Made by a program: the position numbers and the translations under genes
Shown: positions 1 through 48,874 of the stretch, piece by piece
Position numbering within the stretch: the first letter of the stretch is position 1
Layout of the letters: each line of letters opens with the position of its first letter
IMG/VR virus record: IMGVR_UViG_3300036759_000025
Coordinates: 64,001-112,874 of that record
Source: a virus
Direction: 5' to 3' (one strand)
DNA length: 48,874 bases
The notes under the pieces: generated by a model
What the model was told of the DNA's origin: nothing
Databases searched by the model: none
Seen by the model: the letters and a program-made list of their open reading frames with translations, nothing else

Positions 1-275
1 CGCTGTCGGCGTTCAACACGATCACCGACATCCCTGACAAGCGGCCTTACGCGAACTTCTACACGACTGCCACTCATGCAGCCGGAACAACAATCGTGGT
101 TCCCCAGAGCCAGCACGGGCTTCACGCCAGCCGAGGGCTCAACATCATGGTTGTTGATGAGGCGTCAGGCTTGTATGAGATCCCTGGCATCATGATTGGC
201 TCTGGTGGCGATGTGAGCATCATGTTCCAGTCGGCTGTCGCTGCCAACTCCAAGCGAGTCAACATCGTGGGTTGA
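1..275 (+). CDS. 3' end of a phage virion protein (partial)
   Basis: An open frame runs from base 3 to a TGA at 273-275 and gives 90 residues with no start inside the window. The product is rich in Gly, Ala, Ile and Val, with short beta-like stretches (e.g. TIVVPQSQHGLHASRGLNIM) and ends in KRVNIVG. It stops one base before the tail-fibre start at 277, so the two are co-translated. Position suggests a tail or baseplate protein; the family is not recognised. Confidence 0.75.
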   Translation, partial: LSAFNTITDIPDKRPYANFYTTATHAAGTTIVVPQSQHGLHASRGLNIMVVDEASGLYEIPGIMIGSGGDVSIMFQSAVAANSKRVNIVG

Positions 276-276
276 T

Positions 277-1797
277 ATGCCAGAGTTCACCGGCCGTCTC
301 CGCGTCACCCGCTTGCCAGACCCGCCTACCAATCCGCAGGAGGGCGAGGTCTACTTCGACACAGATGACAAGCACATGCATCTGTGGAACGGCACCATCT
401 GGGAGCAGTCCGGGGTTGGCCCACAAGGGCCTCCTGGTCCAGCAGGCGCAGATGGAGCACCGGGTCCAGAGGGACCGCAGGGGGTTGAAGGACCAGCGGG
501 GACAGATGGCGCTTCAGCCAGCGTGCTGGAGTTCATGTTCGAGACGAAGATCACAGAGCCGCCCACCGGCAGTGAGGTGCGCCTGAACAACGCCACGCAG
601 GCGCAGGCCACCGGCATGTTCGTGCGTTACCTGACTGTCAATGGACTTGATGCCAAGGCGATTATCCTCAACATCGTCGTTGGCAACAAGATTTACCTCC
701 AGGACAAGGACGATTCCACCAAGTTCAACTCCTACACGGTCACTGTCAATCCGATTGACAAGGGAACGTATGCGGAGATCCCGATCCAGTGGACGCAGGG
801 CGGTTCGGATCTCGTTGCTCAGCGGATCGCCTTCGGCATCATCAGTCAGGGCAAGCAAGGGCCTGCGGGTCCTCCTGGACCGCAGGGTGATCCTGGTGCA
901 CAGGGACCGCAGGGATCTGCCGGTCCTGCTGGTCAAGGAGTGCCAATCGGTGGTACGACCGGGCAAACGCTTGTCAAGAAGTCTGCCACCGACTTTGACA
1001 CCCAATGGGGTCCGAGTATCCGCAGCAACAATGTTGGCAGTCCAGATGGCGATGTCAGCGGTGCGATGGGCGACATCTTCGTTGATAGAAGCGAACCGCA
1101 GTTGTATCTCAACGAAGATGGCGTCTATGACTGGAAGGCCATTGGCATCCCCAATGGCGGTACCAATGGTCAGGTGCTCACCAGAAGCAGCGGTGGCAAT
1201 GGGGATTGCTATTGGGCCGACCCGGCTGGTGGTGGCGGCGGTGGACCCGTGTTCACCGTTGTCACTGGCACAGACCCGTGGCCAACGAGCCCCCAGCAGG
1301 GCGATCGTGTGCTCTACCAGCGCAACATCGCCTCGGTCATCTACTGGGAGTACGTTTGGGTGACGGCAGAAGCCTCCTGGATCGCGGTCGGTGTAACCCC
1401 CTACTGCCAGACAGTGGTCAATACCAGCCAGCAGGCGTTGACTGCGAACACGTGGACCGCCCTCACGATCGCCCCATCGATTGTCATTCCTGCCAAGTTC
1501 TTCTCGACTTTGCAGTGGGGATTGACAGGCGGCATGGTAGGCGTGGCTGCGACCGTCGATATCGGCTTCGACTATGCCGCGCCAGGTGGTGCGTCCACCG
1601 GGCACAGCGAGTTCGGTGGCATCTTCGTCACGACGACGAGCGGCGCGGGCAGCAAAGACTTCTCCTCGTCGGGCGTGACCTACAATGCCAACCAGAACCG
1701 CACGTACAAGTTCTACGCGCGTTCCAGCGTTGCTGGTAGCATTGCACTGGCTCACGCCTACATCAACGAGATCCCTCGCTACTGCTTTGGCGTGTGA
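277..1797 (+). CDS. Tail fibre protein with collagen-like repeats
   Basis: 506 residues. Residues about 15-45 carry the usual phage-fibre element with PPTNPQEGEVYFDT followed by LWNGTIWEQ. Two collagen-like Gly-X-Y runs follow (about 48-79 and 192-222), separated by a globular segment. Gly-rich linkers (GNGDCYWADPAGGGGGG near 310-325) lead to a C-terminal beta-rich region likely to be the receptor-binding tip. Such proteins form trimeric fibres outside the virion. It starts one base after the upstream stop. The host receptor cannot be inferred from sequence. Confidence 0.9.
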   Translation: MPEFTGRLRVTRLPDPPTNPQEGEVYFDTDDKHMHLWNGTIWEQSGVGPQGPPGPAGADGAPGPEGPQGVEGPAGTDGASASVLEFMFETKITEPPTGSEVRLNNATQAQATGMFVRYLTVNGLDAKAIILNIVVGNKIYLQDKDDSTKFNSYTVTVNPIDKGTYAEIPIQWTQGGSDLVAQRIAFGIISQGKQGPAGPPGPQGDPGAQGPQGSAGPAGQGVPIGGTTGQTLVKKSATDFDTQWGPSIRSNNVGSPDGDVSGAMGDIFVDRSEPQLYLNEDGVYDWKAIGIPNGGTNGQVLTRSSGGNGDCYWADPAGGGGGGPVFTVVTGTDPWPTSPQQGDRVLYQRNIASVIYWEYVWVTAEASWIAVGVTPYCQTVVNTSQQALTANTWTALTIAPSIVIPAKFFSTLQWGLTGGMVGVAATVDIGFDYAAPGGASTGHSEFGGIFVTTTSGAGSKDFSSSGVTYNANQNRTYKFYARSSVAGSIALAHAYINEIPRYCFGV

Positions 1798-1832
1798 TCG
1801 ATACCAGGCAAACGAGATAGGAGACAATCAAC

Positions 1833-2072
1833 ATGGCAGGAGCAGACGCAGTGCTGAAGGGGGCGCTCGGGCGTAGCCGGTCCGGCTCCAACTTCGGTGG
1901 CAGCAGGGGCACGCGCACGTCCACGGTGCGGCAGTCCAACAAGGACCGCGCTCACGGACTGGCCCTGGCCAGCGCCCCGAACACCCACCTGATGAGCGGC
2001 GGCTCGTCCGGCATCCCGCAGTTCCCCAACAACACCAACCAGGGCCGGAACTTCCGGACCTTTGGCAAGTAG
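1833..2072 (+). CDS. Small Gly/Ser/Asn-rich late protein
   Basis: 79 residues, ATG preceded by GGAGACAATCAAC, the typical ribosome-binding site of this genome. The N-terminal half is basic and Ser/Arg/Gly-rich; the C-terminus is GIPQFPNNTNQGRNFRTFGK. It follows the tail fibre on the same strand and overlaps the next gene by 11 bases. Probably a minor virion or assembly protein; no family recognised. Confidence 0.75.
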   Translation: MAGADAVLKGALGRSRSGSNFGGSRGTRTSTVRQSNKDRAHGLALASAPNTHLMSGGSSGIPQFPNNTNQGRNFRTFGK

Positions 2073-2415
2073 ACCTGTTATCTACTCGTTTGAGTCGTGG
2101 ATGGCTCTGAACGAGTTCATCAACCAGATGCACGAAGAGGAGGCACCCTTGCAGGAGCACGACGATACCAACCCGGCTGTTCCCGAGACACAGCCCGTCG
2201 AAGACGAAGCCGTCGAAGAGGACGCCGCCGTCCAGGACCCCGAGGACGAGGACGCCGACGACGACAGCGACGACGAGGACGGTGACGAGGACGACGGCGA
2301 GGAGGACGACGACGGCGGCGACGAGCAGATCAGCGCCGGTGCCAACGCGCCGCAGGCGGGCGAGGGCACGGTCACCGAGGGCGGCGGCGCGGCAGGAGGT
2401 ACGTCGGGCAACTGA
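2062..2415 (+). CDS. Highly acidic Asp/Glu-rich protein
   Basis: 117 residues from a TTG at 2062 that overlaps the previous gene; an in-frame ATG at 2101 (MALNEFINQM) is an alternative start. After a short amphipathic N-terminus (about residues 1-25), residues 45-95 are nearly continuous Asp/Glu, then a Gly/Ala tail. The acidic tract looks like intrinsically disordered, DNA-mimic-like or scaffold-like sequence. Function unknown; the late-gene position favours a virion or assembly role. Confidence 0.7.
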   Translation: MASRPVIYSFESWMALNEFINQMHEEEAPLQEHDDTNPAVPETQPVEDEAVEEDAAVQDPEDEDADDDSDDEDGDEDDGEEDDDGGDEQISAGANAPQAGEGTVTEGGGAAGGTSGN

Positions 2416-2423
2416 CAACCAAC

Positions 2424-2636
2424 ATGACTGAAGGAGACAACCCTCACAAGGCGAGCAAGCGGAGCGCCCTCCACATGGAGGACCAGGACGCCGATCGCCG
2501 CCAGCCCGAGCCTGAGACTGAGTACATTCCCGGTGAAGAAGCCGGGGATGCCGGGGAAGGTACTCGTGGTGGTCCGATGAAGCATCAGGGCGTGGGTCCT
2601 GGTGACCCTCATACCGACGTACCGAACAGGAGGTGA
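2424..2636 (+). CDS. Small hydrophilic late protein
   Basis: 70 residues, charged throughout with Pro/Gly-rich C-terminal half (VGPGDPHTDVPNRR end) and no hydrophobic core, so probably disordered. It lies 8 bases after the acidic protein and 9 bases before the next gene, in the same late operon. Unknown function. Confidence 0.7.
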   Translation: MTEGDNPHKASKRSALHMEDQDADRRQPEPETEYIPGEEAGDAGEGTRGGPMKHQGVGPGDPHTDVPNRR

Positions 2637-2645
2637 ACAAGCGAC

Positions 2646-2975
2646 ATGGCAGGACCCGATGTGATCAAGGCTCGACCGCCCGTGATCCTGTCCTCAGCCG
2701 TCAAGGGCTACCGTCCCGAGTCGATGGACGTGCCAGCCGGGTACGTACTGAAGACGGGGCCACGTCGTCCGGCTGCGGGGTTCTCGGCTGACACGGCGAC
2801 GAAGACGCCGGGAGCGATTGCCAAGCCAATGGGCACTGGTTCGCCGGATCGCATCCCTGAGGCCAACCTGCGACGGCGTTCCGGGCACACCGTCAAGCCG
2901 CCTGACAGGCTCGGCCTGCCGGGGCGTGTGATCATCCCCAACAACGGCATCTCACTGCCGAACAGCAATCGGTGA
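2646..2975 (+). CDS. Small late protein with RVIIPNNG C-terminal motif
   Basis: 109 residues, start ATG with GGAGGTGAACAAGCGAC upstream. Pro/Arg/Gly-rich, ending GRVIIPNNGISLPNSNR. The end of the next gene product (PRVIIPYDGKSLGQSDTLS) is clearly related, so the two proteins share a C-terminal peptide, perhaps a docking tag to the same virion partner. Overall function unknown. Confidence 0.75.
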   Translation: MAGPDVIKARPPVILSSAVKGYRPESMDVPAGYVLKTGPRRPAAGFSADTATKTPGAIAKPMGTGSPDRIPEANLRRRSGHTVKPPDRLGLPGRVIIPNNGISLPNSNR

Positions 2976-2979
2976 CATC

Positions 2980-3195
2980 GTGGCCATCCCGACTGCATCA
3001 CGGGTCGCTTGGCCCACGCCATCGGCGGGCTCGACCGGCCCCACCAGCAGTAGCTACCGCGCAGCAGATCGCTACCAGCCTCGTCGGCGTTACAGCCGTG
3101 GTAGCGGGGCTCATGCTCCTGCGCTGGCTAACAAGCCGCGTGTCATCATCCCGTACGACGGCAAGTCGCTCGGGCAGTCGGACACGCTGAGCTAG
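2980..3195 (+). CDS. Small late protein sharing the RVIIP tail peptide
   Basis: 71 residues from a GTG at 2980, four bases after the previous stop. Ser/Thr/Ala/Arg-rich N-terminal two thirds, then the shared tail RVIIPYDGKSLGQS. It is the last gene of the rightward structural cluster; two hairpins follow. Unknown function; probably a paralogue-like virion component by the shared tail. Confidence 0.7.
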   Translation: MAIPTASRVAWPTPSAGSTGPTSSSYRAADRYQPRRRYSRGSGAHAPALANKPRVIIPYDGKSLGQSDTLS

Positions 3196-3203
3196 AACGG
3201 CGG

Positions 3204-3225
3204 GGGCGTTCCTTCGGGAGCGCCC
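3204..3225 (+). terminator. UUCG-loop hairpin after the late operon
   Basis: GGGCGTTCC (3204-3212), loop TTCG, GGAGCGCCC (3217-3225): nine base pairs including one G-U wobble, closed by a stable UUCG tetraloop, nine bases after the last late stop codon. There is no T-run, so termination may depend on the strong stem or on the next hairpin. Confidence 0.65.
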
Positions 3226-3251
3226 TACCGCTTCAGAGGGCAGACATGCAA

Positions 3252-3302
3252 AAGCCCCGCCGTCTGCCTGGAGGGATGAGGGTTCGGCAGACGACGGGGC
3301 TT
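3252..3302. terminator. Bidirectional terminator between convergent operons
   Basis: AAGCCCCGCCGTCTGCC (3252-3268) pairs with GGCAGACGACGGGGCTT (3286-3302) with one internal mismatch. On the minus strand the stem is followed by TTTT, so it ends the leftward gene at 3361-4773; on the plus strand it backs up the hairpin at 3204-3225. Confidence 0.85.
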
Positions 3303-3360
3303 CGCGGCTGGAACCCGGAGGCCCTAGCCTTGGCGGGTGGTCATGCCACCCAGGTTGTTG

Positions 3361-4773
3361 CTAGTGCGGCATCTTGCGGCACTTCGCGAGCGCCCGCGTG
3401 TGGCGCTTGCCATGCAGCTTGCGAGACGCCTTGACGCACTTGGCGTAGCGCTTCTTCTGCTTCGCGGTGACCTTGGCCTTCGTCTTCTTCGGCGCGCTGA
3501 CCGACGCCGACGTGACCGGCGTGCCGACGACCGGAGCGGTCACGGCCGGGGCCGTGCTGACCGGAGCCGGGGCCGGGGTCGCCGGGGTCGGGGCGGGCTG
3601 AGTGACAGGCGGGTTGACGACGACGACGACGCTCTGGTCCGGGTCCGGCGAGTTGGTGCCGGGGGCCAGGATGATGCAGCCGAGGTCGCCCACGTCCACG
3701 CCGCGCGAGCCGTTGGGGCCGTCGCAGAGCGAGCCGCCCTTGTAGTAGTCCTGCCAGGCCGCGTTCCAGGCGATCAGGTCGTCCAGGGTGAACGTGACAT
3801 CCCGCTCGGTGTTCGGAGCGCCCAGCGAGGGACGCAGCGTCCACGTCAGCGGCAGATCGCCCTTGGTCGTGGTGGCGAGCAGGTTGAACAGCGCGTTGTT
3901 GGTCGTGGCCGGATCGGTCCACGCCGTGTCGTCGCCATCCTGCTTGAAGAACACCGTCTGGCCATCCGACGGATCTCCGAACGTCCACGGCTCGCGGGCG
4001 TCATCGAAGTCGTTGACACGTCGGGTGTCATACGGGAAGTCGGCGGGCCGGGGGAACAGATCCACGACTCGCGGCAGCCGCGCGTCCCCGAAGATGGGGG
4101 ACGGGAAGGCGTTCGGATCGGTGACGTTGGCGAAGGCGCTGTGGCCGTCGTACGTCGGGACCTTGTACCAGCGCTCGGTGTCGTAGCCGAAGCCGACCTT
4201 GAACGTCTTCAGGTTGGTGATGGCCGACACGCCGACCGCCGTCACCTTGGGGGCGAGGATCGGCCGGTTCTTGGCCGACACCATGCCGTCTGCCTGCTGC
4301 TCGTACGGCTCGTTCTGACCGGCATCGCCGTGGTCCGAGACGCACACGATGGTGTCACGGGTGGAGGTGGTGCCTCGCGCCGTGAAGCCGTTCATCTGCG
4401 TGCCGGTCTGGCCGGGGTCGATGTCAGGGTCGTTGTTGCTGGTGCCGGTGTCGAAGGTGTTGTAGACCTTGTAGCCCACGTTGTCAGCGACGAGCACCTG
4501 ATCGACCGAAGCGTCGGCTCCGGTGTCGAGTGACACATGCAGATCCTCCCCCACCGTGCCCGCATCCAGCAGGCCGAGGTCGAGGTGATCCTGGATCGAC
4601 TGCGGCAGCCGGTATGAGTTGGCGAAGCAACCCGGCTCCAGCGTGCGATCGTTCAGCCGGTAGGGGCTGAGGTCACTGATTGCCCTGTCACCGGGCAATG
4701 CGCTCGCCGTGGCGGCGAACGCGAGGGAGGACGCGAGTGTCGCGGCCATGACAAGAGGCTTGGTGTGCCTCAT
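3361..4773 (-). CDS. Large secreted protein with Pro/Ala linker and Cys-Lys tail
   Basis: 470 residues from the ATG at 4773; GGAG lies nine bases upstream, a better fit than the in-frame ATG at 4788. Residues 1-26 form a signal peptide (MRHTKPLVMAATLASSLAFA then cleavage after SALP or ASA). The body has no recognised catalytic motif. A Pro/Ala/Thr/Val-rich linker (about 380-435) leads to a strongly basic tail containing KKRYAKCVKASRKLHGKRHT and a second Cys (AKCRKMPH). Basic two-Cys tails like this occur on exported proteins of Solirubrobacterales, so it may be host-derived (inference). Possibly a surface-modifying or exclusion protein; function unknown. Confidence 0.8.
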   Translation of the reverse strand: MRHTKPLVMAATLASSLAFAATASALPGDRAISDLSPYRLNDRTLEPGCFANSYRLPQSIQDHLDLGLLDAGTVGEDLHVSLDTGADASVDQVLVADNVGYKVYNTFDTGTSNNDPDIDPGQTGTQMNGFTARGTTSTRDTIVCVSDHGDAGQNEPYEQQADGMVSAKNRPILAPKVTAVGVSAITNLKTFKVGFGYDTERWYKVPTYDGHSAFANVTDPNAFPSPIFGDARLPRVVDLFPRPADFPYDTRRVNDFDDAREPWTFGDPSDGQTVFFKQDGDDTAWTDPATTNNALFNLLATTTKGDLPLTWTLRPSLGAPNTERDVTFTLDDLIAWNAAWQDYYKGGSLCDGPNGSRGVDVGDLGCIILAPGTNSPDPDQSVVVVVNPPVTQPAPTPATPAPAPVSTAPAVTAPVVGTPVTSASVSAPKKTKAKVTAKQKKRYAKCVKASRKLHGKRHTRALAKCRKMPH

Positions 4774-4959
4774 TTGAGTGAACTCCATTCACTCGGATGC
4801 TAGGACCGTCGCGCCAAGGAGCCTCCGGGGGCCGGTGGCGGACCGGAAGAACCTATCCGGAGTGAGCGCTTTAGGTCAAGCTTACGAAGGTCTAGCTTGC
4901 TTTATCCCTGCACGTTGCGACATTTTGTTGGTCGCCTGGACGTTTGTTCTACGGCTGGG
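4774..4959 (-). other. Leader region of the secreted-protein gene
   Basis: About 170 bases between the -10-like element at 4960-4965 and the start at 4773, with no convincing gene. It would be the 5' untranslated region of the secreted-protein mRNA. No riboswitch was recognised. Confidence 0.4.
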
Positions 4960-4965
4960 ATCATA
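4960..4965 (-). promoter_or_regulatory. -10-like TATGAT promoter element
   Basis: Minus strand reads CGCCTATGATCCCAG. The same core, CTATGATCC, recurs upstream of other leftward operons (10699-10704, 19798-19803) and, as GCTATGATCT, in front of the repeat array on the plus strand. No good -35 box is visible at 16-18 bases. It sits between a terminator and the secreted-protein gene. Confidence 0.55.
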
Positions 4966-4968
4966 GGC

Positions 4969-5014
4969 GAGGCCCCGCCCCCACCGGACCAGATCAGCGG
5001 GGCTGCGGGGCCTC
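4969..5014 (-). terminator. Terminator after the 5070-5883 gene group
   Basis: GAGGCCCCGC (4969-4978) and GCGGGGCCTC (5005-5014) are a perfect 10-bp inverted repeat with a 26-base loop, downstream of the gene ending at 5070 and directly before the next promoter. There is no T-run. Confidence 0.6.
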
Positions 5015-5069
5015 TCATCGTCAACCGCAGGCGGCTCTGCGGAGCCCAGAGCGTATCACACGCGCGTGA

Positions 5070-5270
5070 CTAGACGAACCTTGAAGTAACAACTCGCTTG
5101 ATCTCATGGAGATCGATCGTGGCGTGCTGTGTACGACTGAGGTGAACCTTCTCGTGGTCAGCAGCAACCACCCTGCCTGTTATTATCGTGCCGTCGCGCA
5201 TCTCAAGTTCCACGATCATCCCGAGATACATGACAACTTCATGGGTATTCACGTGGTGGACGAGGAGCAT
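5070..5270 (-). CDS. Small beta-rich protein, possibly Sm-like
   Basis: 66 residues. After a short N-terminus, residues about 14-60 show alternating hydrophobic beta strands around a central DGTIITGRVV turn (LGMIVELEMRDGTIITGRVV, then VHLS and IDLHEIKRVV). This pattern resembles the Sm/LSM or SH3-like small barrels. The start overlaps the upstream stop (TAATG). Could be an RNA-binding protein, but fold assignment is only a pattern judgement. Confidence 0.65.
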   Translation of the reverse strand: MLLVHHVNTHEVVMYLGMIVELEMRDGTIITGRVVAADHEKVHLSRTQHATIDLHEIKRVVTSRFV

Positions 5271-5566
5271 TAGTAGGTCATCTCGAACCTGACATGCAGA
5301 CTGCTGAGGCCGGGAACTTCACCCTTCCCCTCGATGAGCAGCATCTCCGCAGAGAAGATCGTCATCCACGCTGTCATCGTGTAGCTGCCCATACGCTCCA
5401 GGCGCAGGCAGTAGCGTGAACGCTTGCCACCGCCCCAGGATGCGCTGTCTGAGAGCATGAACAGTTCGTGGCGCTCCTCCAGCCGGGGGCGCAGAGCTTC
5501 TTTGATCGCTTCCAGGAGGTCGTAGTCGTCGCTGTCGATGCGGATGATGCAACCGGTGGTTGTCAT
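5270..5566 (-). CDS. Hypothetical phage protein
   Basis: 98 residues from MTTTGCIIRIDSDDYDLLEA; the start overlaps the upstream stop by ATGA, and the end overlaps the next start by TAATG, so it is translationally coupled on both sides. It has a mixed alpha/beta pattern with a Leu-rich helix (LEAIKEALRPRLEE). No family recognised. Confidence 0.75.
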   Translation of the reverse strand: MTTTGCIIRIDSDDYDLLEAIKEALRPRLEERHELFMLSDSASWGGGKRSRYCLRLERMGSYTMTAWMTIFSAEMLLIEGKGEVPGLSSLHVRFEMTY

Positions 5567-5883
5567 CGATCCAGCTTGGGTGTCGTGTCCAGCAGTTCCA
5601 GCACTTCGCCGTCCAGCCGGTTCAGGTCGGCGGTGACCTTCCACTCGGCGTAGCTGGCGACGAAGGCACGCAGCTTGTTGTAGTGCGTGACGATCTCCTC
5701 GGCACTCAGTGCCGTAAAGAGATCGCCCATGGACTCTGCCAAGTCCATTTGCAACTGCCCCCAGAACCGATCCATCATCTCGGGGGCGCAGTAGGACAGG
5801 CTGCGCTTGGTGCCCTGGACGGCGGCTTCCATGCTCTCCAGCGCCGTGGCCAGCGGCTCGGGCGTATCAGGTGCGACTGGCAT
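5563..5883 (-). CDS. Helical hypothetical protein
   Basis: 106 residues, mostly amphipathic helices (LATALESMEAAV; EEIVTHYNKLRAFVASYAEW). First gene after the terminator at 5917-5938 and coupled to the next gene by a 4-base overlap. No recognised domain; a helical-bundle regulator or accessory protein is possible. Confidence 0.75.
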   Translation of the reverse strand: MPVAPDTPEPLATALESMEAAVQGTKRSLSYCAPEMMDRFWGQLQMDLAESMGDLFTALSAEEIVTHYNKLRAFVASYAEWKVTADLNRLDGEVLELLDTTPKLDR

Positions 5884-5916
5884 AAATCTCCTTGCTTGTT
5901 GTCAACAAACAAAGAA

Positions 5917-5938
5917 GCCCCCGGCGTGAACCGGGGGC
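5917..5938 (-). terminator. Terminator of the histone-like gene
   Basis: GCCCCCGG (5917-5924) and CCGGGGGC (5931-5938) form a perfect 8-bp stem with a 6-base loop. On the minus strand it is followed by TTCTTTGTTTG, a classical T-rich tail, just after the gene at 5974-6639. Confidence 0.85.
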
Positions 5939-5973
5939 CTCTCTGTCACCTTGCTTGTCGTGCGGGGTGAGTC

Positions 5974-6639
5974 TTACGCGCGGGCGCTGATCCGCACGCG
6001 GCCCGAACCGTTGCCGCGAGCGGCGGGCTTGCGGGCCGGGGGCTTGCGCGCCGGGGCACGCTTGGCGGCGGGCTTGCGAGTCGATGCCCGCTTGGCCGCA
6101 GGCTTGGGAGCAGTGCGCTTGGCAGCGGGCTTGCGAGCCGCCTTCGCCGCCTTCGCCTCGATCTCCTCCTGCGTGAGCCCCTTGTTGGGGTGCGGGTTGG
6201 TGGCCATGCGCTCGGTCTGCACGTTGGCCTTCTCCATCAGGTCGTAGAGCCGCTGGCGCGAGAGGCTCAGCTTCTCCGACACGACGGACATCTGGATGCC
6301 CTCCGCGATGGCATCCATCGCCAGTTCGTTGACGGCGTTCTGGGCCTCGACCAGCGCCTCCTGCGCGGACTCCTTGTCGGCGCGGGCGTCCTCCATCTGC
6401 TTCACGAGCGCGTTGAAGTCACGCTGCGTCCAGCCCTCGGGCAGCTTCGGGCCGCGCGTCTGCGCGCCGTTCTCCTGCACGGGCGTGGCCTTGGCCGCGC
6501 TCTTGCGAGCGGGAGCCTTCTTGGCAGCGGGCTTGCTGCGGGCCGGGGTGGACTTGGGAGCCGACCGCTTGGCGGCGGGCTTGGTACGGGCGGTGCGGGT
6601 GCTGGTGGGCTTGCCAGCGGTGAGCTTGAGAGTCGGCAC
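5974..6639 (-). CDS. Histone-H1-like DNA-binding protein with Lys/Ala/Pro tails
   Basis: 221 residues from a GTG with AAGGAGG upstream. Residues 1-55 and 160-221 are Lys/Ala/Pro/Arg repeats (KPAAKR, RKPAAKRAPARK) like the tails of eukaryotic H1 and actinobacterial HU. The middle (60-150) is helical, with a coiled-coil stretch (EDARADKESAQEALVEAQNA) and a helix-turn-helix-like segment (VSEKLSLSRQRLYDLM). It probably coats or bends phage or host DNA or silences transcription. It has its own promoter (6689-6716) and terminator, unlike its neighbours, suggesting separate strong expression. Confidence 0.75.
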   Translation of the reverse strand: MPTLKLTAGKPTSTRTARTKPAAKRSAPKSTPARSKPAAKKAPARKSAAKATPVQENGAQTRGPKLPEGWTQRDFNALVKQMEDARADKESAQEALVEAQNAVNELAMDAIAEGIQMSVVSEKLSLSRQRLYDLMEKANVQTERMATNPHPNKGLTQEEIEAKAAKAARKPAAKRTAPKPAAKRASTRKPAAKRAPARKPPARKPAARGNGSGRVRISARA

Positions 6640-6688
6640 AGGGCCTCCTTGTTGAGTTGGTTGGTGCGGTTGACGGTACTGCGTGATC

Positions 6689-6716
6689 AGTGTACTTGGT
6701 TATCGGCGCAAATCAA
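6689..6716 (-). promoter_or_regulatory. Promoter of the histone-like gene
   Basis: On the minus strand TTGATT (6716-6711) and TACACT (6694-6689) are separated by 16 bases, a good housekeeping-sigma match. The start codon follows about 50 bases downstream. The -35 box overlaps the end of the upstream gene. Confidence 0.6.
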
Positions 6717-7027
6717 GGCCGACTTGAACCCGGCTTGACATTTGGCTTTGTAGAGCCGTTTGCCAGCCGTCTTGCCGCTGCGATGGCGATCGGGAACTTC
6801 TGGATCAGTGCTCCGACCACGGGCAGTGGCAGGGTCATCAGGTAGCTTGGAGCGTCGAACAGATTGACGCGGTAGAAGACGAGCGCTGGACCGATCCCAG
6901 GCTCGTAGTGGGGGCGCACCTCTATGTACGGCTTGCTGTCCGAGCCCAACAGCACGATCGTGCAATCGGACTTGGCACGCGCGAGTACGTGACGGCGGCG
7001 CGCTGGCCGGATGTGGTCCTGGCTCAA
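6713..7027 (-). CDS. Hypothetical protein
   Basis: 104 residues from a TTG whose last two bases form the stop of the tiny membrane gene (TTGA overlap). It has a beta-rich N-half (CTIVLLGSDSKPYIEVRPHY) and a hydrophobic stretch (YLMTLPLPVVGALIQKFPIA). The overlapping open frame 6687-7034 is Arg-rich and less protein-like, so this frame is preferred. Unknown function. Confidence 0.65.
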   Translation of the reverse strand: MSQDHIRPARRRHVLARAKSDCTIVLLGSDSKPYIEVRPHYEPGIGPALVFYRVNLFDAPSYLMTLPLPVVGALIQKFPIAIAAARRLANGSTKPNVKPGSSRP

Positions 7028-7095
7028 TACCCACCGATGATGATGAAGGCCATCAGGCCAAGGATGATCAGGGCGATCGTCTGTCGTTCAGTCAC
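7024..7095 (-). CDS. 23-residue single-span membrane protein
   Basis: GTG at 7095 overlaps the upstream TGA, GGGA lies nine bases upstream, and the stop overlaps the next start. The predicted product is VTERQTIALIILGLMAFIII followed by GGY: a charged N-terminus and one complete transmembrane helix. Tight coupling on both sides supports a real gene. Small phage membrane proteins of this type often modify the host envelope or lysis; role unknown. Confidence 0.6.
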   Translation of the reverse strand: MTERQTIALIILGLMAFIIIGGY

Positions 7096-7643
7096 TTCTT
7101 GAGTCCCTTCAGTGTGATCTTGGTTGTTGTCTTGGGTGCTGCGGGCTTGGCGGCACGCGCACGTGCTGCCTTCTGGGCTTCCTCGACGCGCCTGCGCTGG
7201 TCGTGGACGCTCGGGACGCCCTCATGCTTCAGTTCCAGCCGGAACCGTTCCTGGAGGTTCTGGTACATCTCCAGTTGGCCCATGTTGGTACCGAGCATGG
7301 CTGCGATTCTGGCTGGCTCTGCCATGCCAGTTGACATGACGGCCATCCATGAGCCGTACATGTTGTGCAGGGTGTAGGTCTGGTCGCCGTTGCTGACATC
7401 GACGCTGCCGTACGGGCGGAAGACCCCATCCTTGTAGCCCTTGGTAACTTCACCAAGGATCTTGGCATTCCAGAACAACATGCCACCTACATAGAAGTCG
7501 CGTGCGTTCTGCTTCTTCGGCAGCGGCTTCTTGACCACGCCTGCCAGCGACGGCTTGCGTGGCCCTCGGCCATTGCCCCTGGACAGGGACTTCAGGCTGA
7601 CCGTCTTCCGCTGGCCGAATCTCCCCATCCAGGGGTTTGTCAT
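7092..7643 (-). CDS. Basic hypothetical protein
   Basis: 183 residues. It has an Arg/Lys-rich N-terminus (GRFGQRKTVSLKSLSRG), a structured middle (about 45-125, DFYVGGMLFWNAK, TYTLHNMYGSWMAVM) and an Ala/Lys tail (AARARAAKPAAPKTTTK). The basic ends suggest nucleic-acid contact. Unknown family. Confidence 0.75.
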   Translation of the reverse strand: MTNPWMGRFGQRKTVSLKSLSRGNGRGPRKPSLAGVVKKPLPKKQNARDFYVGGMLFWNAKILGEVTKGYKDGVFRPYGSVDVSNGDQTYTLHNMYGSWMAVMSTGMAEPARIAAMLGTNMGQLEMYQNLQERFRLELKHEGVPSVHDQRRRVEEAQKAARARAAKPAAPKTTTKITLKGLKK

Positions 7644-7651
7644 GTTGGTTA

Positions 7652-7825
7652 CTATTCCTCTCCGAAGCGCGGATCGGCGTCGAGGAGCCCGGACTTCTCT
7701 AGCCGTTCCCTGATGATCTCAGGATGCTCGGCTTGCATGTGGGAAACCTCTTGCCAGCCCCGAACTCCAGCATCGCCGTCGTCAGGTTCCGGCGTCTCGT
7801 ACTCGCAGTACGGACACTTAGCCAT
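7652..7825 (-). CDS. Small zinc-finger-like protein
   Basis: 57 residues starting MAKCPYCEYE. A CxxC pair is followed about 25 residues later by His residues in SHMQAEHPE, giving a CCHH-type zinc site. Likely zinc-stabilised DNA-, RNA- or protein-binding module. The ATG at 7825 is chosen because the upstream extension lacks this motif and overlaps the next gene. Confidence 0.75.
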   Translation of the reverse strand: MAKCPYCEYETPEPDDGDAGVRGWQEVSHMQAEHPEIIRERLEKSGLLDADPRFGEE

Positions 7826-7841
7826 TCTACTTGATCCTGCC

Positions 7842-8027
7842 CTACTCGGCAGGGTCCCAGTCGATGTTGAAGGCACTATTGCCCATCAGTCTCGACACCG
7901 AGAGCTTGAAATCACCGAGCTTGGCGTCGAAGCTCTCGGCCTCCTCGTCCCAGATTCGCCTAGCGAGACTGATGGCATCGCCCTCAGCCACGTCGTTGAT
8001 GTCGATTGTGATGCGGTAGCCGTCCAT
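7842..8027 (-). CDS. Small acidic hypothetical protein
   Basis: 61 residues, start overlapping the upstream stop (TGATG). It begins with a beta strand (YRITIDINDVAEG) followed by a helix rich in acidic residues. No family recognised. Confidence 0.7.
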   Translation of the reverse strand: MDGYRITIDINDVAEGDAISLARRIWDEEAESFDAKLGDFKLSVSRLMGNSAFNIDWDPAE

Positions 8028-8149
8028 CAGGGCTCCTTCAGGTTGTTGGTGAACAGGGTGATGATGCTCTGCTGATCCTCTGCGGAGAGGATGGCAGTGA
8101 CAGTTCGGTTGACAAACGGTTGATCGATCGCCGTTGTCAGCTTGACCAT
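8026..8149 (-). CDS. Short ORF lacking a canonical start upstream of ATG 8149
   Basis: From the ATG at 8149 the product is 40 residues (MVKLTTAIDQPFVNRTVTAI start) and its stop overlaps the next gene's ATG. The same frame stays open and protein-like upstream to about 8295 (GGPDGTPATRAYQILDAAPY and on), with no ATG, GTG or TTG. That extension overlaps the end of the 8232-8456 gene in its -1 frame. So either a programmed -1 frameshift from that gene, a non-standard start, or an indel in the sequence is possible. Confidence 0.5.
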
Positions 8150-8231
8150 CAGGGCTTTTGGCCCGAACTGCTCGTCGTCGCCGTAAGGGGCGGCGTCGAG
8201 GATCTGGTACGCCCTAGTAGCAGGCGTTCCA

Positions 8232-8456
8232 TCAGGCCCGCCTGAGCCGTACGAAGGCGAAGTCTGCGCCCCATCGAAACGGGCGCACGATCTCGTTCAT
8301 GAGCTTGCCTTGCTCCAGTAGCTCACGCCCCGCTGCGAGCGGGATGAGCCCTTGACGACCCTCCTCCTGTTGAAGCCGAGCTTCCCACTGCTCAGCAGTT
8401 AGCGTGCCATCCGCCTTGGTAGCTAGAACCACGTCGTTGCTACGAGCCCGAGCCAT
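8232..8456 (-). CDS. Small hypothetical protein
   Basis: 74 residues, ATG overlapping the upstream stop. Residues 15-60 are helical (TAEQWEARLQQEEGRQ; AAGRELLEQGKLMNEI). The -1 frame at its 3' end continues as a protein-like sequence (see 8026-8149), so the natural product might be longer. Confidence 0.7.
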   Translation of the reverse strand: MARARSNDVVLATKADGTLTAEQWEARLQQEEGRQGLIPLAAGRELLEQGKLMNEIVRPFRWGADFAFVRLRRA

Positions 8457-8764
8457 CAGGCTGGCCCGTCATCCTCGGTGGAGACGAAGCCGAGCTTGGC
8501 CATCTCCTTAGGCCCACCGACGTAGCGCTCGACCTCGGCGTAGGCACGCTTGTCACCACGGAACTCCGGATTGCCAACCGGGCTGTCCTTGGTGTCGTCG
8601 GAGCGCAGCATGATCTCCAACGCCTGGATCAGCCCATGCAACTGGCCGCTCCAGCGCGCCTGATCACGCTTCAGCTTGGCCGACAACTTCAGGCCAGCCG
8701 TGTTGAGGATCTGCTCACGGATGTACGGAGCAGCGTGTGAGTAGGTTCTGGTTAGATTGCCCAT
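8456..8764 (-). CDS. Helical hypothetical protein
   Basis: 102 residues. Amphipathic helices dominate (YIREQILNTAGLKLSAKLKR; LHGLIQALEIMLR), with an acidic C-terminus. One-base overlap with the downstream gene. No known family. Confidence 0.75.
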   Translation of the reverse strand: MGNLTRTYSHAAPYIREQILNTAGLKLSAKLKRDQARWSGQLHGLIQALEIMLRSDDTKDSPVGNPEFRGDKRAYAEVERYVGGPKEMAKLGFVSTEDDGPA

Positions 8765-8974
8765 CTAGTTGTTCTCCTTCGTCTCGATGATCTCCAGGTC
8801 GTCCGGATCGAACTCGTCCGGCGTGTACGGCGGGTACTCGTAGTTGTCGAACTTGACGGTGACCAGGTTGGCATCCTCGTCAATGGCAATGACGGTGCCA
8901 GGCCCGTCGAGTGCACCGTCCGTGGTCTGGACGCGGGTCTTGTTGGGAACGAAGTCCTCGATGTCGTTGCTCAT
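8765..8974 (-). CDS. Small acidic beta-barrel-like protein
   Basis: 69 residues from MSNDIEDFVPNKTRVQTTDG. The pattern GPGTVIAIDEDANLVTVKFD followed by an Asp/Glu-rich end resembles small SH3-like (KOW/Tudor-like) folds in which GxV..D and V.V..D strands alternate. Start overlaps the upstream stop by ATGA. Function unknown. Confidence 0.7.
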   Translation of the reverse strand: MSNDIEDFVPNKTRVQTTDGALDGPGTVIAIDEDANLVTVKFDNYEYPPYTPDEFDPDDLEIIETKENN

Positions 8975-9183
8975 AGCTCCTGCCTTGTTGTCTCGTCTGC
9001 GATGTAACCAGTGCCGCTGTCCCACAAGCGGGATGGGCCGATCTTGCGTGGTCGCAAGATGACAGCCGACTCGACGTTCTCTACATCACGAACGAGTCGG
9101 TGAATCAGTTCCGACTCGATGTCAGCCGTGGTGATATCGATCGCCTCGGCCGGTGTGAGTCGTAATTTGACAACAACTTCCAT
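8971..9183 (-). CDS. Small hypothetical protein
   Basis: 70 residues from MEVVVKLRLTPAEAIDITTA. One alpha/beta unit with a helix rich in Glu/Val (IHRLVRDVENVESAVI). Coupled to neighbours by overlaps on both sides. No family recognised. Confidence 0.7.
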   Translation of the reverse strand: MEVVVKLRLTPAEAIDITTADIESELIHRLVRDVENVESAVILRPRKIGPSRLWDSGTGYIADETTRQEL

Positions 9184-9404
9184 TACTTCCAGATCTCCTT
9201 CTCGCGCTCGCTCATGCCACGCCACCCACCCGTTCCAGTGGGCAGATAGCCTCGTTGCTGCATCTGCGTGAGCACGAAGCTCTCGCCCTTACCTTCCCGT
9301 TCGGCCCGCTCGCTGATCTCGTTGTAAGCCAACGTGGCAGCAGACGGACCGGAGCGGAGATTGCGCCTCCGCTCCAGCTTCCGTGCTCGTTGCTTCCGGT
9401 TCAC
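9183..9404 (-). CDS. Small basic hypothetical protein
   Basis: 73 residues; the first 20 are strongly basic (MNRKQRARKLERRRNLR), suggesting nucleic-acid binding, then helical with a Gly/Trp-rich turn (PTGTGGWRGMSEREKEIW). Overlaps both neighbours. Confidence 0.7.
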   Translation of the reverse strand: MNRKQRARKLERRRNLRSGPSAATLAYNEISERAEREGKGESFVLTQMQQRGYLPTGTGGWRGMSEREKEIWK

Positions 9405-9757
9405 ACCTCTTCCTTGGCGTATCCGAGCTTGACCAGGGCACGCCGGACGCCGCTGGCGATGGCCTCGGCCATCTTGTCGGCGCGGTCGTACTGCTGGGGA
9501 GTCTTGTCCCCAATGACAGCCCTCATGCCAGAGCGAGCCCCGGTGAGTACGTGGGCGATGAACTCCAGTACGGCGACCTCAGACATGCTGCCCTTGACCG
9601 TGCGCTCCTCGATCGCGCCCTCCTCCTCCATGATCGGACACAGCGGGTCTTCACGCAGGTAGACCTCGGCGTCCTCCTTGGAGAAGAACACGTCAAGTAG
9701 CTCGGCAATCTCGCCGTGCTCCTCACGTGACTTGTCCCAGACGATGTAGACGTTCAT
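9401..9757 (-). CDS. Hypothetical protein
   Basis: 118 residues starting MNVYIVWDKSREEHGEIAEL, an alpha/beta N-terminus, then a helical C-terminal half (DKMAEAIASGVRRALVKLGY). The ATG at 9757 overlaps the upstream stop. Residues 1-60 look like a small phage domain handling a strand-helix-strand fold; function unknown. Confidence 0.75.
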   Translation of the reverse strand: MNVYIVWDKSREEHGEIAELLDVFFSKEDAEVYLREDPLCPIMEEEGAIEERTVKGSMSEVAVLEFIAHVLTGARSGMRAVIGDKTPQQYDRADKMAEAIASGVRRALVKLGYAKEEV

Positions 9758-9933
9758 GCGTCGTTGACCTCCCAGTTGACAGTGGTGTAGATGCCACCGT
9801 TCTCGCCGTCGATCTGACCAGGGTCGGCGCTGGTCAGCGCCTCCATGATCTGCTCCTGCAACTCGTCGCGCGTGGCGAACTTGCCCTCCGAGCGCTCGAC
9901 CTCGACGGTGACGGTGAAGATGAACGGCTTCAC
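9754..9933 (-). CDS. Small ferredoxin-like-pattern protein
   Basis: 59 residues from a GTG at 9933 that overlaps the upstream gene by GTGA. Starts VKPFIFTVTVEVERSEGKFA, a strand-helix-strand pattern. The gene at 12703-12870 has the same layout (GTG start, VKSYWMTVSLP opening, overlap with a larger gene), so the two look like divergent paralogues. Confidence 0.65.
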   Translation of the reverse strand: MKPFIFTVTVEVERSEGKFATRDELQEQIMEALTSADPGQIDGENGGIYTTVNWEVNDA

Positions 9934-10397
9934 GCTGCCGCCTCCTCCTCGTCGTACTCCCATGGGTTGACGGCATCGCCGGACAGCACCATGAGCAGGG
10001 CGCTTGTGTAGTGGTGCTGGCTGATCTGGCTGTGCGAGCGCAGGATCGGCGGGTTGCCTCGGATGCCAGCCGCCTTCAGTACGGCATCGACGGCGCTCGG
10101 ATCGTGCATGTAGACCGAGTGATCCCACTGCATACCGAGCTTGTGCTGGTAGGTGGGGTTGCCCTCCGCGCCACCGCCGACGCGCTTCCACTTCCTGCTC
10201 CTGACGATGCCATGCAGGAAGAGGCCACGCCCACCGTGCCCGCCGACGGCGATCATCGGAGAGCCAACCGGCATGGTAGGCTGGACGGACTTCTTCCAGT
10301 AGCCACGCTGCTCGATGATCGCTGCCATGTCGGCCATGGCCAGCGCGAGCGTGTTGTGGTGCGGCGTGTTGACGCGGACGATGAAGTAGTTGCTCAT
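9930..10397 (-). CDS. Hypothetical protein
   Basis: 155 residues with a strand opening (YFIVRVNTPHHNTLALAMAD), Gly/His-rich middle (AVGGHGGRGLFLHGIV) and acidic end. Overlaps both neighbours by four bases. No family recognised. Confidence 0.75.
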   Translation of the reverse strand: MSNYFIVRVNTPHHNTLALAMADMAAIIEQRGYWKKSVQPTMPVGSPMIAVGGHGGRGLFLHGIVRSRKWKRVGGGAEGNPTYQHKLGMQWDHSVYMHDPSAVDAVLKAAGIRGNPPILRSHSQISQHHYTSALLMVLSGDAVNPWEYDEEEAAA

Positions 10398-10663
10398 GCG
10401 CGAGCAGCCTCCTTGGCCGACGCACGGTGTCCCTCGATGAGCGACAGGGCCTCGCGCCGGGTGATCTTGACGGTGGTGAACGGGATGCTGTACGTCATCC
10501 CCTTGGGGAACAGATCGCGGAAGGTCTGTTCAACCTCCTTGATCTTGTCCAGGATGAAGCCCATCGGCTCGCGCGTGACGGGGATCTCGTCGCGCTCGGT
10601 CAGCACGAGCCGCTGGCACGACGGGTCGTTGCTGTTGGTGACGGTGATCGTCAGTAGGTCCAT
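10394..10663 (-). CDS. Hypothetical protein, first gene of a sub-operon
   Basis: 89 residues. MDLLTITVTNSNDP opening, a helix around FILDKIKEVEQTFRDLF and a basic end. It is the first gene downstream of the promoter-like element at 10699-10704, and all following leftward genes overlap or nearly touch. Unknown function. Confidence 0.75.
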   Translation of the reverse strand: MDLLTITVTNSNDPSCQRLVLTERDEIPVTREPMGFILDKIKEVEQTFRDLFPKGMTYSIPFTTVKITRREALSLIEGHRASAKEAARA

Positions 10664-10698
10664 TTGGTTAGTCCTCTGTGGTTGGTGTTGTCGTCAGG

Positions 10699-10704
10699 AT
10701 CATA
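10699..10704 (-). promoter_or_regulatory. -10-like TATGAT element
   Basis: Minus strand GCGCTATGATCCTGAC, matching the repeated core of this genome (compare 19798-19803 and 37343-37348). It overlaps the end of the XRE regulator gene and lies about 36 bases before the start at 10663, so it could start the 10663-leftward operon. No clear -35 box. Confidence 0.55.
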
Positions 10705-10969
10705 GCGCATCGTAAGATACGCCGCGTTGCTTCTTGTAGAGCGATTCGACCGGCACACCGCAGTAGATCGCGATGCACTTGGCGTCACGCAGCTTGATCG
10801 ATCGAATGCCCATCTCGATGCGATTGAGCACGGTTGCGTCCATGTCCGCAGCCTCGGCAAGCTGGGCCAGAGTCAGGTCATGACGCTGGCGTAGCCGCTT
10901 GATGTTGACGCCGACGATCATGTTGAACTCGTCGTTTATGACACGTCGCTTTTCATTCAGTTGCGGCAA
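10700..10969 (-). CDS. XRE/Cro-type helix-turn-helix regulator
   Basis: 89 residues. Residues about 20-75 form an HTH_3 domain: VNIKRLRQRHDLTLAQLAEA, then an MDATVLNRIEMGIRSIKL recognition region and GVPVESLYKK. These proteins bind operator DNA as dimers, repressing or activating promoters. It sits directly upstream of the promoter-like element at 10699-10704 and next to a winged-helix gene, so it may control the leftward block. Length (89) is typical of phage Cro/CI-like regulators. Confidence 0.85.
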   Translation of the reverse strand: MPQLNEKRRVINDEFNMIVGVNIKRLRQRHDLTLAQLAEAADMDATVLNRIEMGIRSIKLRDAKCIAIYCGVPVESLYKKQRGVSYDAL

Positions 10970-10972
10970 GTG

Positions 10973-11311
10973 TCACCTCTTCTCCAGGATGTGATCCTCT
11001 AGGAACGAGATGGCACGCTCGCCACGTGCCGTGGTAGTCCACTGTGGTTGGGTGTGGCGTGTCCGCCGCACCAGGTTGCGCCGCTCCAGTGAGCGCAACG
11101 TTGAACCGACCGACGATGATGTGGTTGACTTGTAGAACTGACCACCGTGCTTGTCATCGTACTCGCGAATGTCGGTCATGAAGTCCGCGAGCAGATGCGC
11201 CGCCAGCACCCCTTCCTGCTGGAGCAGAAGCAGCACGTCGTACTGCTTCCAGGTCAGGAACGCTGCCAACGACCTTGTTGACAGCGGGGTTGGCTTCTTG
11301 GTGACAGGCAT
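10973..11311 (-). CDS. Winged-helix (MarR/PadR-like) regulator
   Basis: 112 residues. Residues 20-105 have the winged-helix layout: TWKQYDVLLLLQQEGVLAAH, then a recognition helix SVGSTLRSLERRNLVRRT and a wing TQPQWTTTARGERAIS. The match is by pattern. Located three bases before the XRE gene, forming a regulator pair. Confidence 0.7.
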   Translation of the reverse strand: MPVTKKPTPLSTRSLAAFLTWKQYDVLLLLQQEGVLAAHLLADFMTDIREYDDKHGGQFYKSTTSSSVGSTLRSLERRNLVRRTRHTQPQWTTTARGERAISFLEDHILEKR

Positions 11312-11556
11312 TAGTCGTGCCCCAGATACTTGGCGCGGCGCTCAGCCAGCGCACGATCGGCGTGCACCGGCTCGGGGTCGTGCAGGCGAAGCTGGGCTAG
11401 TTCCTCAGCCCAGGCGACGATGGAGTCGTGCAGGCGCTCATGCTTGCCGCCCTTGTTGATGTCACCGACGCCAGCCGACTTCATCTCCTGCACGACAGCC
11501 AACCAGGCGGCATGTTCATTCGCCTGGTAGGTTCGGATGAACTCAAGCTCGTCCAT
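11311..11556 (-). CDS. Helical hypothetical protein
   Basis: 81 residues from MDELEFIRTYQANEHAAWLA; GGAGG precedes the ATG at 11556, preferred over the longer frame. Start and stop both overlap neighbours (TAATG). Helical with a Lys/Gly turn (GVGDINKGGKHERLHDSI). Unknown. Confidence 0.7.
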   Translation of the reverse strand: MDELEFIRTYQANEHAAWLAVVQEMKSAGVGDINKGGKHERLHDSIVAWAEELAQLRLHDPEPVHADRALAERRAKYLGHD

Positions 11557-11933
11557 TATCCCTCCTTGGTATGGGCTTTCAGCCACCCGCAGACATACAG
11601 GTAGCCGCCGCTCTGCTGTGCGGAGCCGATGATCTTGCCTTCGTCGTCCTCGTAGATGACAGCCTCGTCCTCGAACCTCATCATGGGGAAGAGGCCCAAC
11701 TTGTACGGCTCCTTCAGCGCCACGCGCATCTTGGCGATGGCACCGTCACCGTTGCCCGGACCGTTGAGCCAGGCGATGAGAGCCTGCTTGTCATCATCAC
11801 CGTGAGCGGCGAGATCCTGCCGATCGTAGACCAGATCGTTCGGCCAGATCAGCCGTGCACCCCAGATGGCACGAACGTCCTCCGGGTAGGTGCGGCGGCC
11901 AAAGCTGATGCTGAGCTTAGTGCTGTCAGTCAT
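11556..11933 (-). CDS. Hypothetical protein
   Basis: 125 residues; beta-rich with conserved-looking aromatic stretches (RAIWGARLIWPNDLVYDRQD) and an ending that contains YLYVCGWLKAHTKEG. No recognised domain. Confidence 0.75.
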   Translation of the reverse strand: MTDSTKLSISFGRRTYPEDVRAIWGARLIWPNDLVYDRQDLAAHGDDDKQALIAWLNGPGNGDGAIAKMRVALKEPYKLGLFPMMRFEDEAVIYEDDEGKIIGSAQQSGGYLYVCGWLKAHTKEG

Positions 11934-11942
11934 GTTGTTCTA

Positions 11943-12257
11943 CTAGATGATGTTGCGCTTGATGATCTCGTCCGACGACTCGACCAGAGTCGCGTTCCAG
12001 AAGTTGTGGGTGATGGCACCCTGTGGGTCGATCACGACAGTCGTGACGCTGCGGTCCATGTTGCTGCGCTGGAACAGCGTCGTGCCATCCGGCTTGGTCC
12101 AGGACCCGGCGAACAGCACGCCACCAGGATGGCTGCCAATCGCAGGGGCACCGGCCACCGCCACGATCAGGTTGTCGCCGGGGGACGTGTCGAAGTTGCG
12201 GAACCAGCCCGCCTGTCGAAGCTGGGCGAAGGCGGCGTAGTGGGCGTAGCTGCTCAT
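11943..12257 (-). CDS. Hypothetical protein
   Basis: 104 residues from the ATG at 12257, preceded by GGAGACAACAAC. MSSYAHYAAFAQLRQAGWF opening, Gly/Pro-rich middle and a charged end. The longer upstream frame lacks the standard ribosome-binding site. Unknown function. Confidence 0.7.
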   Translation of the reverse strand: MSSYAHYAAFAQLRQAGWFRNFDTSPGDNLIVAVAGAPAIGSHPGGVLFAGSWTKPDGTTLFQRSNMDRSVTTVVIDPQGAITHNFWNATLVESSDEIIKRNII

Positions 12258-12279
12258 GTTGTTGTCTCCTTGATTGGTA

Positions 12280-12513
12280 CTAGAACCCGGCATCCCTGAT
12301 GCCAGCTTGCTCGGCGGCGTCAATGGCCTCGGTTAGCTTGTCGCGATAGCGCTTTGCCATTGAGATTGACATCAAGTTGGAGGTGGCGGAACGGGGGTCG
12401 CCGGTCACCATCGCCAGATGGATGGGAAGACCATTGCCACCGTCCTGAACCTTGATCTGGGCCAACTGCTGATATGGCCCGTGCTGCTCATGGAAGAAGA
12501 GTTGATCAGTCAT
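12280..12513 (-). CDS. Small hypothetical protein
   Basis: 77 residues, overlapping the upstream gene by eight bases. Strand-rich start (HGPYQQLAQIKVQDGGNGLP) and a helical C-terminus (YRDKLTEAIDAAEQAG). Unknown. Confidence 0.7.
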   Translation of the reverse strand: MTDQLFFHEQHGPYQQLAQIKVQDGGNGLPIHLAMVTGDPRSATSNLMSISMAKRYRDKLTEAIDAAEQAGIRDAGF

Positions 12514-12703
12514 CGCTGGTTCGCTCTTCGATCCGGTGGGCCACGGACTCCACGATGTTCGCCGCCGCGTTCAACTCCCCTGACATCATCAGGGCAGAGG
12601 TACCGGTGCGGAACTTGCTGCTGGCGCGGTAGATCTTGTCCACCGCATCACGAAGCTCCTGCACCGCCTCGCGCTCACGCTTGGCAGCCGGTGAGAGCGC
12701 CAT
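12506..12703 (-). CDS. Small helical protein
   Basis: 65 residues, almost all helix (AKREREAVQELRDAVDKIYR; AANIVESVAHRIEERTS). One-base overlap with the upstream stop. Possibly a dimeric helical bundle; role unknown. Confidence 0.7.
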   Translation of the reverse strand: MALSPAAKREREAVQELRDAVDKIYRASSKFRTGTSALMMSGELNAAANIVESVAHRIEERTSDD

Positions 12704-12870
12704 CAGATGCCATCCTCGTGGATCTCGCCCACGATCGTGGCACCCTGCGGCGGCTCCTGCTGGACCTGCACGACGCGCCCGTGGCAGCGCTCGGCCACTG
12801 CCTTGGCGATCCGCTCAGCCTGCCCCTTGTTGTCCGCTGGCAGGCTGACTGTCATCCAGTAGGACTTCAC
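12703..12870 (-). CDS. Small hypothetical protein, paralogue of 9754-9933
   Basis: 55 residues from the GTG at 12870, overlapping the upstream gene by GTGA. VKSYWMTVSLPADNKGQAER opening then a helix and two strands. Same size class, start type and placement as 9754-9933, so probably related. Confidence 0.65.
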   Translation of the reverse strand: MKSYWMTVSLPADNKGQAERIAKAVAERCHGRVVQVQQEPPQGATIVGEIHEDGI

Positions 12871-13586
12871 GCAGCCACTTCCTCGACGCGCCATCCGTAG
12901 CCGCTGTCCTCGATCGTGCCGTCGAGCCCGAAGAAGTCCGGCGTGTCGATCAGCACCCACTCGCAGTGAGTGAGATCGAACGTGAAGCGATGCCAACTGC
13001 GCTTGAAGTTCGGCATCTTGGCCTGGATCAGCACCGTCTCGCCGTCGTCGGCGTAGCGCAGGTTGCCGTAGTCCTGACCGAACTCGTTGGTGCTCATCGG
13101 GTTGCCATTGGCATCCCACTCGATTCCGGCGAGCTTGTGCAGGGCGAGCTTGGCCGAGCCGTCCAGGCCCGTCAGGATCTCCATCCGCTGCTGAGCCATG
13201 CGACGACGCTCGCGCTCCTGGGCCTTGGCAGCCCGCTCCTGACGGCGCTGCGTCCGCAGGACGGCCGGATGAGCCTCGTCGCTGAGCTTGTCGAACTCGC
13301 CCTGGATGCGCTCCCAGATCTTCTGGATCTTGGGATCGCCAGAGTCGAGCGCGGCCACGATGCTGTCGATGTCAGGCAGGTGGATGCTGCGTGTGCTGCT
13401 GCTGCCGGACGGACCACCACCGATCTGGATCGCGCCGTCGTCCTGGTCGGCTGTGGCGTTGTAGTGGAAGCCGACCGCCAGGCGCGACTGCCAGCCCTGG
13501 GCATAGGCACTGATGCCGGACTCCTTCGTGCCCTGCCGGGTGGCGGGACCGCGAGAGCCGTGGATTCCGGCGTAGAAGTGTGACAT
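12867..13586 (-). CDS. Hypothetical protein with central coiled coil
   Basis: 239 residues, GGAGACAACCAAC before the ATG. N-terminus Gly/Ser-rich (GIHGSRGPATRQGTKESG), a coiled coil at about 110-140 (RRQERAAKAQERERRRMAQQ), then a beta-rich C-terminal domain (residues about 165-239, FKRSWHRFTFDLTHCEW). Unknown. Confidence 0.75.
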   Translation of the reverse strand: MSHFYAGIHGSRGPATRQGTKESGISAYAQGWQSRLAVGFHYNATADQDDGAIQIGGGPSGSSSTRSIHLPDIDSIVAALDSGDPKIQKIWERIQGEFDKLSDEAHPAVLRTQRRQERAAKAQERERRRMAQQRMEILTGLDGSAKLALHKLAGIEWDANGNPMSTNEFGQDYGNLRYADDGETVLIQAKMPNFKRSWHRFTFDLTHCEWVLIDTPDFFGLDGTIEDSGYGWRVEEVAA

Positions 13587-13603
13587 GTTGGTTGTCTCCT
13601 TGG

Positions 13604-13981
13604 TTAGATCTGGAAGGCGCGGTACAGCCGCCCATTGACGTTCAGCGTCCAGCGGAACATGTCCGACAGGACGAACAGCGTGGCCGGGTTGACACCCACG
13701 ACATGCCGCTTGCCCTCTGACGAGAGCACCGGGATGGTCGGTGAGCGATCCTTGCCGCCGACCATGATGCGGTTGTTGAAGTCGAGCCAGAGGATGCCGT
13801 CGTCGGTCTGATCGGGAGTCTCACCCGAGTTGTCAGCGATGGCCCACACGCCCGCCCCGACCTCGCGAACGTGACCATGCGGATAGTTGCGCCGCACGCA
13901 GTCATGGGTGGCCCGGAAGATCCGGTGCTCGTCGGGGAGCAGGATTGGACCTGGCTCCCACAGTTCAGTCGTCGTTGTCAT
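13604..13981 (-). CDS. Hypothetical protein
   Basis: 125 residues from the ATG at 13981, which has GGAGACAACA directly upstream; the longer start at 14008 lacks it. Contains RIFRATHDCVRRNYPHGHVR and a beta-rich C-terminus. Overlaps the end of the upstream gene by 17 bases. Confidence 0.7.
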   Translation of the reverse strand: MTTTTELWEPGPILLPDEHRIFRATHDCVRRNYPHGHVREVGAGVWAIADNSGETPDQTDDGILWLDFNNRIMVGGKDRSPTIPVLSSEGKRHVVGVNPATLFVLSDMFRWTLNVNGRLYRAFQI

Positions 13982-14537
13982 TGTTGTCTCCGTTGTCGTT
14001 GTTGGCAACTGCCTTGGTGAACGGCGATTTGATGATGACCTCGCCGCAGGTCTGGCACTGGAACAGTTCCTTCAGGTCCCAGCGGTAGCCCCACAGTTCG
14101 AGCTTGGCATCTGAGCCGTCGTCGCACTGGGTGCGGTACTCCCGGTCACGCAGTTTGGGAGCGAAGCGATAGGGCACGACCTTGCTCTCCTTGTCAGGGA
14201 CGGGACGCCAGCGCGCCGTCTCCTTCAGGAAGTGGTCGAAGTGCTCGGCCTTCGCCCAGCCCTTCTGGTCGTCTGTGAGCTTGTCAGTCGGGATTGGTAT
14301 CCCGTGCTCCTCGATGTCTGCCGCCTGCTCCTCACCGGACTCGACGTTGAGCCAGTAGGTGTCCTCCGTCATGCCATTGAGGATCAGGTACTCGATGAAG
14401 CCGTCGCCAGCCTCTTCGTGTGGCATGTGACCGTTGTCACGCATTGGATTGTGCGTGTGGTACTGCTTCTCCAGGCGCGGATCGACCGGCTCGGGAGCGG
14501 GCTTCGGTCGTGGTGTAGGAGTCCTGCGCCGCCGCAT
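13965..14537 (-). CDS. Hypothetical protein with Cys pair near C-terminus
   Basis: 190 residues. Basic Pro-rich N-terminus (MRRRRTPTPRPKPAPEPVDP), acidic middle, CQTCGEVI pair near residue 165 and an Asn/Asp-repeat tail (NDNGDNNDNDD). Only one CxxC is obvious, so a full zinc ribbon is not proven (another Cys lies in TQCDDGSD). Confidence 0.75.
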   Translation of the reverse strand: MRRRRTPTPRPKPAPEPVDPRLEKQYHTHNPMRDNGHMPHEEAGDGFIEYLILNGMTEDTYWLNVESGEEQAADIEEHGIPIPTDKLTDDQKGWAKAEHFDHFLKETARWRPVPDKESKVVPYRFAPKLRDREYRTQCDDGSDAKLELWGYRWDLKELFQCQTCGEVIIKSPFTKAVANNDNGDNNDNDD

Positions 14538-14569
14538 GATTGCCTCTCGCCAGGTTGGGTTGGTAGTTG

Positions 14570-14878
14570 TTAGCCGACGACCTGCCGAACCGGGATGTAG
14601 ATCTTCAGGCCGTCAACTTCCTTGTCAGAGAACGTGCCCTTGACCTGCGGGTACATCAGGCGCTCACCGGCACCGTCCGGGTAGTTGGACTGGTACTCCT
14701 GCTGGTCGGCCGCGTCGTAGGTGGAGAACAGCAGCCCACCGACCTTCCTGACACGATCAAGCTCGGCCTCGGTGGTGAGCTTGCGCGTTTCGACGGCCTT
14801 GTCCCATCCCGGCTTCTCCTGGTAGCCGTAGGCGCTGTGCTGGACGAGCGTCCACCAGTCTCCCTGAAGTTTTGCCAT
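14570..14878 (-). CDS. Hypothetical protein
   Basis: 102 residues from the ATG at 14878 with GAGGAAACTAAC upstream. Opening MAKLQGDWWTLVQHSAYGYQ, aromatic-rich, ending GLKIYIPVRQVVG. No family recognised. Confidence 0.7.
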   Translation of the reverse strand: MAKLQGDWWTLVQHSAYGYQEKPGWDKAVETRKLTTEAELDRVRKVGGLLFSTYDAADQQEYQSNYPDGAGERLMYPQVKGTFSDKEVDGLKIYIPVRQVVG

Positions 14879-14879
14879 G

Positions 14880-15077
14880 TTAGTTTCCTCTCGGTGCCCC
14901 AGCACATAGCTGGGAGGTTGGTATTATTCGTGCTCCATCGCAGGTCTGATGGCAGACCCATGCTTCACCCTCCTTGATCCGGCGTGCGATGGTTCGCCGG
15001 GTGTCAAGGTCGATGGGAGGGCCGACCCGCTCAGGATTGAACGGGCAGCCATCACACATCTCAGGGCGTCGGATCAC
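14880..15077 (-). CDS. Cys/His-rich DUF6283-like small protein
   Basis: 65 residues: CDGCPFNPERVGPPIDLD, then WVCHQTCDG and LCAGAPR. The order CxxCP - CH - C - CAG resembles short actinobacterial/phage proteins of the DUF6283 type, which are thought to bind a metal or iron-sulphur centre. Assignment is by motif memory only. Four bases overlap with the upstream gene. Confidence 0.6.
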   Translation of the reverse strand: MIRRPEMCDGCPFNPERVGPPIDLDTRRTIARRIKEGEAWVCHQTCDGARIIPTSQLCAGAPRGN

Positions 15078-15430
15078 GGCAGGATCGTGATGCGTAGGCG
15101 CTGCTCGGGATGGCCCTCAGTGGCAGACGGATCTGCCAGCATCTCCTTCCATTCGTCCTGCCCGAACAGCGGCGAGGGGAACTCGACCACGAACCCCTCA
15201 AGCGGGTTGTCAGCTTCGGGGTTCATGATGAACATGCCATCGCCACGCCGGATCGAGTTGCCATCGATGTTGCCCTTCATCATCCAGACGAAGGTGAGGC
15301 CGTCGCTCAGCAGCGGGTAGACACCCGACATGACGATGACCTGCGTGGCGATCAGCGGGTCGCGGTTCATCGGGTCGAGCCGGTAGGTGCGAGCCTTGAA
15401 GATCTCGACGCTGCCGATGTGCTTGAACAT
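15074..15430 (-). CDS. Hypothetical protein
   Basis: 118 residues from the ATG at 15430, overlapping the upstream TGA. Beta-rich, with KHIGSVEIFKARTYRLDP near the start and FIMNPEADNPLEGFVVEFP in the second half. Unknown. Confidence 0.7.
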   Translation of the reverse strand: MFKHIGSVEIFKARTYRLDPMNRDPLIATQVIVMSGVYPLLSDGLTFVWMMKGNIDGNSIRRGDGMFIMNPEADNPLEGFVVEFPSPLFGQDEWKEMLADPSATEGHPEQRLRITILP

Positions 15431-15636
15431 CACTCGCGCTCCGGGTTGGGAAGCAGTGTGATCTTGGCTGTCATCAGGTCGATGTCGTCACCGCCCATCA
15501 GCGCTGTGTCACCGCTGTAGAGGTTGACGATCTTGCGACCGCCTTCATCGAACATGCTCGGCTTGGTCGTCTCTTCGATGCGAGTCACGTTGTCGAAGAC
15601 AATGCGGTCGCTGCCCTGCTCGAACAGGATGATCAT
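15430..15636 (-). CDS. Small hypothetical protein
   Basis: 68 residues, beta-rich (MIILFEQGSDRIVFDNVTRI; KIVNLYSGDTALMGGDDIDL). Overlaps by one base with the upstream stop and by a TGATG with the downstream start. Unknown. Confidence 0.7.
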   Translation of the reverse strand: MIILFEQGSDRIVFDNVTRIEETTKPSMFDEGGRKIVNLYSGDTALMGGDDIDLMTAKITLLPNPERE

Positions 15637-15914
15637 TAGATGTGCACCGCCTCAAGCATCGGGCGGGGGATGATCCAGACGCCACGACCAGCGCTGGGTA
15701 CACCCATCATCCATGCCTTGTGGGTACGAACCGTGGTGAAGGACACCTCGCCGTCAAGCTCGTTGACCTCCATGGAGATGCAGGCATCGATGTAGTCGAA
15801 CTGCTCGCCCTCGGCGGTGTCCAGGTCGGCTGCCATGATGGCCTCGATGCTGGCCTCGATGCAGACACGGGTCGGCTGCTCGAAGCGGGTGGTTTGAATC
15901 GGAATCTTGTTCAT
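15636..15914 (-). CDS. Hypothetical protein
   Basis: 92 residues with alternating strands and helices (RVCIEASIEAIMAADLDTAE; FTTVRTHKAWMMG). First of a tightly packed trio. Unknown family. Confidence 0.7.
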   Translation of the reverse strand: MNKIPIQTTRFEQPTRVCIEASIEAIMAADLDTAEGEQFDYIDACISMEVNELDGEVSFTTVRTHKAWMMGVPSAGRGVWIIPRPMLEAVHI

Positions 15915-15927
15915 GTAATTCTCCTTG

Positions 15928-16914
15928 CTATCTGGTGAACTCGACGCCGCGCTTCTTGACGACGATCTCTTTGTCCTCTGGACCCTTCACGTAGGGAGAG
16001 ATCCAGATCTGCCGGTAATGCGTCGGCTTGTCACGTGGACCATACGGCTGGTTGCGCCAATGGCCCTCCACGATCCAGCGGTGTGACCACTCGACTCCCG
16101 CACCTTCGGGGAGATCGTGGTCGTGCTTGGGCTTGGACCGGCGCAGCCGTAGCACCTTCACGTCGGAGACGCGCTGCTCACGCTGGCGCTGACGACGGGC
16201 CTGCCGGGGCAGCGACTCAGGCACCATGACAAGCTGGCCCATCAGCCGCCAGAAGCACTGCACGTGGGAGTAGATCTGACCGCCCAACTCGGCGGTTGCC
16301 TCATTGGTGATCAGGTCGCCGTTGTCATCGACAATGCCAGCCACGTAGGACTGGTCGAAGACGAGCGGTGCTCCATGCATCAGCGACCAGATGTGCCCCC
16401 GCTCCAGCGAGAGATCGCGGATCACGCTACCCGCAGTGCCATCGCTCGCCGTGTGCGTGTCAAGCCAGTAGTCATCGACATCCTCGATGTTCGAGATCAG
16501 TGACAACCAGACGCCCTGGCCCTTGACGCCCTCGTCCCAGCTATAGGTGTCGCTGGTTGAGATCGGGAGCCATCCGATTGCCCGGTACTTGACGTGCTTG
16601 CCGTGGATGTCGGTGATCTCGAACGGGCGGGGAAGCAGTGCAAATCCGCATGGCACAACGAGATCGTCACGCCGGATGATCTCCTCCTTGAACGTCTTGG
16701 AGGCGTGCTCCCACAGCGTCATCACGTCGTCGCTGACGTAGATCGGATCGGCTCGCAGCATCGTCTGCATCGTGACGCTGCGCACCACCCCACTTGGTAG
16801 CTCTGGGTAGCGAGACTTCTGGAAGCCATCACAGTGCGTGGCGAAGTAGCTGTTGGACAGCATGTTGTGCAGGAGGTGATCCTGCGTGAAGGCAGCGTCC
16901 TCGAACCTATGCAC
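15928..16914 (-). CDS. Conserved actinobacterial/phage protein of unknown function
   Basis: 328 residues. N-terminal two thirds are alpha/beta (GFALLPRPFEITDIHGKHV; GWLPISTSDTYSWDEG). Residues about 230-265 are basic (RQARRQRQREQRVSDVKVLR). The C-terminus, with WSHRWIVEGHWRNQPYG and IWISPYVKGPEDKEIVV, matches a C-terminal module that recurs in actinobacterial hypothetical proteins. No catalytic residue set is known, so a function is not assigned. Confidence 0.75.
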   Translation of the reverse strand: MHRFEDAAFTQDHLLHNMLSNSYFATHCDGFQKSRYPELPSGVVRSVTMQTMLRADPIYVSDDVMTLWEHASKTFKEEIIRRDDLVVPCGFALLPRPFEITDIHGKHVKYRAIGWLPISTSDTYSWDEGVKGQGVWLSLISNIEDVDDYWLDTHTASDGTAGSVIRDLSLERGHIWSLMHGAPLVFDQSYVAGIVDDNGDLITNEATAELGGQIYSHVQCFWRLMGQLVMVPESLPRQARRQRQREQRVSDVKVLRLRRSKPKHDHDLPEGAGVEWSHRWIVEGHWRNQPYGPRDKPTHYRQIWISPYVKGPEDKEIVVKKRGVEFTR

Positions 16915-17173
16915 GGAATGTCCTCCTCTCTATCAACTCCATGATGTAGCCCTGTGGCACGGTGCCGACGAAGCGCCACAGCCCCTTGCGTGATGCGTAG
17001 GGACGGCGCTCGACGGCCTCGCGTGTCATGTTCCAGGTGGAGTCCGATGTGACTCCAGTCAGCACGATGTAAGGCTGCTTGCCACTGCCCAGGCCACGCT
17101 CCAGGTACAGGTGGATGATCTCGCGTCCCCCGTAGGGGCGAACGAAGATGTCACCGGGCTGGATGAGTGCCAT
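16907..17173 (-). CDS. Hypothetical protein
   Basis: 88 residues, opening ALIQPGDIFVRPYGGREIIH with SH3-like strand pattern, basic end. Overlaps the next gene by eight bases. Unknown. Confidence 0.7.
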   Translation of the reverse strand: MALIQPGDIFVRPYGGREIIHLYLERGLGSGKQPYIVLTGVTSDSTWNMTREAVERRPYASRKGLWRFVGTVPQGYIMELIERRTFRA

Positions 17174-18025
17174 CTAGACCGTCACCACCTCTCGGGCCAG
17201 CCAGTAGGCGCGCTCCTTCTCCTCAGCAATGCGCTTGATGATCGCCTGCTCCAGAGCGCGGTAGCACTCCTCCTCGCAGTAGTCGTGGTCGCCCACGTAG
17301 CCACCGCAGCCCTCCATGTAGTTCGTCTCGTCGTCCTGGACGGAGTACCAGGTCACGTCGCCTTCCAGGTAGGAGGCGTACGAACTCATCTCGTCGCGCA
17401 GCGCCTTCTCGATCTGCTCGTCGGTCACGTCGTCACCCATGCACTCCTTGACCTTCTCGGGAGTGTCGAAGGTGTAGCCAGCGAAACTGGTATCCCAGCC
17501 CTGCGCATCACCGGGAATATCACCGACGTGACCAACGCGCATCGTGATGCCGCTGTGCTCGTACACGATGACAGGCAGCACGACACGGGCACCGCGCTCC
17601 CGCTTGAAGTAGTCGATCGCGTTGATCTCGTACCAGCCATTGCCACCGCACTTGTTGCATGTGACCTCGCCGTCCTCGTCGCCGGGATCGCCCTGGTCGG
17701 CGGCGTGCGTGCTGTGAGCCGGGACGTAGCCTGACTCATCGCAGACATCGCAGCCGACCTGGAAGTCAACCTGCTTGATGTCCTCGTCGCCCAGGTCGTA
17801 GCGATCGTAGTGGCAACAGATGATGCCGACGTTGCTCCACTCGCGCGGGCTCATGACATCGTATGCCTCCCGCTCGTAGCCGAGGTGCCCTTCCAGGCCC
17901 TCGAACACCGGCTCACCGTCGCGCTCGATCGTGAGCACCTGGTCGCCGTCGCTGTCGCTCTTGCTCTCCACGTCGTAGGTGATGCCGTCCACCTCGATCG
18001 TGGCCATGTTCGTGTTGAAACTCAT
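17174..18025 (-). CDS. Acidic phage protein with DnaJ-like zinc knuckles
   Basis: 283 residues, strongly acidic. It carries CDVCDESGY and CNKCGGNGW, two CxxCxxxG elements about 30 residues apart, like half of a DnaJ zinc finger. A YEHSGITMRVGHVGD segment and the helical C-terminus resemble a widespread phage protein family known only as hypothetical. Probably zinc-stabilised; function unknown. Confidence 0.75.
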   Translation of the reverse strand: MSFNTNMATIEVDGITYDVESKSDSDGDQVLTIERDGEPVFEGLEGHLGYEREAYDVMSPREWSNVGIICCHYDRYDLGDEDIKQVDFQVGCDVCDESGYVPAHSTHAADQGDPGDEDGEVTCNKCGGNGWYEINAIDYFKRERGARVVLPVIVYEHSGITMRVGHVGDIPGDAQGWDTSFAGYTFDTPEKVKECMGDDVTDEQIEKALRDEMSSYASYLEGDVTWYSVQDDETNYMEGCGGYVGDHDYCEEECYRALEQAIIKRIAEEKERAYWLAREVVTV

Positions 18026-18033
18026 GTGTCCTC

Positions 18034-18252
18034 CTAGTTGTTAGCAGCGTTGTCGTGACTGGCAGAGAAGATGGCCGCTGTGCGAACAGCGACCCTGATC
18101 TCGTCCACACCGAACATCGTCAGGCCGGTGGGCAGATCGCAGTCCCACTCGTCCCACATGCCCATGCTCAGGGCATTGAGCAGGATGTTGAACTGCTCGT
18201 CGTTCAGTTCAGCGATCTCTTCGAGGATCTGCGTCGCTCTGCTCTTCATCAT
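18034..18252 (-). CDS. Small helical protein after the helicase
   Basis: 72 residues, overlapping the helicase stop. Helical opening (SRATQILEEIAELNDEQFNI), Trp/Asp-rich centre (MWDEWDCDLPTG). May be co-translated with the helicase and act with it, but no family is recognised. Confidence 0.7.
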   Translation of the reverse strand: MMKSRATQILEEIAELNDEQFNILLNALSMGMWDEWDCDLPTGLTMFGVDEIRVAVRTAAIFSASHDNAANN

Positions 18253-19763
18253 GCTCCTTGGTTATTGGTAACGGGTGCTGCCAGATCGAGCCAGCGGTCC
18301 ACCCACCCGAGTGCCGAACAGTCGAGCCTCAGCTTCGCACGGGTGACAGCCACGTAGGCAAGCTTCATCTCGGCGTCGTTGAGCTTGGCAGCCTCGCCGG
18401 TCTGCTCGTCGGCCATCGGCTCTGCGAAGTCGGGAGCGATCTGCACTGACTCGTACTCCCGGCCCTTGGCCTTGTGAGCGGTGGAGACAACCATGTCGCC
18501 GTACTGCTCCTTGCTCACGGTCGTGTTGGCCAGCGCCAGGATCTTCTCCACGCCGTACTGATCAACCAGCTTGACGAAGATGCGGAGATCCTTGGCCGTC
18601 TCATCGCTGGCCGCGTAGTCCACTACCTCGTCCCAGTTCTCGAAGCCGATCAACTCGGCGTGCTCAACCGGCTGGCCGCGCATGAGTTGCTGAGCCGCCT
18701 CGGCCAGATCCTTGATGTCCCTGGTACCACCCTGGACGTAGACCTTGCGACCGGCCTCCTGGTAGTGCAGCGTCTCCGCGATGACCTGTGCGTTGGTACG
18801 GCACAGGACGGCGTAGGGCTCAGTAAGCTCGCACACCTCGGAGTCGATCTTCTCGAAGCCGACCAGCGGATGCGGGGCGTTGAGCAGCGTCAGCCACTTG
18901 TTCGCCTCATTGGCAACCGCCTCACCGAAGCGGAAGCTCTTGGTCAGGTAGCAGACGTTCTCCGAATCGAACGCATCCATGGCATCGATCGCACCGCGCC
19001 AGGCATAGATCTGCTGGTAGGTGTCACCGACCATGATCAACTGGGCGTGTGTGCCCTGGTTGACGAAGATGTCGAGCACGGCCGGGTTGGTGTCCTGACC
19101 CTCATCGATCATCAGGAAGTCCACGTTGATCGTGGGGTGGCTCAACTGGTACTGCTTCAGGTAGTAGTCGTGGCTGTAGTTGAGCTTGCCACCCTGCATG
19201 TTCATGATGTCCGCCCACACGATCTGGGCGAAGTGCGTGGCCAGCGCCTTGACCTCGTTGCGCTCCTGGTCGGACCAGGTGAGCCACTGCCGATCGTAGG
19301 GGACGTGCTGGAAGCCGATCTCCTCGTCGGCGCTGTAGCAGAACTTGGTGACAGTCTGCATGGCGAGGTAGGTGATGCCGTTGCGGCTCAGCTTGGCGTT
19401 CTCGCCACGGTAGCCATCCTTGACGCCGATGATCGAAGCGATCTCGTGCGTGCGCAGGCGGCGCACCTTGGAGCGCGGGCCAGGGATCTCCCGGCCAGCG
19501 TTGACCCACGTCTTGCCGATCGCCTGGAAGGCAAGTGAGTGGGTAGTACGGCACTCGACCCAGCCGGGGAACTCCGTGGCAGCTTGCTTGGCGATCTCGG
19601 TGTTGAAGGAGAGGTACTTGCCAATCTCACCCTTCAGGGCCTCGCTAATGAAGATCAACGAGGTGGTCTTGCTTGCGCCTGCATACGCGCTGATCTTGGT
19701 GTGCTCGCCACCCAGGACATCGTGCTTCGCAGTCTCCTGTTCTGCTGTGGGCGTGTGTTTCAA
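18249..19763 (-). CDS. SF1 helicase, UvrD/FBH1-like
   Basis: 504 residues from a TTG with GGAGG eight bases upstream. ATP-dependent 3'-5' DNA helicase motifs in order: motif I AYAGASKTTSL (25-35), motif II DFLMIDEGQD (215-224), motif III GDTYQQIYAWRGA (246-258), motif IV TKSFRFG (274-280), motif V STAHKAKGRE (about 425) and motif VI YVAVTRAKLRLD (about 470). The Walker A glycine before Lys32 is Ser, an unusual change. Such phage enzymes act in replication, recombination or displacement of bound proteins. It has its own promoter-like element (19798-19803). Confidence 0.9.
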   Translation of the reverse strand: MKHTPTAEQETAKHDVLGGEHTKISAYAGASKTTSLIFISEALKGEIGKYLSFNTEIAKQAATEFPGWVECRTTHSLAFQAIGKTWVNAGREIPGPRSKVRRLRTHEIASIIGVKDGYRGENAKLSRNGITYLAMQTVTKFCYSADEEIGFQHVPYDRQWLTWSDQERNEVKALATHFAQIVWADIMNMQGGKLNYSHDYYLKQYQLSHPTINVDFLMIDEGQDTNPAVLDIFVNQGTHAQLIMVGDTYQQIYAWRGAIDAMDAFDSENVCYLTKSFRFGEAVANEANKWLTLLNAPHPLVGFEKIDSEVCELTEPYAVLCRTNAQVIAETLHYQEAGRKVYVQGGTRDIKDLAEAAQQLMRGQPVEHAELIGFENWDEVVDYAASDETAKDLRIFVKLVDQYGVEKILALANTTVSKEQYGDMVVSTAHKAKGREYESVQIAPDFAEPMADEQTGEAAKLNDAEMKLAYVAVTRAKLRLDCSALGWVDRWLDLAAPVTNNQGA

Positions 19764-19797
19764 GGGGTCGTCCTCCGTCTTCTCGGTCGGTTACGGG

Positions 19798-19803
19798 ATC
19801 ATA
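19798..19803 (-). promoter_or_regulatory. Promoter of the helicase operon
   Basis: Minus strand TTCGCTATGATCCCGTAAC; TATGAT is preceded at 18 bases by TTGCTA, a usable -35. The helicase start is about 35 bases downstream. Same core as at 10699-10704. Confidence 0.65.
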
Positions 19804-19854
19804 GCGAAGCCGAGCGCCACTTAGCAACTCGGCCATCGCTACTTGTCTAAAGTT

Positions 19855-19869
19855 CCCGCTCGTTGCGGG
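19855..19869 (-). terminator. Terminator of the gene at 19876-20319
   Basis: CCCGC (19855-19859) and GCGGG (19865-19869) form a short GC stem with a 5-base loop. On the minus strand it is followed by AACTTTAG. It lies just after the stop at 19876, before the helicase promoter. Confidence 0.6.
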
Positions 19870-19875
19870 GTTTGT

Positions 19876-20319
19876 CTAGGTGAGCTTGCGAAGCTCCGGG
19901 TCGGCCTGAGCCGTCGCCATCACGCGCTCCTTGAGCTTGCGGTCGCGCTCCCTCAGCGCCGCCTGCATCGTCTGAGCGAGGTTGCCCATCACGTCCTCAC
20001 GAAGATGCTTGACGAACTGCGCATCCGTGTACGTCGAGACGTTGGAGGCGAGGCCGATGTAGTCGATCACGTCGTCTGTCGTGAGGTAGCGCGGAGTGCC
20101 ATCTCCGTTGGTGAACAGCGAGCCGAAGCAGACCTCGATCAGCTTGGCGCGGGCGTAGAACGTCGAAGCGTTGTTGTGCGTGATCTTCTGGATGCCGGTG
20201 TGCATCATGAAGACGCCCATCGTGAAGTTGAAGGGGTTCTCCTGCATGATCCCCTCACCAGCGTCCACGTAGCAGACGTTCTTCCAGTTGGCGATCTTCT
20301 TGTAGTCGAGTGTGAGCAT
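19876..20319 (-). CDS. Hypothetical protein
   Basis: 147 residues. MLTLDYKKIANWKNVCYVDA opening, GVFMMHTGIQKITHNNASTF, then a helical C-terminal half (FVKHLREDVMGNLAQTMQAA). The pattern resembles phage proteins of unknown function. Last gene before a terminator. Confidence 0.75.
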   Translation of the reverse strand: MLTLDYKKIANWKNVCYVDAGEGIMQENPFNFTMGVFMMHTGIQKITHNNASTFYARAKLIEVCFGSLFTNGDGTPRYLTTDDVIDYIGLASNVSTYTDAQFVKHLREDVMGNLAQTMQAALRERDRKLKERVMATAQADPELRKLT

Positions 20320-20320
20320 G

Positions 20321-20494
20321 TCAGTTGTCCTCCAGGTTGTTGGTGATCTTGCCGTCGTTGTCGAGCACGTCGTCGGCCCAGAGGCCGCGCTGCTCGTCGG
20401 TCAGCTTGTGCCAGCCGTCCGGGATGTACCAGCCCTCGCGCTCAGCCTTGGCAAGAGCGTCGAGTATACGCAGGGCGTTGTAGTTGGTTGGCAT
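20321..20494 (-). CDS. Small hypothetical protein
   Basis: 57 residues from MPTNYNALRILDALAKAERE; the ATG at 20494 is chosen because it overlaps the upstream stop. Trp-rich WYIPDGWHKLTDEQRGLW. Unknown. Confidence 0.65.
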   Translation of the reverse strand: MPTNYNALRILDALAKAEREGWYIPDGWHKLTDEQRGLWADDVLDNDGKITNNLEDN

Positions 20495-20808
20495 CACGCA
20501 TCCGTCAGATCGATGTGAGCACGATCCAGCATGTCCTGGAAGGCGCTCAGTCGCGACTGGTCGTAATGACCATCGAAGCACGCTCCCTCGTCATGCGAAT
20601 TGATATGCACACGATGGGTGGCATAGACGTGGCCGTCGTTGTCCGGTGACGGCTGGCCGTTGCGCACTGGCCGCTTCCAGACGACGATGAAGCTGCGCTC
20701 CCAGTAGTTGTCACGTTTGATGTCGTCGCGCCGGTTCTCCACCAGGGCGATGACCTCCGCGCGCTGGAGGTTGTCGTGCACAGTCAGTGCAATCTTGTCA
20801 AGCAACAT
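20494..20808 (-). CDS. Hypothetical protein
   Basis: 104 residues with helix-strand layout (NLQRAEVIALVENRRDDIKR; SFIVVWKRPVRNG). His/Asp-rich part YATHRVHINSHDEGACFDGH might bind a metal. Unknown. Confidence 0.7.
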   Translation of the reverse strand: MLLDKIALTVHDNLQRAEVIALVENRRDDIKRDNYWERSFIVVWKRPVRNGQPSPDNDGHVYATHRVHINSHDEGACFDGHYDQSRLSAFQDMLDRAHIDLTDA

Positions 20809-20817
20809 GATGTTCTC

Positions 20818-21252
20818 CTACTCGATCGTGTTGGAATCGAAGACGAGCCGCGCTTCGCGCTCCTCGGCGGACGGCTCACCCTCGTAGGTGAAGACCTTCA
20901 GGCCAGTGCTGGTGAACTCCACCCAGAACGGCACCTTCTGGTTGTCAGTCTCCTCATCGACGGACCAGAAGGGGAAGGTCAGCTTGCCATCCGGGTTGAT
21001 GCTGACGAAGGCATCCCAGCGATGCTCGTCCCGGACTGCGGTGCCGGTGGCGTACTGGATCTCGCAGCCGCCACCCTGGAACACCAGCTTGACATCCATG
21101 GGGTTGGCATCGACCATGACCTGCTCGTGGCTGATCGTGCCGTGATGCTGCTGGTAGTGGAAGTCGTCGTCGCTCGGGCCGAAGCTCACATCCAGTGTGG
21201 CGTGAGACTGGCTGGCGAGGACGATGTTGCGATCCTTCATGTGCATGGTCAC
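20818..21252 (-). CDS. Beta-rich hypothetical protein
   Basis: 144 residues from a GTG (GGAG eight bases upstream); in-frame ATGs follow at 21246 and 21240. Extended strands throughout (MDVKLVFQGGGCEIQYATG; GKLTFPFWSVDEETDN). Unknown. Confidence 0.7.
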   Translation of the reverse strand: MTMHMKDRNIVLASQSHATLDVSFGPSDDDFHYQQHHGTISHEQVMVDANPMDVKLVFQGGGCEIQYATGTAVRDEHRWDAFVSINPDGKLTFPFWSVDEETDNQKVPFWVEFTSTGLKVFTYEGEPSAEEREARLVFDSNTIE

Positions 21253-21256
21253 GTTG

Positions 21257-21529
21257 CTAACTCCATCCGAATTCGTCGTTGACTTCGCGGATCATGTCTT
21301 CGATGTCCACGTTGCTGAAGGACTTCTGGCGGACCTGATAGACCCACACTTCCTCGATCCAGCGCTCGCCCTCTGGGTCCCACCAGATGTAGCCGCAGAA
21401 GTCCCATGCTGCGTGCTGGGCGTGTAGTTCCGGGTCAGTCTTCAGCAACTCGACAACAGAGTTGTCAAGCTCGTGATCGGAGTTGCTGTAGACGCTCTCC
21501 GGGTAGTAGTTCGGCGGCTTAGATGCCAT
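21257..21529 (-). CDS. Acidic aromatic-rich hypothetical protein
   Basis: 90 residues with FCGYIWWDPEGERWIEEVWV and an acidic C-terminus. Overlaps the upstream gene by 11 bases. Unknown family. Confidence 0.7.
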   Translation of the reverse strand: MASKPPNYYPESVYSNSDHELDNSVVELLKTDPELHAQHAAWDFCGYIWWDPEGERWIEEVWVYQVRQKSFSNVDIEDMIREVNDEFGWS

Positions 21530-21773
21530 CGTCCTTGTCCCCGTAGAGGGTCACCCGCATGTCATGCGGGATGATCAGCCCGTTGCGCTGAGCGGCACGA
21601 GCCAGGTCTTCGACCTCGTACATCTCCGTCTCGGGGGTCGCGCCGAGCCAGATGACAGGGTTCTCATCCGGCTCAACGTCGCCATCGTAGAGTTGCAGGT
21701 AGAAGCTCTGGAGCGGCTGATCCCAGCCGAACGCCCAGAGTCCCTTGCTGGTTGTTAGTTCGTGGCGGCTCAT
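21519..21773 (-). CDS. Hypothetical protein
   Basis: 84 residues, with WAFGWDQPLQSFYLQLYDG and VIWLGATPETEMYEVEDLAR. This resembles small phage proteins that open with a strand pair around W.FG.D.....Y. Four-base overlap with the upstream gene. Function unknown. Confidence 0.7.
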   Translation of the reverse strand: MSRHELTTSKGLWAFGWDQPLQSFYLQLYDGDVEPDENPVIWLGATPETEMYEVEDLARAAQRNGLIIPHDMRVTLYGDKDDGI

Positions 21774-22051
21774 CGCTCACCGTCGTACTCAGCAGGCAGC
21801 TTGACACCGCGCTGACGCAGCACCGCACGGATGTCGCGCGCCGTGTTGGGAGACAGCTTCTCCCAGGTGTCATGGATGCCGATGAGCCAGTCGTTGTCGT
21901 TGTAGGTGCTCATGTCGTCGTCCGGCTCGACGCCGCGAAGCTCGTCCCAGTCGAACACATCGACATCGATCTCGCGATCGGTGACGACGTTGACCGGATC
22001 GGCACCGTTCAACTCGACCAGCACCTTGGGCTTGCTCATGTCAATTGGCAT
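21770..22051 (-). CDS. Acidic hypothetical protein
   Basis: 93 residues: KPKVLVELNGADPVNVVTDR, then DVDVFDWDELRG, a pattern seen in small phage DNA- or enzyme-mimic-like proteins of acidic charge. C-terminal helix. Unknown. Confidence 0.7.
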   Translation of the reverse strand: MPIDMSKPKVLVELNGADPVNVVTDREIDVDVFDWDELRGVEPDDDMSTYNDNDWLIGIHDTWEKLSPNTARDIRAVLRQRGVKLPAEYDGER

Positions 22052-22289
22052 GTCGTTCTCTCCACTCCTGTTCGATTTGATCTAGCGTTGCCATGGCCTC
22101 TGGTTGCTCAGCCATGACTAGTCCGATTGCCACACCGAGGGCAATCGTCTTGGCGCGGTGCTCTTGCACACCGCGCTTGACCATCTCAGTGGCCGCATCA
22201 GCGGCCAGCCGCTCGGCGGCAACGGCAGGGCCGGAACCAAGTTCCCGCCCCGCCATCGACACCCGTTGGAATGCCTCCTGGAAGGTCAC
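22041..22289 (-). CDS. Helical hypothetical protein
   Basis: 82 residues from the GTG at 22289, overlapping the upstream stop by GTGA. VTFQEAFQRVSMAGRELGSG opening, Ala-rich helices (AAERLAADAATEMVKRGVQE), hydrophobic segment ALGVAIGLVMA. Unknown. Confidence 0.65.
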   Translation of the reverse strand: MTFQEAFQRVSMAGRELGSGPAVAAERLAADAATEMVKRGVQEHRAKTIALGVAIGLVMAEQPEAMATLDQIEQEWRERHAN

Positions 22290-23734
22290 GCCACCGGAGC
22301 GGTCGGGACCAGACGCTTGACCATGTACTTCCGGAGATCGCGCCTCACTCCGTCGTAGCTGCCATCCTTCTTGCCCATCGTGCCAGCGTCGGCGTCCATG
22401 TCCAGCCACATGTAGATACCAACGTCCTTGTAACCACGCTCACGCAGAGCGTTGACAGCGAGGCTCGGGACGTAGTAGCGCTCCTCCATGTGGTTGAGCA
22501 GATGGTCGTGGTTCGCCTGCATGGTCGTGCTGCCATCCTCGTGCACGGTCGGCATGTTGTCACCCATCGGCTGCAAGCCGCCACCGGTCGGCGTGATCCT
22601 GCCGGTGTCCTGCGACAGCGCGCAGTACCAGCAGTCGCCGCCACTCGGAATCGGCATCGTGCCCTTGGCAAGCTCCTTGACAAAGCCATCGACATACTTG
22701 TCGATCCGAGCCTTCATCCGCTTGACGGCAGCCTCATGCCGCCGCAGCTTGGCGGGGGAGGGACCCTCTGCCCGGAGCCGGAAGGCATACCCCTGGTTGT
22801 CAACCTTGATGCCCTCATAGAACGGCACCCGGTTGCGCTCCTCCCACTCGGCATCGGCCTTGCGGTAGGCACGGCGAGCCCGGAAGTCGGTGATGTACGC
22901 CTCCTGCCACGCCTCCATGCTGCCGAACTGCTCCATCATGGCAGCGTAGGTGGCATAGCCGGTCTGCTGATCGAAGCGCCGACCCCAGCGGTTGCCGTAC
23001 ATGGCGAAGCGCCAGCGCTCGTGCAGCGCATCGAACTCCTTGCAGTGCGAGCACTGGACGTACTTCACACGTTCGTTGTCATTGATCGTGTGATGGTCGG
23101 AGTACGAATAGCGCTCGCTGCCGACGAACTCCTTCCAGCCCTCGTCGTAGTAGCTGTGATCCTTCTCACCGACCCACACGTGATCGGTCCAGGTGCGCTT
23201 GACCTTCACCTTGTCATAGGCACCCTTGTCAGCACCGCTGAAGCTGTCGTGGCTGACGATCTCGACAAGCTCGTCGCCATCGCGCATGTCCCTGCGCCAG
23301 CACTCCACGATCTCGTTCTCGTGGAGAGTGGTGACAAGCTGACCGGCAACGCAGCCCTCAGGGTTCTTGACCGGCTCATCGCCGGGGTTCGTGGCCGTGT
23401 AGGGCTTGGGGACGCTGCGATCGTAGCGCTCCGGACGCTGATCCTTGTGGTTCGGAGCCAGCCACAGGTAGAACTCACCCCGAATCGAGAACAGCTTGGC
23501 CGGTGACCAGCGCCGGATGCGATCACTGGTCGTGATCGTGTGGTAGCCGCCGCTGCGGAGGGTGTAGGTGTTGTCCGGATGGATCGTGACAACCTCGGTG
23601 CCATGTAGCACGACACCGAAGCTGCCATCGGTGTGCTCGTACATGCGGGTGTTGTTCTGCACCGGCTTGCCAGCCGCCTTGTTACGGGCGGTCTTGAAGG
23701 TGAGTTGAGCGTACTCGTAGTAATACTTGTCCAT
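22286..23734 (-). CDS. Large conserved phage protein of unknown function
   Basis: 482 residues, GGAGACAACAGC before the ATG. Residues 25-80 carry a common phage module (NNTRMYEHTDGSFGVVLHGT, then NTYTLRSGGYHTITTSDRIR). A Cys pair occurs in QCSHCKEF and a third metal-site-like set in GDCWYCALS followed by ANHDHLLNHMEERYYVPSL (about 375-425), resembling another common phage zinc-binding segment. Present in many phages as a hypothetical protein. Its size and conservation suggest a core early function that cannot be named. Confidence 0.8.
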   Translation of the reverse strand: MDKYYYEYAQLTFKTARNKAAGKPVQNNTRMYEHTDGSFGVVLHGTEVVTIHPDNTYTLRSGGYHTITTSDRIRRWSPAKLFSIRGEFYLWLAPNHKDQRPERYDRSVPKPYTATNPGDEPVKNPEGCVAGQLVTTLHENEIVECWRRDMRDGDELVEIVSHDSFSGADKGAYDKVKVKRTWTDHVWVGEKDHSYYDEGWKEFVGSERYSYSDHHTINDNERVKYVQCSHCKEFDALHERWRFAMYGNRWGRRFDQQTGYATYAAMMEQFGSMEAWQEAYITDFRARRAYRKADAEWEERNRVPFYEGIKVDNQGYAFRLRAEGPSPAKLRRHEAAVKRMKARIDKYVDGFVKELAKGTMPIPSGGDCWYCALSQDTGRITPTGGGLQPMGDNMPTVHEDGSTTMQANHDHLLNHMEERYYVPSLAVNALRERGYKDVGIYMWLDMDADAGTMGKKDGSYDGVRRDLRKYMVKRLVPTAPVA

Positions 23735-23746
23735 GCTGTTGTCTCC

Positions 23747-23980
23747 TTAGCTGAAGTTCGCCATCTTCAGGAACGCCTGCACGATGTCGTGCTCCTGAAG
23801 TTCGGTCAGTTGGTCACGGTTGACCGCGATGTTATGCGGTTCACCGCAGGCGATGTCGCAGACTGTCTCGATGATCATGTCATCGTCCGCATCATGCGGC
23901 AGCCCGCCTTCCGGGTTGTTGGCCTCGATACCCACTGTGTGGGCGATTGCCAACACCCGGTAGTAGGGGAAGGCGTCCAT
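23747..23980 (-). CDS. Hypothetical protein
   Basis: 77 residues from MDAFPYYRVLAIAHTVGIEA at 23980. Acidic middle and helical end (LTELQEHDIVQAFLKMANFS). Unknown. Confidence 0.7.
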   Translation of the reverse strand: MDAFPYYRVLAIAHTVGIEANNPEGGLPHDADDDMIIETVCDIACGEPHNIAVNRDQLTELQEHDIVQAFLKMANFS

Positions 23981-23981
23981 G

Positions 23982-24620
23982 TCAGTTGGACGGTTCCGGG
24001 TCGATGCGCGACCAGAGATCACCCAGGTTGTCCACGTCCCACTCCTTCTCGGCAGCCTCGGACGGCTCCCACTTGGACGTATCGACACCGTAGATGCAGT
24101 TGTCATACTCGGGCGAGCCGAGCACGATGTTGTGCTCCTCGGCCTTGCGCTCGATCCGCTCCCACATCTCGTGGATGTACTCACCCTGGATGTCACTGGC
24201 CCAGATTGCGTCGATCTCATCCCAGGAGCGGTAGGCGGGCATGAAGCGGTTGCCAGTCAGCATGACGATCGGCTCGTCATTGCCGTGCAGGCGCACGTCG
24301 TTGGCGATCACGTCGCGAGCGAACAGCGAGGCGAACTGCTCGATGTCACTCCAGATGTCGTCGGCCAGCGAGTCCACGATCAGGCTGGCGATGGTGTCGA
24401 GTGCCAGCATGTCGCTGTTGTAGTTGTGGCGACCCTTGTTTGCCAGCGCACGGTGCAGCTTGGCGATCTCCTCGTTGGAGTCGGACAAACCAACGAAGTT
24501 GGCAAGATCCTTGCGCATATCGCGCAGCGACTCCAGCGTCACCAGCTTGCCGACGATGCGCTCGACTACATCGGCGCGGATGGCTTCCATGCTCGGAAGC
24601 GGAACCTGAGGTTGAGTCAT
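23982..24620 (-). CDS. Hypothetical protein
   Basis: 212 residues, GGAGACAAC before the ATG. Helical N-half (ERIVGKLVTLESLRDMRKDL; EEIAKLHRALANKGRHNYNS), Asp-rich centre, Trp/Glu-rich end. No recognised domain. Confidence 0.75.
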   Translation of the reverse strand: MTQPQVPLPSMEAIRADVVERIVGKLVTLESLRDMRKDLANFVGLSDSNEEIAKLHRALANKGRHNYNSDMLALDTIASLIVDSLADDIWSDIEQFASLFARDVIANDVRLHGNDEPIVMLTGNRFMPAYRSWDEIDAIWASDIQGEYIHEMWERIERKAEEHNIVLGSPEYDNCIYGVDTSKWEPSEAAEKEWDVDNLGDLWSRIDPEPSN

Positions 24621-24629
24621 GTTGTCTCC

Positions 24630-24794
24630 TTAGTTGCTGTCGTTGCTGCCGTCGGGGTAGATGGTCACCGTGTGAAGCTCGAAGCCGACGATCAGTCGTC
24701 CGCCCTCGAAGGTGAACTGGACCGGCTCGCCGTCCAGATTCTCACGCAGTACATCGACCAGAGCTTGACCCTGGTCGTCAGTGATCTCGAACAT
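24630..24794 (-). CDS. Small hypothetical protein
   Basis: 54 residues, ATG at 24794 with AGGAGG five bases upstream: MFEITDDQGQALVDVLRENL and FTFEGGRLIVGFELHTVTIY. A strand-helix-strands layout. Clearly coding by its ribosome-binding site and by filling the gap between two genes. Confidence 0.75.
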   Translation of the reverse strand: MFEITDDQGQALVDVLRENLDGEPVQFTFEGGRLIVGFELHTVTIYPDGSNDSN

Positions 24795-24802
24795 CACGCC
24801 TC

Positions 24803-25036
24803 CTAGCTGTCGATGATGATGTCGGAGTAGGGACCGCGATCGTCCACGTCATCGAAGCGACTGTCGATGTACCAGTCGCCGTCGATGCATGTGGCAATCG
24901 GATTGCTGGTGTTGATCTCACGCAGCACGGTATAGGTCAGTTGCACGTTGCCGTCGATGGCGATGGTCACGTCATCGGTTGCATTGGCATCGCCACGTTC
25001 GGCCATCGCATCGCTGCGGCGGAAGGTGAGGATCAT
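24803..25036 (-). CDS. Small hypothetical protein
   Basis: 77 residues from the ATG at 25036 (MILTFRRSDAMAERG). Beta-rich with acidic C-terminus (FDDVDDRGPYSDIIIDS). Four-base overlap with the upstream gene. Confidence 0.7.
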   Translation of the reverse strand: MILTFRRSDAMAERGDANATDDVTIAIDGNVQLTYTVLREINTSNPIATCIDGDWYIDSRFDDVDDRGPYSDIIIDS

Positions 25037-25536
25037 GCCGCTACCCTGGGGTCGCCGCCGTCGCCGTAGCGCTTGGCGATCAGCGCCTTGAGATCGCGCT
25101 CCACCCACTCCTTGCGCTGGTCGAGCCTGATGTGCGGTCGGCCGAAGCAGTCCGCAATCAGTTCGCAGAGTGCACGAACGTACTCCGAGTTGTCATCGAA
25201 GTTGTCGGCCTCCAGGAAGTCAGCGGCGGCCTGAAGCATCTGCGCCTCAGTGACCGTGGCATTGGCGAGCGGGTCGTCGCCGTAGTTGAAACGCTTGGCG
25301 ATATGCGGCGGAACGAGGCGAGCCATGTCCCAATTGCCATGCGCGTCGTCCAGCAGCGACGTGCTGCCGTCGTCATAGCGCACGTCGTACCAGGTGGTGT
25401 CAGGCAGCTTGTCGCCGGTGACACCGTGGACGGCATCGCGGACGGTGTGGTTGATGCTGATGACCGTGCCCCACTTGTAGTCGTAGTGGGTCCAGAAGCG
25501 GTCGCCCGGCTTGAACTGCGGCTGAGTCTGTGCCAT
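25033..25536 (-). CDS. Hypothetical protein with N-terminal SH3-like strands
   Basis: 167 residues. Residues 1-60 (QFKPGDRFWTHYDYKWGTVI, then TTWYDVRYDDGSTSLLDD) look like a small barrel; the C-terminal 90 residues are helical (MLQAAADFLEADNFDDNSEY; RKEWVERDLKALIAKRYG). Unknown function. Confidence 0.75.
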   Translation of the reverse strand: MAQTQPQFKPGDRFWTHYDYKWGTVISINHTVRDAVHGVTGDKLPDTTWYDVRYDDGSTSLLDDAHGNWDMARLVPPHIAKRFNYGDDPLANATVTEAQMLQAAADFLEADNFDDNSEYVRALCELIADCFGRPHIRLDQRKEWVERDLKALIAKRYGDGGDPRVAA

Positions 25537-25859
25537 TAGAAGCCCTCCTTCTCGCTTGCGATCATGTCAAGTGAAGTGGCATGGTCGATGGGAGTCATCG
25601 ACTGCGTGTGCCAGTCACCAGCACCCGCCCGCGCTTCGCCGTAGGCGTCGGCGTCGGCCTCCTCCTCGAAGGCGTACACTTCCGGCTCGGTGTCGCCGTT
25701 GTTGACGAGCACCAGGTAGATCGTCTGCTCGCGCTCTGTCAACGTTTCCACCGACGCCGGAATCTCCTCTGCGAGATCGTTTGCGAGGATGGCGGGTTCC
25801 GTCTTGGACTTGAAGCCAGTGATGACTACCTTGTTGTCATTATGCTGGATCGTGAGCAT
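25536..25859 (-). CDS. Acidic hypothetical protein
   Basis: 107 residues: MLTIQHNDNKVVITGFKSKT, a helix and the strand TIYLVLVNNGDTEPEVYAFE, then Asp/Ala-rich helix. One-base overlap with the next gene. Unknown. Confidence 0.75.
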   Translation of the reverse strand: MLTIQHNDNKVVITGFKSKTEPAILANDLAEEIPASVETLTEREQTIYLVLVNNGDTEPEVYAFEEEADADAYGEARAGAGDWHTQSMTPIDHATSLDMIASEKEGF

Positions 25860-25870
25860 GTTGTACCTCC

Positions 25871-26017
25871 TTAGAGCTTGATTGTGTCGGGCGGACCGAT
25901 GATTGCCTCGATGGCATCGGTCACACGGTCGATTGTGCGCTCGTCGGTTTCGAGCAGCGACCAGCGAACCTCGCTGCCATCGGGCATAGTGATCTCGACG
26001 GTCATGACAGGTCGCAT
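25871..26017 (-). CDS. Small hypothetical protein
   Basis: 48 residues from the ATG at 26017 with AGGAGGACTGAC upstream. MRPVMTVEITMPDGSEVRWS then an acidic helix. Unknown. Confidence 0.7.
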   Translation of the reverse strand: MRPVMTVEITMPDGSEVRWSLLETDERTIDRVTDAIEAIIGPPDTIKL

Positions 26018-26018
26018 G

Positions 26019-26222
26019 TCAGTCCTCCTGCTTATAGGACAGGTCGATGATCTCGACGTTGCTGCGGACAGTCTCGCGGTCCACCTCATCGGTGGAGCGG
26101 TCCAGGTGATCCTCGATCTCGAAGTCGAGATCCTCGACCAGATCGACCACCTCCGGAATCTCGACCTCGTAGGTGACCTCGATCACGACGGCGCGCTGTT
26201 CCTTGACAATGACAATGGGCAT
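26019..26222 (-). CDS. Small acidic protein
   Basis: 67 residues from the ATG at 26222 (MPIVIVKEQRAVVIEVTYEV). Glu/Asp/Val-rich, one strand pair and an acidic helix (VVDLVEDLDFEIEDHLD). Possibly a partner-binding or nucleic-acid-mimic protein; unknown. Confidence 0.7.
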   Translation of the reverse strand: MPIVIVKEQRAVVIEVTYEVEIPEVVDLVEDLDFEIEDHLDRSTDEVDRETVRSNVEIIDLSYKQED

Positions 26223-26224
26223 GA

Positions 26225-26521
26225 CTATCGCGCCGCCTTGAGGTGGTCGTTGAAGGTCGTGTAGACGTGGCGCATGACCTCCGCGCAGTCGGCCCAGGTC
26301 CGGACCGGAGCATCGAAGAACCAATCCAGTTCGTACTCGTCGCGCAGCGCCTTGACGGTGGGGCGCAGCTTGTTGACACCGGGCAGGAACATGTTGTGAT
26401 CCCGCTTGAACTCGGCGTTCTGCGTCTGCACCAGCATCCGCAGCATGTTCACGGTGCGCGTCTCGCCGGACGGGAAGGTCACGTCGAGATCGGCACCAGG
26501 CATGTTGGCAATGGTCGGCAT
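26225..26521 (-). CDS. Hypothetical protein
   Basis: 98 residues: DLDVTFPSGETRTVNMLRML, then FKRDHNMFLPGVNKLRPTVK and a helical end. Unknown family. Confidence 0.7.
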   Translation of the reverse strand: MPTIANMPGADLDVTFPSGETRTVNMLRMLVQTQNAEFKRDHNMFLPGVNKLRPTVKALRDEYELDWFFDAPVRTWADCAEVMRHVYTTFNDHLKAAR

Positions 26522-26530
26522 GTTGTTCTC

Positions 26531-26782
26531 CTAGTTGGTCGGTGCGTTCAGGGTGGCGACGAGCCATTCGTGGTCGAACTTCTGCTGCTCGGCCCACTCG
26601 ATCGCTGCATCGTGGTCCTCGAAGGGACCGTGGAAGTCGAAGCCATCGAAGATGTTGCCGTGCAAGATGATGCTCTGCATGTTGTTCTCCTTGGAAGGGG
26701 TGTAGAAGCGTCGGCACTCGCAGCACTGACGCAGTGAATCGTTGACGTACATCGTGTTGCCATGACCGGCAGGGCAGGGCAT
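26531..26782 (-). CDS. Zinc-ribbon-like protein with nested internal start
   Basis: 83 residues from the ATG at 26782. The first 34 contain MPCPAGHGNTMYVND and RQCCECRRFY, a zinc-ribbon-like set of Cys/His. An in-frame ATG at 26680 has the standard AAGGAGAACAAC directly upstream and would give a 49-residue product (MQSIILHGNIFDGFDFHGPF and on). So one mRNA may make a long and a short protein, or two genes have become fused in frame. Confidence 0.65.
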   Translation of the reverse strand: MPCPAGHGNTMYVNDSLRQCCECRRFYTPSKENNMQSIILHGNIFDGFDFHGPFEDHDAAIEWAEQQKFDHEWLVATLNAPTN

Positions 26783-26783
26783 G

Positions 26784-26996
26784 TCAGAAGCCTGTTCTGA
26801 TCTCATCTGGATCGTAGACGTAGCGGTCGCCGCGCTGAGCGATCCAGCCCTCGTAGCCGAGCCAGTGGGACGCCACCCCGTTCGCCTCCTTGCCAAAGCT
26901 GACAAGATCGGCGTCGGTGAACGGCGCACCCTGCTCGGTGGCGAACACATCCTCGTCAATGACAAGGGTGATTACAGTGAGCTTCTTGCGGCTCAT
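26784..26996 (-). CDS. Small hypothetical protein
   Basis: 70 residues from MSRKKLTVITLVIDEDVFAT at 26996, overlapping the upstream stop. Strand-helix layout with WLGYEGWIAQRGDRYVYD. Unknown. Confidence 0.7.
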   Translation of the reverse strand: MSRKKLTVITLVIDEDVFATEQGAPFTDADLVSFGKEANGVASHWLGYEGWIAQRGDRYVYDPDEIRTGF

Positions 26997-27286
26997 GGTA
27001 CCTCCACACATAGGAAGCAGAATGACAGTCCGTTGGGATACTCGCCATCGGGAGCCGTCCTGTATGGACGCCCCGGTAGCCAGCGGCCACAACCGTCGCA
27101 GCACCAGTCGGCAGCGCGGAGATCCTTGCTGCCACATGCCCAGTCGTTCGGGCTGGTGATGAACTTGACAACGTAGTGGGCATGGCGCTTCATGCCCTCC
27201 CACTGGACGTAGTTGGCTTCAGTGACAGTCGCCAGCGCCTCCTGGGAGCGCACCCAGACACGCTGGTCGATGGCGTACAGGCTCAT
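26993..27286 (-). CDS. Zinc-ribbon protein
   Basis: 97 residues. Beta-rich start (MSLYAIDQRVWVRSQEALAT, an SH3-like pattern), then WCCDGCGRWLPG and FCFLCVEVP: two CxxC pairs about 25 residues apart, a zinc ribbon. Likely nucleic-acid or protein binding. Confidence 0.75.
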   Translation of the reverse strand: MSLYAIDQRVWVRSQEALATVTEANYVQWEGMKRHAHYVVKFITSPNDWACGSKDLRAADWCCDGCGRWLPGRPYRTAPDGEYPNGLSFCFLCVEVP

Positions 27287-27579
27287 CGGGCAACCTCCCT
27301 GAAGTTGTCGAGATCATCGAGGCAGCGCCCGATCTTCGCCAGCACGTGCTCGTCATGCTCAGGGCAGTTGGTGTGATCGGCGCTCACGTCATAGCGCAGC
27401 GTGCCGGTGAATGATTCCGCCCAACCAAGCAGCTTGCACATGAAGTTGAACGCTTCACGCTGAGCAGCCGACGGAATCAGGTCGGTGTCGATATCGAAGT
27501 TCTCCCGAATCTCATGCAGCTTGGTGTCAACCGTGTTGCAGTAGAGATCGAGATCGTCACCGTTCTTGGCAGTCAGCAT
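27283..27579 (-). CDS. Helical hypothetical protein
   Basis: 98 residues, with LYCNTVDTKLHEIRENFDID and CKLLGWAESFTGTLRYDVS, and CPEHDEH near the end. Seven-base overlap with the upstream gene. Unknown. Confidence 0.7.
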   Translation of the reverse strand: MLTAKNGDDLDLYCNTVDTKLHEIRENFDIDTDLIPSAAQREAFNFMCKLLGWAESFTGTLRYDVSADHTNCPEHDEHVLAKIGRCLDDLDNFREVAR

Positions 27580-27773
27580 GGGTCGTTGATCCCGTTGTCG
27601 GCCTGCCAGTTCAAGCCAGTGTAAACCAGCTTGCGAGACTCTTCGAGGAGTCGCTGTGCCTCCTCCTCGTCGCCCCTGTCATGGGCATCGACGGCAGCGT
27701 CGATGATCTTCCCACGGTGAGCCTCGAAGCTCTCACGCGCCTGAGCGTAGGCCATGTCGGTAAGTCCATCCAT
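27573..27773 (-). CDS. Small helical protein
   Basis: 66 residues, one long amphipathic helix pair (YAQARESFEAHRGKIIDAAV; DRGDEEEAQRLLEESRKLVY). Unknown. Confidence 0.7.
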   Translation of the reverse strand: MDGLTDMAYAQARESFEAHRGKIIDAAVDAHDRGDEEEAQRLLEESRKLVYTGLNWQADNGINDPC

Positions 27774-27784
27774 GTTGCTACCTC

Positions 27785-28117
27785 CTAGAAGGGGATGTCG
27801 TCGGTGTCGGTGGGCAGGAGCGGCGCGGTGAAGTCGTCAACCGAGTAGACCAGGACTCCAGTTGAGGTGACAACCTCGCTGTAGTCGTCGTCGTTGCCAT
27901 CCATGGCCTCGTAGTGCTCGGCCTCGCAGCCGCCACAGTCGCCAGCGTAGGGGCCATGCTTGGGGCAGTGCTCCATGTAACGCTCGCTTACACTGTCATA
28001 GCGTGCGTTGAACTCGTAGTCGGCGTTCTCGGCAGCCTGATCGCCGCCGTAGGGGTCCTGCAACGGGCAGATGCGATAGCACTCGCCGTCCGGCTGTCCG
28101 CATTCAGGGCAGGTCAT
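27785..28117 (-). CDS. Cys-rich zinc-binding protein
   Basis: 110 residues from the ATG at 28117. MTCPECGQPDGECYRICP at the start and HCPKHGPYAGDCGGCEAEH in the middle give eight Cys plus His, enough for two zinc sites. The C-terminus is acidic and ends DTDDIPF, which resembles the DDIPF tail of single-stranded-DNA-binding proteins that recruits partner enzymes. The tail likeness is suggestive only. Confidence 0.7.
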   Translation of the reverse strand: MTCPECGQPDGECYRICPLQDPYGGDQAAENADYEFNARYDSVSERYMEHCPKHGPYAGDCGGCEAEHYEAMDGNDDDYSEVVTSTGVLVYSVDDFTAPLLPTDTDDIPF

Positions 28118-28518
28118 TTGCTCTCCTTCTTGACATTCGCCATCATGGCAGCGATCTCGAAACAGCGCTGCTCGTTGTCGGTGATGATCTCCACGAGGCT
28201 GGAGCCGTCGCAGAGGCAGGGCAGACCATCGTGGTAGCCGCACGGTGCCACGTACTGAGCATGATCCGGCTCGTTGTCGTTGTTGACGATGGACTCCTGA
28301 TCATCTTCAGGCAGGTTGACAAACTCCTGCCACCTACGGCTCGCCTCGATCTGTGCGGGCGTGGCGAGCGCGTGATAGTCACGACTGGCACCGTAGGCAC
28401 CGCGTCCGCTGTAGTGGACACCGTAGCTGCCAATCAGGTCGTTATTCCAGACGAGGTAGCGCTCGGTGTAACCGCTGCCGTCGCTGTAGCGCTCGGTGCG
28501 CTTCTCGGCATAGATCAT
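28114..28518 (-). CDS. Hypothetical protein
   Basis: 134 residues from MIYAEKRTERYSDGSGYTER. Aromatic strand-rich N-terminus (YLVWNNDLIGSYGVHYSGRG), His/Cys in CGYHDGLPCLCDG and a helical end. Unknown. Confidence 0.7.
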   Translation of the reverse strand: MIYAEKRTERYSDGSGYTERYLVWNNDLIGSYGVHYSGRGAYGASRDYHALATPAQIEASRRWQEFVNLPEDDQESIVNNDNEPDHAQYVAPCGYHDGLPCLCDGSSLVEIITDNEQRCFEIAAMMANVKKESK

Positions 28519-28519
28519 G

Positions 28520-28840
28520 TCAGCCTCCAAGCTGGTTGCGGATGTGCGTGGACTCGCTGGGAAGGATCTCCCGGTAGTGAAGCAACGTGCCAGTCGGATA
28601 GGCACTGTGGCGCTCACGACTCAGGTCACGGTGCGGCTCACCGAACCAGTCACCCAGCGTGGACTGCAAGTTGCGCTTGGACTCGTCGCTGACCACAATG
28701 ACAATTTCATGTGTCAGATAGGCGTGCTCGTGGTAGTGAACGGCCGGTCCGAAGCGGTTGACCAATTCCCGGTTGACCATCGCGCGAGCCGCAGCGTGGT
28801 CGAGCCGGTCATGCTTGATGATGAGGTTGTACGAGTACAT
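28520..28840 (-). CDS. Hypothetical protein, first gene of a sub-operon
   Basis: 106 residues, ATG with GGAGACACA upstream. MYSYNLIIKHDRLDHAAARA, an alpha/beta pattern with VNRFGPAVHYHEHAYLTHEI. It is the first gene after the promoter-like element at 28862-28867. Unknown family. Confidence 0.75.
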   Translation of the reverse strand: MYSYNLIIKHDRLDHAAARAMVNRELVNRFGPAVHYHEHAYLTHEIVIVVSDESKRNLQSTLGDWFGEPHRDLSRERHSAYPTGTLLHYREILPSESTHIRNQLGG

Positions 28841-28861
28841 TGTGTCTCCTTTGATCACGGG

Positions 28862-28867
28862 ATCATA
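28862..28867 (-). promoter_or_regulatory. -10-like TATGAT element
   Basis: Minus strand TTGCGATATGATCCCGTG, sharing TATGATCCCGT with the helicase promoter. It lies about 22 bases upstream of the start at 28840. No strong -35. Confidence 0.6.
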
Positions 28868-28936
28868 TCGCAAGTGACGGCCAAGTGGCGACTGCCCACT
28901 CCCACCCAACCACGAGGAGAGAGACAGTCGCCGCTT

Positions 28937-28962
28937 CGCCGCCACCCGTTAGGATGGCAGCG
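28937..28962 (-). terminator. Terminator of the small secreted-protein gene
   Basis: CGCCGCCACCC and GGATGGCAGCG pair over 11 positions (two wobbles) with a 4-base loop, just downstream of the stop at 28969. A second perfect 8-bp inverted repeat (GGCGACTG 28887-28894, CAGTCGCC 28925-28932) follows before the next promoter. T-run absent. Confidence 0.65.
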
Positions 28963-28968
28963 GAGTTG

Positions 28969-29286
28969 TTAGAAGCAGTAAGTCGAGCCCTTGAGGGTGT
29001 GCACGCGGACCCAGCCGCTCCACGTCATCGTGGCGCGCGTCGTGCTCTCGCAGCGCATGTCAGTGAGTTTGATCCAGGTCGTGCACTCGACGGACGAGCG
29101 GCCGATCCGGTAGCAGCCCTTGGCACCGCTGCTGATCACATCATCCATGCCAGCGACGACCTCACGCTCGAATGAGCGCGCCTCGGCCTTGCCACGGCTG
29201 ATCGACAGGAACGGGGCGGCGTTGGCCGTGGCCGGAATGAAGCCGAGCCCAGCGATGGCAGCGGCGGTGATGATGAGCTTGCGCAT
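28969..29286 (-). CDS. Small secreted protein
   Basis: 105 residues from MRKLIITAAAIAGLGFIPAT; a signal peptide ends near ANAA (about residue 23). The mature part is about 80 residues with GCYRIGRSSVECTTW, a third Cys in DMRCEST and a fourth near the C-terminus (STYCF), so two disulphides are possible. A KAEARSFEREV helix followed by C.R....EC strands resembles exported proteins of Solirubrobacterales. It stands alone between terminators. Possible envelope or exclusion role (inference). Confidence 0.75.
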   Translation of the reverse strand: MRKLIITAAAIAGLGFIPATANAAPFLSISRGKAEARSFEREVVAGMDDVISSGAKGCYRIGRSSVECTTWIKLTDMRCESTTRATMTWSGWVRVHTLKGSTYCF

Positions 29287-29319
29287 AGTGTTACCTCTGG
29301 TTGCTAGTGGCACCGGCCA

Positions 29320-29342
29320 CCCTTCCCCACTAGGAGGAAGGG
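29320..29342 (-). terminator. Hairpin after the large basic protein gene
   Basis: CCCTTCC (29320-29326) and GGAAGGG (29336-29342), 7 bp with a 9-base loop, downstream of the stop at 29367. No T-run, so only a likely terminator. Confidence 0.5.
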
Positions 29343-29366
29343 CAGCCGATGTAGGGATGGTTGGTA

Positions 29367-30449
29367 CTAGGCCGCCGAGATCGACAGCGTGATCTCGTCG
29401 TCCGACTTGACGGTCAGCGTCACCGTGACCGGCGTGGACTCGGTGATGCCCGAGCCCTTCAGGGCAGCCCGCATGACGTACAGCGAGCCGTTGAACACGG
29501 TGCCGTTGCCGTCCTCACGGAACAGGATGGAGTGCTTCTTGCCATCGGCGCGGCTGAACGTCGCGGTGACGTTCTTGGCACCCTCCTCGAACGCCTCGAT
29601 CGTCTCGTTGGAGATGTAGCAGCCGGTCACCAGCGGGTTCTTGGCCGAGCCCTGGAACTTGAAGTACCAGGAATTCTTCTTGGCGCTGACCGCCTTCAGG
29701 GTGACCGTCTTGGCAGCCGACTTGGCAGCGGGCTTCGCCGCCTTGCGGGTGGCGGGCTTGGCAGCCGGGGCAGCGGCGGGAGCGGACTGCTCCGCGACCA
29801 TGCGGGCGACCATCGCCTCCAGGTCGGCCTTGCTCATCGTGATCTGGTCGTCGGTGGACTTGGCGGTGTTGCGGGTGCGGCGGGTGGTCGTGGACTTCAC
29901 GGTGTTCTCCTTGGGGGTGTTGTCGGTCTTGGGGGTGGACTTCTTGGCAGCCTGCGGCTTCGCCGGGGTCGGCTTGGCAGCGGGCTTGGGGGTGGACTTG
30001 GCAGCGGACTTGTCAGCCTGCTTCTTGGACTGGATCTGACCCTTGGCATTGCGCGGGGTCGGGGTCGTGGCAGCGGACTTCTTGGCAGCGGCAGGCTTCG
30101 CCGCCTCCTTGACCGCCGTGGCGGTCACCTTGCCATCGGTGGCCTGCTCGATCTGAGCGGCACCAGTGTCGGTGATCTCGATCGCCAGTTGCGGCGCGGC
30201 AGCCTTCGCCCTACGGGCGCGGCGGTCGGCGGCAGTGACGGTCGGCTTGGCGTTGGGCTTGGCAGCCATGTTGGTGTCCTCCTGGACGTTGTGAACGATG
30301 CGACTCTCGGTGAAGCGGACGCGCGAGGCGTCGGATTTGGTGCCGTACCAGCCACCGTAGGGGCATTCCGTTGTGACTGTGACAGGCTCCATGTCATCGC
30401 CAAAGGCCACCAGGTAGGTGGCACCCGGCTTGACAGTGATTGCGCTCAT
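29367..30449 (-). CDS. Histone-like Lys/Ala/Pro/Thr-rich protein with three nested starts
   Basis: 360 residues from the ATG at 30449 (GGAG upstream). Residues 1-60 form a small beta domain (KPGATYLVAFGDDMEPVTVT). Residues 61-240 are Ala/Lys/Pro/Thr repeats (KPAAKPTPAKPQAAKKSTPK) like histone H1 tails. Residues 250-360 form a structured C-terminal domain (KNSWYFKFQGSAKNPLVTGC). Two in-frame internal starts each carry the standard ribosome-binding site: ATG 30269 after AGGAGGACACCAAC and GTG 29900 after AAGGAGAACACC. So three isoforms (360, 300 and 177 residues) may be made, separating N-terminal, tail and C-terminal modules. Possible nucleoid- or genome-binding protein. Confidence 0.75.
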   Translation of the reverse strand: MSAITVKPGATYLVAFGDDMEPVTVTTECPYGGWYGTKSDASRVRFTESRIVHNVQEDTNMAAKPNAKPTVTAADRRARRAKAAAPQLAIEITDTGAAQIEQATDGKVTATAVKEAAKPAAAKKSAATTPTPRNAKGQIQSKKQADKSAAKSTPKPAAKPTPAKPQAAKKSTPKTDNTPKENTVKSTTTRRTRNTAKSTDDQITMSKADLEAMVARMVAEQSAPAAAPAAKPATRKAAKPAAKSAAKTVTLKAVSAKKNSWYFKFQGSAKNPLVTGCYISNETIEAFEEGAKNVTATFSRADGKKHSILFREDGNGTVFNGSLYVMRAALKGSGITESTPVTVTLTVKSDDEITLSISAA

Positions 30450-30456
30450 GGTTGGC

Positions 30457-30552
30457 TTACTCCTTGGGTCGGTTGGTATTCGACAGCAGCAGCGAGAGCG
30501 TCACTAGCTCCCGCTGTGTCGGATTGTTGGGTAGTGCGATCCTCCTTGTCAT
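30457..30552 (-). CDS. 31-residue hypothetical protein
   Basis: MTRRIALPNNPTQRELVTLS and eleven more residues; its ATG overlaps the upstream stop (TAATG) and its stop lies seven bases before the next start, whose ribosome-binding site falls inside it. Translation coupling supports it as a real gene; role unknown. Confidence 0.6.
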   Translation of the reverse strand: MTRRIALPNNPTQRELVTLSLLLSNTNRPKE

Positions 30553-30773
30553 TAGTGAGCCATCACAAGCTCGGTGGCGAAGCACTCGGTCGGCATCACG
30601 TCGTACCAGATGTTGCCGCTGTCGCCGCCCAGGCAGCGAACGTGCCAGCCGTTCTGTGACGGGTGCTTGACGAGCGTCCGGTAGGTGATATCCAGCACCT
30701 CGTCCCGCCACAACTGCCCGCGCTCGATGGCAGGCAGGGTGACGGTGGGCGCAGCGGTAAGGATGGGGAGCAT
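30552..30773 (-). CDS. Small hypothetical protein
   Basis: 73 residues from MLPILTAAPTVTLPAIERGQ at 30773. Contains RGQLWRDEVLDITYRTLVKH and ends MPTECFATELVMAH; the IERGQLWRD-like pattern is common in small SH3-like phage proteins. Unknown. Confidence 0.7.
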   Translation of the reverse strand: MLPILTAAPTVTLPAIERGQLWRDEVLDITYRTLVKHPSQNGWHVRCLGGDSGNIWYDVMPTECFATELVMAH

Positions 30774-30810
30774 GTTGTCCTCTGGTTGGGTTGTCAACGG
30801 GAAGCGGGTG

Positions 30811-31074
30811 CTACTTGACCTTCTCAGTGACGATCCGGCCGTTCGGCTCGATGCCGATGAGCTTGCGCTCCATCGGGCGGGAGATCACTGCCAGCGGAAT
30901 CCACACGAACAGCCACAGTCCGCAAGTGCAAACTGTGAGTGTCATGTTCGCCATGAAGGACGGCCGCTTGATCGGCTTGGCGACGATGACAGCGTTGCCG
31001 CTGTCGGCCACCCGCTCGATCTGAGCGCCGTTGCTGACCTCAGCGGCGACGATCGCCTGAAGGGCGGGATTCAC
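30811..31074 (-). CDS. Small membrane protein
   Basis: 87 residues. A single transmembrane stretch near residues 44-65 (TLTVCTCGLWLFVWIPLAVI) follows a basic segment (KPIKRPSFMAN) and precedes a charged C-terminus. May alter the host membrane; function unknown. Confidence 0.75.
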   Translation of the reverse strand: MNPALQAIVAAEVSNGAQIERVADSGNAVIVAKPIKRPSFMANMTLTVCTCGLWLFVWIPLAVISRPMERKLIGIEPNGRIVTEKVK

Positions 31075-31679
31075 AGGCTCAGCCCCTCGGCGGCACGGCT
31101 GTAGGCGACGTTGCGGGTGTCGCCATTGACGCCCTCCGAGCGCTGGACGATGATGTTCGCCAGCCGCTCACCCCGGAAGGTGACACGGTAAACGTGCTTG
31201 TCAGTGAACCCCTTGGACGGGCGCAGCGTCACTTGCAGCGGGTGACCGCTGTCCGGCATCGTGATGAAGTGGCCGATCTTGCTCGGATCGTGCTTGTACG
31301 GTGCGCTGCCGACGCCATACTCGGGCATCAGCATGAAGATCAGGCCATTGTTGACATGGCTGCCATTGGTCATGCCCTCGGCCCAGCCGTAGGCATAGGC
31401 GGTGAAGGTGTAGCTGGTGACCTTGCCGACATCGCGTGACTTGTCATAGCTGCCGACGCGCACGCCGCCGAACTCGGAGGCGAAGTTGGCGTCGATCACC
31501 GTGCCAGTGACAGTCCACTTGACGTAGTAGCCGTTGCTGAAGACCATCACGGTCTGCGCCTTGTAGGCGATCTCCTCGAACCAGGAGGCAGTCTCGAAGC
31601 TCTTGCGAGCCGTGCCGACGGGCACCTGCACCATCCCGATCGGGCGGTACGGCGCGTTCAGCGAATCGCGGAAGATCAT
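31071..31679 (-). CDS. Beta-rich hypothetical protein
   Basis: 202 residues with many extended strands (MVFSNGYYVKWTVTGTVIDA; SYTFTAYAYGWAEGMTNGSH). No catalytic motif. Overlaps the next gene by four bases. Confidence 0.75.
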   Translation of the reverse strand: MIFRDSLNAPYRPIGMVQVPVGTARKSFETASWFEEIAYKAQTVMVFSNGYYVKWTVTGTVIDANFASEFGGVRVGSYDKSRDVGKVTSYTFTAYAYGWAEGMTNGSHVNNGLIFMLMPEYGVGSAPYKHDPSKIGHFITMPDSGHPLQVTLRPSKGFTDKHVYRVTFRGERLANIIVQRSEGVNGDTRNVAYSRAAEGLSL

Positions 31680-31687
31680 GGTGATTG

Positions 31688-31906
31688 TTACTCCTTGTCG
31701 AAGGTGTAGCTGACCAGGTAGTCAGCGTCGGGGTGAATTCCCCAAAGCTCGGTGAAGTCGGCGGCATCCAGCTTGCCATTGTCGTAGGCAGCCTGATCCT
31801 CACCGACCATCATGGCCTCGTCAAGCGAGGCAACGTGGATCTGCGGCCACGAAGTGTCAACCACAGTCTCACCGGTTTCGGTGTCGATGATCGAGAAGTG
31901 TTCCAT
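31688..31906 (-). CDS. Acidic hypothetical protein
   Basis: 72 residues, with EHFSIIDTETGETVVDTSWP and an Asp/Glu-rich centre; the opening FSIIDTETGE resembles small phage proteins of unknown function. No other clue. Confidence 0.7.
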   Translation of the reverse strand: MEHFSIIDTETGETVVDTSWPQIHVASLDEAMMVGEDQAAYDNGKLDAADFTELWGIHPDADYLVSYTFDKE

Positions 31907-31928
31907 TATTACCTCGCTTGGTAGTGGG

Positions 31929-32123
31929 TTAGTCGGCGTCGGGGCCGAAGATCGGCTTCACACCGTGAACGCTGTCACTGAAGGCATCCTTGCGGACGCC
32001 AGCCGCCGCCGCAGCGGCACTGACAATCCACATGTTGCCCTTGCTGTCAGTGACAATCGCGCCCCCACCGTCGGGGATGCGCTCGCCCGTGATCGGGCAG
32101 ATCGGGTTCTCGTTATCCGGCAT
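31929..32123 (-). CDS. Small protein with a CPITGE motif
   Basis: 64 residues from MPDNENPICPITGERIPDGG. One CPxTGE element resembles half of a zinc ribbon; Ala-rich centre. Overlaps the upstream gene by 11 bases. Unknown. Confidence 0.65.
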   Translation of the reverse strand: MPDNENPICPITGERIPDGGGAIVTDSKGNMWIVSAAAAAAGVRKDAFSDSVHGVKPIFGPDAD

Positions 32124-32343
32124 GTCGGTTCTCCTTGAAAATCGGATTGTTACGCCACGTCTCGACGCGGCCGGGGACGATCCAACGGAAGGTCGGATCA
32201 TCGTCATTGGCATTGGGTGCCTTCGCCACGCAGCAGCCTGCATGGCCCTGCCAGTGGCGGCACTGGTAGCCGGTCTGCCCGTATGTCTCCTGGCAGCGCT
32301 CACGCTCCCCGAACAGGGCTTCCCATGTATCCTTGGCTGCCAT
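32113..32343 (-). CDS. Cys/His-rich small protein
   Basis: 76 residues: RCQETYGQTGYQCRHWQGHA then GCCVAKAP, suggesting a CC..CHH..CC zinc-binding site (exact ligands unclear). Downstream part is basic and Trp-rich. Unknown function. Confidence 0.7.
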   Translation of the reverse strand: MAAKDTWEALFGERERCQETYGQTGYQCRHWQGHAGCCVAKAPNANDDDPTFRWIVPGRVETWRNNPIFKENRHAG

Positions 32344-32594
32344 TACTCCTCCGTGGGCTCGATCGGCTTCACCGTGACCTGCATTCCCATGCCGTGCATG
32401 GAAGCCGAGACGATCATCGTCTCTTCCGTGGCAGGCGGTGTGACACTGCCATCGGGGCGGACGAACACCCGCACCGGCCCACCGATCTGGCGCATCTGGA
32501 CCGCGCCATCGGTGTAAATCTGGGCGATGGCGAAGCCGATGCTGACCAACTGGTCCATTGGGGCGATCATGCGGTCGTCAATCGTGATGCTCAT
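32343..32594 (-). CDS. Hypothetical protein
   Basis: 83 residues, with LVSIGFAIAQIYTDGAVQM and VRVFVRPDGSV strands and Met-rich MHGMGMQVTV. One-base overlap with the next gene. Unknown. Confidence 0.7.
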   Translation of the reverse strand: MSITIDDRMIAPMDQLVSIGFAIAQIYTDGAVQMRQIGGPVRVFVRPDGSVTPPATEETMIVSASMHGMGMQVTVKPIEPTEE

Positions 32595-32699
32595 TGGTAC
32601 TCCTCATTGGTTGGGTTGAAACGATTCTGCCACAGGCAGCCCCAGCGCCCACTCACTCATGAGCGCTCGGGTTGCCGCCCCATAGGGGCAGGCAGGTTG

Positions 32700-32972
32700 T
32701 TACTTGACGGTGACGATCCACTCGATGTCGTCGCCGCCGTAGCCGTGGCCGATCTTCAGCGAGCGCTTGGCCTTGCCGCTGTCGAAGTAGCGGTCGTTGC
32801 CCTCCACGCCCATGGCGTGCCAGATGGCGAAGGCCGAGCAGACCGCGCCGTAGGAGCAGCCGGTGTTGGCCATCATGTCCAGCGCCAGCGACTTGTCGGC
32901 CAGCGGCAGGTTGTTGAACTGGCCGAAGCTGTTCGGCACGGTGATGTCGGTGAAGAAGCTGTCCACGTTCAT
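32700..32972 (-). CDS. Hypothetical protein
   Basis: 90 residues from MNVDSFFTDITVPNSFGQFN. Contains TGCSYGAVCSAFAIWHAMGV with two Cys, possibly a short disulphide or hydrophobic core. The 105 bases downstream contain palindromic GC hairpins (around 32674-32693), a probable terminator. Unknown. Confidence 0.7.
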   Translation of the reverse strand: MNVDSFFTDITVPNSFGQFNNLPLADKSLALDMMANTGCSYGAVCSAFAIWHAMGVEGNDRYFDSGKAKRSLKIGHGYGGDDIEWIVTVK

Positions 32973-33007
32973 GTAAATCTCCTTGACAGTAAGTCGGTTG
33001 GTATTGA

Positions 33008-33148
33008 CTAGCGGCCCTGACGGGCGATGAAGTCGTAGCAGCGGCGCTTGCTGCCGACGCCGGAGGTGCCGAACAGCTTGACGCCATCGGCGGTGAACAC
33101 GCCGTTGGAGCGGACGCCAGCCTTGTTGGTGTAGGACTTGACGAGCAT
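33008..33148 (-). CDS. Small basic protein
   Basis: 46 residues from MLVKSYTNKAGVRSNGVFTA at 33148, two-stranded with GSKRRCYDFIARQGR end. Overlapping longer frames lack a ribosome-binding site. Unknown. Confidence 0.65.
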   Translation of the reverse strand: MLVKSYTNKAGVRSNGVFTADGVKLFGTSGVGSKRRCYDFIARQGR

Positions 33149-33190
33149 TGGTACTCCTTGGTTGGTTGGGCGGATATAGTGTGAAGCTGA

Positions 33191-33272
33191 TTGACAGCCA
33201 CTCGGGTGAATGACTGTCAACCAGCCTCACCCCTATGGGGTGAAGCGGCTCTCGTTGGCTCTACAGAGCCAA
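33191..33272 (-). terminator. Three consecutive hairpins after the 33273-33497 gene
   Basis: In order on the plus strand: TTGACAG 33191-33197 with CTGTCAA 33214-33220; TCACCCC 33227-33233 with GGGGTGA 33237-33243; TTGGCTC 33255-33261 with GAGCCAA 33266-33272. All stems are perfect 7-mers. The last abuts the stop codon of 33273-33497. A strong termination or mRNA-end-protection array is likely; T-run absent. Confidence 0.6.
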
Positions 33273-33497
33273 TCAGCGGGCGTGGTAGGAGGCGATCAGA
33301 GCCTCCATGTCCTCGTCGCTGTCCTTCAGGGAGGCGATCGGATCGCCCAGGTAGGGGTCGGACTCGATGAACACCGGCTCGATCACCGGCTCCAGGATGA
33401 ATCCTGAGCGCTCGTTGGCGAAGTCGATCGCGTCGGCGTCGGCGGCGTGCTCCATCTGGCGGATGAAGCGCTGGAAGTTGTCGTGCGGGTTGATCAT
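33273..33497 (-). CDS. Acidic hypothetical protein
   Basis: 74 residues with FQRFIRQMEHAADADAIDFA and an Asp/Glu-rich C-terminus. Followed by the triple-hairpin block. Unknown. Confidence 0.7.
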   Translation of the reverse strand: MINPHDNFQRFIRQMEHAADADAIDFANERSGFILEPVIEPVFIESDPYLGDPIASLKDSDEDMEALIASYHAR

Positions 33498-33543
33498 AGT
33501 GAATCCTCCGGATTCGTTGGTTTGAGAGTGAAGTTGGTTGTTA

Positions 33544-33735
33544 CTAGCCGCAGAGCGAGCTAGCCGAGCGGCGGGAAGTGCCCATCAGGGTGCGCATCTC
33601 GCGCTCCCGCAGATAGTCCGTCAGTTCGTCGTGGGCGGACTTGACGATGTGGCGCTGGTTGTCACTGAAGGAGCCGACGAGGCGGACAGAGTTGCCATAC
33701 TGATCGGTGCCCCAGCGGGGAGAAGTGGTGTGCAT
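33544..33735 (-). CDS. Small hypothetical protein
   Basis: 63 residues from MHTTSPRWGTDQYGNSVRLV at 33735. Leader carries CCAACCAACC repeats typical of neighbouring genes. Helical centre (SAHDELTDYLREREMRTL). Unknown. Confidence 0.65.
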   Translation of the reverse strand: MHTTSPRWGTDQYGNSVRLVGSFSDNQRHIVKSAHDELTDYLREREMRTLMGTSRRSASSLCG

Positions 33736-33766
33736 TTGAGTACCTCGGTTGGGTTGGTTGGGCGGA

Positions 33767-33865
33767 TTAGTTGGCCGGAATGATTCCGGTAAGCTTGAAC
33801 TGCTCAGCAGCAGCAATCATGCGAATGAGTGCAGCCGACGACTGAATGGCGGGATTAGAACCCAT
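33767..33865 (-). CDS. 32-residue hypothetical protein
   Basis: MGSNPAIQSSAALIRMIAAA then EQFKLTGIIPAN; ATG at 33865 preceded by AGAGGAGCAATC. Short amphipathic helix. A real gene by its ribosome-binding site; role unknown. Confidence 0.6.
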   Translation of the reverse strand: MGSNPAIQSSAALIRMIAAAEQFKLTGIIPAN

Positions 33866-33889
33866 GATTGCTCCTCTCAGAGAGAGCTT

Positions 33890-34045
33890 CTAGCCCTCTC
33901 GGTTGGGCGGAATGAACGCTCCAATTAGAACGTTCACCAGTATTAGGATGACTACCGTTGGGTCGCACAGGTGTGCGATAGCAACTAGGTTGATAACAAC
34001 TAGGATGCAAATTTTCTGTAACTCCCTGCTCAGAAGCAGTTTCAA
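33890..34045 (-). CDS. Putative two-span membrane protein
   Basis: 51 residues from a TTG at 34045: MKLLLSRELQKICILVVINL, then a polar turn (AHLCDP) and a second hydrophobic stretch (TVVILILVNVLIGAFI). No obvious ribosome-binding site, and the competing frame encodes no hydrophobic protein. The hydrophobic pattern and a stop 25 bases before the next gene start support it moderately. Possible holin- or envelope-type protein. Confidence 0.4.
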   Translation of the reverse strand: MKLLLSRELQKICILVVINLVAIAHLCDPTVVILILVNVLIGAFIPPNREG

Positions 34046-34204
34046 GATCGGAACCGACCCTCAAACTGATCCTGGAACAGCGTTTCCAGGGTGATTTTCA
34101 TACTTATTCCTGCAAACCAGCTTCACGCTACCTTCGCGCGTCTGCCATGGTGGCAACTGCCAACTACAGTTGTCATTATTTTGCCAACTGCACTTGTTAC
34201 TCGT

Positions 34205-34332
34205 CACACCCGCTTGGTATTGCCCGGTACGGAATCCAACCGCGACGTTCCAAGCAGGTTGATATGTCAAGAGGGTTGATATAGCCTCCGGACTTGCCTG
34301 AATGGACTGCAAGCGGGCACCAAGCGGGTGTG
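34205..34332. repeat. 14-bp perfect inverted repeat
   Basis: CACACCCGCTTGGT at 34205-34218 and its exact complement ACCAAGCGGGTGTG at 34319-34332, 100 bases apart. Could form a large stem in RNA or mark a protein-bound site. No transposase lies between them. Confidence 0.6.
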
Positions 34333-35181
34333 AGAGTGAATACTTCCATGTTGATTGCCACTCTTTGACCAGTTCACCGGGCAGGACTATGTGGCATGTC
34401 CACTGACTCCCGGCTAGCGGCTCCTGCTCAGCAACACCTTGGTATTGGCAGTTGAACTGGCAGGCATGAATTGCCGCTTTTATTCTCCCCGCTCAGGCTA
34501 AGGTTCGAGCCTACTTGCACTCTCTTCCCTACCTCACTCAGACCATGACCACCGTGCCGCACACTGCCAATCGCACTTTGCAGCGGGCTACGGATTACTA
34601 GCACCACAATGCCACCCGAGCTACTTGTGCAAGCGGGACACGCCACTTCCACCTATTCGGACACTGTGGTTGACATTCAGTAACGAATGCCATCCAAGCT
34701 TATTTCTCCCTGCGGGGAGTCACCCTGTCAATGCCATTGTCCCATGGTATCCGCTGTTATAGCTGCGGGACTTGACTGCCAGTCTGGGGGGTTCACTGTA
34801 AAAGGAGCGCTCGCAATCGGTGGGTAGCTCGCAGACTATCAGTCCGACTTACCATCTAAGTGCAGACTCGGCTGATAGCGGCTACAAGGATTGATCGCAA
34901 GATCAAGTTGTTATGTGAACCATGTCCATTGTGGCGGATGAACGGATATGTACGCACGCTTGATAGCGCGGAGTGCGTTACGAGTGACAATGGGAAGTCA
35001 TCCCACTACATGACAACAGCGGTCGCTTGCCGACTTGTCATCCCTGCTGTCACCCGTATGCGACTGGATTGCGCGGGAGCCTATGGTGGCTCATTAGCGC
35101 GCCTAGCGCGCTCACCGCGTCAACTGCTATGTCTGACAGTCACCCGTAGGGTTCGTCAGTGCCCCGGCTTCAGGAGCAGAC

Positions 35182-35219
35182 CCCCACCTATGGTGGGGCG
35201 TTTCGGCTATGCCTAGCCG
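35182..35219 (-). terminator. Hairpin pair after the gene at 35236-35634
   Basis: CCCCACC/GGTGGGG (35182-35198, 3-base loop) and CGGCT/AGCCG (35204-35219) lie just downstream of the leftward stop at 35236. No T-run on the minus strand, so a likely but unproven terminator. Confidence 0.5.
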
Positions 35220-35235
35220 ACTGTCAATGGTGGGG

Positions 35236-35634
35236 CTACGCGACCAGCGCGGCGGCCTCAGCGTAGAGCGCGGAATTGCGGCCAAACTCCAGTCCCTTGA
35301 CGGACTTCGCGTAGTTGCGCAGCATCGAGTAGCGCTCACGCACGTCCGCAATGGTGGGGACGTTCTCGATGAGGCTGTAGCCGTCCACGACATCGGTCCG
35401 ACCGATGTCCATGAGCGCAAGCTCGCAAGCGACCATGCGGATGTACTCGTGATTGTCGGCCGTCGTGACATCGGCGCGGTTCACGGTGACCGGCTTCGCC
35501 TGCACGGGCTTCGCCTTGTCAGCGATGGCATCCGTGAGGATGTCCAGTCGGCCGTTCTCAGCGAGAGTGACAACGGCGTTGGCGAAGCTCAGAAGCTCGG
35601 CGTTGGGGGCGGTGAGAGTGATGACGTTGCTCAT
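35236..35634 (-). CDS. Hypothetical protein under tandem promoter-like elements
   Basis: 132 residues from MSNVITLTAPNAELLSFANA at 35634. Helical and Ala-rich (VVTLAENGRLDILTDAIADK; ALYAEAAALVA). It is the only gene in the 34-36.4-kb region and lies downstream of the duplicated 20-bp element (35756-35775, 35854-35873). Probably an early or regulatory protein; no family recognised. Confidence 0.75.
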   Translation of the reverse strand: MSNVITLTAPNAELLSFANAVVTLAENGRLDILTDAIADKAKPVQAKPVTVNRADVTTADNHEYIRMVACELALMDIGRTDVVDGYSLIENVPTIADVRERYSMLRNYAKSVKGLEFGRNSALYAEAAALVA

Positions 35635-35755
35635 TGTGATTCCTTCCCGCAGTCCGTTGGTTGAGTGAGTGAGTGGAGTGGACTGCGCTGCTGCCCCAGT
35701 TGTCGCACTGAATGCCAACCGACTTGATGTCATCCTGCTGACAAGGGGCCTCAAT

Positions 35756-35775
35756 CCCGCATTCTAGAGCCAAAT
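35756..35775 (-). promoter_or_regulatory. Promoter-like direct repeat, copy 1
   Basis: CCCGCATTCTAGAGCCAAAT on the plus strand; minus strand reads ATTTGGCTC then TAGAAT, a -10-like hexamer, then GCGGG. An identical 20-mer is at 35854-35873. Identity over the whole 20 bases suggests a repressor or phage-sigma site as well as a -10. Confidence 0.6.
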
Positions 35776-35853
35776 ATCCAAGTGGCATGTGGCGCGCAAA
35801 CGCTCATCCCTCAAACACATACCAACCGGATTGATCAATTCGATGCATACAAA

Positions 35854-35873
35854 CCCGCATTCTAGAGCCAAAT
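35854..35873 (-). promoter_or_regulatory. Promoter-like direct repeat, copy 2
   Basis: Exact second copy of the 20-base element, 98 bases upstream of copy 1 on the leftward strand. Both point toward the gene at 35236-35634. Confidence 0.6.
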
Positions 35874-35877
35874 CGCC

Positions 35878-36110
35878 TCGCGCATTATGCGCGCAAGCGT
35901 CGTGCGAGCGCAGATCTGCGCAAGGGTGCGCTCATGCGGATCTGCGCGAGTGTGCGCACTGGCAGGCAGGCTGGCAGAGATCCTGGTCAGGACGCGCGAG
36001 CATGTGCGCGAGTGTGCGTGCGCACCCATGTGCATGTGCGCTCAGGCGCGCGTAGGCGCGTGTGCGCGCCCCTGCACGCGCAGCCACGCGAGCGCGCGAG
36101 GCAAAAAGTG
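35878..36110. repeat. Alternating purine/pyrimidine GCGC-rich tract
   Basis: About 230 bases dominated by TGCGCG, GTGTGC and CGCGCG words, with the direct repeat TGCGCGAGTGTGCG (35943-35956 and 36005-36018) and palindromes such as GCAGATCTGC. Long alternating purine/pyrimidine DNA favours Z-form and bent structures. The open frames here are low-complexity and not genes. Possibly origin- or packaging-related. Confidence 0.55.
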
Positions 36111-36291
36111 CCCAATTGCAGGGAAAACCGCAAAGATGACAAGTCGATAGGTAGGGCAGGGTGCAGGGTCCTAGGGCCTTAGGAGCCGTTCTAGGGGCCT
36201 CACAGGCGATTTGTCAGCAGGATGACAACTCGATTGGTAGTGAATCCGGTGCATTGGGTTCACTGTGAGTGCCAGTCCGATTGTCACTGTG

Positions 36292-36349
36292 ACTGTAAAT
36301 CGCCTTGCCATTTTGGTGACCACCCTTTTGCCGGATTTACTGTAAATCG
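36292..36349. promoter_or_regulatory. Operator-like repeats before the rightward regulator operon
   Basis: ACTGTAAATCG occurs at 36292-36302 and 36339-36349. The second copy lies in a perfect palindrome, GATTTACTGTAAATC (36334-36348), the size of an XRE or winged-helix operator. It lies about 85 bases upstream of the start of transcription proposed at 36442. Confidence 0.55.
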
Positions 36350-36429
36350 GCCTGGCAAGGCGTGGATGGTAATGAGTCTGCCCAGGAGCCGCCAATGGAG
36401 GGCCACGCCCGCGCCGGGGGCGGAATTGG

Positions 36430-36435
36430 TACAGT
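36430..36435 (+). promoter_or_regulatory. -10 box of a leaderless promoter
   Basis: TACAGT at 36430-36435 is followed by six bases and then the GTG start of the gene at 36442, so transcription should begin at the start codon itself (leaderless mRNA, common in actinobacteria). The same spacing occurs at 48715-48720. Confidence 0.6.
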
Positions 36436-36441
36436 AGAGAC

Positions 36442-36771
36442 GTGTCCACTCCCGCAGAACCAGAGCATCTCAACGTCGAGGCACTGCTGGCGACGTTGAC
36501 TCCCGAACAGGTCAAGTGCTTGAGCGAGGTGCTCAACTCCACGGCCGCAGGCTTTCGTGATCTGAAGCTGGTACTCGATCAGGCGACGACGCGGCTGACG
36601 CTGCTAGCCGAAGTAGTTGACAAGTTGGTTGATACAGGAGAGGGCGGCACCCTTCCAGTTTCACCAGCACTGGCCCAGCAGCCCCAGTACGCGGGTTCCG
36701 GCCCGCCGTATGCACATCCAGTTGTCATCCCTCCTCCAGCCGCCGACAATGGAGAGCCTGATGTCGTCTGA
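36442..36771 (+). CDS. Hypothetical protein, first gene of the regulator operon
   Basis: 109 residues from a leaderless GTG. Helical N-half with heptad-like spacing (LEVLNSTAAGFRDLKLVLDQ-type pattern; TRLTLLAEVVDKLV), then a Pro-rich tail (PPYAHPVVIPPPAADNG). It overlaps the next gene by 11 bases, so it works with the two winged-helix proteins that follow. Confidence 0.75.
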   Translation: MSTPAEPEHLNVEALLATLTPEQVKCLSEVLNSTAAGFRDLKLVLDQATTRLTLLAEVVDKLVDTGEGGTLPVSPALAQQPQYAGSGPPYAHPVVIPPPAADNGEPDVV

Positions 36772-37000
36772 TCTGCCGCATCTCGTGCCCCGCGCAGGTT
36801 CTATCAATCGGGCTGTCTATGACAGCTTGGAATACAGCGAACAGCACTCGGCCGAGGAGGTGGTGGATACGGTCAATTCGCGCTTCTTGCCGCAGGCCGT
36901 GCTGCACTCGCTGGCCAATCTCCAGGAAGCTGGGCTGGCAGAGAGTACACACCGGCATGGCATCACTTACTGGCGGCGGGCGGGAGGAGGACCCGGATGA
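36761..37000 (+). CDS. Small winged-helix-like regulator 1
   Basis: 79 residues: INRAVYDSLEYSEQHSAEEV, VNSRFLPQAVLHSLANLQEA recognition-helix-like stretch, GLAESTHRHGITYWRRA wing-like end. The layout matches the next gene product, so they are paralogues (helix-turn-helix plus wing). Probably transcription regulators of this region or of the array. Confidence 0.7.
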   Translation: MSSDLPHLVPRAGSINRAVYDSLEYSEQHSAEEVVDTVNSRFLPQAVLHSLANLQEAGLAESTHRHGITYWRRAGGGPG

Positions 37001-37275
37001 GAAAGCAGGATGTGCTACTCCAGAAGCCGTATCCGGGCAGTAACAGGCGCTTGGTGTATGACGCGCTCGATTACAACATTGGGCTCAGTACGCTCGACCT
37101 GGTGGCGGAACTGCCGCTGACTGTCAGTCAGATTTACAGGGCCTTGCGGCACCTGGAGGCGTATGGGCTCGTGGAGCGCACACGCAGCAGGGCGAACGGC
37201 CGCAGCCTGTGGTTTTTGGTCGGGGCTACGCCGGACAACGACCCCACGACTGTGCTGCCCGGAGAGCCGCTGTAG
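36997..37275 (+). CDS. Small winged-helix-like regulator 2
   Basis: 92 residues: NRRLVYDALDYNIGLSTLDL, then LTVSQIYRALRHLEAYGLVE (recognition helix) and RTRSRANGRSLWFLVG (wing). A compact winged-helix domain. It is the last gene before the repeat array and could control it. Confidence 0.75.
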   Translation: MRKQDVLLQKPYPGSNRRLVYDALDYNIGLSTLDLVAELPLTVSQIYRALRHLEAYGLVERTRSRANGRSLWFLVGATPDNDPTTVLPGEPL

Positions 37276-37291
37276 CTCGGCCTGACGGGCT

Positions 37292-37330
37292 CTCGCGCGC
37301 ACGCGCGGGCGGACGATACACGCGCGCGAG
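37292..37330. terminator. 9-bp inverted repeat between regulator operon and array
   Basis: CTCGCGCGC (37292-37300) and GCGCGCGAG (37322-37330), perfect. It could end transcription from the regulators or act as an operator for the array promoter. Confidence 0.5.
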
Positions 37331-37342
37331 GGCTTCTTGCGC

Positions 37343-37348
37343 TATGAT
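37343..37348 (+). promoter_or_regulatory. -10-like TATGAT element of the repeat array
   Basis: GCGCTATGATCTC on the plus strand, the same core as the leftward promoters of this phage. It lies about 25 bases before the first recognisable repeat, so the array probably has its own rightward promoter. No clear -35. Confidence 0.55.
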
Positions 37349-37373
37349 CTCAGCGACCCATGCCCAGCGTGGT

Positions 37374-39706
37374 CAGAGCCAACGCATTGAATCAAGCAAC
37401 ATGACAAGTGAGCGAGTCAAGGTGCCAGGAGAGCACCAAATCTGAAGAACGAGCCTGGAACATCGAGGATGCCATTCGGCAAGAGCGAGCCCACCCTGGC
37501 GAGAGTGCCAACCTGAGATAGCGAGCCTAGCTGCGAGCACGCCATACCATGCAAGCGAGTCACAGGCTGTTGAGGGGACCATCAACAACGAACGAGCCGC
37601 CGTCTCAGGAGCGCACCCTACAAGATGAGCGAGTCACCAACTCAGATGGCACCAAGTCTCACGAGCGAGCCGTTGGCTCATAGAGCACCAGTCACCGCGA
37701 GCGAGTCATCGTTTCCGAGAGTACCAACCAACCGAAGCGAGTCAATGTATTGGAGAGCACCAAAACATCCGATCGAGCCAATGTACTTGACAAGCTACAT
37801 GCCGAATCAGCGAGCCGAGGTGCTAGAGAGCGCCCAATCAAGAGAGCGAGCCTGGACGCGGAAGAGGGCCATTGTAAAGGAGCTAGCCATTAGAGCGGAG
37901 TAGCACCAGACTACCTTAGCGAGCCCTGGACTCCTAGCGCACCAAAGAACCGTAGTGAGCCAATAGATGTGAGGGTACCAAGTAGCGACAGCGAGCCTGC
38001 CACCCAGGAGAGCACCATCCTTCCTGATCGAGCCATATAGTGAGAGTGAGCCATCTCTGCGGAGAGCGCCCTAAACAGCAAGCGAGCCATGACCTATAAG
38101 GGTGCCATTTAGTGGAAGCGAGCCTGGCTCCCGAAGCGTGCCACCCTGCCTGATCGAGCCATACGGAAAGAACGCGAATAGCACCTTGACGGAAGAGCGA
38201 GTCATTCAATCAGAGCGCACCAGTCGGCCGGTGAACGAGCCAGAACTACAGGAGTAGTACCAGCCCCCGGTGAGCGAGCCATGTATTCCGGAGGGCACCG
38301 CAGTACGTGAGCGAGACAAGGACCAGCAGCGCACCAATTCACGACGATCGAGCCATTGTCGCGGAGAGCACCACACTCTCAAAGCGAACCAACCGGCTTG
38401 ATAGAACCTTCAACAACGAGTGAGAGCCTGAAGAAGCTAAGAGTACCAACCAGGTGGAGCGAGCCAATGGTCTTGAGGGAGCCTCTGACATTGGAGCGAG
38501 CCAACAACACCGGAGAGCACCTGTAGCTGGGAGCGAGCCACTGACAACGAGGGCACCGTTGAAGAAGAGCGTCAGTCACGGCGAGTGGACCAAGGACAAC
38601 CCGCTAGTCAAATTGCCCGAGAGCACCAAGCAGTAAGAACGAGTCAACAACCATGATTTGTACCATGGCGTCCTGAACGAGTCACAGCAAATTGATAGCA
38701 CCAACCCCGGAGAACGGAGCCAACTGTCCATAAGAGCACCACGTTCCACGAGCAAACCCCGTTCTCAGAGAGCGCCCAGGTCTTTGAGTGAGCCGCAGAG
38801 CCCAAGCGGTCCAGGTTGTGCAAGCGAGCCAGGGAACTGAAGAGCAACCAGCTTGACCAAGCGAACCTTCGGACTCGATAGCAACAGAGCTTACGAGTGA
38901 GCCAAACGTATCAAGCTGCACCACATAGCGCGAGCGAGCCGAGTTCACTTAGAGTACCCTCGAACTGAAGCGAGCCAACTACCAAGGAGGGTGCCAAGCA
39001 TCCAGAACGAGTCATGCAATCGGAGAGTACCATCAGAACTGAACGATCCAATGTTCCAGAGAGCACCCTGTGTTCGGAGTGAGCCCTAGACTCGGATAGC
39101 AACACTGCTGACAAGCGAGCCGTATATACGGAGGGCACCATAGCGTTTGAGCGAACCGCAAAGGGGAGAGCACCAGAAGGTATCAGTGAGCCAGATCCGT
39201 TGAGAGCACCAGGCATGAGCAGCGAGCCATGCAAGATGTGAGCACCACTGCGTGTAGGAGCGAGACACGATTTCAAAGAGCACCAAAGAAGCCGATCGAG
39301 CCAAGCTAGCCCAGAGCACCTGTCTTACGGGAGCGAGCCTAACATCTTGATTTGCACCATCAAGGAGTAGCGAGCCATCAGTCGAGAGAGAACCTACGCT
39401 TCGGAGAGCGAGCCCAAGGACGTGATAGCAACTTAGATGTCTTAGCGAGCCATTCTTCCCAAGAACACCAAAGAAGGAAGAGCGAGACATCGCTCTGAGA
39501 GGACCAAGAGACGCGATCGAACAGCCATGCTAATCGAGCGTGCCAGCTAAGCAGAGCGAACCTCACAGCGAGAGCGCACCGTACCTTGCGAGTGAGTCAT
39601 GTTGAAGCAGAGTACCAGTCGAGTTGAACGAACCGATGCCTGGATAGCACCATGTCTTAGGAGTGAATCATGAAGTACAAGTGCACCACTGTCTACACGA
39701 ATGCCA
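37374..39706 (+). repeat. TIGR-type array: about 64 units of ~36 bp with two alternating repeats
   Basis: Two repeat types alternate every 18 bases: type 1 GAGCGAGCCA (variants AGCGAGTCA, ATCGAGCCA, AACGAGTCA) and type 2 GAGAGCACCA (variants GAGAGTACCA, GAGGGCACCA, GATAGCACCA). Type 1 copies start, for example, at 37629, 37665, 37701, 37737, 37773, a regular 36-base step, and type 2 copies lie halfway (37683, 37719, 37755). About 8 variable bases separate them, so each unit has two different spacers. Both repeats end in CCA. By hand I count 63-65 type-1 copies. There is one extra half-unit near 38046-38064, an enlarged gap at 38162-38178, and degenerate ends (37374, 39697). It matches TIGR arrays, known to be cut into 36-nt guide RNAs with two spacers. 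It is not a CRISPR: repeats are too short and spacers too small. Confidence 0.9.
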
Positions 39707-39720
39707 ACTAAGGAGACAAA

Positions 39721-40671
39721 TTGAATCGCAGCACTACTCAGATCGAGGAGCTTGCGCGCCTCACCAGCGACATCCGCAGTGCCACCCGCACCCTGGAGCG
39801 GCGGGAGGCGCGCTATCTGGTGGACACCTACTACCAGCTACAGGACTACCGGATCTCGTCTGACAACCAGATCCGCAGCATGGCGAAGGATGCCGAGCCG
39901 CACCTGACGCTCGACTTCTTCGCCCACCAGATGCGTACCCTGGAGAACCAGGTGCGCTCGGTGCTCAACACCTGGACCGATACCGAGGAACTGGGTATCT
40001 GGGCTAAGTCGATAACTGGCATCGGGCCTGTCATCGCGGCCGGACTGCTGGCCCACATCGACATCGAGAAGGCTCCCACGGTCGGCCACATCTGGCGCTA
40101 CGCCGGATTCGACCCCACCGTCGAGTGGGGCAAGGGCGAAAAGCGGCCCTGGAACGCCAGCCTCAAGGTCGTCTGCTGGAAGGCGGGCGAGAGCTTCGTC
40201 AAGGTGTCTGGCAACAAGAACGACATCTACGGCAAGATCTACCTCCAGCGCAAGGACTTCGAGATCCAGCGCAACGATGCCGTGAAGGAGATCTCGCGCA
40301 ACGCCATCGAGGTCGTCGGTCACCAGGGGACCAATGACGACGGCAGCTACTTGATCATGGTTGACAAGGAGCTTGTCTCGGTCTACGAGATCGACGGTCG
40401 CTTCTACTACGACGGCAATGCCAAGCACGCCTACAGCACGCTCAAGCGCAAGAAGATCGGCAAGGACACCGACGCCTACAAGAGCTACAGCATCGGCAAG
40501 CTGCCGCCTGCGCACATCCACGCACGGGCCAAGCGCTACGCCGTCAAGCTGTTCCTGGCCCACTTCCACGAGGTCGGCTACAAGCTCCACTACGGCACCG
40601 AGCCGCCCGCGCCCTACCCGATCGCCATCCTTGGCCATGGGCACCGGATTCCGGCTCCCAACGCCGCGTAG
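39721..40671 (+). CDS. tas: Tas-like protein (Nop / IS110-transposase-C-like fold), nuclease-less
   Basis: 316 residues from a TTG with AAGGAGAC upstream, 15 bases after the last degenerate repeat. Residues 1-90 are long helices with coiled-coil pattern (LARLTSDIRSATRTLERREA), like the coiled-coil part of Nop proteins. Residues 96-135 (KSITGIGPVIAAGLLAHIDI, then TVGHIWRYAGFDP) are the helix-hairpin-helix of the IS110-type Transposase_20/Nop family; the following NASLKVVCWKAGESF corresponds to the conserved helix after it. Residues 258-310 (GKLPPAHIHARAKRYAVKLF, then YGTEPPAPYPIAILGHGHRI) form the conserved C-terminus of the phage branch. No HNH, RuvC or DEDD residues are visible, so it should bind guide RNA and DNA without cutting. 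Adjacent to the array, it fits the Tas component of a TIGR-Tas system. Confidence 0.85.
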   Translation: MNRSTTQIEELARLTSDIRSATRTLERREARYLVDTYYQLQDYRISSDNQIRSMAKDAEPHLTLDFFAHQMRTLENQVRSVLNTWTDTEELGIWAKSITGIGPVIAAGLLAHIDIEKAPTVGHIWRYAGFDPTVEWGKGEKRPWNASLKVVCWKAGESFVKVSGNKNDIYGKIYLQRKDFEIQRNDAVKEISRNAIEVVGHQGTNDDGSYLIMVDKELVSVYEIDGRFYYDGNAKHAYSTLKRKKIGKDTDAYKSYSIGKLPPAHIHARAKRYAVKLFLAHFHEVGYKLHYGTEPPAPYPIAILGHGHRIPAPNAA

Positions 40672-40707
40672 GCTCGCAGCGCCTCGACAGACCCACTAGA
40701 ATGCCCC

Positions 40708-40787
40708 GTAGCGCCGCCCGAGGCCGGTTTTCTGCCATTCGGCTGGATCTGGTTTGAAGGGACCACAGCCGGTACAGGCGGCGCTAC
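40708..40787 (+). repeat. 11-bp inverted repeat after the Tas gene
   Basis: GTAGCGCCGCC (40708-40718) and GGCGGCGCTAC (40777-40787) are exactly complementary, 58 bases apart. It may be a terminator or a boundary element for the TIGR-Tas locus. A TAGAAT hexamer just upstream (around 40697) could also start the next operon. Confidence 0.5.
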
Positions 40788-40825
40788 ACTCGTTGACAAC
40801 AAACTTGGCTACCAAAGGGGGCCAA

Positions 40826-41236
40826 TTGAGTAACACACTGAATGACCTGCTCCACAGCTTGACGATGAACTTCGCATCCGGGCTGCGGATCTCAGATGAC
40901 CGCCGTACTGTCAGCGTCAGCCTGATGGGTCCTGCTGGCGACTTCGTGCTGATCTTCGAGCACCCTGACCCTGAGCGCATCGCCCGTGTCAAGAAGAGCG
41001 ACGGAGCCGCCTACGCGGTGCCGGTGCACATCAGGCTGGTCAACCGCAATTCCGGCAAGGATGTGCGCGGCTTCGGGAGGATGGGCAAGTACCTGAACCC
41101 CTACTGGATCAGGCGTTTTGTCTACGAGATTGCTGCCGCCGTCGCCTGGATGGAGCGCGAGTGGGACATCATGTCGCCTGAATACGTCGAGCACGTGGAT
41201 AAGAGCAACCGGGAGGACGAAGATGCCGACAACTAG
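40826..41236 (+). CDS. Hypothetical protein
   Basis: 136 residues from a TTG at 40826 with AAGGGGG upstream. LSNTLNDLLHSLTMNFASGL opening, a beta section (TVSVSLMGPAGDFVLIFEHP) and a helical end (RRFVYEIAAAVAWMEREWDI). First gene of the right-hand operon. Unknown. Confidence 0.7.
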   Translation: MSNTLNDLLHSLTMNFASGLRISDDRRTVSVSLMGPAGDFVLIFEHPDPERIARVKKSDGAAYAVPVHIRLVNRNSGKDVRGFGRMGKYLNPYWIRRFVYEIAAAVAWMEREWDIMSPEYVEHVDKSNREDEDADN

Positions 41237-41594
41237 AGGCGGCGCGGACAGCATCCGCTACGCCAGCAGCAGTGCACGCGCTCGCACAGCCAGCATGGAG
41301 GTGCTGGACGTGGACGATGACGATCCCAAGGTCAAGCGCGATGGCTGGTTCGCCTACGTGATGCCAACTCAGACTGGTGTCGAGATGGTCGGCAGCGGTC
41401 GCTACGGCTACTGGGAGGAGCGGCCCAAGGTCACCTACGAGCCGGGTACTGGCTGCTACCGCGTTGAAGGCGACACGGAGGAACCGATCCTGCTCGTCCC
41501 CGTCGCCAACGTCATCACGGTGTATATCGCTCAGGCCAAGCATCTGGAGGCGATGCCGATGCCGCAGTTGCAGGCCCCCGAGGAGCGATCGTGA
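41223..41594 (+). CDS. Hypothetical protein
   Basis: 123 residues from MPTTRGGADSIRYASSSARA at 41223, overlapping the upstream gene by 14 bases. Beta-rich centre (WFAYVMPTQTGVEMVGSGRY; CYRVEGDTEEPILLVPVANV). Unknown. Confidence 0.7.
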   Translation: MPTTRGGADSIRYASSSARARTASMEVLDVDDDDPKVKRDGWFAYVMPTQTGVEMVGSGRYGYWEERPKVTYEPGTGCYRVEGDTEEPILLVPVANVITVYIAQAKHLEAMPMPQLQAPEERS

Positions 41595-41941
41595 ACTGGA
41601 AGACGGTGGTGCTGGCGATCTGCGGTATGGGCATGATGGTCGCCATCATCCATCCCAGCACGGTGAAGACGCCCGTGCCGCCGCCCGAGCGGGTCGTGGT
41701 CGTCAAGCACGCTGATGCCAAGCAACCTGACGGCTACATGAGCGAGGAGGACTGCGCTCGCATCGATGCTGGCATGGCGGTCAGCAACCTGGTGTGGAAG
41801 TTCGGCTGGCCAGCGAGCGACTACGCCTACAGCAACTACGACCAGCGCTTCTTCTACCCGGTCCACGACCGTGGTGATGATCGCTGCGTCATCGCAGTTG
41901 ATGACAACAAGGTAGTGAGTGCCCTCTACCGCGACGAGTAG
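41591..41941 (+). CDS. Membrane-anchored SmpA/BamE-like protein
   Basis: 116 residues from a GTG. A signal anchor at 1-22 (NWKTVVLAICGMGMMVAII), a Pro-rich linker, then EDCARIDAGMAVSNLVWKFG and a beta tail (FFYPVHDRGDDRCVIAVDDN, then KVVSALYRDE). This follows the SmpA/OmlA fold pattern (I..GM....V....G.P). Exported; possibly acts at the cell surface. Match is by pattern only. Confidence 0.7.
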   Translation: MNWKTVVLAICGMGMMVAIIHPSTVKTPVPPPERVVVVKHADAKQPDGYMSEEDCARIDAGMAVSNLVWKFGWPASDYAYSNYDQRFFYPVHDRGDDRCVIAVDDNKVVSALYRDE

Positions 41942-41949
41942 GAGGAACG

Positions 41950-42228
41950 ATGGCGCGATTCAAACTGATGGGACGGGTGATCGTGGGGCAGGAGGAGAAC
42001 GAGCGCGCGCTGACCAGGGAGGAGCAGAACGCCCTGCCAACCGAACTGGTGTACGAGACGGACGATCTCTCCGAGGCGTCGGAGATCCAGCGCGCCGGGG
42101 GCTTCTTCCGGGATCGTGACACCTTCGTGTCGGTCACGTCGGTGGAGGACACCCAGGGCAGCAGCACCAGCTTCGGCAACGTCGGCAGCGCCGACCCTCA
42201 GCCAATGCCACAGAAGGGCGACAACTGA
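41950..42228 (+). CDS. Hypothetical protein
   Basis: 92 residues, GGAGGAACG before the ATG. MARFKLMGRVIVGQEENERA opening, then acidic with a Ser/Gly-rich end. Unknown. Confidence 0.7.
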   Translation: MARFKLMGRVIVGQEENERALTREEQNALPTELVYETDDLSEASEIQRAGGFFRDRDTFVSVTSVEDTQGSSTSFGNVGSADPQPMPQKGDN

Positions 42229-42229
42229 G

Positions 42230-42844
42230 ATGCCAAAGAAGCAGGAACTCACTCCCGAGCACCAGTCGCTTCTGGCAGAGGCCATGGAGCTTGGCATGGA
42301 TACGGTTGGATACACCGATCCGGAGGCCGACCTCGACCAGTTGCGCGGAGCGATTGCTCGTCATCTGGAGGAGGTGGCCAAGGCGGCTGCCGCTCGTGCC
42401 AAGCTTGCTGCCATGACAGAGGAGAGCGAGGACGATGAGTTCGAGGGATTCGATGAAGCCGCTGGCCAGACCCGTGGGGTGCTCGTCCGCCTGGTGGAGT
42501 GGACGGAGTGGATTCCGATTGGCATCTCTGAACACCTCAAGGGCCTCTCGGTTGCCAATGGCCTGACCGGTTTCGAGGCGGGCGAGAACGAGAAGGTCGT
42601 CTCGATCGAGACACTGGATACCAATCGGCGCAAGCGAGTGCCGATGGATGACGACCCTCAGCAGCACATCGAGTACAGCTTGCACGTCATGAAGGCGGTG
42701 CTGGCCAACAACGTGTCAACCGACTTGCTCAAACAACTGGTCGAGCTTCAGGGCGGCGATCGGGAGGGCAGTGAGCCCACTGGCAAGATCGTCATACCAG
42801 ATGCCCCTCAGCCGAATCGGGCTGCACGTCGGAGGCGGAACTAA
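42230..42844 (+). CDS. Hypothetical protein
   Basis: 204 residues from MPKKQELTPEHQSLLAEAME at 42230. Helical N-half with an acidic stretch (EESEDDEFEGFDEA), a mixed centre (LVRLVEWTEWIPIGISEHLK) and a basic end (AARRRRN). Overlaps the end of a leftward small membrane gene. Unknown. Confidence 0.75.
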   Translation: MPKKQELTPEHQSLLAEAMELGMDTVGYTDPEADLDQLRGAIARHLEEVAKAAAARAKLAAMTEESEDDEFEGFDEAAGQTRGVLVRLVEWTEWIPIGISEHLKGLSVANGLTGFEAGENEKVVSIETLDTNRRKRVPMDDDPQQHIEYSLHVMKAVLANNVSTDLLKQLVELQGGDREGSEPTGKIVIPDAPQPNRAARRRRN

Positions 42845-42989
42845 CAACTGATTTGTCTTGCTTGGCAGATTGCTGCACGGTGGTGAAGCCGAGCATGACG
42901 AGCGCGATCGACAGCAGTTCGGGCGAGGGCTTGATGAGCGAGACGGCGAGGATGAGCAGGCCGATCAGGATACGAGGGGAGCGGAACAT
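42792..42989 (-). CDS. Small membrane protein on the opposite strand
   Basis: 65 residues, MFRSPRILIGLLILAVSLIK and LLSIALVMLGFTTVQQ, two hydrophobic helices then a polar tail. Convergent and overlapping the end of the 42230-42844 gene by 53 bases. GAGGG lies immediately before the ATG, closer than usual. Hydrophobicity supports a real small membrane protein (holin-like possible), but strand and overlap leave doubt. Confidence 0.45.
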   Translation of the reverse strand: MFRSPRILIGLLILAVSLIKPSPELLSIALVMLGFTTVQQSAKQDKSVVSSASDVQPDSAEGHLV

Positions 42990-43079
42990 GCCCTCTGTAT
43001 CGACCAGGATTCAGTAGATCTTTAGGTCCGTACACGGACCAAGCACCAAATAGCACAAACTAAGACAAGGAGATTGCTA

Positions 43080-43409
43080 GTGCCAGACGAAGAGGGCTTC
43101 AACCCCTCTAAGTTCTTCGAGACGCTGCGCAAGTCGGCGTCTGTCAAGGCAGGTGCCATCATGTTCGGGCAGGCGCAGATCGCCTACTACGACACGCTCA
43201 AGGAGCACATGAGCGAGGAGCAGGCGTTCAACTTGCTTGCTCATACCACCGAGACGCTGGTCAAGAACCTCTTGGCCGCTGCGCCTGGTGTCCTGGAGGT
43301 GCTCCTGAAGGCAGCAGCAACCTGGGAGGCATTCCAGACGGCGATTGCCGACAGGGAGAAGCTGTTCGGTACCGACAAGGAGGTCCCTGGCAGTGCCAAA
43401 CCCGAATGA
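43080..43409 (+). CDS. Helical hypothetical protein
   Basis: 109 residues from the GTG at 43080 (AAGGAG nine bases upstream). All helix: FNPSKFFETLRKSASVKAGA; LVKNLLAAAPGVLEVLLKAA. Overlaps the next gene by 17 bases. Upstream dyad GGTCCGT/ACGGACC (43025-43040) may be an operator. Unknown function. Confidence 0.75.
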   Translation: MPDEEGFNPSKFFETLRKSASVKAGAIMFGQAQIAYYDTLKEHMSEEQAFNLLAHTTETLVKNLLAAAPGVLEVLLKAAATWEAFQTAIADREKLFGTDKEVPGSAKPE

Positions 43410-43941
43410 CATCCGGCTTGCTCCGGGGCAAAAGCTCACAGAGATGTGGGAGGTCCAGTTCGAGGGCCGTGAGCGCCGTGGCCAGCGGCCGTACCGGATC
43501 GTCACCGGTACCCTCAAGCACTGGTTTCACAGCACCTACTACGGTGGCGCGACCGGCGAGGGCGAGACGGTGCCGGAAGCTCGCTTGGCAATGGTGCTGG
43601 GACTCGCGCGAGCGATCTGCGACGACGAGAGTGCCTTCAGCTACGACGCCGAGCAGCTTGGTAACAGCAAGATGCTGCACTGGTTCCAGTCGAAGCTTGA
43701 GGAGTTGGTTGCAGAGTTCGAGGTCGAGGATCTGACGGAGAAGCAGAGCAAGAAGCTCCGACGACAGATCAAGTTCCTTGAACAACTCATGGCCGAATGG
43801 CAGGAATCCAACGACTACTGGCCAGAGGAGGCCGATGACACAGAGACGGAAGCCACCCGCACGGCAGACACCCGCCGTGCCCGAGCCGCCCTCGTCCGAG
43901 CCCGAGCCGAAGGTGAGCGAACTGGAGGTAGCAAAGACTGA
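43393..43941 (+). CDS. Hypothetical protein
   Basis: 182 residues from a GTG with AAGGAGG upstream. Residues 20-60 (MWEVQFEGRERRGQRPYRIV) beta-rich, then coiled coil (SKLEELVAEFEVEDLTEKQS) and acidic/basic tail. Possibly nucleic-acid related by its basic C-terminus; no family. Confidence 0.75.
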   Translation: MPNPNDIRLAPGQKLTEMWEVQFEGRERRGQRPYRIVTGTLKHWFHSTYYGGATGEGETVPEARLAMVLGLARAICDDESAFSYDAEQLGNSKMLHWFQSKLEELVAEFEVEDLTEKQSKKLRRQIKFLEQLMAEWQESNDYWPEEADDTETEATRTADTRRARAALVRARAEGERTGGSKD

Positions 43942-44026
43942 CATGTTCCTTGCTCTCGCTGATCTGTGCTCGACAGCCTCGGCTGCCATCACCGACGTGC
44001 TGGCGATGGTCAAGGAGTCGGGATGA
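43835..44026 (+). CDS. Small hypothetical protein
   Basis: 63 residues from MTQRRKPPARQTPAVPEPPS, nested in the end of the previous gene (different frame, AGAGGAGG upstream). Disordered basic Pro-rich half, then helix FLALADLCSTASAAITDVLA. Unknown. Confidence 0.6.
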   Translation: MTQRRKPPARQTPAVPEPPSSEPEPKVSELEVAKTDMFLALADLCSTASAAITDVLAMVKESG

Positions 44027-44160
44027 AGCACTACAAGGGTGGTTCACACGGTCTGCGCCCACTGAAGAAGCGCAAGACCAAGAAGCAACTGGACAAGCTG
44101 GCCGAGCGCCAGTTCAAACGCAAGGAACGCAAGAAGAAGGTGCCAAGCAATGGCAGTTGA
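44023..44160 (+). CDS. Very basic 45-residue protein
   Basis: MKHYKGGSHGLRPLKKRKTK and further Lys/Arg-rich sequence; overlaps both neighbours. High charge suggests nucleic-acid or ribosome binding. Unknown. Confidence 0.6.
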   Translation: MKHYKGGSHGLRPLKKRKTKKQLDKLAERQFKRKERKKKVPSNGS

Positions 44161-44341
44161 CAAGAATCCACGTCACTGGTTCATCGACGCCACGGACATC
44201 GCGGCCAACGTGGACGCCGACCAGATCGATGACTACGTGACAATCGAGTTCGCAGGTCGCGTCACGCCCACTACCAAACAGCGCATCAAGGAGGCGCTGA
44301 TCGACGGCAACTTCGAGATCACCGAGAAGAAGCTGGCATGA
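44150..44341 (+). CDS. Small hypothetical protein
   Basis: 63 residues, with VDKNPRHWFIDATDIAANVD then DYVTIEFAGRVTPTTKQRIK, an alpha/beta layout. Unknown. Confidence 0.65.
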   Translation: MAVDKNPRHWFIDATDIAANVDADQIDDYVTIEFAGRVTPTTKQRIKEALIDGNFEITEKKLA

Positions 44342-44742
44342 CACCGCCTGCGAAAAAGCCTGCGGCGAAGAAGCGCGCAGCGCCCAGGAGCCCGAGCAAG
44401 AAGGTTCGTGTCTCGGACAGCGGTCGCGCTGCTGCCGTGCAGGTTGGTACCAGCGATCGTGAGGTGGCTGAAGCACTGACCGGCGCGGACCAGCTTCCCG
44501 GCATGGGGATGGAACTTGGCAGGCCACCTGGCAAGCCGGAATTCGATCCGCATTCCCATGTCGAGGTCGAAGAGTCGGTCGTGACGCCGATCGTGACGAT
44601 GGTGTTCGTTGCTGTCAGTGACGATGACATCGAGAACCGCGTCAAGCAAGTCGTCGCCTACGCTGAGGCGTTGGGACTTATCTACATGACTGCTACCGTC
44701 GGCCAGTTGGACGACGCAGCGCTGGACATCCTCAGTGGCTAG
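44338..44742 (+). CDS. Hypothetical protein with basic N-terminus
   Basis: 134 residues. Lys/Ala/Pro-rich residues 1-25 (TPPAKKPAAKKRAAPRSPSK) then an alpha/beta body (VTPIVTMVFVAVSDDDIENR; VVAYAEALGLIYMTATV). The C-terminal half resembles a ferredoxin-like or ACT-like small fold. Unknown. Confidence 0.7.
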   Translation: MTPPAKKPAAKKRAAPRSPSKKVRVSDSGRAAAVQVGTSDREVAEALTGADQLPGMGMELGRPPGKPEFDPHSHVEVEESVVTPIVTMVFVAVSDDDIENRVKQVVAYAEALGLIYMTATVGQLDDAALDILSG

Positions 44743-45193
44743 GAGGAAGACAGCTACTACCAACCCGGAGGACTTGACGCCCCGTGAGGGCAAGGTGCTC
44801 CGGTACTTCGTGGGGAGGAAGAAGTTCGGTGACAATCAGACCACCACCGATGACTGCATCGTAGAGACGCCCTGGAGTGATCTCCCACATAGTCACAACC
44901 AGGCTGTCATGACAATCAGCAGTCTCCAGGCGAAGGGGCTGCTGATCAGGGTCCATGACCACCAGCATACGCCTACCGAAGCTGGTATCAAGCTCATGGA
45001 ACTCGCAGAGAAGATGGGGCTGTGGCTCGCGCCACCGCCGCCGTCAGTGACTAACAACCCGCAGAACATCGATCCAGTGGTCACTGACTACAACCCTGCT
45101 GACAGACACCGCCCGGTGCCGAAGCCAGCGGGCAAACTGAAGTCCAAACCGGCTGCCAAGAAGGCTGCCAAGACGAAGGCGAGGAAGAAGTAA
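44735..45193 (+). CDS. Winged-helix DNA-binding protein with Lys-rich tail
   Basis: 152 residues from a GTG. Residues 15-85 form a winged-helix pattern (DLTPREGKVLRYFVGRKKFG; HNQAVMTISSLQAKGLLIRV; HTPTEAGIKLMELAEKMG). The tail (about 125-152) is Lys/Ala/Pro-rich (KSKPAAKKAAKTKARKK), like the histone-like proteins of this phage. Probably a regulator or DNA-coating protein. Confidence 0.75.
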   Translation: MARRKTATTNPEDLTPREGKVLRYFVGRKKFGDNQTTTDDCIVETPWSDLPHSHNQAVMTISSLQAKGLLIRVHDHQHTPTEAGIKLMELAEKMGLWLAPPPPSVTNNPQNIDPVVTDYNPADRHRPVPKPAGKLKSKPAAKKAAKTKARKK

Positions 45194-45489
45194 TGGCCTG
45201 CACCCTGCTCATCCGTGGCGGCGAGATCGAACTGCACCCCTCGGAGAACTTCAACAAGATCCGGCACCGCGCCAACAAGGCGAAGAAGATGCTGATCGAC
45301 TACCAGAATGGCAACATCGATGGCGTGTCGAAGGACCAGAAGTTCGACCCGTCCCACGTGCTGTCCTTCCGCACCGACAATGGCACCGAAGAGGGCGGAC
45401 GCATCTCCGTCGATGTCGAGAACTACATCGGCGTGATCTCGGACGAGCCCAAGGACGTGGGCGGCAGCAACGACGAGGAGGAGGAGTAG
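45193..45489 (+). CDS. Hypothetical protein
   Basis: 98 residues: MACTLLIRGGEIELHPSENF then a helix and an acidic end (GGSNDEEEE). Overlaps the previous stop by one base. Unknown. Confidence 0.75.
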   Translation: MACTLLIRGGEIELHPSENFNKIRHRANKAKKMLIDYQNGNIDGVSKDQKFDPSHVLSFRTDNGTEEGGRISVDVENYIGVISDEPKDVGGSNDEEEE

Positions 45490-45493
45490 CAAG

Positions 45494-45853
45494 TTGGCTG
45501 ACAGGAAGTACGGCCGGATGTTCACGATGGCCGACGTGGAGAAGATCATCGAACTGGTGGCCAACACCAAGGAAGTGCGTAACGTTCCACCGGATCAACT
45601 CTTCCGCGAGATCGAGGAGTGCGATGGGCCGTTCGATGGGCAGGATGCGCCGCCGCGTTTCAAGTTCGATGCCGACGAGCCCACGTTCACGCTGCGCGGT
45701 CGCGACCAGCGTGCCATCGCTGCCATCCGCTACTACCGCGACCACCAGAGCCCGAACGCGCCGATCGGGTTCCTGGAGGGCATCGACGGCGCGCTGTCGG
45801 ACTTCGATCGCTTCCGACATGAGCACCCGGCGATGATGAAGCAACCCGACTGA
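45494..45853 (+). CDS. Hypothetical protein
   Basis: 119 residues from a TTG. Helical start (FTMADVEKIIELVANTKEVR) and a C-terminal part with RGRDQRAIAAIRYYRDHQSP. Unknown. Confidence 0.7.
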   Translation: MADRKYGRMFTMADVEKIIELVANTKEVRNVPPDQLFREIEECDGPFDGQDAPPRFKFDADEPTFTLRGRDQRAIAAIRYYRDHQSPNAPIGFLEGIDGALSDFDRFRHEHPAMMKQPD

Positions 45854-45854
45854 C

Positions 45855-46010
45855 ATGTGGCTCTCTGTCAACCAGACTGAGATTCGTGTCATGGAGCACG
45901 AAGGCGACTACCAAGGTGGTGATACCCTCGTCCATCTCGAACCCGTCCGTAGCACCATGGGCGGCGTCAAGGTCGAGGTCATCGCCACGCCTGTCACGGA
46001 GGACAACTGA
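45855..46010 (+). CDS. Small hypothetical protein
   Basis: 51 residues from the ATG at 45855: MWLSVNQTEIRVMEHEGDYQ and VKVEVIATPVTEDN at the end. Strand-rich. Its TGA overlaps the next ATG (TGATGG). Unknown. Confidence 0.7.
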   Translation: MWLSVNQTEIRVMEHEGDYQGGDTLVHLEPVRSTMGGVKVEVIATPVTEDN

Positions 46011-46180
46011 TGGACCGCTTCCGTTCACGCGATGAGATCGATGATCAACTCAACCGCGCTGCTGAGGCAGTGGATGCCGGTGCCAGCAAGTGGCCTGGCA
46101 TGACCTATGAGCAGGGTGTGGACAACGCTCTGCGCTGGGTGACCGGCGAGTCGGATGACATTCCGATGGAAGACGACTGA
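46010..46180 (+). CDS. Small helical protein
   Basis: 56 residues, MDRFRSRDEIDDQLNRAAEA then WPGMTYEQGVDNALRWVTGE. Mostly helix with acidic end. Coupled to both neighbours. Unknown. Confidence 0.7.
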   Translation: MDRFRSRDEIDDQLNRAAEAVDAGASKWPGMTYEQGVDNALRWVTGESDDIPMEDD

Positions 46181-46181
46181 C

Positions 46182-46466
46182 ATGCCGGTTGCCAAAGATC
46201 CTCGTCTGGATCAGCTTGAAACCAGGCGGCTGGCAAGCGTCGGTCACCAGATCGACAATGACACGCTGCCTGCTGGCAGTCCGATGTACTACTACTGCAA
46301 GTGCTGCGGAATCCACGTGGCCACGATGCCAGAGGACTGGTATCGGGACCCGCCGCCGACGTACTGCGTCAACTGCAAGGATCTCATCTCGGATGGCGTG
46401 GTCGCCCGCGATGACACCTTCGAGCAGTGGGATCGCCAACGGGAGGCGACTGCCAGTGGCGGATGA
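46182..46466 (+). CDS. Zinc-ribbon protein
   Basis: 94 residues from MPVAKDPRLDQLETRRLASV. YYYCKCCGIHVATMPEDW and PTYCVNCKDLISDG give two CxxC pairs, a zinc ribbon. Likely nucleic-acid or protein binding. Confidence 0.75.
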   Translation: MPVAKDPRLDQLETRRLASVGHQIDNDTLPAGSPMYYYCKCCGIHVATMPEDWYRDPPPTYCVNCKDLISDGVVARDDTFEQWDRQREATASGG

Positions 46467-46869
46467 CATCATCATCCCTCGTCATGTCTACGACGACCTG
46501 ATCAACTCTGCCAATACGCTTGTTGCTGTCGTCAGCAACGCGGTGGAGACGATCCTGGAGGGCACTCCCTACGAGTCGATGCTGCGTGGCCCGAACGAGG
46601 CGATGAAGGCGGCATTGACATTCGTCCCCGGTGCCGGTGTCTGGAATGGCAAGTGGGATGAGAGAGATGTGGAGTTCGAGGGCTTCCGGCACCACTCCCA
46701 GCCCGATCACAGCGGTCCCAACGCCGCCGTCAAGGCCACGCATCGGCCAACCGGCTTGTCGGTCGAGAGCTACATGAAGCCGAATGCCGATGCGAACCAG
46801 GCAAGCGCCCTCAGTGGCCTCAAGCGCCGGGTTGAGAGCTACGCTCGGCAGCAGGGGCTCACCACGTAG
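46456..46869 (+). CDS. Hypothetical protein
   Basis: 137 residues from the GTG at 46456, overlapping the upstream gene by 11 bases. Helical N-half (ANTLVAVVSNAVETILEGTP) and beta-rich C-half. Last gene of the right-hand operon. Unknown. Confidence 0.7.
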   Translation: MADDIIIPRHVYDDLINSANTLVAVVSNAVETILEGTPYESMLRGPNEAMKAALTFVPGAGVWNGKWDERDVEFEGFRHHSQPDHSGPNAAVKATHRPTGLSVESYMKPNADANQASALSGLKRRVESYARQQGLTT

Positions 46870-46926
46870 TACACTGCTGTCTCCGTCCTCCGTGGACGGT
46901 GTTGTCAACGGCATGAGCGCCCTGGT

Positions 46927-46941
46927 CCCCGCTGGCCGGGG
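46927..46941 (+). terminator. Probable terminator of the right-hand operon
   Basis: CCCCG (46927-46931), loop, CGGGG (46937-46941), followed by CGTTCGTGTTT. Short but GC-rich with a T-rich tail, downstream of the stop at 46869. Confidence 0.5.
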
Positions 46942-46962
46942 CGTTCGTGTTTCTGGGCTTGG

Positions 46963-46968
46963 TAACCT
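46963..46968 (+). promoter_or_regulatory. -10-like box of a leaderless gene
   Basis: TAACCT at 46963-46968, seven bases before the GTG at 46976, a spacing typical of leaderless starts. No -35 consensus is seen. Confidence 0.45.
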
Positions 46969-46975
46969 TCCTGCT

Positions 46976-47308
46976 GTGAGAGCGCCTAAGCAGAACTGCC
47001 CGCGCTGCAACTCGCCTAGTCAGAGCTTCCGGCCCCAGCACCGCGATACTCCCAGTCCGTCTGGCAAGGTAATTGGTAGTCCTGCGGTGATCGAGGTCTA
47101 CATCCGGTGCACGATCTGCCGCTGGGAGCGTGTACTGCGCAGGAGCACCAAGGAGATTGAACTGCTGGCCGACCGCGAACGCAGGCTTGTCAACCAGAGT
47201 GCTGCTGAGGAGAAGCGCTACGGCGTCACCAAGGGCTCGACAAGCAAACTGCTACAGACGGTGCGGGGAGAGATGTCCCGGATGCGTCAGGAGGCGGGGC
47301 TGGCATGA
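46976..47308 (+). CDS. Zinc-finger protein
   Basis: 110 residues from a leaderless-type GTG. NCPRCNSPSQSFRPQ and IRCTICRWERV give two CxxC pairs, then a basic helical C-terminus (KEIELLADRERRLVNQSAAE). The last gene product shares the CPHC style of the gene at 48727. Probably DNA-binding. Confidence 0.75.
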   Translation: MRAPKQNCPRCNSPSQSFRPQHRDTPSPSGKVIGSPAVIEVYIRCTICRWERVLRRSTKEIELLADRERRLVNQSAAEEKRYGVTKGSTSKLLQTVRGEMSRMRQEAGLA

Positions 47309-47577
47309 CGCTGAAGGATCGGCTGACGCCGACAGAGCTTCAGATCGTCATGCACATTGCCAATGGCAAGTCGCTTGAAGAGATCGCTGCGATCCTGCAC
47401 CGCTCGCGCTCCAACGTCAGCTACCACATCGGCCGTGCCCGCCAGCGGGCTCACGCCAACAACTTGCCGCACCTGGTGAGCATTGCCATTGCGACCGGCG
47501 ATCTCATATGGGAGGATGAGCGTGAGTGCCGCTCCCTCTCCTCCCCAAACGGCGCTCAGCAGCCCCACCCGGCTTAG
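47305..47577 (+). CDS. LuxR/GerE-type helix-turn-helix protein
   Basis: 90 residues. LTPTELQIVMHIANGKSLEE, then IAAILHRSRSNVSYHIGRAR is the four-helix GerE DNA-binding domain (first residues 7-65) without a sensor domain. Four-base overlap with the zinc-finger gene, so they act together, probably as a small regulatory pair. Family known to bind DNA as dimers. Confidence 0.85.
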   Translation: MTLKDRLTPTELQIVMHIANGKSLEEIAAILHRSRSNVSYHIGRARQRAHANNLPHLVSIAIATGDLIWEDERECRSLSSPNGAQQPHPA

Positions 47578-47615
47578 CGCTTTCAGTTCACCACCGGGTG
47601 GGGCCACGTGCTACT

Positions 47616-48167
47616 CTACCGGCCGCAGACGGGCCACGGCGATGGTCCTTCGCGAGCGTACAGCATGGCAGCCCGCTTGTCCTGTTCCGCAGGACTTGCA
47701 TAAGCCGGGTTGCCACTTCCGCCCACGCTGTTCCAGGTGGACTGCGTGAACTGGTACGCCCCGTAGAAGCCGTTGCCGGTGTTGGTGCTGTAGTTGCCGC
47801 CTGACTCGCAGGAGCGAATCGACGCCAGCACACCACCCGCCCCGGCTCGGAGCGTCCGTGTCCCTGCTGGTGGGACGTGTGGTCTGCTGGCAACCAGCAT
47901 CGTGTTGCCTGGGAACCGCATCCTGCGCAAGATGCGAAGCGACTTGGCGATATGCCTGCACTTCGACATGCGGTTGGTGCTCAGGCCCCACTTCCGGATG
48001 TTCCTTCCCGGTGCTCTTGTGCCATGGAGCCTGGCAACGGCGTGGTAATTCGCGGAGTAGACGGTAAGTAGCCTGTCATTACCGCACGATGTGCGCTTCG
48101 CCTCAGCGCTCACCGGTAGCATGAGCGTTGCCACTGCCGAAACAGCAACAACTAGCATGGTACGCAT
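47616..48167 (-). CDS. Secreted Rpf-type lytic transglycosylase
   Basis: 183 residues with GGAGACGTT before the ATG. Signal peptide 1-23 (MRTMLVVAVSAVATLMLPVS). Residues about 113-183 form the resuscitation-promoting-factor domain (LASIRSCESGGNYSTNTGNG and YGAYQFTQSTWNSVGG); Glu121 in CESGG is the catalytic acid, and Cys120 with Cys181 would form the disulphide. It cleaves peptidoglycan outside the membrane. In a phage it may be a lysis or infection-stage enzyme. Convergent with the LuxR-type gene. Confidence 0.85.
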   Translation of the reverse strand: MRTMLVVAVSAVATLMLPVSAEAKRTSCGNDRLLTVYSANYHAVARLHGTRAPGRNIRKWGLSTNRMSKCRHIAKSLRILRRMRFPGNTMLVASRPHVPPAGTRTLRAGAGGVLASIRSCESGGNYSTNTGNGFYGAYQFTQSTWNSVGGSGNPAYASPAEQDKRAAMLYAREGPSPWPVCGR

Positions 48168-48268
48168 AACGTCTCCGCGCCCACCTCTCCCGCGTTGACC
48201 TGCTTCCTCAGCACGCGGGCCGTGGACGGGGATATACCCCCTTCCGGGTTGCTTGACCGGCGCACATG
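48168..48268 (-). other. 5' leader of the Rpf-type gene
   Basis: About 95 bases between the -10 box and the start. CCCGCGT and ACGCGGG (48190-48220) form a 7-bp stem. I tested it by eye for a c-di-AMP (ydaO) riboswitch, common before rpf genes in actinobacteria, and saw no convincing match. Confidence 0.35.
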
Positions 48269-48274
48269 ATACTA
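48269..48274 (-). promoter_or_regulatory. -10 box of the Rpf-type gene
   Basis: Minus strand ACAGGCTAGTATCATG, TAGTAT at 48274-48269. The same ACAGGCTAG.ATCATG stretch precedes the small gene at 48364-48609. Confidence 0.6.
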
Positions 48275-48301
48275 GCCTGTGAAACTGGCCCTAGAACGCA
48301 A

Positions 48302-48328
48302 CAGACCCCCTGGGACGGAGGGGGTCTG
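48302..48328 (-). terminator. Terminator of the 48364-48609 gene
   Basis: CAGACCCCC (48302-48310) and GGGGGTCTG (48320-48328) form a perfect 9-bp stem with a 9-base loop, downstream of the leftward stop at 48364 and ahead of the Rpf promoter. Confidence 0.8.
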
Positions 48329-48363
48329 CGCGTGGCGGGAGAGGCCAGTTCGCGAGCCGGACT

Positions 48364-48609
48364 CTAGCGCGTACCGGCGAGATCGCCAAGCTCGTCCAGG
48401 GGAACCGGCTGGGCGAGCAGTTCGCGGATCTGATCGGGGGTCCGACCGGAGGCAGCGGACACCTCATCCACGGAGTACCCGTGGACCCGGACAGCCTGCA
48501 CAATCCCGCTGTCCAGAGCCGAACTCTCGGCCGCAGCGCGGACCTCGGCACGGATCAGGGTGGCGCTCTGGGAGGTGAGAACATCCAGGACGGTCATGGT
48601 GCTTGTCAC
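48364..48609 (-). CDS. Small helix-turn-helix-like protein
   Basis: 81 residues from the GTG at 48609, eight bases after the TAGGAT box (leaderless); an in-frame ATG at 48597 is the alternative. Residues 35-70 (IVQAVRVHGYSVDEVSAASG, then RTPDQIRELLAQP) resemble a sigma-4-type helix-turn-helix. Probably a regulator; specific target unknown. Confidence 0.7.
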   Translation of the reverse strand: MTSTMTVLDVLTSQSATLIRAEVRAAAESSALDSGIVQAVRVHGYSVDEVSAASGRTPDQIRELLAQPVPLDELGDLAGTR

Positions 48610-48617
48610 TCTACATG

Positions 48618-48623
48618 ATCCTA
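48618..48623 (-). promoter_or_regulatory. -10 box of the small regulator gene
   Basis: Minus strand ACAGGCTAGGATCATG, TAGGAT at 48623-48618; shared 16-base stretch with the Rpf promoter (one difference). Confidence 0.6.
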
Positions 48624-48714
48624 GCCTGTTTTGTCCAGATTCCGGGGGCATCAGCGCCTCCAAGGTTGGCAACTTCTTCCAATAACTACCCCGAAATCAC
48701 CCCTTCGTAACACG

Positions 48715-48720
48715 TAGGAT
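48715..48720 (+). promoter_or_regulatory. -10 box of a leaderless plus-strand gene
   Basis: TAGGAT six bases before the GTG at 48727, same geometry as at 36430-36435. Divergent from the 48364-48609 promoter. Confidence 0.6.
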
Positions 48721-48726
48721 GGCCGG

Positions 48727-48874
48727 GTGATGGCCGCTGGCGAGCCGGGTCATGAGTCAATCGTTCTCAGTCGAGGCCGGTTGCGCTGCCCGCACTGCGA
48801 GCAGGTTGGCAAGTACCCAGGCGACTTCAAGTCGCTTGATCTCAACCCGAAGTACAAAGACGATCTAAACCCGG
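48727..48874 (+). CDS. N-terminus of a zinc-finger protein (partial)
   Basis: Open from a leaderless GTG (ATG follows as second codon) to the window end, 49 residues: MAAGEPGHESIVLSRGRLRC then PHCEQVGKYPGDFKSLD. A CPHC pair indicates a zinc site. Continues beyond the window, so length and function are unknown. Confidence 0.6.
   Translation, partial: MMAAGEPGHESIVLSRGRLRCPHCEQVGKYPGDFKSLDLNPKYKDDLNP

What the first reader, a model, noticed from the sequence alone, without database searches (positions are those of the whole stretch)
37374..40671. A TIGR-Tas locus in a phage: 64-unit two-repeat array plus Nop/IS110-like protein
Seen: about 2.3 kb of DNA repeating every 36 bases, with two alternating 10-base repeats and two variable ~8-base spacers per unit. 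It is followed after 15 bases by a 316-residue protein with coiled-coil plus helix-hairpin-helix (GIGPVIAAGLLAHI) architecture. Known: TIGR arrays are processed into 36-nt guide RNAs with two spacers that act with Nop-domain Tas proteins, related to box C/D snoRNPs and IS110 transposases, and occur in phages. The 36-base period, dual spacers and adjacent protein agree on all points. Inference: an RNA-guided DNA-binding module, here with an unusually long array.
Basis: partly seen in the sequence, partly recalled or inferred. Interest (0 to 1): 0.97.

Follow-up and report, generated by a model that had tools for sequence, protein, structure and literature searches.

The report
Phage TIGR-TasA locus, very long array
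An uncultured tailed phage carries a TIGR-Tas system, a recently described kind of RNA-guided DNA-binding system, with about 64 guide units (more than in any of the 69 relatives compared), and its relatives offer clues to what such systems target and how their guide arrays change.

Summary
About 64 units (edge 10 nt, spacer 8, loop 10, spacer 8; period 36) fill 37372-39706 (+). A ribosome-binding site and a 316-aa nuclease-less Tas protein (39721-40671) follow. Its predicted structure matches solved TasH and TasR first, IS110 transposases second. All 85 other TasA loci retrieved carry such an array on the same strand; this one is the longest of 70 counted (median 19).

Covariation joins position 8 of one edge repeat to position 3 of the NEXT edge, not to the same repeat. 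That is the closing helix of a 36-nt guide RNA, so even degenerate units look maintained. No targets were found in the phage's own record or close relatives.

Two leads came from relatives. One guide of a prophage TasA in an Acidobacteriaceae chromosome matches 16/16, in the published target geometry, an excisionase-like gene of another prophage in that chromosome (0.04 hits expected by chance over six guides). Related arrays change by internal unit gain or loss and single-spacer replacement, not at one end. New member of a known kind; TasA's function remains open.

The parts
36997..37275 (+). 92-aa winged-helix (MarR-like) protein gene just upstream of the array; possible regulator, conserved upstream of the array in L001 only
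   Evidence: Pfam MarR_2 1.3e-4, below its cut-off; PHROGs transcriptional regulator 5e-4; 44% identical homologue in L001
37333..37349 (+). Conserved promoter-like element CTTCTTGCGCTATGATC just before the array
   Evidence: Conserved in L001 at the same place; a second copy (up to 3 mismatches) on the - strand near 28876 in the same virus; not a canonical sigma-70 site. Function inferred.
37372..37381 (+). 5' truncated/degenerate first edge repeat (..GAGCCA)
   Evidence: Sequence; other arrays also start with truncated edges, e.g. ATTTGAGCCA, CCTTGAGCCA
37382..39696 (+). TIGR dual-repeat array, about 64 units: edge GAGCGAGCCA, spacer A, loop GAGAGCACCA, spacer B
   Evidence: covariation
38026..38061 (+). 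Half-unit irregularity: two edge-type repeats in a row
39697..39706 (+). Degenerate last edge repeat (ACGAATGCCA)
   Evidence: Sequence
39710..39715 (+). Ribosome-binding site AAGGAG, 5 bases before the TTG start; no terminator-like site between array and tasA, so the array may be the 5' leader of the tasA mRNA
   Evidence: Sequence; no terminator-like site there
39721..40671 (+). tasA: 316-aa Nop/IS110-type RNA-binding protein without nuclease domain
   Evidence: no PF01548 match in the virus record
40285..40413 (+). Codons of a ~43-residue beta-rich insertion (about residues 189-231), found only here and in L001 among 70 aligned TasA proteins
   Evidence: (secondary structure)

Best explanation
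This is a TIGR-TasA system on a tailed phage. The array is transcribed on the + strand, probably together with tasA. It is cut within each edge repeat into about 64 different 36-nt tigRNAs, each closed by base pairs between its two half-edges. A dimer of the nuclease-less TasA holds one tigRNA and binds double-stranded DNA where spacer B and the reverse complement of spacer A lie side by side. It unwinds and sharply bends that site without cutting it. The likely use is to block transcription or replication at many sites in rival genetic elements (other phages or prophages in the same host) rather than in the phage itself. Shown here: array, protein family and fold, RNA-level covariation, and absence of detectable self-targets. 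Inferred from published relatives: processing, dimer, DNA binding, bend. Inferred with weak direct support: silencing of rival elements.
For: Array statistics and control. Protein family and fold. Every one of 85 other retrieved TasA loci has the same kind of array on the same strand. Covariation inside the tigRNA: in the window 46 of 54 edge pairs across one unit are Watson-Crick, against 33.9 when shuffled (p<=2e-4), while the same-edge pair shows none (35 vs 34.6); over all arrays 1231/1357 vs 1049, same-edge control p=0.95; loop 3x8 pair also covaries. Phage identity: tape measure, portal, terminase, DnaB-like helicase. No self-targets in the 112,874-base record. Rival-element lead: in Acidobacteriaceae KBS 96 one of six guides of a prophage TIGR array has an exact 16/16, gap-0 match in the same chromosome. 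It lies at codons 8-13 of an excisionase/regulator-like gene, beside an integrase and repressor, with a capsid gene in the same region.
Against: No target was found for any window guide in the phage's own record, L001's virus or portal relatives, or in about 1 Mb of DNA around relatives; two IMG/VR pattern scans were not informative. The KBS 96 match belongs to a relative, not to this phage, has about a 4% genome-wide chance for six guides, and was not repeated in Propionivibrio (two patterns covering three of six guides). The published study saw no phage protection with TasR in E. coli (PMC12045711). The window phage's host is unknown. My confidence refers to membership and the RNA-guided DNA-binding mechanism; the rival-element role alone I put at about 0.4.
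Confidence: 0.93

Rival explanations
1. A degenerate IS110-family remnant beside an unrelated tandem repeat: the protein is a transposase fragment and the repeat has no link to it.
For: Pfam and PHROGs names are 'Transposase_20' and 'transposase'.
Against: No DEDD catalytic domain match in the virus record. Fold and profile searches rank Tas proteins far above IS110. The protein-array link recurs in all 85 other loci. Intra-unit covariation shows the array acts as a guide RNA.
Confidence: 0.02
2. The array regulates the phage's own genes (RNA-guided autoregulation or timing) instead of targeting other elements.
For: The paper leaves regulatory roles open for TasA (PMC12045711); array and tasA may share one transcript, and a winged-helix gene lies upstream.
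Against: No guide has a match above the permuted-pair level in the 112,874-base record in any of four geometries; no self-match in the all-against-all search, which included three other full records.
Confidence: 0.08
3. TasA and its array help phage DNA integration, packaging or architecture by sharply bending DNA at many sites (helper to an integrase).
For: Suggested in the paper from the roughly 180-degree bend in the TasR complex (PMC12045711).
Against: No self-matches; no integrase among the proteins examined (not an exhaustive annotation).
Confidence: 0.05
4. A decaying array: many of the degenerate units are no longer used.
For: Repeats are more degenerate here than in most relatives; in L001 the corresponding array is only about half as long and shares few units.
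Against: Compensatory changes in the window's own units keep the closing pair (46/54 vs 33.9 expected), and tasA is intact.
Confidence: 0.15

Closest known systems
TIGR-TasA systems (Faure et al. 2025, PMC12045711; e.g. Flavonifractor plautii FpTIGR)
   Same: Nop/IS110-type protein without nuclease; dual 10-nt repeats alternating with short spacers; 36-nt unit; truncated first edge; closing pairs between neighbouring edges; box C motif CCA; phage-borne
   Different: About 64 units (5-15 most often in the paper); box D core AG instead of the UG described for TasR; 43-residue beta-rich insertion shared only with L001; no terminator between array and tasA
TIGR-TasH / TasR (PDB 9w04, 21kl, 9mty)
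   Same: Best sequence and fold matches; shared Nop/coiled-coil core
   Different: No HNH or RuvC nuclease domain at the N-terminus
IS110-family transposases (IS621, ISCro4)
   Same: Related RNA-binding fold (weaker matches)
   Different: No DEDD domain; dual-repeat array instead of a bridge RNA
Microcystis phage Mvi-JY20 (PP438412.1) unannotated TIGR locus
   Same: Large phage (108 kb) with TasA-like gene followed by a 36-nt dual-repeat array; its terminase is the only phage-collection match to this virus's terminase
   Different: About 9 units, repeats ATGCGAGCC/ACGAAACCC, array downstream of the gene and followed by a terminator-like hairpin

Membership tests
TIGR-Tas (TasA type) | Nop-type RNA-binding protein related to Tas/IS110 | tested here: met
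TIGR-Tas (TasA type) | Adjacent array of two alternating 8-12-nt repeats with short spacers, about 36-nt unit | tested here: met
   10+8+10+8 = 36
TIGR-Tas (TasA type) | Array begins with a truncated edge repeat | tested here: met
   37372-37381 GTCAGAGCCA; same in relatives
TIGR-Tas (TasA type) | Array ends with a truncated edge followed by a rho-independent terminator (described as typical, not obligatory) | tested here: not met
   The array ends in a degenerate edge and runs directly into the tasA ribosome-binding site; L003 and Mvi-JY20, with the array downstream of the gene, have a hairpin there
TIGR-Tas (TasA type) | Pairing/covariation between neighbouring edge repeats of one tigRNA | tested here: met
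TIGR-Tas (TasA type) | No nuclease domain (TasA) | tested here: met
   No nuclease family match; the model begins with the long helices of the coiled-coil region
TIGR-Tas (TasA type) | Array RNA processed into 36-nt tigRNAs bound by Tas | not testable with these tools
   Needs RNA sequencing
TIGR-Tas (TasA type) | tigRNA-directed dual-strand DNA binding | not testable with these tools
   Needs biochemistry; no target found for this array
IS110 transposon | N-terminal DEDD (RuvC-like) transposase domain PF01548 | tested here: not met
   (no match in the virus record; controls rang)
CRISPR array | One repeat of about 25-36 nt with spacers of similar size | tested here: not met
   Two 10-nt repeats, 8-nt spacers; no known RNA family match in the region
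Box C/D snoRNP | L7Ae and fibrillarin partners | not tested
   Neighbouring proteins had no such family matches, but no dedicated search was made

The most novel reading that the evidence does not exclude
TasA arrays are RNA-guided repressors for rivalry between phages and prophages: each guide silences, without cutting, a control gene (such as a lysogeny-switch gene) of a competitor in the same cell, and arrays keep up by replacing single spacers inside units.
Probability: 0.3. Interest if true: 0.85.

Novelty: new member of a known kind. Interest (0 to 1): 0.58.

Why it matters
TIGR systems were described only in 2025; their natural targets, the role of nuclease-less TasA and the way arrays grow were left open (PMC12045711). 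This locus gives about 64 natural guides in one phage, with compensatory changes showing selection on the RNA. The relatives collected here give a testable candidate for a natural target (a regulator gene of a co-resident prophage) and evidence that arrays change internally and by single spacers, unlike CRISPR arrays.

Tried and rejected
Self-targets of the window array in four geometries: none above permuted controls. Targets in L001's virus, portal relatives and ~1 Mb around relatives: no clear excess; the few exact hits in the published geometry include homologous duplicates. Two IMG/VR pattern scans for units shared with L001 gave 11 and over 120 hits, about what chance would give in a collection of that size (my estimate), so they say nothing. 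Target search for two patterns (three guides) in Propionivibrio: none. TasA homologues on plasmids: none. A host for the phage: not settled; weak portal and DnaB-like helicase similarity to phages of Gordonia and related actinobacteria, and a terminase match to a Microcystis phage. Rfam: no family. PADLOC: no defence family for tasA.

Full report
WHAT IS THERE. Positions 37372-39706 (+ strand) hold a dual-repeat array: autocorrelation peaks at 18, 36 and 54 bases, and segmentation gives 63 edge and 63 loop repeats, about 64 units with the truncated first and degenerate last edge. Edge consensus GAGCGAGCCA, loop GAGAGCACCA, spacers mostly 8 nt. The detection score is 1013, against at most 17 in shuffled array sequence and at most 23 in 684 kb of unrelated viral DNA on both strands. 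No long ORF crosses it. After AAGGAG at 39710-39715 a TTG start opens a 316-aa protein (39721-40671).

WHERE IT IS. The window is part of a 112,874-base virus record. It encodes a 2501-aa tape-measure protein, portal, terminase, DnaB-like helicase and a DNA-polymerase-like protein: a tailed phage. The host is not known; similarities point weakly to phages of Gordonia and related actinobacteria and to Microcystis phage Mvi-JY20.

THE PROTEIN. Pfam Transposase_20 (23 bits; cut-off 21.3); PHROG 4285 at 9.4e-53; PDB sequence matches TasH and TasR at 6.9e-11 and 7.9e-10; the profile of 70 relatives hits TasR at 1.2e-21, TasH at 1.6e-13 and IS621 at 5.1e-4. The AlphaFold2 model (pLDDT 88.5, pTM 0.84) finds 11 Tas chains before any IS110 transposase. 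There is no nuclease domain match and no DEDD domain match, so it is TasA. A 43-residue beta-rich insertion occurs only here and in L001, the nearest relative (83% identical).

RELATIVES. Scans of IMG/VR and GTDB genomes gave 85 other distinct loci; all carry such an array on the same strand. Some of these are near-identical copies from related samples. Among 70 with distinct proteins, the number of edge repeats has median 19; the window has the most (60 above threshold), then 51, 48 and 47. The TIGR-Tas paper states 5 to 15 units most often (PMC12045711).

THE ARRAY ACTS AS GUIDE RNA. In the published structure the tigRNA's two half-edges pair with each other (PMC12045711). Here, position 8 of one edge and position 3 of the next edge are Watson-Crick in 46 of 54 window units against 33.9 when shuffled (p<=2e-4), while the same two positions within one edge show nothing (35 vs 34.6). 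Across all arrays, shuffled within each array: 1231/1357 vs 1049, same-edge control p=0.95; the loop pair 3x8 also covaries. This gives the register of the mature RNA from sequence alone and shows that the window's degenerate units are maintained.

TARGETS. With the published geometry (spacer B next to the reverse complement of spacer A, gap 0-2; orientation derived from the paper's C-5 cleavage rule and 8-nt 3' overhangs) the window guides have no match above control in their own record or in close relatives, and all guides together show no clear excess in about 1 Mb around relatives. For the one prophage TasA in a near-complete chromosome (Acidobacteriaceae KBS 96, six guides) one guide matches exactly, gap 0, at 6,329,962 (the other five none). 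The site lies at codons 8-13 of an 86-aa excisionase/regulator-like gene, beside an integrase and XRE repressor, with a capsid gene in the same region: another prophage, about 6.2 Mb in scaffold coordinates from the TIGR locus. Expected hits over six guides and three gaps: 0.042. This is suggestive, not proof; the position in a prophage control gene was noticed afterwards. Two patterns (three guides) in Propionivibrio gave nothing.

ARRAY EVOLUTION. Aligned related arrays differ by unit gains and losses scattered inside the array, not at one end. Among related arrays 23 unit pairs keep one spacer exactly while the other differs at four or more positions, against 0.45 expected. The window and L001 share a few whole units and a few single spacers. 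Spacers are less GC-rich than their genomes (window 0.51 vs 0.61; over 76 loci r=0.70), which would fit AT-richer control regions as targets but also other causes.

VERDICT. A new, very long member of a known kind; the value lies in the array's length, the covariation, and the two leads on targets and array change.

Noticed in passing
L240:4963-4978 (G009:C1:6329962-6329977), guide from L088: Exact 16/16, gap-0 dual-spacer match of a prophage TIGR guide in an excisionase/regulator-like gene of another prophage in the same Acidobacteriaceae KBS 96 chromosome.
   Followed up: partly
L241 (PP438412.1 21367-22430): Microcystis phage Mvi-JY20 carries an unannotated TIGR locus: TasA-like XAI95461.1 followed by about 9 dual-repeat units and a terminator-like hairpin.
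   Followed up: partly
L242 (MH271305.1, gp42): Gordonia phage Morrissey gp42 is TasA-like and flanked by palindromic repeats that look like a stem-loop TIGR array.
   Followed up: no
L014-L018, L031-L084 arrays: Related TIGR arrays differ by internal unit gain/loss and single-spacer replacement: 23 half-unit matches against 0.45 expected. Puzzling if both spacers must match one site.
   Followed up: partly
76 loci: Spacer GC is lower than the GC of the locus (mean 0.48 vs 0.55) yet correlated with it (r=0.70).
   Followed up: no
window 40285-40413 (residues 189-231); L003 Tas: Lineage-specific insertions in TasA: 43 residues in window and L001, about 55 residues elsewhere in L003.
   Followed up: partly
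window 37336 (+) and about 28876 (-): Promoter-like CTTGCG[CA]TATGATC occurs before the array and once more on the other strand.
   Followed up: no
window 8834-8917: tRNA-Ala (anticodon ggc), the only tRNA in the virus record.
   Followed up: no
L001:2895-3091: In L001 the array is split in two by a stretch without repeats, possibly a small ORF (ATG after GAGGAGG), before the second array and tasA.
   Followed up: no

What the first reader, a model, noticed from the sequence alone, without database searches (positions are those of the whole stretch)
39721..40671. The Tas-like protein carries no nuclease domain
I see no HNH, RuvC or DEDD signature in 316 residues, only coiled coil, helix-hairpin-helix region and a conserved C-terminus. 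A nuclease-less guide-binding protein would repress, exclude or mark DNA rather than cut, or recruit a separate nuclease. The roughly 90-residue stretch between the two conserved parts (about 165-255) is variable and could hide a new module.
Basis: partly seen in the sequence, partly recalled or inferred. Interest (0 to 1): 0.75.

Follow-up and report, generated by a model that had tools for sequence, protein, structure and literature searches.

The report
Nuclease-free TIGR-TasA guide-binding protein
A phage gene beside a long array of short guide sequences encodes an RNA-guided DNA-binding protein of the known TasA type, which has no DNA-cutting part; this copy carries a small extra folded piece found in only one other relative, and its guides change much faster than the protein does.

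Summary
In detail: the 316-residue protein has no nuclease domain. An AlphaFold model (pLDDT 87.5) aligns with TasH (Z 18.9) and TasR (Z 17.4) only over the parts after their HNH and RuvC domains, with about 23 residues left in front. NCBIfam places it in TIGR-Tas at 196 bits against a cut-off of 100. It follows a period-36 dual-repeat array of about 60 guide units. This is a TasA, the solo-Nop effector that Faure et al. 2025 call the commonest Tas type, so the missing nuclease is typical, not surprising.

The "variable 90 residues" resolve to a normal 31-39-residue linker (72 of 74 homologues) plus a 43-residue alpha/beta insert (188-230) present in 2 of 74. The insert matches no known fold and shows no nuclease signature. 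No conserved partner gene lies next to tas; a RuvC-like resolvase lies 54 kb away.

Most likely it binds, unwinds and bends guided DNA without cutting, blocking transcription or replication. No guide target was found. Guides turn over fast: 4 units shared between two syntenic phages, and near-random spacers among eight mycobacteriophages whose TasA is 98% identical.

The parts
39721..40671 (+). tasA: 316-aa solo-Nop TIGR-associated protein without nuclease domain
39710..39715 (+). AAGGAG ribosome-binding site directly after the array
   Evidence: read
39799..39978 (+). coiled-coil helices, residues 27-56 and 62-86 (dimerisation coiled coil in TasR, by homology)
   Evidence: role from PMC12045711
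40012..40059 (+). residues 98-113, GIGPV helix-hairpin-helix-like stretch of the Nop C-terminal part
40282..40410 (+). residues 188-230, small alpha/beta insert (strand 189-191, helix 193-199, strands 201-204, 210-214, 217-224, 227-230), present in 2 of 74 homologues
40411..40506 (+). residues 231-262, family-wide linker between the two conserved parts
40507..40593 (+). residues 263-291, conserved C-terminal helix
37372..39687 (+). TIGR dual-repeat array: alternating GAGCGAGCC(A) (edge) and GAGAGCACC(A) (loop) repeats, spacers mostly 9 nt, 36-nt unit, 64 parsed edge-loop pairs; a last partial repeat appears to run to about 39706
36997..37275 (+). small gene upstream of the array with weak matches to replication-initiation and transcriptional-regulator families; link to the system not shown

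Best explanation
The protein is a TIGR-TasA: a dimeric Nop-domain protein loaded with 36-nt guides cut from the array just upstream. Each guide has two spacers that pair with opposite strands of one short DNA site. Lacking a nuclease, the complex most likely binds, unwinds and sharply bends the site and thereby blocks transcription or replication of the target, which is probably a competing mobile element rather than the phage itself. Shown here: solo-Nop architecture, dual-repeat array, unit structure, guide turnover. Inferred: guide loading, DNA binding, the blocking step, the kind of target. The 43-residue insert is inferred to be a lineage-specific accessory patch, not a nuclease.
For: Fold match to TasH and TasR beginning right after their nuclease domains; NCBIfam TIGR_Tas 196 bits vs cut-off 100, IS110 far below cut-off; PDB profile E 6e-22 for TasR, 1e-13 for TasH, 7.5e-4 for IS621; period-36 type array beside tas in 68 of 73 relatives, 0 of 73 in shuffled sequence; four guide units shared with phage G001 as edge-A-loop-B blocks, which fixes the unit; no close target in the phage's own genome, as expected if it avoids itself; all 74 homologues are 263-386 aa without a significant nuclease family match among the families shown.
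Against: No target was found for any guide, so the blocking role rests on analogy. No RNA or binding data exist here. Box D reads AG rather than the UG of TasR (my reading). Four viral-collection scans used a register one base off; the corrected register was tested for only two guides there.
Confidence: 0.7

Rival explanations
1. The complex marks target DNA and a separate nuclease, such as the phage RuvC-like resolvase or a host enzyme, does the cutting.
For: A RuvC-like gene exists in G000 and its relative G001 (E 9.9e-6 and 2.7e-4, both below the curated cut-off; one search names the G000 one RuvC-like Holliday junction resolvase, E 7e-4). In eight mycobacteriophages tasA is next to, or one small gene from, a gene that is a Cas4-type exonuclease or lies in its place.
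Against: The RuvC-like gene is 54 kb from tas. RuvC was not found in G002 or G003, which also carry tasA (0 of those 2; records may be incomplete). Cas4 occurs in 1015 phage records against 83 with the mycobacteriophage-type TasA, so it is a general gene there. No neighbour is conserved in the window's own clade.
Confidence: 0.1
2. The complex is an RNA-guided regulator of the phage's own or its host's genes.
For: A nuclease-free complex would be safe on self DNA; known dead-Cas regulators set a precedent (recalled).
Against: 0 own-genome sites with 0 or 1 mismatch for 57-58 guides, and 1-3 sites with 2 mismatches, as in shuffled pairings. Units are mostly not shared with a syntenic phage. Host genes could not be tested: host unknown.
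Confidence: 0.15
3. The 43-residue insert is a cryptic or degenerate nuclease.
For: It forms a beta-hairpin next to a helix; H201, N205, D206, D207, D215 and E217 are the same in both carriers.
Against: No GIY-YIG or HNH_3 match at E 10 anywhere in the record; no Pfam match at E below 0.1 for the insert alone; best Foldseek E 0.12, best VIA Z 2.9, though that model is poor (pLDDT 57). Absent from 72 of 74 homologues.
Confidence: 0.03
4. It is an IS110-type transposase remnant.
For: Pfam Transposase_20; PHROG 4285 named transposase.
Against: No DEDD domain; IS110 model 29 bits against a cut-off of 140; dual-repeat array; Tas structures match better than IS621 or ISCro4.
Confidence: 0.02

Closest known systems
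TIGR-TasA (Faure et al. 2025, PMC12045711), such as FpTasA of Flavonifractor plautii
   Same: Solo Nop domain, no nuclease, dual-repeat array with 36-nt unit and 9-nt spacers, mostly carried by phages
   Different: About 60 units against the 5 to 15 described as most often seen; 43-residue insert 188-230; box D read as AG
TasH (PDB 21kl, 9w04) and TasR (PDB 9mty)
   Same: Coiled coil and Nop C-terminal part, Z 17 to 19
   Different: N-terminal HNH or RuvC domain absent here
IS110 recombinases IS621 and ISCro4
   Same: Related Nop-like C-terminal part, Z about 12.4 to 12.9
   Different: No DEDD domain; a guide array instead; a bridge RNA was not sought
Solo-Nop proteins of Fromanvirus mycobacteriophages (for example Euphoria gp70)
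   Same: TasA without nuclease, 235 aa
   Different: No period-36 array; a five-unit stem-loop array just upstream

Membership tests
TIGR-TasA | Nop domain related to TasR and TasH | tested here: met
TIGR-TasA | no nuclease domain fused | tested here: met
TIGR-TasA | adjacent array of two alternating 8-12-nt repeats with about 9-nt spacers | tested here: met
TIGR-TasA | box C CCA at the end of both repeats | tested here: met
   second-last letter C in 46 of 64 edge and 56 of 64 loop repeats, last letter C in 62 and 63 of 64; next base A in 37 of 58 and 46 of 61
TIGR-TasA | box D shared by edge and loop repeat | tested here: inconclusive
   both repeats read AG at this place; TasR has UG; pairing not tested
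TIGR-TasA | array processed to 36-nt RNAs bound by the protein | not testable with these tools
   needs RNA sequencing of a pull-down
TIGR-TasR or TasH | N-terminal RuvC or HNH domain | tested here: not met
   only about 23 residues precede the matched part
IS110 transposase | N-terminal DEDD domain | tested here: not met
   alignment to IS621 starts at its residue 125; no DEDD family among the Pfam matches of the protein; IS110 model far below cut-off

The most novel reading that the evidence does not exclude
Nuclease-free TasA systems run a fast guide-diversifying contest between phages without ever cutting DNA: the binder stays nearly constant while its guides are replaced, and some lineages, such as this one, add a small non-catalytic module to the Nop domain that changes what happens to the bound site (roadblock, bridging, or recruitment of another protein).
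Probability: 0.3. Interest if true: 0.75.

Novelty: new member of a known kind. Interest (0 to 1): 0.42.

Why it matters
What TasA does without a nuclease, and how TIGR arrays gain spacers, are both stated as open in Faure et al. 2025. This locus has a very long array and a syntenic relative whose array has mostly changed. The same protein class sits in sequenced mycobacteriophages, where constant stems and near-random spacers in eight isolates make the question testable in Mycobacterium smegmatis mc2 155.

Tried and rejected
Targets of the window guides: own genome and three related phages, 79 foreign TasA loci and the viral collection. Nothing clearly exceeded shuffled pairings. Small excesses that I did not follow up: G001 guides in G000 gave 3 sites with 2 mismatches against a shuffled mean of 0.55 and maximum of 2, one of seven tests there; some counts at 2 mismatches were at or near the top of their five shuffles. 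Collection hits numbered 3, 16, 4, 5, 7 and 3 stretches; contexts were checked for only. In one search, five hits lie in one gene of near-identical contigs, six of seven hits are gapless but lie in genes without detectable similarity to one another. I take all for chance.

Searches placed the spacer one base too early (including the A of CCA). One search repeats the local tests in the corrected register; searches do so for two of the four shared guides.

Targets of mycobacteriophage guides: no gapless exact 18-base match in 50,697 phage records for 14 of 31 distinct guides; a control 18-mer was found at E 6. Gapped or mismatched targets were not tested there. In 50 kb of Euphoria the best site for any of the 31 guides in the expected order has 3 mismatches.

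Partner nuclease: HNH 0 of 4 records; GIY-YIG and HNH_3 0 in the own record; PHROGs and Pfam on 10 early proteins gave a helicase, families of unknown function and one weak late-promoter regulator match; PHROGs on 10 neighbours gave no nuclease; PADLOC gave nothing for TasA. Not all genes of the phage were scanned.

Cas4 as partner: rejected as specific, 1015 records have it against 83 with that TasA (different E-value limits, 1e-20 and 1e-10).

Insert alone: model poor, no fold match. Absence from those lists does not show a new fold. Selection on the insert is inconclusive: dN/dS about 0.41 on 43 codons, 0.30 for the whole gene.

Promoter and terminator scan of 36950-40830: nothing above shuffles. 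Plasmid collection: no relative.

Rows dropped: 12 duplicate proteins and L012 (same contig as L002) before the 74-row alignment; one search returned only the best 80 of 237 relatives.

Full report
What is there. The ORF at 39721-40671 encodes 316 residues from a TTG codon with AAGGAG five bases upstream. It lies in a 112,874-base virus record with a 127-base direct terminal repeat, which suggests a complete phage genome. Directly upstream, 37372-39687, is an array of alternating repeats GAGCGAGCC(A) and GAGAGCACC(A) with mostly 9-base spacers and a 36-base unit. A parser found 64 of each repeat; a few around 38114-38162 are misparsed. The period-36 signal is 0.54 against at most 0.38 in 20 local shuffles.

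No nuclease. Pfam finds above its cut-off only the IS110 C-terminal family. Sequence search of solved structures gives TasH and TasR, over the Nop part only, and IS110 recombinases weakly. The AlphaFold model (mean pLDDT 87.5, pTM 0.83, 74 sequences) aligns with TasH residues 66-309 at Z 18.9 (rmsd 3.4, 217 residues) and with TasR residues 112-322 at Z 17.4 (rmsd 2.5, 193 residues); IS621 and ISCro4 score 12.4 to 12.9. The HNH and RuvC domains lie before these ranges, and only about 23 residues of our protein precede its matched part. D114 of our protein aligns with D in both TasR and TasH, whose catalysis is elsewhere, so it need not mark a hidden active site. NCBIfam NF052498 (TIGR_Tas_endo) scores 196 bits against a cut-off of 100. 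That model, 215 positions long, matches our protein from residue 30 and spans almost all of the 235-residue Euphoria gp70. It therefore covers the Nop part alone, and its word endonuclease is not supported for this protein.

The variable stretch. In an alignment of 74 distinct homologues, the distance from N185 to L261 (ends included) is 31 to 39 residues in 72 and 77 in two: the window and phage G001 (L002). The extra 43 residues, 188-230, are predicted as strand, helix and four strands with pLDDT of about 77 to 93. The same elements appear when residues 185-262 are modelled alone, though at low confidence (57). No fold or family match was found. A relative, L004, carries a different insert, of about 50 residues, near residue 141 instead, so the Nop part tolerates insertions.

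Is a partner encoded nearby? Flanking ORFs of 74 loci were clustered. Apart from tas and its shadow frames, the widest clusters are one in 30 loci close to tas, which I take for translated arrays but did not check, and one in 11 loci about 3.4 kb downstream. None of the ten window neighbours scanned is a nuclease by PHROGs. HNH was found in 0 of 4 related phages. A RuvC-like gene (49356-50000 of G000) was found in G000 and G001 below the curated cut-off and is closest to phage Holliday junction resolvases.

Guides. Phage G001 is syntenic with G000 at about 66-83% DNA identity over the aligned blocks, TasA included, and its TasA is 83% identical. Of 34 parsed G001 units, some of them spurious because the parser ran through a small ORF, four are shared: second spacers identical, first spacers with 0 to 2 changes, one of them only after allowing for a one-base shift that I made by eye. 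Among the 58 and 25 cleanly parsed guides, four exact second-spacer matches compare with 0.01 expected in shuffles. In the other grouping the best unit pair has 3 differences and the rest 5 or 6, so the unit is edge, spacer A, loop, spacer B. No guide has a target with 0 or 1 mismatch in its own genome.

A wider view. The same class occurs in 83 phage records, 76 of them named Mycobacterium phages, annotated as transposase, HTH or hypothetical protein. In Euphoria the 335 bases before gp70 hold five palindromes, four with 30-31 bases inside and one with 39. Folding of the strand is stronger than in 100 shuffles (z -3.55). In eight phages most units fit the pattern stem, CA, 9 bases, D-loop-C, 9 bases, C, stem; some later units of BPBiebs31, Chanagan, Francis47 and BigPaolini were parsed less cleanly. 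For units 1 (8 of 8 phages) and 2 (7 of 8), stems are 91-100% identical and spacers 27-57%, with 26% expected at random, while TasA is 98.3% identical. These look like the stem-loop arrays of Faure et al. That paper cites a mycobacteriophage review for its phage loci, so their presence may be known to its authors; its main text does not describe this spacer variation in the sections and passages I read.

Literature. I read sections 8 to 10 and 49 of PMC12045711 and parts 1 and 2 of its full text, and searched it for terms. Of the other papers listed I saw the search listing and abstract starts only; none of those listed for TIGR-Tas terms looked like another primary study of these systems. Subscription papers and supplements were not available.

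Mechanism. In TasR the guide's two spacers pair with opposite strands of an unwound 18-base site and the DNA turns by 180 degrees (PMC12045711). A TasA that does the same without cutting would be a roadblock. The paper offers this and help to integrases as possibilities. Fast guide turnover with a nearly constant protein favours targets that change, that is, rival elements, over fixed self or host genes. This is inference: no target was found.

Verdict. The protein is nevertheless an ordinary TasA. The insert and the unusually long array make it a distinctive member, not a new kind.

Noticed in passing
L005:2636-2970 (Mycobacterium phage Euphoria, upstream of gp70) and L141-L147: Five-unit stem-loop guide array upstream of a solo-Nop TasA in mycobacteriophages: conserved stems and boxes, near-random 9-base spacers, TasA 98.3% identical in eight phages.
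   Followed up: partly
NCBIfam NF052498: The model named TIGR-Tas system RNA-guided endonuclease covers only the Nop part and passes its cut-off on nuclease-free TasA proteins, so the name will mislead.
   Followed up: yes
G001, about 2890-3075 (L095): An apparent small ORF (read by eye) interrupts the guide array of the closest relative.
   Followed up: no
L004:5986-6975: A TasA with a different insert, of about 50 residues, near residue 141, beside a period-36 array downstream.
   Followed up: no
G000:C1:49356-50000 (outside the window): RuvC-like Holliday junction resolvase gene, also matched in G001.
   Followed up: partly
G000 ends: 127-base direct terminal repeat, so the record is probably a complete genome.
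   Followed up: no
L092 (Acidobacteriaceae bacterium KBS 96 chromosome): A TasA 60% identical to the window's (its protein equals that of L015), with the same edge repeat GAGCGAGCCA and 8-base spacers; its host genome is held and could be searched for targets.
   Followed up: no
L140-L147 (mycobacteriophage records): tasA lies next to, or one small gene from, a Cas4-type exonuclease in most of the eight phages viewed (in Chanagan the gene there is a hypothetical protein), but that exonuclease is far more widespread than tasA.
   Followed up: yes
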